In this document: piece by piece, positions 1 through 28,756 of the stretch
Position numbering within the stretch: the stretch's first letter is position 1
How the letters are laid out: every line of letters begins with the position of its first letter
IMG/VR virus record: IMGVR_UViG_3300042884_000458
Location: 1 to 28,756 of that record
From: a virus
Strand: one strand, 5' to 3'
DNA: 28,756 bases
Made by a program: the position numbers and the translations under genes
Notes under the pieces: model-generated
What the model was told of the DNA's origin: nothing
The model's database searches: none
What the model saw: only the letters and a program-made list of their open reading frames with translations

Positions 1-382
1 TAATTTTTTCTGGTTTTAAAGTTTTGGTAACAACTCTGGTATGATAGACATCATTACCTTTAATTGTTTTATAGATTGTATGAACTTTAGCTTTTGTGTA
101 ATACACATTATCTTTAATCTTAGTTTGTACACTAACTAAAGTACCATCTTTATCTCTTAAGTCTTCCTTTAATTTAGATATAATATTACCTAAAGAGTCA
201 CAATATAAAGTATCAATTAAAGTTATAGTTTCTCCAGGAATTACAATTGTAGTATCTTTGATTTGTATTACAGTTACTGTACTATCTTTTTGTACACATA
301 GTGGACAATACTTTGCAAGTCTTTTTTCAAGTGAACATGAACTAGTTAAAAGTATTAACAATAAATATATTAAATATTTCAT
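1..382 (-). CDS. Lipoprotein, C-terminus outside the window
   Basis: A minus-strand reading frame starts with ATG at 382 and stays open to base 1, giving 127 codons with the C-terminus missing. The first 16 residues (MKYLIYLLLILLTSSC) form a hydrophobic signal peptide ending in a lipobox, LTSSC, so the product is probably lipidated at Cys16. The rest is polar and beta-prone, with repeated Val/Thr/Lys stretches and a Cys pair (CPLC). It lies 7 nt after the neighbouring structural candidate and is the most distal gene visible in the leftward block. A small phage lipoprotein downstream of tail genes could be an outer-membrane spanin or a superinfection-exclusion protein. No family was recognised, so this is only a suggestion. 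Confidence 0.75.
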   Translation of the reverse strand, partial: MKYLIYLLLILLTSSCSLEKRLAKYCPLCVQKDSTVTVIQIKDTTIVIPGETITLIDTLYCDSLGNIISKLKEDLRDKDGTLVSVQTKIKDNVYYTKAKVHTIYKTIKGNDVYHTRVVTKTLKPEKI

Positions 383-389
383 ATAAACA

Positions 390-863
390 TTATAGTGTAT
401 ATGTATAAATAATAAGTGAATCTATTGTAGCTGAATTTGAATCAATGTATATTTGAGTTGGATCAAAGTAATTTAATAATCCTCCAGCATCATAATTAAT
501 TGTTACCTTACTAGGAATAGAAACATAAGTAGTACCACCATCTGTACTTACTAAAATAGAAACAGTATCTGGATTATAAATTGATAATGTTAATAATTTT
601 GCAGTTGCTCCAGTATAAAAAGATATAGGTTTAACTCCATTAACTGAATTTATACCTGGTGTAATTTCTACATTAGCTTGACTATCACACAAAGTTGTAG
701 AAACTGAATCATTACAAGTTCTTTGTCCTAATGGTCCTATAATGTTTATATTGACTAATGAAGCAATAGCATTAATAATACCTTGTAATCCTTTTAGCAT
801 TTTTAATTGCCAAGGAAAGTTATTTCCTTTATTCCCGTAATCTTTTAAGTTTCCTATTGACAT
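390..863 (-). CDS. Putative virion structural protein, 157 aa
   Basis: The product is a 157-aa protein with no recognised domain. Its N-terminus (MSIGNLKDYGNKGNNFPWQL) looks like a short conserved tag, followed by an amphipathic or hydrophobic helix around residues 20-45. Residues 50-157 are rich in Thr, Ser, Val and Ile and read as beta strands, including a DGGTTYVSIP loop. No signal peptide is visible. It lies 2 nt after the stop of the 230-aa fibre-anchor protein and 7 nt before the lipoprotein gene, so it is probably co-transcribed with both. Position and composition suggest a minor virion or tail-fibre-associated protein. That role is inferred from context. Confidence 0.7.
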   Translation of the reverse strand: MSIGNLKDYGNKGNNFPWQLKMLKGLQGIINAIASLVNINIIGPLGQRTCNDSVSTTLCDSQANVEITPGINSVNGVKPISFYTGATAKLLTLSIYNPDTVSILVSTDGGTTYVSIPSKVTINYDAGGLLNYFDPTQIYIDSNSATIDSLIIYTYTL

Positions 864-865
864 GA

Positions 866-1558
866 TTAATATGTTTTATTTAATATGAATATTTCAGAAT
901 AAATAGAGTTAGCAGAACTAGCAGCACCCCATTCTGCAGTTATCTTCAATGTATTATTTGTTGTAGTATCAAAAGTTGTATTATTTATAATACTAAAGTC
1001 AATACCTTCAAAGTTAGTACCTGCATTCTTTATATAAGAGAAGACGCCTCCGGAAGCAATTGATGCTACTCCAGTTGCTCCTAATGTTCTGACTGTAAAA
1101 GATATGTCCATTTCCCAATGTTTATTTGTAGAGGTACTCATAGCAATCACACCAGTATCTGCTAGAATAGTGGTTCCAGCTTTTATTCTAAATCTAATTG
1201 TTGCTGAACTATTACAAGATAAGTGACCAATTAATTTAGAATTAAAAGAATCTCCTATTTTAAAACCATTAGCAGGAATGAATAAAGAACCTACACCAGT
1301 ACTGATTAAATCAGATTCTAATATAGTATTGGTTATAGGAGTACTTGATACAGTCTGTGAATATAGTCCAACATTTACAGTAGGTGGTACTATTGTTGAT
1401 AATTGAGTAATAAAATCAGCTACGGATATTGCACCAGCTAAATAGTTATCTCCTCTTCTATCATCTTTAAGACCTACTGGTAATAAAGTTTTATTAGGAT
1501 CAACATTAGTAAAAACTCTGCTACCTTTAATCCAAGAAATAAAATTTAGTATATCCAT
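866..1558 (-). CDS. Fibre protein with MDILN-type N-terminal anchor, 230 aa
   Basis: Residues 1-14 (MDILNFISWIKGSR) and about 26-45 (LLPVGLKDDRRGDNYLAGAI) form a module shared with the proteins at 14052-14519 and 16559-16882. It is probably a tag that docks short fibres onto the particle. The remaining 180 residues are a Thr/Ser/Asn-rich beta domain. It ends in a pattern (FDTTTNNTLKITAEWG then SEIFILNKTY) that I recall from C-terminal jelly-roll-like domains of phage and large-virus fibre proteins. No catalytic motif is seen. The start codon lies 5 nt from a TTTGTATATTA motif, which is very close if that motif is a promoter. A receptor-binding or decoration role is inferred. Confidence 0.8.
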   Translation of the reverse strand: MDILNFISWIKGSRVFTNVDPNKTLLPVGLKDDRRGDNYLAGAISVADFITQLSTIVPPTVNVGLYSQTVSSTPITNTILESDLISTGVGSLFIPANGFKIGDSFNSKLIGHLSCNSSATIRFRIKAGTTILADTGVIAMSTSTNKHWEMDISFTVRTLGATGVASIASGGVFSYIKNAGTNFEGIDFSIINNTTFDTTTNNTLKITAEWGAASSANSIYSEIFILNKTY

Positions 1559-1562
1559 ATTA

Positions 1563-1573
1563 TAATATACAAA
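1563..1573 (-). promoter_or_regulatory. Candidate late promoter element TTTGTATATTA (copy 1)
   Basis: This is an exact copy of an 11-mer that also occurs before three other leftward genes. Read on the minus strand it ends 4 nt before the ATG of the 230-aa gene. Transcription starting just downstream would give an almost leaderless message. Confidence 0.4.
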
Positions 1574-1578
1574 AAAAT

Positions 1579-3798
1579 TTACAACTTTCCAAACATATAT
1601 TTCTCTGCATTTTTAATTGAATCATTATCTGCTAACATTTTTTTAATTATATCTTTATCAACATGTTTAGGATGCACATACCAATCCTCATAACAACTAG
1701 TATCATTTGGTGCAATGTTACTTGCAACAAGTAAATACCCTTTGCTTAATAAGAAGTTTCTAGATTTTTTTCTAAAAGATCCTGATACATCTGTGTAATG
1801 ATCATGCTCATATGTTATAACTCCAAAAGAACATTGATCCCAAGGAATCATTGTCATGATTTCATAAGTAGTTGATGGTGGCTCACAGTCAACTTGTAAG
1901 TAGTCAATGTGACCTTTAAGTATAGAGTAATCAAACTTTGTAGCATCACATAATATAACCTCATTTTTTCTGTGTAATTTAAATTTTTCAACTTCATGAG
2001 GTAATATTTCTAATGAAGTACCAGTCCATCCAAATTGCTCTAAGAGAGCTGTATTACTTCCATGAAATGGATCTGCTGCACCAATTTCAAAGTATGTTCC
2101 ATTTTTTTTACCATTAAGCATTGACAATGTAAACATATCTTGGTATGTTTGAGAAAAGTTCTTCTCAATAGTTTCTGCTCCCGGGAACTTATATCTTAAT
2201 TGCTCATAGAATCCTTTGTGGTATCTTAAGAAAGGATCTGGTCCAGAACCTAAAGATGTGATATTAGATTGTACCATTTTTTGGTATTTATCACTTAACT
2301 CTGTACCTCTATTTACTAGTTTAATAAACTCATCTCTAGATTCTTGAGATCTACCAATCCACCATGCAGTTACTGCTTTTTGGAAGTAAAGTTGATAAGC
2401 ATCTTCATAACCTACAGTAGATGACATTTCTTTAGCATTTGTTTGAAACATAATCCCTGTTATAGCATAGTTGTATGCTTCATGATACTGTTGTCTTGCT
2501 TCTGCCCACTGACTTAAGAATAAATATGCTTCAGGTCTTTCTGGTGCAAATGATAATGCATTCAACCATAAACCTTTTTCAGTTACAGCTCTTCTACTTT
2601 GTGTAGCTAAACACTTTGCAACCATAAGTAATGATTCATAAATAGCATCATCATATTTACCATACTCAGCTGCTCTTAAATAAAAAGCAAGAGCTGAAGC
2701 TGTGTGACCTTGAGTAAAGTAAAATTCTGCAAGTTCAGAGTTATTTCCTGCATTAAAAGGATCATTTATTAACTGCTCTAGTTTACTTGGTGTTATTCCT
2801 TTAGATTTATATTCTGGTTCTGACACTAATACTATATTTGTAATTGATTCAAACACATGTCTTGGTAGTCTTAAAATAAAGGCCGTAGAGTCTTGGAAAC
2901 CAAAAGGAATGATAAAGTCATTACCATCATAAGCTAAACCACAGGAGAACTCAATATTTGCAGTCATAAACTTAAAATCCTCAGAGTATCCAACTATATT
3001 CCACTCCATGTCCCACACAATAAATCTATGGTAGTATTGAGCATCTTTCTTTCCTTGCTCATTCTTCCATAGTTCTACTTCATGAGTAAGAGCTATTCTA
3101 TATTTACCTACAGTAATTACTTGTGATCCACCTCTAATATCTCTTGGGAAATTTATTTTTTGTTTTACGATACCTACAGTTTCTGAGGTACCTTTTTTAG
3201 TGTTAACTTTTACTACTTCTGTAGGAGAAGTCCACTTGACATAGTGAAAAGGCATATCTAGAATAGGCATCCAGTTCTTCTCACAATATGATTTAGTTGG
3301 TGGTTCTATCCTAGATCTTTCTGTTTCTTTAGCTCCAGAACTAATTAAAGATAGTTCCATTCTACCTTCTCCATCTGTTTTAGTATCTCTACGTACACCA
3401 GTAAGATATAAGTTATTATCCCAATCAGCTAATCTAGCATCTTCTAGTCCAATAAATTCCCATACGGGTGTTACATCTAACTTAGTTGTATCTACCTGTT
3501 TATGTTTTTCAATTGCAAGAGTATTAGCATCTAACTGACATAAGTAGTTAGTTGTTCTAAGAGTAACATCATCTTCTGGATTAAGATAAGCTAGAGGTCC
3601 CCATGGAGTTTGAAACTGTTGTTGTCCTTCACTATGGTATAGTGTGTATTGAACATGTCTTAGGTTTAATAAATAACTACCACCTTTGTAAAGAATAGAC
3701 GGATTAGTTAATCCTAATCCTTCTGTCATATTAGCTGGTAAAATTAAGTAGTTTACAGATCCCCCTTTTTCTAGGGCAAGTTTACATAAATTATTCAT
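1579..3798 (-). CDS. Glycosidase-like / TPR / FkbM methyltransferase fusion, 739 aa
   Basis: Three parts are visible. Residues about 20-330 look like a five-bladed propeller of the GH130/GH43 kind, with NPSILYKGG near 32 and a GLEDARL motif at 117-123, similar to the ED-R signature of GH130 phosphorylases. Residues about 345-530 are helical repeats of TPR type (for example AEFYFTQGHTASALAFYLRA). Residues about 567-710 are an FkbM-type methyltransferase: FEIGAADPF is the SAM-binding motif I and DYLQVDCE the post-II acidic strand. The fusion suggests a glycan-processing enzyme that recognises or trims a sugar and O-methylates it. It could act on virion glycans or on the host surface. Its start codon is buried in a perfect inverted repeat (3796-3821). 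The N-terminal assignment is less certain than the C-terminal one. Confidence 0.8.
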   Translation of the reverse strand: MNNLCKLALEKGGSVNYLILPANMTEGLGLTNPSILYKGGSYLLNLRHVQYTLYHSEGQQQFQTPWGPLAYLNPEDDVTLRTTNYLCQLDANTLAIEKHKQVDTTKLDVTPVWEFIGLEDARLADWDNNLYLTGVRRDTKTDGEGRMELSLISSGAKETERSRIEPPTKSYCEKNWMPILDMPFHYVKWTSPTEVVKVNTKKGTSETVGIVKQKINFPRDIRGGSQVITVGKYRIALTHEVELWKNEQGKKDAQYYHRFIVWDMEWNIVGYSEDFKFMTANIEFSCGLAYDGNDFIIPFGFQDSTAFILRLPRHVFESITNIVLVSEPEYKSKGITPSKLEQLINDPFNAGNNSELAEFYFTQGHTASALAFYLRAAEYGKYDDAIYESLLMVAKCLATQSRRAVTEKGLWLNALSFAPERPEAYLFLSQWAEARQQYHEAYNYAITGIMFQTNAKEMSSTVGYEDAYQLYFQKAVTAWWIGRSQESRDEFIKLVNRGTELSDKYQKMVQSNITSLGSGPDPFLRYHKGFYEQLRYKFPGAETIEKNFSQTYQDMFTLSMLNGKKNGTYFEIGAADPFHGSNTALLEQFGWTGTSLEILPHEVEKFKLHRKNEVILCDATKFDYSILKGHIDYLQVDCEPPSTTYEIMTMIPWDQCSFGVITYEHDHYTDVSGSFRKKSRNFLLSKGYLLVASNIAPNDTSCYEDWYVHPKHVDKDIIKKMLADNDSIKNAEKYMFGKL

Positions 3799-3821
3799 TT
3801 GTTGTTGATTTTCAACAAATG
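3796..3821 (-). promoter_or_regulatory. Inverted repeat that includes the start codon
   Basis: Two 9-nt arms (CATTTGTTG and CAACAAATG) pair perfectly around an 8-nt loop. On the minus strand the ATG of the 739-aa gene is the last triplet of the 3' arm, so in mRNA the hairpin would hide the start codon. It may be a translational switch or an operator. No protein partner can be named. Confidence 0.5.
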
Positions 3822-3874
3822 TAATAAATTTATTTATACTTTTTAGTTATAAACTATACAAAAAATATTTTATG

Positions 3875-4105
3875 TTATAAACTATTTAAGTCTTCTATTA
3901 TAACTGCTTCTTCTATAAATGATTCTTCTATAGGTGATTCATCATACCATTTCCATCCTTCTACAGGATATGTATAAGAATCTTTATTTTCTCTAAGTAG
4001 TTCATAATTTGGACCATATACAAAGTTAGGTGCATACTGCCAATTATTATCTTCTAATTTATAAAATCCTGATGTGTCTTCCATAATTATCCAGTTATTG
4101 TCCAT
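3875..4105 (-). CDS. Small acidic protein, 76 aa, function unknown
   Basis: This short, acidic, aromatic-rich protein has several Trp, Tyr and Asn residues (DNNWIIMEDTSGFYKLEDNN, then VEGWKWYDESP). The N-terminal half reads like a small beta hairpin and the C-terminal 20 residues are Glu/Ile-rich (ESFIEEAVIIEDL). No membrane segment or signal is present. It overlaps the 3' end of the leucine-rich-repeat fibre gene by 19 nt, which suggests translational coupling and perhaps a role as a chaperone or assembly partner of that fibre. No family was recognised. It is kept as a real gene because of its spacing and its fit to the operon. Confidence 0.6.
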   Translation of the reverse strand: MDNNWIIMEDTSGFYKLEDNNWQYAPNFVYGPNYELLRENKDSYTYPVEGWKWYDESPIEESFIEEAVIIEDLNSL

Positions 4106-6297
4106 CCTTTTGATGTTACTATTAATCTATTTGCCGCAGTTAAGGCTGCTGCTCCTGTTGCTGAAGTTATATTAATTGTTTTTGATACAACATTTCCTTG
4201 AGCTGCCATATCATTAAATAATTGTACTATTTGTGCTGTACTCATATTAGTATAAGATACATTTATTTGAGGAGATGTTCCTGTCCATTGTCCTGCTGAA
4301 GCATTTAAAAGTCTTACTGATTGTACATCTGTTATAACATTTGTTGAACTAACGTTAGAAGATATGTCAAGTTTAGATAATGGTCCTGAAAATGAAATTG
4401 CAGATCCACCTGTAAATCTATTATAGTTGTTTGTACTAGCATTTATTAAAGGTGTTGCAGTTAAAGATCCTATTTTTTCAAAGTTTGTAAGTGTTATTAA
4501 ATCAGAACAGCCATTAAACATTATATCTATAGCTGTTACTGCTGATAATTGGGCAGCTCCAGGTAAAACACAAGTTTTAAGGTTCACGCATGAGCTAAAA
4601 CAAACCCTAAATGTTGTAACAACCCCTACAGTATTTGGTAAAGTAATACTTTCAATTGCTCTACATCCCGAAAAAGTAAAACTAAAATTAGTACATGCAG
4701 ACATTGAAGTAGGTAAAGCAACAGATGTAAGTGATAAACAGCCACTAAAACAACCTGACATTGAAGTAACAGCATTTAAAGTTGAAGGTAATGTTAGAGT
4801 TAATAGTGATCTACAATTTTGAAATGTTGTTGCAAAATCTTGCAATGCCGTCATTGACGTAGGCATTGTAATGCTAGTTAATAGGGTACAACCATTAAAT
4901 GCTGAGTTAAAATTTGTTAATGAATTTTGTACACCCGGAGTCCATGTAAATGTTTTTAAACTCAAACAATTATTGCACATGCCATCCAGTCTTGAAAAAG
5001 AGTAACCAGAAGGAATTGTAATTTGTTCTAGTTTATAGCAGGTAGCAAATGCTGAAACCAATTGAGTATTTGCTGCTGCTGTTGTAGGAAGGGTAATTTT
5101 AAGTAATGAAGCACAACCAGAAAAAATACTATTAAAGCTAGAACATGCTGGAGTATTTGTAGGTAATATACAAGAGCCTAATGCAACACATTGACTAAAA
5201 GTATTAGTAAAATTACTAACATTTATATTTGATGGGAAAACAATGCTTTTTAATTGAGAACAAGCACCAAACATATTATTAAGGTCATATATAGATCCTG
5301 CAGTACCAGTAGCAGGAAAATATACATTTTGTAAATTGATACAATTAGCAAAACAAGATTGCATAGTAATTGCACCAACCACAGTTGGCATACTTGTAAA
5401 TTTTACCCATTCTAGTTGTCTACATTCATTGAATGTAATACTTAAATTATTACAAGCATTAATTGAAGGAAAAGTAATAGTTCTTAAATTATAGCAAGAT
5501 GTAAAAGTGTTAATAAAAGTAGTACATGAATTTAAAGTAGTGGGAAAAGTAACAGACCTTAAATTAAAACAATTTTGAAATGTATAAGCAAAACTAGTAA
5601 CACTTGTAGCATTTGAAGGAAATATGACTTCTAATAAAGAATAACAATCAGTAAATGTTGATTGATAGTTAGTAGCTGCAGAATTAGAAGTTGGCATAAC
5701 AACTTTTTTTAATGCTGTACATAAATAAAACAGATTTGCTTGATAAGACCAAGTCACTGTTGCTGGAAGTTTTACAAATTCTAAATTTGCATATATTCCT
5801 AATCCAATGGTACTTTGTCCTGCTGAGTAAAAATTAACACGAGTTACATTTTGTGTACTATTTCCATAATATGCTTCTAATACAGCACAGTTTTGAGGAC
5901 TAGAAATTGCAAAGGGAATAACTTGTTTAGGCATTATATTACAATTATCTAAAACTGATGTTCCAGTTCCTGTAAAATAAACTCTAATCTTCCATGTTGT
6001 GTAACCTAAAGAACAAGGAGTTCCTGTTCCCGGAGTGTATGTTTTATTAGTAGTTGTTCCAAATATACTTGTAACTGTATTAGTAGTTCCGTCTCCCCAA
6101 TCTATAGTTATATTTTGGGAACCTGATGTTCTTGTAAAGTTTGTTAGAATTGCACAAGTTGCATCTCCAAGATCACAGAATAAGAATTGTACTTCTGTAG
6201 CTACATCTGTAATTACAGGCCAATCTGAAGGTCTAGAATATACTGCTGGACCTGTTGTTCTACTAAAAAAATTTTGTAATGGTAAGTTAAATGCCAT
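4087..6297 (-). CDS. BspA-type leucine-rich-repeat fibre protein, 736 aa
   Basis: The start chosen is ATG at 6297 (MAFNLPLQNFF). The reading frame extends 38 codons further upstream, but that part overlaps the 99-aa gene and has atypical composition. Residues about 55-110 contain IDWGDGTTN, a PKD-like signature. Residues about 150-600 are some 17-18 repeats of 24-25 residues of the form L..V.FP.........F..TF..C.N, the BspA/LRR_5 type. The C-terminal 80 residues (from about YTNMSTAQIVQLFNDM) form a capping module ending in KGWTITG. BspA-type repeats in bacteria bind host matrix proteins. On a phage they most likely bind the host surface or a mucosal ligand. Many Cys residues recur at the same repeat position. 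Confidence 0.88.
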   Translation of the reverse strand: MAFNLPLQNFFSRTTGPAVYSRPSDWPVITDVATEVQFLFCDLGDATCAILTNFTRTSGSQNITIDWGDGTTNTVTSIFGTTTNKTYTPGTGTPCSLGYTTWKIRVYFTGTGTSVLDNCNIMPKQVIPFAISSPQNCAVLEAYYGNSTQNVTRVNFYSAGQSTIGLGIYANLEFVKLPATVTWSYQANLFYLCTALKKVVMPTSNSAATNYQSTFTDCYSLLEVIFPSNATSVTSFAYTFQNCFNLRSVTFPTTLNSCTTFINTFTSCYNLRTITFPSINACNNLSITFNECRQLEWVKFTSMPTVVGAITMQSCFANCINLQNVYFPATGTAGSIYDLNNMFGACSQLKSIVFPSNINVSNFTNTFSQCVALGSCILPTNTPACSSFNSIFSGCASLLKITLPTTAAANTQLVSAFATCYKLEQITIPSGYSFSRLDGMCNNCLSLKTFTWTPGVQNSLTNFNSAFNGCTLLTSITMPTSMTALQDFATTFQNCRSLLTLTLPSTLNAVTSMSGCFSGCLSLTSVALPTSMSACTNFSFTFSGCRAIESITLPNTVGVVTTFRVCFSSCVNLKTCVLPGAAQLSAVTAIDIMFNGCSDLITLTNFEKIGSLTATPLINASTNNYNRFTGGSAISFSGPLSKLDISSNVSSTNVITDVQSVRLLNASAGQWTGTSPQINVSYTNMSTAQIVQLFNDMAAQGNVVSKTINITSATGAAALTAANRLIVTSKGWTITG

Positions 6298-6299
6298 GG

Positions 6300-6599
6300 T
6301 TATACTGTTGGGAATATAGTTATTTCTCCTGTTATATTTGTTTGAGGTGGAAATAATGAATAAAATGTACATGATCCTGCAGTTACTGCTACTTGAGTCT
6401 GCATTCCACAAGTTGTTACTTCAAGATAACTAGCTCTATCAGGAGTAAAGTCTACTCTTGTATTTACTGTTATGTTTGCATTAGAAAATGTATATGTATA
6501 GTATCCACTTACAAGTGACCAACTTGCTGAAGTTAATGTTTGAGATGCTAGTCTTATTGTAGAACTTCCTCCTCCTATAGATACACCATTAATGTTCAT
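6300..6599 (-). CDS. Small beta-rich fibre-associated protein, 99 aa
   Basis: The protein starts MNINGVSIGGGSSTIRL and is almost entirely Ser/Thr/Val/Ile-rich beta strands. It ends FPPQTNITGEITIFPTV, a small beta-sandwich end resembling short fibre tips seen in other phages. There is no signal peptide or membrane span. Its TAA stop lies 2 nt before the ATG of the leucine-rich-repeat fibre (TAACCATGG on the minus strand), so the two are probably translated in tandem. Just upstream is the end of the collagen-like gene, after a short TTTA repeat. A tip, collar or chaperone role next to the large fibres is inferred from position. Confidence 0.7.
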   Translation of the reverse strand: MNINGVSIGGGSSTIRLASQTLTSASWSLVSGYYTYTFSNANITVNTRVDFTPDRASYLEVTTCGMQTQVAVTAGSCTFYSLFPPQTNITGEITIFPTV

Positions 6600-6626
6600 A
6601 ACATCCTTTTTATTTATTTATTTATT

Positions 6627-9600
6627 TTAATACTCAATCCAAGTATTATCTGGGTCAAATCTCATAATCCATATTGTTGTTGTGTCTATGCTTTGATGAT
6701 AAGCATAACCCAAGATACGAACATATTTTGCACCTGGAACTCCAGTGGATAATTCACCACTACTTGTACTCTGTTTAATGTAGATAGGAAGACCGTGGTC
6801 TAATCCAGTTACAAAAGGAGCTGAATCATTATTTGTATCTTCAACCTGCACATGCCCTTCTAAAAGAATTTTACAAGTACCACCACTAATAGTTTCAAGA
6901 TATATCCCTAACATTTTTGATGATGAAGCAGTTGTTTGGTCAACCATCTCCCAAGTACCATCAGTTCTTAAAGAAACCAAACTATATAAATCTACTGTTG
7001 CTCCAGTGTAATAGGTTCCTTCAATTACATCACCTTCATAGTAAAATGTAGGTGAGAGGGTATTATTATTTGAAAAACTTCTTTGTGCTATATCAATATC
7101 TTTATACCATAAAGAATATAAATTACCATAGGCTAAAAAATCAGATAACCAACTAAATCCTATTATACCAGTTGGTGTAGTCAATTGACCATATTGAGTA
7201 TCAATGTTTGGGTAAGTAGAACTTGTAGTTAATAGTCTATCATTTATTGTTAGTAAACTTCCATCAAAAGTTAAATTAGATTCAGCAACTATTGCACCAG
7301 CACCATTTGAAGTTAAAACTTCATTATTACTTCCAGGTACAGTTGGTGTAGATCCTAATAGACCTTGGATACCTTGGATACCTTGTGTCCCTTGAATACC
7401 TGTTACTCCTTGAAATCCTAAAATACCTTGCACACCTTGTATTCCAAGAAGACCTTGAATACCCTGTAGACCTGTAGTTCCTTGAGAACCCGGATCACCT
7501 TTTATTCCTTGTATTCCTTGTGCACCACCATTACCAGTAAAACCTTGACTACCAGTAAAACCCTGTGTACCTGTAGCACCTTGTGTTCCAATTCCACCTG
7601 TAGTACCTTGATTTCCAGTAGATCCAATTGTACCCTGACTACCAGTAATACCTTGGGAACCTGTAGTACCAACTGTTCCTTGACTACCAGTTGCTCCTAC
7701 GGTACCTTGAGTTCCAATAGCTCCTTGAGAACCTGTACTACCAATGGCTCCCTGAGAACCTATAGCTCCTGTAGTACCTTGCAATCCAGTAAGTCCCTGT
7801 AATCCAGTACTACCTTGTGCACCTGTTCCACCTGTTGATCCTGTAGCACCTTGAGAACCAATAAAACCTTGTATCCCTTGAGATCCTGTAGCACCTGTTG
7901 TGCCTATAGTACCTTGACTTCCCTGAGCACCGGTTGCACCAGTTGTTCCTGTTGTACCCTGTAAACCAGTGGTACCTGTAGCACCCTGACTACCAGTAGT
8001 ACCTGTAGTTCCGGTAGTACCCTGAGTACCAACTGCACCCTGGCTACCTGTAGATCCAACAGAACCTTGAGATCCCGTAGCTCCTGTAGTTCCCTGAGTA
8101 CCAGTTCCTCCAGTGTTACCAATAAAACCTTGTATTCCTTGTGTCCCTATAACTCCTTGCTGTCCTTGAATACCTTGTATGCCTTGCAATCCTATTAAAC
8201 CTTGAGAACCAGTAGTTCCTACTGTTCCTTGTGCTCCCACAGCTCCTTGTGAACCTATAGAACCAGTAGAACCTTGACTACCTGTTGTACCAATTGTACC
8301 TTGAGATCCAACAGATCCCTGACTTCCAGTTGAACCTGTACTTCCCTGAGCACCAGTTGTACCAATACTACCTTGTGTTCCAGTTGTTCCTTGTGATCCC
8401 GTAGTCCCAGTTGTACCAGTAGTTCCTTGTTGTCCAATAGCACCTTGAGTTCCTGTTGTTCCAGTAGTTCCTTGGAAACCTAATATACCTTGTATTCCTT
8501 GACTTCCTATTGCACCTTGACTACCATTTAATCCAGATGTACCTTGAGAACCTGTGGATCCCTGAGATCCTGTAAGACCTGTACTACCTTGTGCTCCAGT
8601 GTTTCCAATAGTACCTTGTGATCCAACTGCACCTTGAGCACCCGTTGAACCAGTACTACCTTGAGATCCTGTTGAACCAACAGCACCCTGAGCACCTGTA
8701 TTTCCTAAGATACCTTGTGTTCCCTGAATCCCTTGAATCCCTTGAATCCCTAATAGACCTTGTATTCCCTGTATCCCTTGGAGACCAATAAGACCTTGAA
8801 GACCAGTTGTACCAGTAGTTCCCTGAGATCCTACTGTACCCTGTGCACCAGTAGATCCAGTTGTTCCCTGACTTCCTGTTGCACCAACTTGTCCTTGAGT
8901 TCCAACAGAACCTTGGGCTCCTGTACTACCTGTAGCACCTTGAGCTCCAGTCACACCAATTAATCCTTGAAGTCCCGTAAGACCTTGTAATCCAGTAACA
9001 CCTTGTTGACCAATTGCTCCTTGAGTACCAACAAGACCTTGTAAACCAGTAGTTCCCTGTGAACCTGTTGCTCCTTGTGCACCAGTTAATCCTAAAGTAC
9101 CTTGTGCCCCTTGACTTCCTGTAGCACCTGTATTACCAGTAATTCCCTGAATTCCTTGTGTGCCTTGAGTTCCATTTATACCAGCAGTACCTTGAGCACC
9201 AGTATTACCAATTGTTCCCTGGCTACCTACAGCCCCTTGACTACCATTAGATCCAGTGCTTCCTTGAGAACCAGTATTTCCAATAGTTCCTTGAGAACCT
9301 ATTATGCCCTGTGTACCCTGAATACCCTGTATACCTTGGGTACCTTGTGTTCCAGTAGTTCCCTGACTACCAGTTATTCCTTGAAGACCTTGAGTTCCAA
9401 AAGTTCCCTGGCTTCCTGTAGTCCCTTGTGTACCAAATGTACCTTGACTTCCAGTTAAACCTTGTAAGCCAACACTTCCTTGCAATCCTGTAATTCCTTG
9501 TAAACCTTGAGAGCCAGTAGCTCCAGTTGTTCCTAAAATACCTTGTATACCTTGAATTCCAATAGAACCCTGAGAACCAGTTACTCCTATAGAACCTTGT

Positions 9601-12600
9601 GTACCTACACTTCCTTGTGATCCAGTACTTCCTGTAGTTCCTTGAGAACCTGTTGATCCTGTACTGCCTTGGGAGCCAGTTACACCTATAAGACCTTGTA
9701 AACCAAGAGTTCCTTGAACTCCTTGTAATCCAGTTATACCCTGTATCCCCTGAGTTCCTTGAGCACCAGTAGCACCAGTAGTTCCAGTAGATCCTTGGGA
9801 TCCTGTTGTTCCTGTTGTTCCCTGCGTACCAGTCACACCTTGAGATCCAGTGGATCCTGTACTTCCTTGACTTCCTGTTGAACCTATAGAACCTTGAGTG
9901 CCTATTACACCTTGAACTCCTTGAAAACCAAGTATACCTTGTAGACCCTGTATTCCTTGTAGTCCTTGTGCACCAATAGTGCCTGTAGTTCCTTGAAATC
10001 CTAAAATACCTTGTAATCCTAATATACCTTGTATACCTTGACTTCCGGTAATACCCTGGTTTCCAGTAGATCCTGTACTACCTTGGCTACCTGTATTACC
10101 TACTGTACCTTGAAGACCTGTTGTTCCCTGAACACCCTGAATACCTAATAAACCTTGTATGCCTTGAATTCCCTGTAATCCTTGTAGACCAGTTAATCCT
10201 TGTATACCCAAAAGACCTTGTGTACCCTGTATTCCAATTAATCCTTGAATACCCTGTGAGCCAGTAGTGCCTTGGAAACCTTGAATACCAATTGCTCCTT
10301 GTGTACCTTGAGGTCCAGTTACATTACCAACATCATCCCAATTAGCACCATCCCAAACCCACAAATGTCCAGTATCTAATGTAATATAACCATCACCAAT
10401 ATTTCCTGTATATGAATTTGGCCAACCAGGTAAAGATGTTGAAGTAGAAACACTCCCTAATAAAGTAATAGAGTTTCCTGAAGTACCTTGTGTACCAAGT
10501 TGTCCTTGGATACCCTGAATACCTTGCAGCCCTGTAATTCCTTGAATACCTTGTAATCCGGTCAAACCTTGTGTTCCTACAATACCCTGTAAACCGGTAA
10601 TACCTTGTAAACCAAGAATACCTTGAGTACCTTGTCTCCCTTGGATACCCTGACTTCCAGTTTGACCTTGAGATCCGGTTGTACCTTGAGTACCATTAAT
10701 ACCTGCTGTACCTTGTGTGCCTATGGCACCTTGGGAACCAGTATTTCCAGTTGTCCCTTGAGTACCAGTGTTTCCTAATGTTCCTTGTATGCCTTGAATA
10801 CCTTGAAGACCAACAGCTCCTTGAACACCTAATAAACCTTGTATGCCTTGAATTCCTTGTGTCCCTTGAGCTCCAGTATTTCCTATTATTCCTTGAGTTC
10901 CTTGTGATCCGGTATTTCCAGTAGTACCTTGACTACCTACAGTACCTTGTGCTCCAGTATTACCAGTAGTTCCCTGAGAACCAGTATTTCCAAGTAAACC
11001 TTGAATACCCTGAATTCCTTGTAAACCTTGTAAACCTGTAAGCCCTTGAGTTCCTGTTAAACCTTGAGTTCCAGTAACACCTTGTAATCCAATAGTCCCT
11101 TGTATACCTTGAAGTCCTTGACTTCCTACAGTACCAGTTGTACCTTGAAAGCCAACAGCTCCTTGACTACCAGTTGATCCAGTAGTACCTTGGCTTCCAG
11201 TAGCACCTACAGTTCCTTGAGAACCAACTGTACCTTGTGCTCCTGTATCACCTATTATACCTTGAAAACCTTGAATACCAGTTTCTCCTTGAATACCAGT
11301 TTCTCCTTGACTACCACCACCTCCAATTATACCTTGAGAACCTTGAATACCTTGTAAGCCAATTGTTCCTTGTCTGCCTTGAATTCCTTGACTACCAGTT
11401 ATACCCTGAACTCCTAAAGTTCCCTGTGTACCTTGACTACCAACAGCTCCCTGTGAACCATTTATTCCACTTGTTCCTTGTAAACCCAAAGTTCCTTGAG
11501 AACCTTGAGCTCCAGTTAAACCTATAGTACCTTGAAGACCTGTGGTTCCTTGCGCACCTGTGCTACCAGTAGTACCCTGACTTCCTGTATTACCAAAAAT
11601 ACCCTGGATTCCTTGTGTTCCTTGTGAACCAGTTAATCCTTGAGTTCCAAATGTACCTTGGGTTCCTATCTGACCTTGACTTCCTGTAATTCCTTGAGTA
11701 CCAAAAGTACCTTGAGAACCTGTATTTCCTAATATACCCTGAGTCCCCTGGGTTCCTTGTAGACCTAAAAGACCTTGTGTTCCTTGAGACCCTTGCAATC
11801 CAACACTACCCTGAGAACCCGTAGATCCAGTTGTGCCTTGAGATCCAACAGTACCCTGGGATCCTGTAGAACCTGTGGTACCTTGACTACCGGTTGTTCC
11901 TGTAGTTCCTTGTGTTCCAACTGTTCCTTGTGAACCAGTGCTTCCAGTAGATCCTTGAGAACCTATATTTCCAGTGGTTCCTTGTATACCCTGGGTTCCC
12001 TGTGAACCAACAACACCAAATAATCCTTGTATACCTTGAATTCCTTGGCTGCCAGTAGTACCTTGATTTCCTAATACTCCTTGAGTTCCTTGACTACCTT
12101 GTAGTCCAGTTAATCCTATACTACCCTGTATTCCTACAGCTCCTTGACTACCAGTACTGCCGGTAGTACCTTGATTACCTGTTGTACCTAAAATACCTTG
12201 TGTCCCTTGTGTACCCTGAGCACCTACTTGTCCTTGTACTCCAGTAGTTCCTTGAGTTCCTATTAATCCTTGTAAGCCTATGGTACCTTGAGTACCTATA
12301 GAACCTTGTGAACCAGTTGTACCAAAAATACCTTGAGTTCCTTGGATTCCTTGCCCTCCTTGAAGTCCTAATGTACCTTGGGTTCCTTGGGAACCTGTTA
12401 AACCTTGAGATCCTGTAGCTCCAATTGATCCTTGTGTACCGGTAATTCCCTGTGAACCAGTACTTCCAGTGGTACCTTGGCTTCCAGTATTTCCTGTAAA
12501 ACCTTGGATACCAATAGATCCTTGAGATCCAGTGCTTCCTGTTGTTCCTTGAGAGCCAGTATTACCTAAAGTACCTTGAAGTCCTAATATACCTTGTGTT

Positions 12601-13991
12601 CCTTGTACTCCTACGGAACCTTGTGTTCCTATTTGTCCTTGTGCTCCATTAGTTCCTTGATTACCAAGTATACCTTGTGTACCTTGAGCACCTTGGCTAC
12701 CAGTTAATCCAGTTGAACCTTGGGTTCCTATTGCACCTTGTGAGCCTGTGGATCCTGTTGATCCCTGACTTCCTGTATTTCCTATTGCTCCTTGTGAGCC
12801 TACAATACCCTGGATTCCTTGAATTCCTTGTGTTCCAGTAAGTCCTTGTGTTCCTAAAGTTCCTTGAGTACCATTATTTCCTTGTATTCCTTGTAAACCA
12901 GTTGTGCCTTGCACACCTTGAATACCTTGATTTCCTAATAAACCTAATGTCCCTTGTATACCTTGTATGCCTTGAAGACCAACAATACCTTGACTTCCTG
13001 TATTACCAGCAGTCCCTTGAGGCCCTGTAGTTCCTTGAACTCCTTGGGAACCCAATGCTCCTTGAGATCCAGTTGTACCAGTCTGTCCTTGTGTTCCAGT
13101 TATACCTTGTGAACCAGTAGAACCTGTTGTTCCTTGGGATCCTGTATTTCCATTTAATCCTTGGGCACCAACAGTTCCTTGAGATCCAGCATTTCCTAAT
13201 GCACCTTGAGAACCTTGAGATCCTGTATTTCCAATAATACCTTGAGAACCAATACTACCTTGAATTCCAGTAGTACCTTGATTACCATTACTTCCGGCTG
13301 AACCTTGAGAACCTGCATTACCTGTATTTCCTTGAATACCTGTACTGCCTTGTACACCATTTATACCAATTTGTCCTTGTGCACCTTGTATTCCAATATC
13401 TCCTTTGATACCTTGAATCCCTTGAAGTCCAACTCCACCAGTAATTCCTTGTAAACCTTGATAACCTTGAATACCTTGATATCCTTGAATACCTAATCCA
13501 ACAAATCCTTGTACTCCTTGTAATCCTTGAATACCTGGAGGACCTTGATAGCCTTGAATACCTGTTCCAACAAAACCTTGAATTCCTTGTGGACCATTAA
13601 AACCTTGTATTCCCTGAGTTCCTTGAATTCCTTTAATTCCTTGAATACCTACATTACCTTGTGTACCAGTAGTACCTTGTACACCTTGTCCTGCAAATGC
13701 ACCTGAAATACCTTGAACTCCTTGTATTCCTTGGATACCTTGGATACCAACATTTCCTTCATTACAAAGCCAATTAACTATTTCATTTAAACCTTGTGCT
13801 ACTGAAGTATACTGAGTTATTACTGTAGTTCCTTGGCAAATAATATTTTCTCCAAAATATATAACACAATCGGCATCATATACTTCTGAACATTTTTCAG
13901 GATCAGGGCATGTAAATTGAGGTTCACATGAAATAGGTGTAGTTAACCCATCATTACAAAAAAAATTTTGATTGGGTTGATTATTGTCCAT
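6627..13991 (-). CDS. Giant collagen-like tail or head fibre, 2454 aa
   Basis: Residues 1-78 are a globular N-terminal domain with seven or more Cys, probably the particle-attachment end. Gly-X-Y triplets run from about residue 79 to 1170 and 1224 to 2212, roughly 690 triplets, dominated by units such as [15 protein letters not shown] and GTQG. Gln or Thr takes the Y position, while Pro and charged residues are nearly absent. A 50-residue globular insert (including [20 protein letters not shown]) interrupts the array. The C-terminal 240 residues form a beta-rich trimerisation or receptor domain ([12 protein letters not shown], then [15 protein letters not shown]). Phage collagen-like fibres form homotrimers. 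If wholly triple-helical this one would extend several hundred nanometres. The repeats probably make the gene length-variable. Confidence 0.93.
7354..13757 (-). repeat. Gly-X-Y coding tandem repeat array
   Basis: The 6.4-kb array repeats with a 9-nt period at DNA level; on the plus strand CCTTG recurs almost every 9 to 18 nt. It is broken once, at about 10319-10480, by the globular insert. Higher-order blocks (for example GSTGSQG, and GLQGIQG runs) recur many times, as expected from repeated unequal recombination. It belongs to the collagen-like gene and is not a separate mobile or CRISPR element. Confidence 0.9.
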
Positions 13992-14051
13992 TTAGGTATT
14001 AATAGTTTTTAAGTAAACCCAGATTAAAATATTTATAATATATTTTTATCT

Positions 14052-14519
14052 TTAATCTAGTATTAGATAAGAAATCTTTAATGTACTATTTAATGCTGTA
14101 GTAGTAGAAGCATTAATTACTTTAATTACAAAACTTCCATTTGCTATAGTATTAGTAACTAATATTGGTATTCCTGCAGTTGTTGAATCTACAGTTAATA
14201 ATATTTTAGATGCTGTAGTTACTTTATTATTATTTACAGTAAAAGATGCATTAGTAGTACCAGATAAAGTATAAGAAACAGTTGTTATTGTTCCATTATG
14301 TGCATTAACTGTAACAGCAGTAGTCATTGAAGTTAACTGAGTTACATTAGCTGTATCATATACTGCTTGTAAAGGTGCTGCATTAACAACTAATGATAAA
14401 TAACCATCATCTCTACTTGGATCTTTAGCTCCGACAGCTAAAAGACTTGGTACATCTGTTGGTAATGTTGCTCTGTAATTGCCAGCTTTAATCCAACTAA
14501 TAAAATTTAAGATATCCAT
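14052..14519 (-). CDS. Short fibre protein with MDILN-type anchor, 155 aa
   Basis: Residues 1-16 (MDILNFISWIKAGNYR) and about 26-45 (LLAVGAKDPSRDDGYLSLVV) match the anchor module of the genes at 866-1558 and 16559-16882, although this copy is the most divergent. The rest (about 50-155) is a Thr/Val/Asn-rich beta domain without Cys, ending SFVIKVINASTTTALNSTLK then ISYLILD. No enzymatic motif is seen. It lies just upstream of the giant collagen-like gene in the same transcription direction, with a TTTGTATATTA element 38 nt before its start. A short fibre or decoration protein is the likeliest role, based on the shared module and the neighbours. Confidence 0.78.
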   Translation of the reverse strand: MDILNFISWIKAGNYRATLPTDVPSLLAVGAKDPSRDDGYLSLVVNAAPLQAVYDTANVTQLTSMTTAVTVNAHNGTITTVSYTLSGTTNASFTVNNNKVTTASKILLTVDSTTAGIPILVTNTIANGSFVIKVINASTTTALNSTLKISYLILD

Positions 14520-14556
14520 TTTTTTGTTTTTTAAGTATTAATAATATATATATACA

Positions 14557-14567
14557 TAATATACAAA
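14557..14567 (-). promoter_or_regulatory. Candidate late promoter element TTTGTATATTA (copy 2)
   Basis: This exact 11-mer on the minus strand lies 38 nt upstream of the 155-aa gene, in a gap of 72 nt of almost pure A/T. The distance leaves room for a start site and a short leader. Confidence 0.45.
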
Positions 14568-14591
14568 AATTTATTAATAAAAACAAAAAAA

Positions 14592-14783
14592 TTATAGAAA
14601 AGATCCAGCAAAGAAAATTAAAAGAAGAGATGCAACAATAAAATATGAACCAATAGCTTCACTTTGATGATCTATTTCATATGCATCTTTAAGTTTATTA
14701 TATATGGGACTTTTAAAAAAGTTTCCTATAATCCATAACAAACATGCTATGCTTAAAATTAATAACATTAATATATAATTCAT
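14592..14783 (-). CDS. Small two-TM membrane protein, holin candidate, 63 aa
   Basis: Two hydrophobic segments are clear, about residues 1-23 (MNYILMLLILSIACLLWIIG) and 46-62 (SYFIVASLLLIFFAGSF). A charged linker of about 22 residues joins them (KLKDAYEIDHQSEA). Length and topology fit small class II holins, but also many unrelated phage membrane peptides, and no lysin gene is adjacent. Its ATG overlaps the TGA stop of the DUF3310 gene (ATGA, 14780-14783), so it is translationally coupled to that gene. The holin function is a guess from shape only. Confidence 0.65.
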   Translation of the reverse strand: MNYILMLLILSIACLLWIIGNFFKSPIYNKLKDAYEIDHQSEAIGSYFIVASLLLIFFAGSFL

Positions 14784-15151
14784 AAGGTGTTAATTCTACG
14801 TTGTAAATATACTAATGCTTTTTCTAAATCTTCTTTATTGTTAAAAGTTTTTTTACCAGCTCTAGCTAAATATTTTATTACATTTCCTAAATAAAAATCT
14901 TTATCTAACTTCCAGGCTTCTAACACATTAAAAACTTCATATGTTGAATCTTTTCCTCCATAGTATTTAGGACGTGTTTCAAATGGTGGAATATCTTTTC
15001 TAAAATCATGAACATAATTTTTATTATGTTCTGAATCTAAACTATTTTTAGTTCTTTTATCTATTTCTTCTTTAGATAGTTCTTTAGAATTAATTTTATC
15101 AGTACTTGTTCTTCCAGAAAAATACGGATTATCATCTGTTATATTTACCAT
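14780..15151 (-). CDS. DUF3310 family protein, 123 aa
   Basis: The C-terminal half carries the DUF3310 pattern: RPKYYGG at 60-66, an acidic Tyr-Glu at 71-72, then GNVIKYLARAGKK at 89-101 followed by the helix LEKALVYLQRRI. DUF3310 is widespread in phages and is often annotated as a nucleotide kinase, but its biochemical role is not settled. The first 50 residues are charged and probably disordered. It overlaps the GroES-like gene upstream by 7 nt and the two-TM gene downstream by 4 nt. The three form a tight coupled set inside an otherwise structural block. Confidence 0.85.
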   Translation of the reverse strand: MVNITDDNPYFSGRTSTDKINSKELSKEEIDKRTKNSLDSEHNKNYVHDFRKDIPPFETRPKYYGGKDSTYEVFNVLEAWKLDKDFYLGNVIKYLARAGKKTFNNKEDLEKALVYLQRRINTL

Positions 15152-15432
15152 ATTATTGCTATATCCATTTCATTAAACATTAGTTTAACACTACCATCAA
15201 TGTCAACTTTTTCTGCATGTTCTAATTGTGGAACAGGAATATATACTAAATCTCCAACAGCAATTTCTTCTACTTTATCACCTACAGCATATACAGTAAG
15301 TTTATTCCATTGTTTCATTGCTTCATACATTAAAGCATCTTGATCTTTTTCAGATAATGTAATTACTGATTCTTTTTTTACAGGTACTTCAATAAGTATT
15401 CTTCTTCCTCTTAATGTTTTAAACGGGTTCAT
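15145..15432 (-). CDS. GroES-like co-chaperonin, 95 aa
   Basis: Size and layout fit phage co-chaperonins: an N-terminal strand (LRGRRILIEVPV, about 7-18), a mobile-loop-like stretch about 20-45, then YAVGDKVEEIAVGDLVYIPV (48-67) and the closing strand LMFNEMDIAIIW (84-95). GroES-type proteins cap GroEL. Phage versions such as T4 gp31 redirect the host chaperonin to fold the major capsid or other bulky virion proteins. With giant fibres encoded nearby this is a sensible partner. The mobile loop differs strongly from bacterial GroES, so its match to host GroEL cannot be judged here. The family call is by pattern, not by search. Confidence 0.78.
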   Translation of the reverse strand: MNPFKTLRGRRILIEVPVKKESVITLSEKDQDALMYEAMKQWNKLTVYAVGDKVEEIAVGDLVYIPVPQLEHAEKVDIDGSVKLMFNEMDIAIIW

Positions 15433-15478
15433 ATTTATAGTTTTTTAAGTTTTATTTAATGTAAAAATGTTGATAAAA

Positions 15479-16102
15479 TTATTTTTCTTCATTAAAAAAG
15501 AAAATTTGAAACAGTCTTCCAGTTTCTCTATTGTGACCAAAGTAATCATTACCTGAATGAATCAGGCCTCCATCAAAAATAACAAGTCTATTAAATACAT
15601 TTCCTACTGTATCCTGTCTTTCAAATGGAGTTGGATCTAGAAATGTATCTTTAGTAAATGCATTACCATTCTCACCAACAGACCAATCTATCTGATCATT
15701 ATGATAAACTTTAGATTTTTTATTTCTATAAAAACTTGTACCTGATTGAGGTGGAGCATCTGGTGTTAAAAATAATACACCTGCCCATTTTTGGGCATCA
15801 CAATGAAAAACTTGCGGTACTCCTCCTATACAAGATTGAAATCTACCATTAATACCTACATTATACCAACCAAAACCATCATTAGTATTGTCAGCAATTT
15901 TAATTTGCATGATTTCTTCAAATTTTTCTTTTAAACCCTCAAATAAAAACTGATCACGGGTTCTTTCTCCAACAGCACCTTCACCTGGAAAATATGTTTG
16001 TGCTAATGCGTGTTCTCTAATAGCTAAAGGATTTGTATAGAAATCATCTACAACAAATAATCTTTTTTTTTGATTAGAATTAATTTTAAATATATCATTC
16101 AT
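15479..16102 (-). CDS. 2OG-Fe(II) oxygenase-like protein, 207 aa
   Basis: The fold pattern is a double-stranded beta-helix dioxygenase of the DUF6445 kind. The likely iron ligands are His100 and Asp102 (VFHCDAQKW) and His182 (GGLIHSGNDYFG), with Arg192 or Arg196 as candidate 2-oxoglutarate binder. The opening KRLFVVDDFYTNPLAIREHA is typical of prolyl-hydroxylase-like relatives. Substrates of phage members are mostly unknown. Hydroxylation of a virion protein or of nucleotides is possible, and the nearby collagen-like fibre is a tempting target, although it has very few prolines. It sits between the CDGSH protein and the GroES-like gene. Confidence 0.78.
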   Translation of the reverse strand: MNDIFKINSNQKKRLFVVDDFYTNPLAIREHALAQTYFPGEGAVGERTRDQFLFEGLKEKFEEIMQIKIADNTNDGFGWYNVGINGRFQSCIGGVPQVFHCDAQKWAGVLFLTPDAPPQSGTSFYRNKKSKVYHNDQIDWSVGENGNAFTKDTFLDPTPFERQDTVGNVFNRLVIFDGGLIHSGNDYFGHNRETGRLFQIFFFNEEK

Positions 16103-16122
16103 TTAAAATAGATTTTATTAAA

Positions 16123-16136
16123 AATACAATTGTATT
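16123..16136 (-). terminator. Weak A/T hairpin after the CDGSH gene
   Basis: A perfect 5-bp inverted repeat (AATAC, loop AATT, GTATT) lies about 20 nt beyond the stop of the 109-aa gene and is followed on the minus strand by a short T run. It could be a weak terminator or an operator for the oxygenase gene. Confidence 0.25.
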
Positions 16137-16153
16137 ATTTTTATAAATGATAT

Positions 16154-16483
16154 TTATAGTTTTAATAATTTAACAACAGACATTTGAGCATTTAGTATTT
16201 CTCCTACTGCATGATCAAACAATAAACTTTTAACTGGGGATTGTGTTGACATTGTATAAGTACTTTTTAAAATTTCTGTAATCTCAGAAAATTTTTGTTT
16301 TACTTCTAATTCAACACCCTCTGGTAATTCTTCAGTATTTAATCCTACTAAGATATCTCCAAAAGAATAAATTTTTGTTTCTTTAAATGTTACTTGATTT
16401 TCATTATCGCATTTATGAGAGCCATCACAAAAACCATCAGAGTTTTGTGTTTTTCCACATGCACATTTAATTTCATCTGACAT
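16154..16483 (-). CDS. CDGSH-type iron-sulfur protein, 109 aa
   Basis: Residues 5-23 read IKCACGKTQNSDGFCDGSH. This carries the ligand set of CDGSH/mitoNEET [2Fe-2S] domains: Cys7, Cys9, Cys19 and His23, with Thr12 and the CDGSH core intact. The spacing before the third Cys is one residue longer than usual and the usual Pro is missing. Residues 30-109 form a separate, mostly helical region (ELPEGVELEVKQKFSEITEI, then DHAVGEILNAQMSVVKLL). CDGSH proteins carry redox-labile clusters and act in electron or cluster transfer. A phage copy fused to a helical domain is unusual. A Zn site instead of a cluster is the main alternative. Confidence 0.7.
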   Translation of the reverse strand: MSDEIKCACGKTQNSDGFCDGSHKCDNENQVTFKETKIYSFGDILVGLNTEELPEGVELEVKQKFSEITEILKSTYTMSTQSPVKSLLFDHAVGEILNAQMSVVKLLKL

Positions 16484-16558
16484 AATATATTTGTTTAGTT
16501 TTTACAAATATATAAATATTTATAAATAAAAACAAATTACTAAAAATTATTTATAATT

Positions 16559-16882
16559 TTATATTATTGTCAAAGTTGTTCCTGAAGGAATAGTTAAAGT
16601 TTTACCTGCACACATTGTTAATGGTGAAGGATATGTAAGATTTGAATTTTCTGGTAATACAATATCTTCATTAATGCAACCTATTAATCTAAAATTTCCT
16701 GCAGTTATATTAGTTTGCATATTCATTTCTGTAATGAAATTATCTACTGTTATAGCACCAGCTAAATATCCATCATCTCTTTTATTAGTTTTTAAACCAA
16801 CAGGAATTAATGTTTGTGAAGAATTTACTGTATTTACTATACGGCTTCCTTTAATCCAGGAAATAACATTTAAAATATCCAT
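16559..16882 (-). CDS. Short protein with MDILN-type anchor, 107 aa
   Basis: The protein starts MDILNVISWIKGSR and continues LIPVGLKTNKRDDGYLAGAI, nearly identical to the anchor of the 230-aa protein at 866-1558 and related to 14052-14519. After the anchor there are only about 55 residues, ending SPLTMCAGKTLTIPSGTTLTII, a short beta-helix-like rung repeat. So it is little more than the anchor plus a small tip. Its stop lies 3 nt before the region where its neighbour begins, and it follows the S74 fibre gene at once (start at 16882, S74 stop at 16886). It may be an adaptor that attaches other fibres. Confidence 0.78.
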   Translation of the reverse strand: MDILNVISWIKGSRIVNTVNSSQTLIPVGLKTNKRDDGYLAGAITVDNFITEMNMQTNITAGNFRLIGCINEDIVLPENSNLTYPSPLTMCAGKTLTIPSGTTLTII

Positions 16883-16885
16883 GAT

Positions 16886-17716
16886 TTATTTTTTTAATTG
16901 TCTAACTTCTTCTGATAATTCTTGTATTGCTTTAACTAGAATAGGAATTAACTTACCGTAACTAGCCTCTAATTTCTCAGGATTCTCTTCGTAAACTAAA
17001 CCTAATGTTTCAGATAGTTCTGCATCCTCTTGAGATTTCTTTAAATCTTGTGCAATAAATCCAAAATCTTTAATGTCATGTTTTCCTTCTTCATTTCTAT
17101 CATCCCATACAAAAGATACAGGCTTTAAGCCTTTAATAAATTCAAGACCTACAGGAAGTTCAACTATTTCTTTTTTATCTCTTGCATCTGACAATGATGT
17201 GATTGAAGTAACTGCACAACGTAAAGTACCAATTAGTGAATCTCCTAAAGTAATTTCATTAGATACAGTTGGACTAGATGGTTCTGCTCCATTACCTATA
17301 CAGGTATTTCTACTTCCTGTTGTAAGAGTAGTTGCTGTTTGATTTCCAATGCAAGTATTTTGATTACCTGTAGTTGCAGATTGCATTGAAGAAGTTCCTA
17401 TTGAAATATTTCTAAATCCTGTAGTTGTATTGAATAAAGCAACATTTCCTATTGCAACGTTATTATTTCCTGTTGTTAAATTATCTGCAGTAAAACAACC
17501 TAAAACTGTGTTGCCATTACCTGTTGTATTATAATTACCACTACCAACCATAGTATTTTGATTTGCTGTCATTGAAGCAGCATTTTGTGTTGGAATTCCG
17601 ATGAATAAATTAGAAGGGCTTCCACTTCCATCATTCATTCTTCTTAAACGAACATTATTTACTAATAATTCATATCCTGTCTCAGGACTTACAACATTTA
17701 CATTAATTGTGCTCAT
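16886..17716 (-). CDS. Tail fibre with YadA-like head repeats and S74 chaperone, 276 aa
   Basis: Residues about 48-145 are a left-handed beta-roll of the YadA-head kind: repeats such as TTGNNNVAIGNVALFNTTTG of about 14-20 residues with N at fixed positions. Residues 173-276 are an intramolecular chaperone of Peptidase_S74 type (SLSDARDKKEIVELPVGLEF, then DFGFIAQDLKK and YGKLIPILVKAIQEL, ending in a coiled coil). By analogy with phage K1F endosialidase the chain should self-cleave before Ser176, with Lys181 at the expected spacing of five. The chaperone drives trimer folding and is then released. The mature fibre would be about 175 residues. Confidence 0.88.
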   Translation of the reverse strand: MSTINVNVVSPETGYELLVNNVRLRRMNDGSGSPSNLFIGIPTQNAASMTANQNTMVGSGNYNTTGNGNTVLGCFTADNLTTGNNNVAIGNVALFNTTTGFRNISIGTSSMQSATTGNQNTCIGNQTATTLTTGSRNTCIGNGAEPSSPTVSNEITLGDSLIGTLRCAVTSITSLSDARDKKEIVELPVGLEFIKGLKPVSFVWDDRNEEGKHDIKDFGFIAQDLKKSQEDAELSETLGLVYEENPEKLEASYGKLIPILVKAIQELSEEVRQLKK

Positions 17717-17747
17717 AATTATTTATTTTTTAAATTACTTTATAATA

Positions 17748-17758
17748 TAATATACAAA
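17748..17758 (-). promoter_or_regulatory. Candidate late promoter element TTTGTATATTA (copy 3)
   Basis: This exact 11-mer lies 32 nt upstream of the S74 fibre gene on the minus strand, inside the 73-nt gap that follows the 45-aa gene. Spacing to the start is similar to copy 2. Confidence 0.45.
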
Positions 17759-17789
17759 ATATTATTTAATTAATCTAATTGTTTTTTAC

Positions 17790-17927
17790 TTATTTACCTT
17801 GACCTCGGTATAATTTTTTATAATTTTTAGAAGACTTGAGTTTAGATCTTTTAGTTTTTGCATGAACACCAGTCCTAGAAACTTTTGGTTTATCTAACTT
17901 AGTAAATGTATCTTTAATTTTTGCCAT
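17790..17927 (-). CDS. Small basic protein, 45 aa
   Basis: The reading frame from ATG at 17927 to TAA at 17790 encodes a 45-residue protein starting MAKIKDTFTKLDKPKVSRTG and ending NYKKLYRGQGK. It is very rich in Lys and Arg (about a third of residues) and has no Cys and no membrane segment. Similar tiny basic proteins with a GVHAKTK or YRGQG ending are, as I recall, conserved in phages of Bacteroidota. A role in nucleic-acid or capsid binding is plausible. It has its own upstream TTTGTATATTA element and clear gaps on both sides, which supports it being real despite its length. Confidence 0.75.
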   Translation of the reverse strand: MAKIKDTFTKLDKPKVSRTGVHAKTKRSKLKSSKNYKKLYRGQGK

Positions 17928-17945
17928 AACAATTTATATATATAT

Positions 17946-17956
17946 TAATATACAAA
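17946..17956 (-). promoter_or_regulatory. Candidate late promoter element TTTGTATATTA (copy 4)
   Basis: This exact 11-mer lies 18 nt upstream of the 45-aa gene on the minus strand. It is the fourth copy of the motif, and all four are in gaps before leftward genes. Confidence 0.45.
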
Positions 17957-17982
17957 TAATTTATTACTAAAACAAATATGTA

Positions 17983-18615
17983 TTATTCTGTATCATAAAA
18001 CATTCTTTCCGAATCTTCTGTATGCCATTTATCAAATCCTTCACAGTTATAATAATCTTTGTTAACTAAGTAATCTGGTTTTTCTGGGAATGGTTTAGTT
18101 ACAAATGAAGGTTCAGACCATTTAATTCTATTGTTTGGTTGGAGTGCAATCTGACCATTGTCAAGTAAAATAATATGGTGACTCTTATGTTCTAGTGGAT
18201 CTTCTGCTAAAGATAAATCTGTGTTAGGATCACCAGACCCCCAGTTTATGGTACCGTAATAACTACCCGGGTAAAACTTATGATCTTTCATATACACTTC
18301 TACATTGGTATCATAAAGATAAGAGAGATGGAGAAGAGTAAAGTTATAAGAAAAACAATTCCATATCTGAAGATAATGAAAAGGTAGATCTGGATCCGGC
18401 ATCTTTGGTTCATGTAATAAAGCATGACTTGGTAACTTATCTCTAAGTACTCCATTCTCTAAGAGTACTTGAAACAATGCTGCCTGACCAGGTAAACATC
18501 TTACAGATATAATTACACCCGGTGTATATTCTCCTAGACCTTTTTTATGTTGGTACATGTATTCATTTCTTACAAATACTTTAAGAGGAAAAAAGTTATG
18601 TTCTATATAAGCCAT
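17983..18615 (-). CDS. Conserved phage protein of unknown function, 210 aa
   Basis: This is the first gene of the leftward block. The protein starts MAYIEHNFFPLKVFVRNEYM and has a pattern (VIISVRCLPGQAALFQVLLENGVLRDKLPSHAL) that I recall from uncharacterised proteins of marine and T4-like phages. A HYLQIWNCFSYNF stretch and a Trp/Gly segment (YYGTINWGSGDP) follow, then an acidic C-terminus rich in Tyr and Trp. No signal, membrane span or catalytic motif is clear. Its base composition is less A/T-rich than its neighbours. Being promoter-proximal in the late block, it may be a virion assembly protein. That is inference. Confidence 0.8.
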   Translation of the reverse strand: MAYIEHNFFPLKVFVRNEYMYQHKKGLGEYTPGVIISVRCLPGQAALFQVLLENGVLRDKLPSHALLHEPKMPDPDLPFHYLQIWNCFSYNFTLLHLSYLYDTNVEVYMKDHKFYPGSYYGTINWGSGDPNTDLSLAEDPLEHKSHHIILLDNGQIALQPNNRIKWSEPSFVTKPFPEKPDYLVNKDYYNCEGFDKWHTEDSERMFYDTE

Positions 18616-18952
18616 AGTAAATATTTAGATTACAAATATAGATAACATCTTTGACATCACCAATATATAAAATTTAGGGTAGGTGTTTATTCCCCCGGGT
18701 ACATTCTATTTCAGATGCACCCCCCCAGAATGTCAAGTTTATTGTACTAAAAACTGGACAAAGTTATTTGGATTTTTAGTATGTAAGAGGTTGTGAAGGG
18801 GACATAGTAATTGACCCCCCGGGGTGACAGGACTTGGGTGGTACCCCCCATATAAATCTACTATATATATACACATTAGTAATATTAATTTATATTTTTT
18901 CCCTGCGGGAAACTTCTTTTCTAACTAACAGTAAATATTTAAATACTAAACT
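18616..18952. promoter_or_regulatory. Divergent intergenic region with paired C-tracts
   Basis: No gene is seen in these 337 nt, which separate the leftward and rightward blocks. C-tracts lie at 18692-18696, 18720-18726, 18815-18820 and 18844-18849. They form two pairs with the same spacing (28 and 29 nt); in each pair the left member runs directly into a G-run (CCCCCGGG, CCCCCCGGGG). Such islands stand out in this A/T-rich genome. An A/T stretch with TATATATATA follows (about 18863-18870), then the first triloop hairpin. The region is a candidate replication origin, or a regulatory hub for both blocks. Confidence 0.6.
18900..18910 (+). promoter_or_regulatory. TGC-triloop hairpin, copy A
   Basis: TCCC-TGC-GGGA, extendable to 6 bp with the flanking TTT and AAA (18898-18912). 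It is followed by CTTCTTTTCTAACTAAC, a T-rich tract like those after the other copies. The 46-aa gene starts 42 nt downstream. It is a candidate early promoter of the hairpin kind, with a purine at the centre of the loop. Confidence 0.55.
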
Positions 18953-19093
18953 ATGATATCTACTGTAACTTTAAGATTAATCAATGGTGTCTTATCATTG
19001 GTACAAACTGTAAAATATAATGATGGTACTACCGTTGTTAGATTACTTGATAGGAACCATGTACCTGTTGAGATAATCAAACCTAGGGGCTAA
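18953..19093 (+). CDS. Small protein of unknown function, 46 aa
   Basis: ATG at 18953 opens a 46-codon frame (MISTVTLRLINGVLSLVQTV, then KYNDGTTVVRLLDRNHVPVE and IIKPRG) ending in TAA at 19091. The sequence is amphipathic with alternating hydrophobics, as in a small beta sheet, and has no clear membrane span. It is the first rightward gene. It lies 42 nt after hairpin copy A, and its stop codon is inside the loop of a terminator hairpin. That arrangement, shared with the next gene, argues that it is a real single-gene transcription unit. No family was recognised. Confidence 0.6.
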   Translation: MISTVTLRLINGVLSLVQTVKYNDGTTVVRLLDRNHVPVEIIKPRG

Positions 19094-19103
19094 AGCCCCT
19101 TTT
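19085..19103 (+). terminator. Intrinsic terminator over the stop of the 46-aa gene
   Basis: A 6-bp G/C-rich stem (AGGGGC / GCCCCT) with loop TAAA is followed by TTT. The TAA stop of the gene is the first three bases of the loop. Hairpin copy B begins at the very next base, so termination and the next start element are back to back. Confidence 0.75.
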
Positions 19104-19114
19104 GTCCTGCGGAC
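19104..19114 (+). promoter_or_regulatory. TGC-triloop hairpin, copy B
   Basis: GTCC-TGC-GGAC, followed by CGCTTTACC and TTCTTTTC. The 86-aa gene starts 50 nt downstream. Compared with copy A the stem differs at paired positions yet still pairs, and the loop is unchanged. Confidence 0.6.
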
Positions 19115-19164
19115 CGCTTTACCATTCTTTTCTCACTATAAGTAAACAATTTAATTTATATACT

Positions 19165-19425
19165 ATGGCTACATTTAGCAAAACACAGAGCATTGGGGTA
19201 TTTGCCTCAATCAACAGTATCAACAAAATAGACCTTGTCATTAACCCTCATACAGGGAAGACATTTGGTGTATCTGATACAGGCACTACCTTCAGGGTTG
19301 GTGCTGACATTACTGCATTAAGTGGTGATTTGAGTGTATCTTTGTTCTCACCTGCAGATGGTGAAGAATCTTGGATGATTCACAAGACGGGACAGTCCAA
19401 TGTCCAAAGCACTCTAGTATTCTAG
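19165..19425 (+). CDS. Early protein, first of a paralogous pair, 86 aa
   Basis: The start is placed at 19165 (MATFSKTQSIGVFASINSIN) because the paralogue at 20129 starts at the same place (MSTFSKTQNIGVFA). The open frame reaches further upstream, but only through hairpin copy B. The protein is about 70% identical by eye to the paralogue over its whole length, with shared blocks KIDLV.NPHTGK.FGVSD, TFRV and SWMIH.TG.SNVQSTL. It contains no Cys or membrane segment and reads as a small beta protein. Its own transcription unit (hairpin B to the terminator at 19410) suggests strong early expression. Function is unknown; small paralogous early phage proteins often bind host machinery. Confidence 0.85.
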   Translation: MATFSKTQSIGVFASINSINKIDLVINPHTGKTFGVSDTGTTFRVGADITALSGDLSVSLFSPADGEESWMIHKTGQSNVQSTLVF

Positions 19426-19435
19426 AGTGTTTTTT
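19410..19435 (+). terminator. Intrinsic terminator over the stop of the 86-aa gene
   Basis: A perfect 8-bp stem (CACTCTAG / CTAGAGTG) with loop TATT is followed by six T. The TAG stop (19423-19425) lies in the 3' arm. Hairpin copy C starts immediately after the T-run. Confidence 0.85.
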
Positions 19436-19446
19436 GTCTTGCAGAC
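19436..19446 (+). promoter_or_regulatory. TGC-triloop hairpin, copy C
   Basis: GTCT-TGC-AGAC, followed by CGCCATAAATCCTTTTTAAACTAA. The 65-aa gene starts 39 nt downstream. The outer base pairs match copy B, while the inner C-G pair has become T-A, a compensatory change. Confidence 0.6.
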
Positions 19447-19485
19447 CGCCATAAATCCTTTTTAAACTAAATAAAAAATATACAT

Positions 19486-19683
19486 ATGATATCATCAGTG
19501 GAAGAAATGTACAGTGCATTAGCATTAGTAGAGAGTGACATACTTAAATGTCAAGAGTATATAGCATTAAATCCAAATGCTATAGATGTACAGTATTCTA
19601 TAGATAGGATACCAGAACTTACAGCATATGCAGAACATATCCAAAATGGTATTGAAGCTGCTATAAGTGCAATGGAAGATTAA
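19486..19683 (+). CDS. Small acidic helical protein, 65 aa
   Basis: The product is a 65-aa acidic protein (MISSVEEMYSALALVESDIL onwards) that should fold as two or three helices. There is a Leu/Ala heptad-like pattern in the first 25 residues and again near the end (YAEHIQNGIEAAISAMED). It has a single Cys and no membrane segment. It is the only protein gene between hairpin copy C and the structured non-coding stretch at 19684-20053, which begins at its stop codon. It may share a transcript with that RNA. No family was recognised. Confidence 0.7.
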   Translation: MISSVEEMYSALALVESDILKCQEYIALNPNAIDVQYSIDRIPELTAYAEHIQNGIEAAISAMED

Positions 19684-19794
19684 CTCTTATGGGATTGGTT
19701 TCCTGTAAGAGTACAACAACTGTGGGGGCGAATCCCTTTAGGGTACCAGTTATTACAGCAATGTAATTAGGGTCAAGTGAAGCCACAGGGTGAA

Positions 19795-19824
19795 GGGAAC
19801 TACCAAAGTGTTCCCATTTTTTTT
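19795..19824 (+). terminator. Terminator-like hairpin inside the structured RNA
   Basis: A perfect 6-bp stem (GGGAAC / GTTCCC, loop of 9) is followed by A and eight T. Taken alone it looks like an intrinsic terminator. Because a longer-range helix encloses it, it may instead be a conditional stop or a structural arm. Confidence 0.5.
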
Positions 19825-19915
19825 AAATAACAATGGCTCTGTGCACAAGAGTCCTTTAGGAGGAGATCCTAAATGTAGAATAAAGATTAGGGGGTTCTAC
19901 CATTGTTATTTTTTT
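19825..19915 (+). ncRNA. Four-way-junction domain with T-tail
   Basis: AAATAACAATGG (19825-19836) pairs with 19900-19911. Inside are three arms: CTCT/AGAG with a 7-nt loop, TTTAGGA/TCCTAAA with loop GGAGA, and GTAGAA/TTCTAC with a 14-nt loop. A T-run ends the element. The layout is cloverleaf-like, but it lacks the tRNA T-arm and D-arm consensus, so it is not called a tRNA. Confidence 0.55.
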
Positions 19916-20053
19916 GTCTCCACCCTGTGTAGCTTTGTGACTTTGGTATTGATAGTCAAGTAGTTATAAAATAGGACATTAAAACCTCGAGATATAAATA
20001 ACTAGAAGAAGACATTAAACCCTTGATAGGTTTAATTAAATAGAGTATCCTTT

Positions 20054-20064
20054 GCACTGCGTGC
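20054..20064 (+). promoter_or_regulatory. TGC-triloop hairpin, copy D
   Basis: GCAC-TGC-GTGC, followed by CGCTTTATATTTTTTTTCAACTAA with the block order of copy B. The 91-aa paralogue starts 64 nt downstream behind an A-rich leader (AAAAAGAAAAAGACCT). Confidence 0.6.
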
Positions 20065-20128
20065 CGCTTTATATTTTTTTTCAACTAATTGGGATAATTA
20101 TAATTTTAACCTAAAAAGAAAAAGACCT

Positions 20129-20404
20129 ATGTCAACTTTTAGTAAAACTCAAAACATCGGTGTATTTGCACAGATGAATGGCATCAACAAGATTGACCTT
20201 GTTGAGAATCCTCACACCGGGAAAATCTTTGGTGTATCTGATTCTGGATTAACATTCAGAGTTAGTGAGAAAGTAGATGCTTTGACAAGAGATTTGTCAA
20301 TCAGCTACTTTACACCTGCTGATGGTGATCCTAGTTGGATGATTCATCCGACAGGGGAGTCTAATGTACAAAGTACATTGGCATTTGCACCTGCTTCTAA
20401 GTAA
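20129..20404 (+). CDS. Early protein, second of a paralogous pair, 91 aa
   Basis: This is the paralogue of the 86-aa protein at 19165-19425. MSTFSKTQNIGVFAQMNGIN opens it and the conserved blocks KIDLVENPHTGKIFGVSD, LTFRV and SWMIHPTGESNVQSTLAF follow. It differs mainly in the middle (residues about 45-58, SEKVDALTRD, more charged) and has a five-residue C-terminal extension (APASK). Its leader is A-rich without a Shine-Dalgarno, as expected for a Bacteroidota host. It has its own upstream hairpin (copy D) and downstream terminator (20451). Two copies flanking a structured RNA suggest duplication of the whole unit, followed by divergence. Function is unknown. Confidence 0.85.
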   Translation: MSTFSKTQNIGVFAQMNGINKIDLVENPHTGKIFGVSDSGLTFRVSEKVDALTRDLSISYFTPADGDPSWMIHPTGESNVQSTLAFAPASK

Positions 20405-20450
20405 TTAGAAGTGGGTAGCAATACCTAAATATCTTATTGAATTGTTTTGA

Positions 20451-20479
20451 AACCCTATGAAAGTAGGGTTATTTTTTTA
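20451..20479 (+). terminator. Intrinsic terminator after the 91-aa gene
   Basis: A perfect 7-bp stem (AACCCTA / TAGGGTT) with loop TGAAAG is followed by A and seven T. It ends the transcription unit of the second paralogue 46 nt past its stop. Confidence 0.88.
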
Positions 20480-20492
20480 TAGTAAATGTTTT

Positions 20493-20503
20493 GCACTTTG
20501 TGC
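20493..20503 (+). promoter_or_regulatory. Triloop hairpin, copy E (loop TTT)
   Basis: GCAC-TTT-GTGC, followed by CACTTTAATTTCTTTTTCAACTAAC, which matches copies B and D closely. The stem is as in copy D, but the loop is TTT and lacks the central G. It may be weaker or decayed. The next sizeable gene is 382 nt away. Confidence 0.5.
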
Positions 20504-20885
20504 CACTTTAATTTCTTTTTCAACTAACATTAGTGTTTAATGTATTAAATGCTACAAAGATAAAAGGAAAAAACATTATAGTGTGGATACTTATGTATGT
20601 ATTAGTTAGGTATTTAACCTTATACCACATTCTTCCATTCCTCTATATGCTCCTATTCCTCTATTATTAATTAATAAATATAATTAATATAGCTAAACTC
20701 TACAAACAAGCAATTGTTTCCTACATACAAATCTTGTATTATCTCTCTCTCTACTTATAGATAGTTCTTCTACAACAATTAGAGAAAGAGATATTCCGGG
20801 ATTCCAAAAAAACACCATTCAGGCATTAAATAAACACAATCCTGATTCCCAATAAAACAAGTTTAAAAACCCTAAAGAAAACATT
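20504..20885 (+). promoter_or_regulatory. Long structured leader, no gene
   Basis: No convincing gene is present. Helices include AAACAA/TTGTTT with a GCAA tetraloop (20704-20719) and a 12-nt stem with one mismatch between 20741-20752 (CT-repeat) and 20781-20792. An A/T palindrome TATTAATTAATA lies near 20677. A 25-codon hydrophobic frame at 20593 is noted but not called. It probably forms the leader of the 72-aa gene, transcribed from hairpin E. Confidence 0.45.
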
Positions 20886-21104
20886 ATGAAAACACTAATC
20901 TTCACTTGGTACATTCTTACAAATCAAATAGTTTTACAGAAAACAGTTGATGGTAGGAAAACTTATAGAATGGAATTTAATCAACCTATACAAATTACAG
21001 AAGGTGATACCACATTTTATGGAACAACAATAGATTATGCCTATAAAGGTGAAATCTATAATTTTATTGAAACAAAGAAATTTGTTTATAATGAAGACTT
21101 TTAA
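20886..21104 (+). CDS. Small protein of unknown function, 72 aa
   Basis: The 72-aa product (MKTLIFTWYILTNQIVLQKT onwards) reads as a small all-beta protein, with YRMEFNQPIQITEGDTTFYG in the middle and an aromatic, acidic end (KKFVYNEDF). The first 12 residues are hydrophobic, but no cleavage site follows, so it is probably cytoplasmic. The leader is A-rich (CCCTAAAGAAAACATT). A 7-bp hairpin (GAAGACT at 21093 with AGTCTTC at 21108) spans its stop codon, repeating the pattern of the genes to the left. It stands alone between two long gene-free, structured regions. No family was recognised. Confidence 0.65.
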   Translation: MKTLIFTWYILTNQIVLQKTVDGRKTYRMEFNQPIQITEGDTTFYGTTIDYAYKGEIYNFIETKKFVYNEDF

Positions 21105-22338
21105 TCTAGTCTTCTAAACGGTATCAGTTTATTGTTATTTGCAAGTAACAATTGATTGAGAAAGCCATCCCTATTGACTATGTAGGGATTTGCAGGTAAG
21201 AGTCCTGATTTAAGTACACAATGTTGTTACCCTCAGAGTTTAGATACTCATGGTGTGTGCGTTAAACCTATTATAACGGTTACTAAAACAACAGGTCAGC
21301 TCTCGTGACCAAAGGATAAACCAGTGATGGTATAAAGTGGTATGTTGGTAACATATTGCGCAGGAGTAATCCTGTCTACAGAAGAGTATTGTAACTACCT
21401 ACATTTTGGAATGCTAGTGGCCTAACGGTTGATGCATAGAGATGTAGACTTTCTAACAGGTAGGAAGTTGAGACAGAAATGTCAATAGAAAGTGCAATAG
21501 GTAACAATAGTACATCTTGCCAAGATGGAAGTTGTTATTAGTGAGATGTCTCATATGCTACTAGAAATAGTGTGTAGTACATCAAACAGTAAGTAAGCTT
21601 GGCAGCTTAAAGCAATGTGAAGTTATAACTAAGGTACTCAAAAGGTATTAAGTTATATAAAGTTAAAACTACTTCACATGAATTCCTGAACCGCTAACTA
21701 AAATCTATATGATCTAAAAGCAAAAAATGTTTTAACACTTATCAGTGAAAATGCTCTTATCCTACTGCAATATGTAGGTACAAAAGACCCGCAAGGTTTA
21801 TGTAAAGGGACTGATTAATATCTAGCTAACAGGCTGCAACCTGTGTATCTCGCAAGGAAGTTGGTATGAAAAGAAACTTATGGCACTGGTATGTAAAAGT
21901 ATGATGATACTATAAATCATTGAGCATGTTGTTTACTTATAGAAATATAAGTGTGTATATATAGGGGAAACTCTTAATGATAACAACATGAAAGGTCAAG
22001 TACTCAGCCTTTCAGATTTTAATGCACCAATTCTACTTCACAAGGGTAGACAGTTGTAATGTATGTACGCAACACTACTAGATTTTATCACTAGAAAGAT
22101 GTCACGTAGGGTTTTGAGTAGAGAAGACTGATAATCATCTCTTTAACCTGAATGAAACTTATATTACAACTGAGTGCAGAGTGAAATACTAATCAGAATC
22201 TTTGAACTAATGATAAGAACAGATTAACAATGCAAATTAATTATAAGTAGGGTAGTATCCTATAGGTCAGGCAGCAATCCTGATTACAACTGATAAATTA
22301 AACAATAATATTTATCTTTTTTTTATTAAATCTATAAT
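21105..22338 (+). ncRNA. Giant structured non-coding RNA candidate, about 1.2 kb
   Basis: No coding frame fits here, and G/C content is above that of nearby genes. Perfect helices occur throughout: 21131-21137/21146-21152, 21167-21173/21183-21189, 21294-21298/21306-21310, 21502-21507/21532-21537, 21594-21599/21604-21609, 21615-21623/21671-21679 (9 bp), 21761-21765/21774-21778, 21829-21833/21840-21844 and 21925-21933/21982-21990 (9 bp). GNRA-capped stems are CAGGA-GTAA-TCCTG (21361), GACA-GAAA-TGTC (21472), ACTA-GAAA-TAGT (21560) and ACTTATA-GAAA-TATAAGT (21935). The last sits inside the 9-bp 21925/21990 helix, so helices nest. Size and ornateness recall the GOLLD and ROOL RNAs of phages, but no match to either can be claimed. 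Strand is inferred from the flanking genes. Confidence 0.68.
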
Positions 22339-22620
22339 ATGAAATTTGAAAATTTAGAATTTGAATTTGATGAGATGGGTGAACATGCACATCACATTTT
22401 TGACAATTATTATGGTGTGTCTGTAATACGTGGTCCTTATACCCATGGTGGTAGACAAGGATTATATGAACTTGCAGTTTTACATATGCCACCTGGTGCA
22501 GAATATTCAGAACTTGTGTATGATACACCTGTTACTAATGATGTAGAAGGACATTTAACACCTAAAGATGTAACTAGATTAATGAAAAAAGTCAGTAAGT
22601 TACCTTTAAAACAAAAATAA
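22339..22620 (+). CDS. Conserved phage protein of unknown function, 93 aa
   Basis: The protein starts MKFENLEFEFDEMGEHAHHI and contains GVSVIRGPYTHGG, YELAVLHMPPG and a C-terminal DVEGHLTPKDVTRLMKKVSK helix. I recall similar small proteins with the same VEG-LTP-DV-LM pattern in unrelated phages, always unnamed. Several His residues cluster near residues 15-19, but no metal motif is certain. It is the first protein gene after the 1.2-kb structured region and starts behind a T-rich then A-rich leader. No function is assigned. Confidence 0.8.
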   Translation: MKFENLEFEFDEMGEHAHHIFDNYYGVSVIRGPYTHGGRQGLYELAVLHMPPGAEYSELVYDTPVTNDVEGHLTPKDVTRLMKKVSKLPLKQK

Positions 22621-22652
22621 AAAAGATGAAATATTCTTTTTTTTTATCCTTA

Positions 22653-22673
22653 GCAGTTATATGGTGAAACTGC
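22653..22673 (+). other. Small intergenic hairpin
   Basis: GCAGTT and AACTGC form a 6-bp stem around a 9-nt loop, in the 86-nt gap between the 93-aa and 64-aa genes. There is no T-run on its 3' side. It may be a leader structure, or chance. Confidence 0.3.
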
Positions 22674-22706
22674 CCAAAATTACAATCAAACCAAAAAAAA
22701 CAAACA

Positions 22707-22901
22707 ATGAAAGAAAGTATTTATTACAGTACAATAATTAATATTAGAGATTATTTGACTGATTTGCAAAAAGAAGAAATTAGAAAAGATTTACAAGAAA
22801 AGTTAGATAACTTAAAATCCTATGCTATGCAACCTACAAGTGACATAGAAGAAGTAAGAGAAAAACATAATATTTACCAAAATTTAATTTCTACAATATG
22901 A
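22707..22901 (+). CDS. Small helical protein, 64 aa
   Basis: The 64-aa product (MKESIYYSTIINIRDYLTDL onwards) is charged and should be mostly helical, with a Lys/Glu-rich central stretch (KEEIRKDLQEKLDNLKSYAM) that could form a short coiled coil. There is no Cys, membrane segment or known motif. The leader is A-rich (CCAAAAAAAACAAACA). Its end overlaps the start of the next gene by 4 nt (ATGA), so the two are probably coupled. No family was recognised. Confidence 0.7.
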   Translation: MKESIYYSTIINIRDYLTDLQKEEIRKDLQEKLDNLKSYAMQPTSDIEEVREKHNIYQNLISTI

Positions 22902-23227
22902 ACCATCAACTTAAATTTGGGTATTCCCAACTAGGATATAATATCCTTGTAAAATTAAATTGTAAACTATTATCTGCAGATGCAGTAAGTTTAGAAAAAG
23001 AATATCCTGAAATATCTATATGTCAAACCAGAAATGGATACAGACTTGAAGGATCTTTTAATACAAGAAAAGATAATTTTTATGTGTATACAAAATTTGA
23101 AGATTTTAAATTAAGTCTTGCTTTAAGACTTAATGATTACAAAATCAACAAGTTAATTGATAAATCTCAAGCACTTTTAAATCAAGAGAATATGAAATTA
23201 TCAGTAGAAAAAATAGATTTCGTATGA
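22898..23227 (+). CDS. Protein of unknown function, 109 aa
   Basis: The protein starts MNHQLKFGYSQLGYNILVKL and is a mixed alpha/beta protein of 109 residues, with a repeated strand pattern in the middle (ISICQTRNGYRLEGSFNTRK) and a helical, Leu-rich second half (FKLSLALRLNDYKINKLIDK). It has two Cys, no zinc pattern and no membrane segment. It overlaps the preceding gene by 4 nt at its start and the 22-aa peptide by 4 nt at its end. That chain of ATGA overlaps marks one translation unit. No function is assigned. Confidence 0.75.
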   Translation: MNHQLKFGYSQLGYNILVKLNCKLLSADAVSLEKEYPEISICQTRNGYRLEGSFNTRKDNFYVYTKFEDFKLSLALRLNDYKINKLIDKSQALLNQENMKLSVEKIDFV

Positions 23228-23292
23228 AAATAATATTAATATTAATGTTAATTTATTTAATAACCGTGATTTATATGTTCACTAAAATATAA
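23224..23292 (+). CDS. Tiny single-TM peptide, 22 aa
   Basis: ATG at 23224 overlaps the TGA of the 109-aa gene (ATGA) and opens a 22-codon frame, MKIILILMLIYLITVIYMFT then KI. It is almost wholly hydrophobic, so it should be a single membrane helix. The exact coupling and the close fit before the next gene (4 nt after its stop) favour a real peptide over chance, but A/T-rich DNA easily yields such frames. Function is unknown. Confidence 0.45.
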   Translation: MKIILILMLIYLITVIYMFTKI

Positions 23293-23296
23293 TCTT

Positions 23297-23527
23297 ATGA
23301 AAAAAATGATTAAAAGAAAAGAAGAACTATTGTTTTTACTTGATGAAGTAAAAAATGGAGATTCTGAATATGATTACAAACTTCAAACAATTAATGATAT
23401 AGAATATCAGTTATATCTATTAGAAGCAGATATATATCATTACAAAATGATGAGACCATTAAAAGTTATGTTATATGGTTTTATAATTACAAGTATAGTA
23501 ATGTTAACTTATATGTTTTTTAAGTAA
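23297..23527 (+). CDS. Tail-anchored coiled-coil protein, 76 aa
   Basis: A charged N-terminal region (MKKMIKRKEELLFLLDEVKN) with heptad-like Leu spacing covers about residues 1-50. A single membrane helix at about 54-75 (VMLYGFIITSIVMLTYMFF) ends one residue before the C-terminus, so the protein looks tail-anchored with its coiled coil in the cytoplasm. It lies 4 nt after the 22-aa membrane peptide, and its stop overlaps the next start by one base (TAATG). Two membrane proteins in a row could act together at the inner membrane, for example in exclusion or lysis control. That is speculation. Confidence 0.7.
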   Translation: MKKMIKRKEELLFLLDEVKNGDSEYDYKLQTINDIEYQLYLLEADIYHYKMMRPLKVMLYGFIITSIVMLTYMFFK

Positions 23528-23736
23528 TGTGTAATACTATAACATCTGTATTAGGATTTGATCTTGATGCAGAAATTACAGATAATGAAGGGAATGTTTT
23601 AGCTTCCGGAACTACTTGTAATTATATACCTAAAGAAAAACCTAATTATATGTTTAATACTAATAATTATTCTAAATGGACCAACTTTAATGAAGGTTTG
23701 TTGAATAAAATTAGAGATTATAAGAAATATAATTAG
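23527..23736 (+). CDS. Small protein of unknown function, 69 aa
   Basis: The 69-aa protein starts MCNTITSVLGFDLDAEITDN and has a short beta-hairpin-like segment (EITDNEGNVLASGTTC) with two Cys, then an Asn/Tyr-rich polar tail (YMFNTNNYSKWTNFNEGLLN). No known domain, signal peptide or membrane span is seen. Start and preceding stop share an A (TAATG), which indicates coupled translation with the tail-anchored protein. Two hairpins at 23744 and 23775 follow the stop and probably end the transcript. Confidence 0.65.
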   Translation: MCNTITSVLGFDLDAEITDNEGNVLASGTTCNYIPKEKPNYMFNTNNYSKWTNFNEGLLNKIRDYKKYN

Positions 23737-23743
23737 GAGTTGT

Positions 23744-23761
23744 GTATCGTAAGATACTTTT
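23744..23761 (+). terminator. GTAA-capped hairpin with a short T tail
   Basis: GTATC-GTAA-GATAC, a 5-bp stem with a GNRA-type loop, followed by TTTT. It is the first of two stops behind the 69-aa gene. Confidence 0.5.
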
Positions 23762-23774
23762 CATAAAAATAATA

Positions 23775-23795
23775 AGGGATTAATAGTCCCTTTTT
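23775..23795 (+). terminator. Intrinsic terminator (second of two)
   Basis: AGGGA/TCCCT with a 7-nt loop, directly followed by a T-rich tail. It lies 14 nt after the first hairpin, giving a tandem terminator before the 90-aa gene. Confidence 0.65.
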
Positions 23796-23865
23796 ATTTG
23801 TAGCTATATAGTATTACTTTTTATTTTTTTTTTAATTGCTATAAGAATAATTGTTATACATTTAC

Positions 23866-23885
23866 TTGCATATATTTATATGCAA
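23866..23885 (+). promoter_or_regulatory. Palindrome at the start of the 90-aa gene
   Basis: TTGCATATA and TATATGCAA form a perfect 9-bp inverted repeat with a 2-nt centre. Its last base is the A of the ATG at 23885. It could be a binding site for a dimeric repressor or could fold over the translation start. Confidence 0.5.
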
Positions 23886-24157
23886 TGTTGTATCAATTAT
23901 CTAATGGAAAAGTAATCTATTTAACAATAGAACAGTATCTTGATTTAACTGATTTAGATATACAATATTTAATTGCTATGGATGCAGGTGACTTCACACC
24001 AAATCCTTTTCATGATTCAGCTTTAAATAACAAAATTATAGAAAAAGAATATGATTTTAGTTATATAGCAGATGATGAAAATGAAATAAATGATATAATA
24101 TCAGATGATTTATCAATTGATGATATTATTGATTTAAATGATTCCTTATCAAATTAA
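23885..24157 (+). CDS. Acidic conserved phage protein, 90 aa
   Basis: The N-terminal half (MLYQLSNGKVIYLTIEQYLD, then LTDLDIQYLIAMDAGD) matches a pattern I recall from many small proteins of Bacteroidota phages. The second half is highly acidic with long Asp/Glu/Ile runs (DDENEINDIISDDLSIDDII), close to a DNA-mimic character. It contains no Cys or membrane span. It is a separate transcription unit: tandem terminators precede it and a palindrome abuts its start. The acidity suggests a binding partner that is basic or a DNA-binding protein, but no function is known. Confidence 0.78.
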   Translation: MLYQLSNGKVIYLTIEQYLDLTDLDIQYLIAMDAGDFTPNPFHDSALNNKIIEKEYDFSYIADDENEINDIISDDLSIDDIIDLNDSLSN

Positions 24158-24194
24158 GGCGGTCAATCTAATTTAAAATTAAACAACAAACATT

Positions 24195-24659
24195 ATGGAT
24201 GGAAAAACAATTGTGCTAGGTAATAGCACAGGTGGGGTAATTCATACCTCAAAAAATACAGAATATGGATATATTCGTGTAGAACAAGAAAGAAGTTTAT
24301 TTGACAATAAAGGATTTTTAAGAAGAAAACAAATTTCTGCTCTTATTCCTGGAACAATAGATGATTTAAAAAAAGCTGGCTTTTATGAAAAACAAGAATT
24401 ACCTGGTAAAATTGTTATAATAGAACAAACTGAACCATTTAATAAGACTAATCCTGATCTTGATTTAAAAATAGCAGGAAGTACAGGAATTGTATGTACT
24501 AAAAATGGTAAATTAATTTACAGAAAACACTTTTATACTGTATTTACTGATGCTGATGATGAAATGATTCAACACAGTAATGGAGATGATATTAGTGAAG
24601 CTTACTTAATGGAAAAAACACTTACTAAATTAGAACCAAATGAAGAATTTGGATTATAA
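24195..24659 (+). CDS. Candidate ssDNA-binding protein, 154 aa
   Basis: A beta-rich body of about 125 residues (IVLGNSTGGVIHTSKNTEYG, YIRVEQERSLFDNKGFLRRK, later LKIAGSTGIVCTKNGKLIYR) is followed by an acidic tail ending LTKLEPNEEFGL. Layout and tail resemble OB-fold single-stranded DNA-binding proteins, and relatives in crAss-like phages are, as I recall, conserved beside replication genes. No direct DNA-binding signature can be named, so the role is inferred. The gene has an A-rich leader and is followed 18 nt later by a strong terminator. A conserved unknown with another role is the alternative. Confidence 0.55.
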   Translation: MDGKTIVLGNSTGGVIHTSKNTEYGYIRVEQERSLFDNKGFLRRKQISALIPGTIDDLKKAGFYEKQELPGKIVIIEQTEPFNKTNPDLDLKIAGSTGIVCTKNGKLIYRKHFYTVFTDADDEMIQHSNGDDISEAYLMEKTLTKLEPNEEFGL

Positions 24660-24677
24660 ATTTAGTATAATTTAGTC

Positions 24678-24705
24678 AAAAGGTGCTTAACAGGCACCTT
24701 TTTTA
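24678..24705 (+). terminator. Strong intrinsic terminator after the 154-aa gene
   Basis: A perfect 9-bp stem (AAAAGGTGC / GCACCTTTT) with a 7-nt loop, whose 3' arm runs into a T tail. It separates the SSB candidate from the downstream cluster. Confidence 0.88.
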
Positions 24706-24732
24706 TTTATTTAATTATTAATTGTATATATT

Positions 24733-25218
24733 ATGAAAAACAACAACAAACAAAAATTTATGTACTCAGGAACACTTGAGAATTATCAACTATCAAATCA
24801 AATAAAAAATGTTATGCAATATGAATATGATTCATATACACCATATCAAAATTATTTGTATAAAAGAGCTTTATTTGGATTAAACTCTTTAACAGAAATT
24901 GAAATCAATACTATTTGTAACAAGAAAAAACAAAGAATTAACAATGTTTACAAAAGAGCACAAGTAGTATTAAACAATTTTAAACAACAAGTTACTATAA
25001 ATTATAGTAATTTTATATTCAAAACACTGTTTCCAAACAGTCCTATAACTGATTTCTTAATAACAGAAGTTGAAACTGATGACAAATTTATTAACACCTT
25101 AAATTTTAAAGATTTAAATATCAGTAAAGATGATATTATTTGTATCTTTATGCAAGAAGGAATCTTACCTAAAAACTTTTTAAGTTTAAAGGAAGCACAA
25201 ATAAATTTAAATAAGTAA
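24733..25218 (+). CDS. Conserved phage protein of unknown function, 161 aa
   Basis: The protein starts MKNNNKQKFMYSGTLENYQL and carries blocks that I recall as conserved in phages of this type: IKNVMQYEYDSYTPYQNYLY, KRALFGL, KKKQRINNVYKRAQVVLNNF and FKTLFPNSPIT. It is mostly helical with a basic centre (KKKQRIN), which might bind nucleic acid, and an acidic C-terminal third. No catalytic motif is seen. It opens the helicase cluster after a terminator, and the next gene starts 2 nt after its stop. Its constant place near replication genes suggests a replication or transcription accessory role, without direct proof. Confidence 0.75.
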   Translation: MKNNNKQKFMYSGTLENYQLSNQIKNVMQYEYDSYTPYQNYLYKRALFGLNSLTEIEINTICNKKKQRINNVYKRAQVVLNNFKQQVTINYSNFIFKTLFPNSPITDFLITEVETDDKFINTLNFKDLNISKDDIICIFMQEGILPKNFLSLKEAQINLNK

Positions 25219-25220
25219 CA

Positions 25221-25436
25221 ATGTTTAAATATGAAAGAAAATTATCACAAATTGATCAAGAATTTTTTGATTTACTTTCTGGATTAGATTTAGAAGATTT
25301 AAGAACAATGAGAGATGAAAACTATTGGTGGACTACCTGTATATTTACAGGAGCAATAATACCTAGACCTAAATATGAAAAAATAGATCTTATAAGTTAT
25401 TATATTGCAAAAGGTGTACCTAAACCAAAAGAATAG
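25221..25436 (+). CDS. Small protein of unknown function, 71 aa
   Basis: A 71-aa protein beginning MFKYERKLSQIDQEFFDLLS, with a helical, acidic first half (LLSGLDLEDLRTMRDE) and a Trp-rich centre (NYWWTTCIFTGAIIPRPKYE). One Cys, no membrane segment and no known motif are seen. It lies 2 nt after the 161-aa gene and 4 nt before the HNH gene, so it belongs to the same operon. No family was recognised. Confidence 0.68.
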   Translation: MFKYERKLSQIDQEFFDLLSGLDLEDLRTMRDENYWWTTCIFTGAIIPRPKYEKIDLISYYIAKGVPKPKE

Positions 25437-25440
25437 TTAA

Positions 25441-25875
25441 ATGGTAAAATTAAAAGAATGTTATGGATGCATGAAACCATCTATAATTTGGAAAAACCAT
25501 GAGGGATTTAGATATTGCAAAAATTGCTGGAGTTGTCACAAAAGCAATCTTGTTGCTCAGAAACCAACTGAAAATCTAGTCCCTGTGGTTCTTCCTAATG
25601 TAAAGAAAAGACCAAGAATAAAGCTAAAATCTGAAAAGCAAAAAGCATTAGATAAGGCTTATTTATTAATGAGAAAAGAATACATGAATAAGAATCCTTT
25701 ATGTAATGTTAAAGTATCAAAAGATTGTTTCTTTAATGCTACTGATATACATCACATGGAAGGAAGAGGTGAAAAAACATTAACACAATTATCATGGATA
25801 TCAACTTGTAGACCTTGTCATACTTGGATTCATGAACATCCTGAAGAGGCTAGAATACTTGGATTTTTAAAATAA
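25441..25875 (+). CDS. HNH-type protein with N-terminal zinc finger, 144 aa
   Basis: Residues 7-29 hold a zinc-ribbon pattern (ECYGCMK at 6-12, then YCKNCWSC at 25-32). The basic linker (KKRPRIKLKSEKQKA) leads to a compact HNH-like domain. In it, Cys88 and Cys96, His104 and His105 (ATDIHHMEGRG), Cys123 and Cys126 (STCRPCHTWIH), His127 and His131 give the two zinc sites plus the catalytic-type His pair. This resembles NinG-like or HNH endonucleases of phages that act on branched or nicked DNA. Its place just before the SF2 helicase supports a role in replication or recombination. Whether it cuts DNA is not shown. Confidence 0.72.
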   Translation: MVKLKECYGCMKPSIIWKNHEGFRYCKNCWSCHKSNLVAQKPTENLVPVVLPNVKKRPRIKLKSEKQKALDKAYLLMRKEYMNKNPLCNVKVSKDCFFNATDIHHMEGRGEKTLTQLSWISTCRPCHTWIHEHPEEARILGFLK

Positions 25876-25879
25876 CAAA

Positions 25880-26221
25880 ATGAAAACAACAAATGAAATA
25901 GAACTAAATAAAAAATTAGCATTATTTACATATGCAGGTGCATATCATAAATTTGCTCATGAACAATTATTTAGAAATAAAACACCCGAAGAATATAACT
26001 TTACAGAATCTTGGGACTGGTTAATTCCAGTATACCAACATTTAAAAAAGTTAACATTAGATTTAGAACCTGATAGTTATCTATATATTGAAAACTGTAT
26101 AGAAAAACAATTAAGTTTTACAAAAATGAATACAAGAGAATTTTCAGCAGCATTAGGTTCAATAATAGAATCTTATTATAATGAAATTAATTACCCTTTA
26201 AAAGATACAATATATGACTAG
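25880..26221 (+). CDS. Phage protein of unknown function, 113 aa
   Basis: The protein starts MKTTNEIELNKKLALFTYAG and contains a Trp-rich block (FTESWDWLIPVYQHLKKLTL), a pattern I recall from small unnamed proteins of Bacteroidota phages. It is helical with a few acidic patches and has one Cys. It overlaps the start of the helicase gene by 8 nt (its TAG is at 26219), so it is translated together with it and may be a helicase partner. No function is assigned. Confidence 0.75.
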   Translation: MKTTNEIELNKKLALFTYAGAYHKFAHEQLFRNKTPEEYNFTESWDWLIPVYQHLKKLTLDLEPDSYLYIENCIEKQLSFTKMNTREFSAALGSIIESYYNEINYPLKDTIYD

Positions 26222-27305
26222 AGAAGAAATTCAAGAAGAATCATTAAAAGCAACTTTGGGATTATCAAGATGTGGTCTTGCACTAGCAACTGGTGTAGGT
26301 AAAACATTGGTAGGATTAAATCATATTGAAAGAAATTTTTCACCATTAATAAATATTTTAATAGTGGCTCCTAAAGTATCTATATTTGCTTCATGGAGAT
26401 ATGAAGCAAGTAAATTTAATAAGACTAAATTATTAGAAAATGTAACATTTACAACATATTTAAGTCTCAATAAACATGATCCAAGAGAATATGATATTGT
26501 ATATTTAGATGAATGTCATAGTTTACTTGATTCTCATAAAAAATTTCTTGATAATTATACAGGTAAAATTCTAGGACTAACCGGTACTCCTCCAAAATAC
26601 ATACAATCAGAGAAAGGTAAGTTAGTTAAAGAGTTTTGTCCTATCATATATACTTTTATTACAGATGATGCAGTAGAAAACAATATATTAAATGATTATC
26701 AAATAATAGTACATGAACTTGAACTTGATGAAAGAAAAAATATGACAGTCACTACTAAAACTAATTCATTTATTGCTTCAGAAAAACAAAACTATGGTTA
26801 TTGGTCACAAAGAATAGATAATGGTACAGGACCTGCTCATATTACTAGAGTAATGAGAATGAAAGCATTGCAAGAATACAAAAGTAAATTAAATTATGCT
26901 AAACTATTATTAGAAAACATAAAAACAAAATGTATTGTATTTGCAAACACTCAAGATCAAGCTGATATATTATGTGAGTATAGTTATCATAGTAAAAATT
27001 CACAATCTGAAGGTAATTTAAAAGCATTTAAAGAAGGTTCTATTTTAAAACTTTCTACTGTTATGCAATTAAATGAAGGTGTTAATATACCAAATCTTAA
27101 ACAAGGTATAATTATGCATGCCTATGGTAATGAAAGAAAAGCTAGTCAAAGAATTGGTAGACTTTTGCGTCTTAATCCTAATGATAAAGCTATTGTCCAT
27201 ATATTATGTTACAAAAATACTGTTGATGAAAAATGGGTTACTGAAGCATTAGAAGGATTTGATCAATCAAAAATTATGTGGAAAAACTATAATTTAACAG
27301 TATAA
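26214..27305 (+). CDS. SF2 DNA/RNA helicase, 363 aa
   Basis: All main superfamily 2 motifs are visible: Walker A ATGVGKT at 25-31, motif Ia near 50-55 (IVAPKV), motif II DECH at 99-102, motif III as TGTPP at 123-127, motif IV near 241-246 (IVFANT), motif V near 285-293 (LNEGVNIP) and motif VI QRIGRLLR at 312-319. The DECH box and short length place it with phage helicases of the UvsW/RecG-like wider SF2 group. In crAss-like phages an SF2 helicase is part of the replication module. It probably unwinds or remodels branched DNA using ATP. No accessory domain is present, so the protein is near minimal. Confidence 0.92.
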   Translation: MTREEIQEESLKATLGLSRCGLALATGVGKTLVGLNHIERNFSPLINILIVAPKVSIFASWRYEASKFNKTKLLENVTFTTYLSLNKHDPREYDIVYLDECHSLLDSHKKFLDNYTGKILGLTGTPPKYIQSEKGKLVKEFCPIIYTFITDDAVENNILNDYQIIVHELELDERKNMTVTTKTNSFIASEKQNYGYWSQRIDNGTGPAHITRVMRMKALQEYKSKLNYAKLLLENIKTKCIVFANTQDQADILCEYSYHSKNSQSEGNLKAFKEGSILKLSTVMQLNEGVNIPNLKQGIIMHAYGNERKASQRIGRLLRLNPNDKAIVHILCYKNTVDEKWVTEALEGFDQSKIMWKNYNLTV

Positions 27306-27322
27306 TTTTATATATTAATAGT

Positions 27323-27577
27323 ATGGAAGATATACAAACACATAAGATTATGTTATATAATGATAATGTAAACTCACATGAATATATTATGGCTTGTTTA
27401 ATAGGTTTATGTAAACATGAAGTAGTACAAGCAGAACAATGTGCTTTAATAGCACATAACAAAGGCAAGTGTGAAATAAAACATGGAGATTTTATGGATA
27501 TGTTTGAATTAAAAACTACCTTTGATAACTTAAATATTAAAGTTGAATTAGAAGAATATGAAAGTGATTTGTATTGA
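27323..27577 (+). CDS. clpS: ClpS-type N-degron adaptor, 84 aa
   Basis: Residues 8-80 follow the ClpS fold: strand and loop KIMLYNDNVNSHEYIMACL (8-26), then AEQCALIAHNKGKCEIKHGD (37-56) and the closing strand IKVELEEYE. By alignment with E. coli ClpS from memory, Asn13 and Asp14 match the residues that hold the N-terminal amine, and His45 matches His66. Met40 of E. coli is replaced by His19, which may change which N-terminal residues are accepted. ClpS delivers proteins with bulky N-termini to ClpAP. A phage copy could redirect host proteolysis. The N-terminal ClpA-engaging extension is very short. The next gene overlaps by 20 nt. Confidence 0.75.
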   Translation: MEDIQTHKIMLYNDNVNSHEYIMACLIGLCKHEVVQAEQCALIAHNKGKCEIKHGDFMDMFELKTTFDNLNIKVELEEYESDLY

Positions 27578-27839
27578 TGCTGATAAAAAGCCAAAAAATG
27601 TACCTATTGAAGAATGGGTAAAAGAAGGTGATACTTATACTGTAACCAGAATTGTTAGAATGGGTTTACAAAAAGAAACTTATGGTTTTTTACTTAAAGA
27701 AGTACAACTATCAAGCAGATCATTTCCTTATGAACTTTATGATGCATCAAGATTTTTACCAATTGAACTTTTATCTAATATGAAAGAAGAAGAAAAAGAA
27801 GAAGTAATTATTGAAGAAGCATGTCTTGAGTTAATCTAA
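27558..27839 (+). CDS. SH3-like small protein of unknown function, 93 aa
   Basis: The protein starts MKVICIDADKKPKNVPIEEW and its first 60 residues read as a small beta barrel of SH3 type (EWVKEGDTYTVTRIVRMGLQ, then GFLLKEVQLSSRSFPYELYD). A strongly acidic tail follows (MKEEEKEEVIIEE). I recall similar short proteins in many phages of Bacteroidota, all unnamed. It overlaps the ClpS gene by 20 nt, so the two are translated together, possibly as partners. No catalytic residue is visible and no function is assigned. Confidence 0.75.
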   Translation: MKVICIDADKKPKNVPIEEWVKEGDTYTVTRIVRMGLQKETYGFLLKEVQLSSRSFPYELYDASRFLPIELLSNMKEEEKEEVIIEEACLELI

Positions 27840-27852
27840 ATAAATAAAGTTT

Positions 27853-28029
27853 ATGTCTAAATTTATAAACATTATAGGTTTAATATCAGTTATATATCTA
27901 ATAATGAGTCAGATAATGGCTCTTTATTTCTTATATTTATGGTCTAATAATCATGGCTTTTTAAATACTATAACATTAGGCGTACTAATATCAGAGATTA
28001 AAGGAATATTCTTTCCTTTTTTTATATAA
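27853..28029 (+). CDS. Small membrane protein, 58 aa
   Basis: ATG at 27853 to TAA at 28027 encodes MSKFINIIGLISVIYLIMSQ onward. A hydrophobic segment spans about residues 7-31, and a second, weaker one lies near 37-57 (LNTITLGVLISEIKGIFFPF). This gives a two-TM or hairpin membrane peptide. It is 58 residues long, sits 13 nt after the SH3-like gene and ends 5 nt before the DNA-binding gene, filling the gap exactly. Fit and hydrophobicity support it, although A/T-rich DNA can mimic such frames. Function is unknown. Confidence 0.6.
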   Translation: MSKFINIIGLISVIYLIMSQIMALYFLYLWSNNHGFLNTITLGVLISEIKGIFFPFFI

Positions 28030-28034
28030 AAATT

Positions 28035-28487
28035 ATGGAATATACAGTTAATGACATTCTAAAAGAGTGTGATGCTTTAGTATATGAATTTCAAAATTCC
28101 CCTAAAAAAAGATTAAGACCAATGTTAGATAAAAGAAATTATCTAATTGCTATATTGTATTACAAGTTTGGCTATACTGAAGAAAAAATTTCTACTATAT
28201 ATAATATAAAAAGAGTATCAGTTTCAGTATCTAAAAAACTTCCTTATACTTTATTAGAATATGGTGATAATGTATTTAAAGAAAATGCCAAAGACTATTT
28301 AATTAAATATCCGTATGATTTTCCAAGTTTTAGTAATAAATATAAAAAAGATAAATATATTACAATATCTTTTGATATTAAAACTTTAGAAAAAATAAAA
28401 GCTTACAGAGATATTATAAATGAAAAATCTACAGCAAAAACAATAAAAAGATTGGTAACTAATAGTTTAAAGTTATGGGGAAAATGA
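28035..28487 (+). CDS. Two-domain DNA-binding protein, 150 aa
   Basis: Residues about 33-70 (LDKRNYLIAILYYKFGYTEE, then KISTIYNIKRVSVSVSKKL) read as a helix-turn-helix of the sigma-region-4 or replication-initiator kind. Residues about 107-146 (KYITISFDIKTLEKIKAYRD, then a Lys-rich helix) resemble a ribbon-helix-helix. Basic residues lie throughout, as expected for a DNA-binding regulator. It may control early genes or bind an origin. Its end overlaps the next start by 4 nt (ATGA). The target site cannot be named. The assignment is by pattern only. Confidence 0.62.
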   Translation: MEYTVNDILKECDALVYEFQNSPKKRLRPMLDKRNYLIAILYYKFGYTEEKISTIYNIKRVSVSVSKKLPYTLLEYGDNVFKENAKDYLIKYPYDFPSFSNKYKKDKYITISFDIKTLEKIKAYRDIINEKSTAKTIKRLVTNSLKLWGK

Positions 28488-28666
28488 AAGAATTATATTA
28501 TGAGTTATTACATGCAAATAATGGAGAAATACCACAGGAAGCTACTATAGCTGACTTAGCAAAGATGAATGATCTAAAAATTTATGAATGGAGAGAATAT
28601 GAAAGGTCTCAAAATAATATTAAAAAACCAAAAAATGAAGGAAATATTGAATGGGAGCAGTCTTAA
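28484..28666 (+). CDS. Small charged protein, 60 aa
   Basis: The start chosen is ATG at 28484, which overlaps the previous stop (ATGA). An in-frame ATG at 28475 would add three residues. The protein begins MKELYYELLHANNGEIPQEA and is helical and highly charged with a Trp-Glu-rich end (NEGNIEWEQS). No domain was recognised. The following gene begins inside its last 32 nt. Function is unknown, and it is probably part of the same translation unit as the DNA-binding protein. Confidence 0.62.
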   Translation: MKELYYELLHANNGEIPQEATIADLAKMNDLKIYEWREYERSQNNIKKPKNEGNIEWEQS

Positions 28667-28756
28667 TGAACATAGACAAGAAAAAGAATATGGTTGGAAA
28701 CCTATTACATCTAAAAAGAAACCAGTAAAGAAAAGTTCAGAATATACTTATGCATT
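28635..28756 (+). CDS. Protein N-terminus, continues beyond the window
   Basis: ATG at 28635 opens a frame that remains open to the end: MKEILNGSSLNEHRQEKEYG, then WKPITSKKKPVKKSSEYTYA. It overlaps the 60-aa gene by 32 nt and has an A-rich leader (CCAAAAA). The visible 40 residues are polar and basic. The other two frames here stop soon. No family can be named from the fragment. Confidence 0.5.
   Translation, partial: MKEILNGSSLNEHRQEKEYGWKPITSKKKPVKKSSEYTYA

Follow-up and report, generated by a model that had tools for sequence, protein, structure and literature searches.

The window, the whole stretch of DNA analyzed here, is a 28.8-kb virus record (IMG/VR IMGVR_UViG_3300042884_000458, 28,756 nt). 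The 1234 nt from 21105 to 22338 had been described as gene-free, and this holds: no open reading frame (ORF) of at least 60 aa lies there on the plus strand, and the only one inside at all is an antisense ORF that enters at 22298. Comparison with relatives refined the limits of what occupies this region. An RNA common to distant homologues begins at about 21206, and a domain of the GOLLD type stops at about 22010. Between 22020 and 22325 lie another element and a hairpin that is AT-rich and resembles a terminator. The features are, in order:

20886–21104, plus strand: upstream ORF of 72 aa, with no family match.
21122–21209, plus strand: variable 5′ leader with three hairpins, from an alignment of near relatives (fold z –3.1).
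21206–21295, plus strand: module 1, an H-type pseudoknot (85 nt), from a 23-sequence alignment; model R1 scores 99 bits here.
21214–21219/21255–21260, plus strand: P1 of module 1.
21222–21228/21287–21293, plus strand: P2 of module 1, crossing P1.
21229–21231/21252–21254, plus strand: P3 of module 1 (3 bp), with an inner hairpin.
21265–21268/21278–21281, plus strand: P4 of module 1.
21282–21286, plus strand: junction of module 1, ACTAA.
21296–21614, plus strand: 5′ half of the GOLLD-type RNA, with 15 predicted helices in the clade consensus.
21615–22010, plus strand: GOLLD 3′ domain.
22020–22181, plus strand: T element, made up of TAATGCACCA, a hairpin, CAGTTGTAAT, a variable insert and ATTACAACTGAGTGCAGAG, with a predicted three-way junction.
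22292–22325, plus strand: weak terminator-like AT-rich hairpin of 7 bp followed by eight T, from the sequence (fold –3.2 kcal/mol, z –1.9).
22339–22620, plus strand: downstream ORF of 93 aa, PHROG 4074 (unknown function), used to find relatives.

The original prediction for this region was a giant structured phage RNA, on the scale of GOLLD and ROOL, with real nested helices. Its two perfect 9-bp stems were exactly placed (21615–21623/21671–21679 and 21925–21933/21982–21990). Such stems occur at chance frequency, with a mean of 0.92 per dinucleotide shuffle and at least two in 49 of 200 shuffles. Four GNRA-capped stems had also been counted (one GTAA, three GAAA). The enrichment stands and the count rises by one: there are five such stems of at least 4 bp, including a GTGA, versus 0.22 expected, and none of 500 shuffles reached five. 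The folding energy of the single sequence (1000 nt) was ordinary (z –1.39; 3 of 20 shuffles equally good). Evidence of this kind is suggestive, short of sufficient. It is the homologues, in which the helices covary, that make the signal decisive.

A default Rfam scan of the window returned no matches. It overlooks the RNA because the score against RF02032, the GOLLD model, is 83 bits and the gathering cut-off is 150 bits, a curators' threshold for automatic annotation and no biological feature. In a permissive scan of 20400–23000, positions 1–416 of the model aligned without truncation to 21615–22010 on the plus strand (E = 2.3e-21), with the helices formed. GOLLD was one of three families proposed for comparison; the other two, ROOL and OLE, gave no match in the same scan at E up to 10. 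Searched as a whole, the window record matched RF02032 with E = 5.8e-24, and none of 14 control genomes matched. Published work retrieved GOLLD RNAs with the Rfam profile at a limit of E 1e-5 (PMC12286853), which the window record passes.

The layout is also that of GOLLD, which has a conserved 3′ and a divergent 5′ domain and many members longer than 800 nt (PMC12286853). The RNA here extends over ∼805 nt, versus 833 nt for GOLLD env-38 (PMC12286853), and forms separate helices on either side of 21614. Phage setting and gene-free locus are likewise shared. Unlike ordinary GOLLD, it scores below the Rfam cut-off, carries an extra 5′ pseudoknot (module 1) and is followed by the T element. Moreover, the last hairpin of most ordinary GOLLD neighbours runs into a U-run (e.g. 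CTCAGCGTTTTTTT in L068), whereas that of the window RNA lacks one, and the polymerase could therefore read on into the element that follows. ROOL, a large cage-forming RNA in published structures, resembles the window RNA in scale and phage setting but, as noted, did not match it.

With the downstream PHROG 4074 gene as query, we found 59 related phage loci. GOLLD above the cut-off (277–332 bits) was present in 19 of the 49 phage records searched, a number that includes the window record itself, so that textbook GOLLD occurs in phages sharing the window's flanking gene. The divergent form was found in three of the 49, the window among them. It lies upstream of the PHROG 4074 gene in the window and L002 and downstream of it in L004 and L005, and therefore behaves as an independent unit. 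Further divergent homologues were collected by scanning viral contigs with two conserved motifs. Removal of near-duplicates left 20 homologues, 48–87% identical to the window and with it making 21 distinct sequences. Most of the 20 also match RF02032, and scores in the motif-collected set were 72–123 bits, two marginal second matches excepted, versus the cut-off of 150. Matches L142–L150, obtained with a loose pattern, were discarded because they lack module 1. In L088/G003, the fast genome search missed a GOLLD RNA that scored 91.6 bits on direct scan. Negatives of the fast search are therefore no proof, and L092, L091, L115 and L151 were scanned directly, with no GOLLD match.

Comparison with isolate phages and plasmids by blastn gave chance matches or none, and no cultured phage with the window RNA was found there. 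A scan of genome contigs returned a single contig with the same RNA, L140 (RFNS01000086.1), one of the 20 homologues, which belongs to an alphaproteobacterial metagenome-assembled genome from Lake Lanier. L140 probably stems from a phage and was misbinned with bacterial DNA, and as such it establishes no host.

The low Rfam score could mean that the RNA merely resembles GOLLD and is unrelated to it. Sequence-only profiles of the divergent clade point the same way, as they found ordinary GOLLD only marginally. For the 5′ half the matches were collinear but weak, with E no better than 0.14, and no firm alignment with ordinary GOLLD was obtained; for the 3′ domain the best E was 0.42. Because these profiles are marginal, the link between the clade and GOLLD rests on the sequence-plus-structure model. 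Yet the full-length match (E 2e-21) is repeated independently across the clade, at up to 123 bits, and ordinary GOLLD is present in phages with the same neighbouring gene. We consider an unrelated RNA very improbable.

Covariation was assessed in both halves. For the 3′ domain (alignment A3), RNAalifold predicted 78 pairs; 59 of these show double compensatory changes, versus 12–26 in slid controls, and 96.4% of cells pair. For the 5′ half (alignment A4), double changes were seen in 44 of 69 pairs, versus 15–19 in slid controls. We also tested the proposed pairs against a tree-based null of the R-scape kind, with substitutions simulated on a tree built by FastTree. Thirty of 171 pairs were significant at E ≤ 0.05, whereas sliding the structures by –3 to +3 gave 0, 0, 0, 1, 0 and 0. 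This slid control incompletely removes the bias of deriving the tested structures from the same alignments. In this test, 14 pairs of the 3′ domain and 11 of the 5′ half were significant. A given structure was tested because the all-pairs version has low power; the latter yielded five pairs at E ≤ 0.05, all canonical. The original prediction had staked the RNA on covariation above background, and that covariation is present. Decayed coding or spacer DNA with chance helices, for which the ordinary folding energy and the chance frequency of 9-bp stems might speak, is refuted by the covariation under both tree-based and slid controls, and we give it almost no credence.

These data show that a plus-strand RNA of ∼805 nt (21206–22010) is under selection for base pairing, and that its 3′ domain is homologous to that of GOLLD. 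We conclude, with a probability of about 0.9, that the gene-free region encodes a divergent GOLLD RNA in a tailed phage, whose host is probably a member of the Bacteroidota. Originally no basis was seen to equate the RNA with GOLLD, and a new class was thought possible. The full-length match to all 416 model positions, together with textbook GOLLD in phages sharing the flanking gene, overturns both views. The class is already known; what is new is a divergent clade below the Rfam threshold and the modules attached to it.

The first of these modules is compact. In distant homologues, similarity often begins abruptly at module 1. Across 23 sequences, 98.3% of cells are paired and 15 of 26 pairs show double changes, versus a mean of 6.3 in shuffles and 2–4 in slid structures; loop and junction bases are near-invariant. 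Module 1 was absent from the ordinary GOLLD loci tested. It occurs without detectable GOLLD in L092 and L093, where module 1 and the T element enclose a different stretch, of ∼340 nt. In L115, L091 and L151, solo copies precede small ORFs by 30–100 nt, and L112 and L152 likewise have copies before small ORFs. Weak matches in G017, G021 and G023 (28 bits) were discarded, the motif being absent in the two inspected (G017 and G021). The viral contig L115 also encodes, at 4209–4598, a permuted tmRNA (RF04321, 52 bits, above the cut-off), followed by a tRNA.

We give about even odds to a passive or protein-binding role for module 1, as a 5′ element common to GOLLD and small phage mRNAs, for example an RNase-resistant cap, or an antitermination or translation element. 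The position of the solo copies before small ORFs and the near-invariance of loop and junction bases are consistent with such a role, which leaves a conserved C-N-R-A junction unexplained.

That junction is one of several features that point to a self-cleaving ribozyme with the strand order of hepatitis delta virus (HDV), cutting 5′ of P1 (before 21214). Cleavage there would separate the upstream transcript from GOLLD or, where the copy is solo, from a small phage mRNA, and would add to the GOLLD explanation. The features taken as defining HDV-like ribozymes are partly general knowledge and partly from the paper on theta ribozymes. In module 1 the strands run P1, P2, P3, P1′, P4, P2′, the order of a nested double pseudoknot, with covariation in P1, P2, P3 and P4. 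P3 has 3 bp, and C-N-R-A, the J4/2 consensus that holds the catalytic C in HDV-like ribozymes, precedes P2′ in 25 of 26 distinct copies, the C of the window being the second junction base and not the first. Conservation starts at the expected cut site, and phages are known to carry HDV-like theta ribozymes (PMC10879173). Other observations argue against cleavage. No Rfam ribozyme model matches module 1 at E up to 10. P1 opens with a G-C pair in 22 of 23 sequences, where G-U is usual. P1.1, which was scored separately, lacks good pairs, and a two-pair P1.1 was not found by inspection. The hairpin inserted in loop 3 would occupy the active site. Nearly all copies keep two A directly before P1, and cleavage at that point would have no need of them. 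Unlike phage theta ribozymes, module 1 has no adjoining tRNAs. Judged from sequence, a ribozyme is possible but doubtful, and we hold it as a testable minority hypothesis. It also seems rather unlikely that module 1 is a new self-cleaving variant, with the strands in HDV order, by which a giant and probably cage-forming RNA is released from phage transcripts, within a locus whose modules are a leader, the ribozyme, GOLLD or other cargo, and the T element.

The T element follows the same plan in L002, L004, L005, L091, L096, L098, L109, L116 and L092. Its hairpin stem differs from copy to copy on both arms (CTAC/GTAG, CTCAC/GTGAG, CCTGA/TCAGG), and in the window its two 10-mers pair perfectly. 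The ends are conserved, the insert varies from phage to phage in both length and sequence, and the element is present in relatives that have GOLLD as well as in some that lack it. Besides the window copy, sites include 9208 in L091 and 7028 in L092. The T element may represent a separate RNA family. At the other end of the locus, the leader hairpins directly before module 1 exist in at least two unrelated versions among relatives, and the window's version is common to only some of them, the rest having other hairpins in its place. Promoters of the sigma-70 type occurred about as often in shuffled sequence, and a search of the plus strand at 20301–22400 for TAnnTTTG promoters gave none. A second gene-free structured stretch, without an Rfam match, lies at 19684–19830 and ends in GGGAAC...GTTCCC and eight T. 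It shares 87% identity with sequence that immediately precedes the RNA in L002. It is flanked by a tandem duplicate (19164–19425 and 20129–20404) encoding two closely similar small proteins (FSKTQ..GVFA...).

The helicase of the window has distant relatives (best ∼31% identity) in phages of Bacteroides, Flavobacterium and Cellulophaga, some of them crAss-like, and a Bacteroidota host is likely. G055, a relative of 123 kb in which both the flanking gene and the modules recur, has tailed-phage genes for portal, terminase, major head protein and DNA polymerase. The window also encodes a collagen-like protein of 2454 aa with GxQG-type repeats (6627–13991), probably a tail or fibre protein. GOLLD RNAs are located in phages or prophages, often near tRNA genes. 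The window, a virus record, has no tRNA, and in several near relatives tRNA-Arg lies 2–6 kb away. In the 274-kb record L074, the ordinary GOLLD of a very large phage sits inside a cluster of eight tRNA genes.

GOLLD env-38, the member studied in most detail, has been solved as a hollow cage of 14 RNA copies, each with two separately folding domains, and GOLLD RNAs are reported to increase during lysis (PMC12286853). By analogy with env-38, the window RNA would fold as two separate domains and assemble in multiple copies into a hollow cage. From the published expression of other GOLLD RNAs, it would be expected to accumulate late in infection. The anatomy of the locus suggests that the clade-specific pseudoknot would cap or process the 5′ end, and that the T element and the AT-rich hairpin would close the transcript. 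Module 1 may process or protect the 5′ end of the GOLLD RNA. Because of the Rfam cut-off, a GOLLD clade of environmental phages stays out of sight, and this clade provides diverse sequences with which to test the conservation of intermolecular contacts in the RNA cage. It also exposes a compact, conserved pseudoknot, and whether or not this cleaves itself would tell how the 5′ end of the RNA arises.
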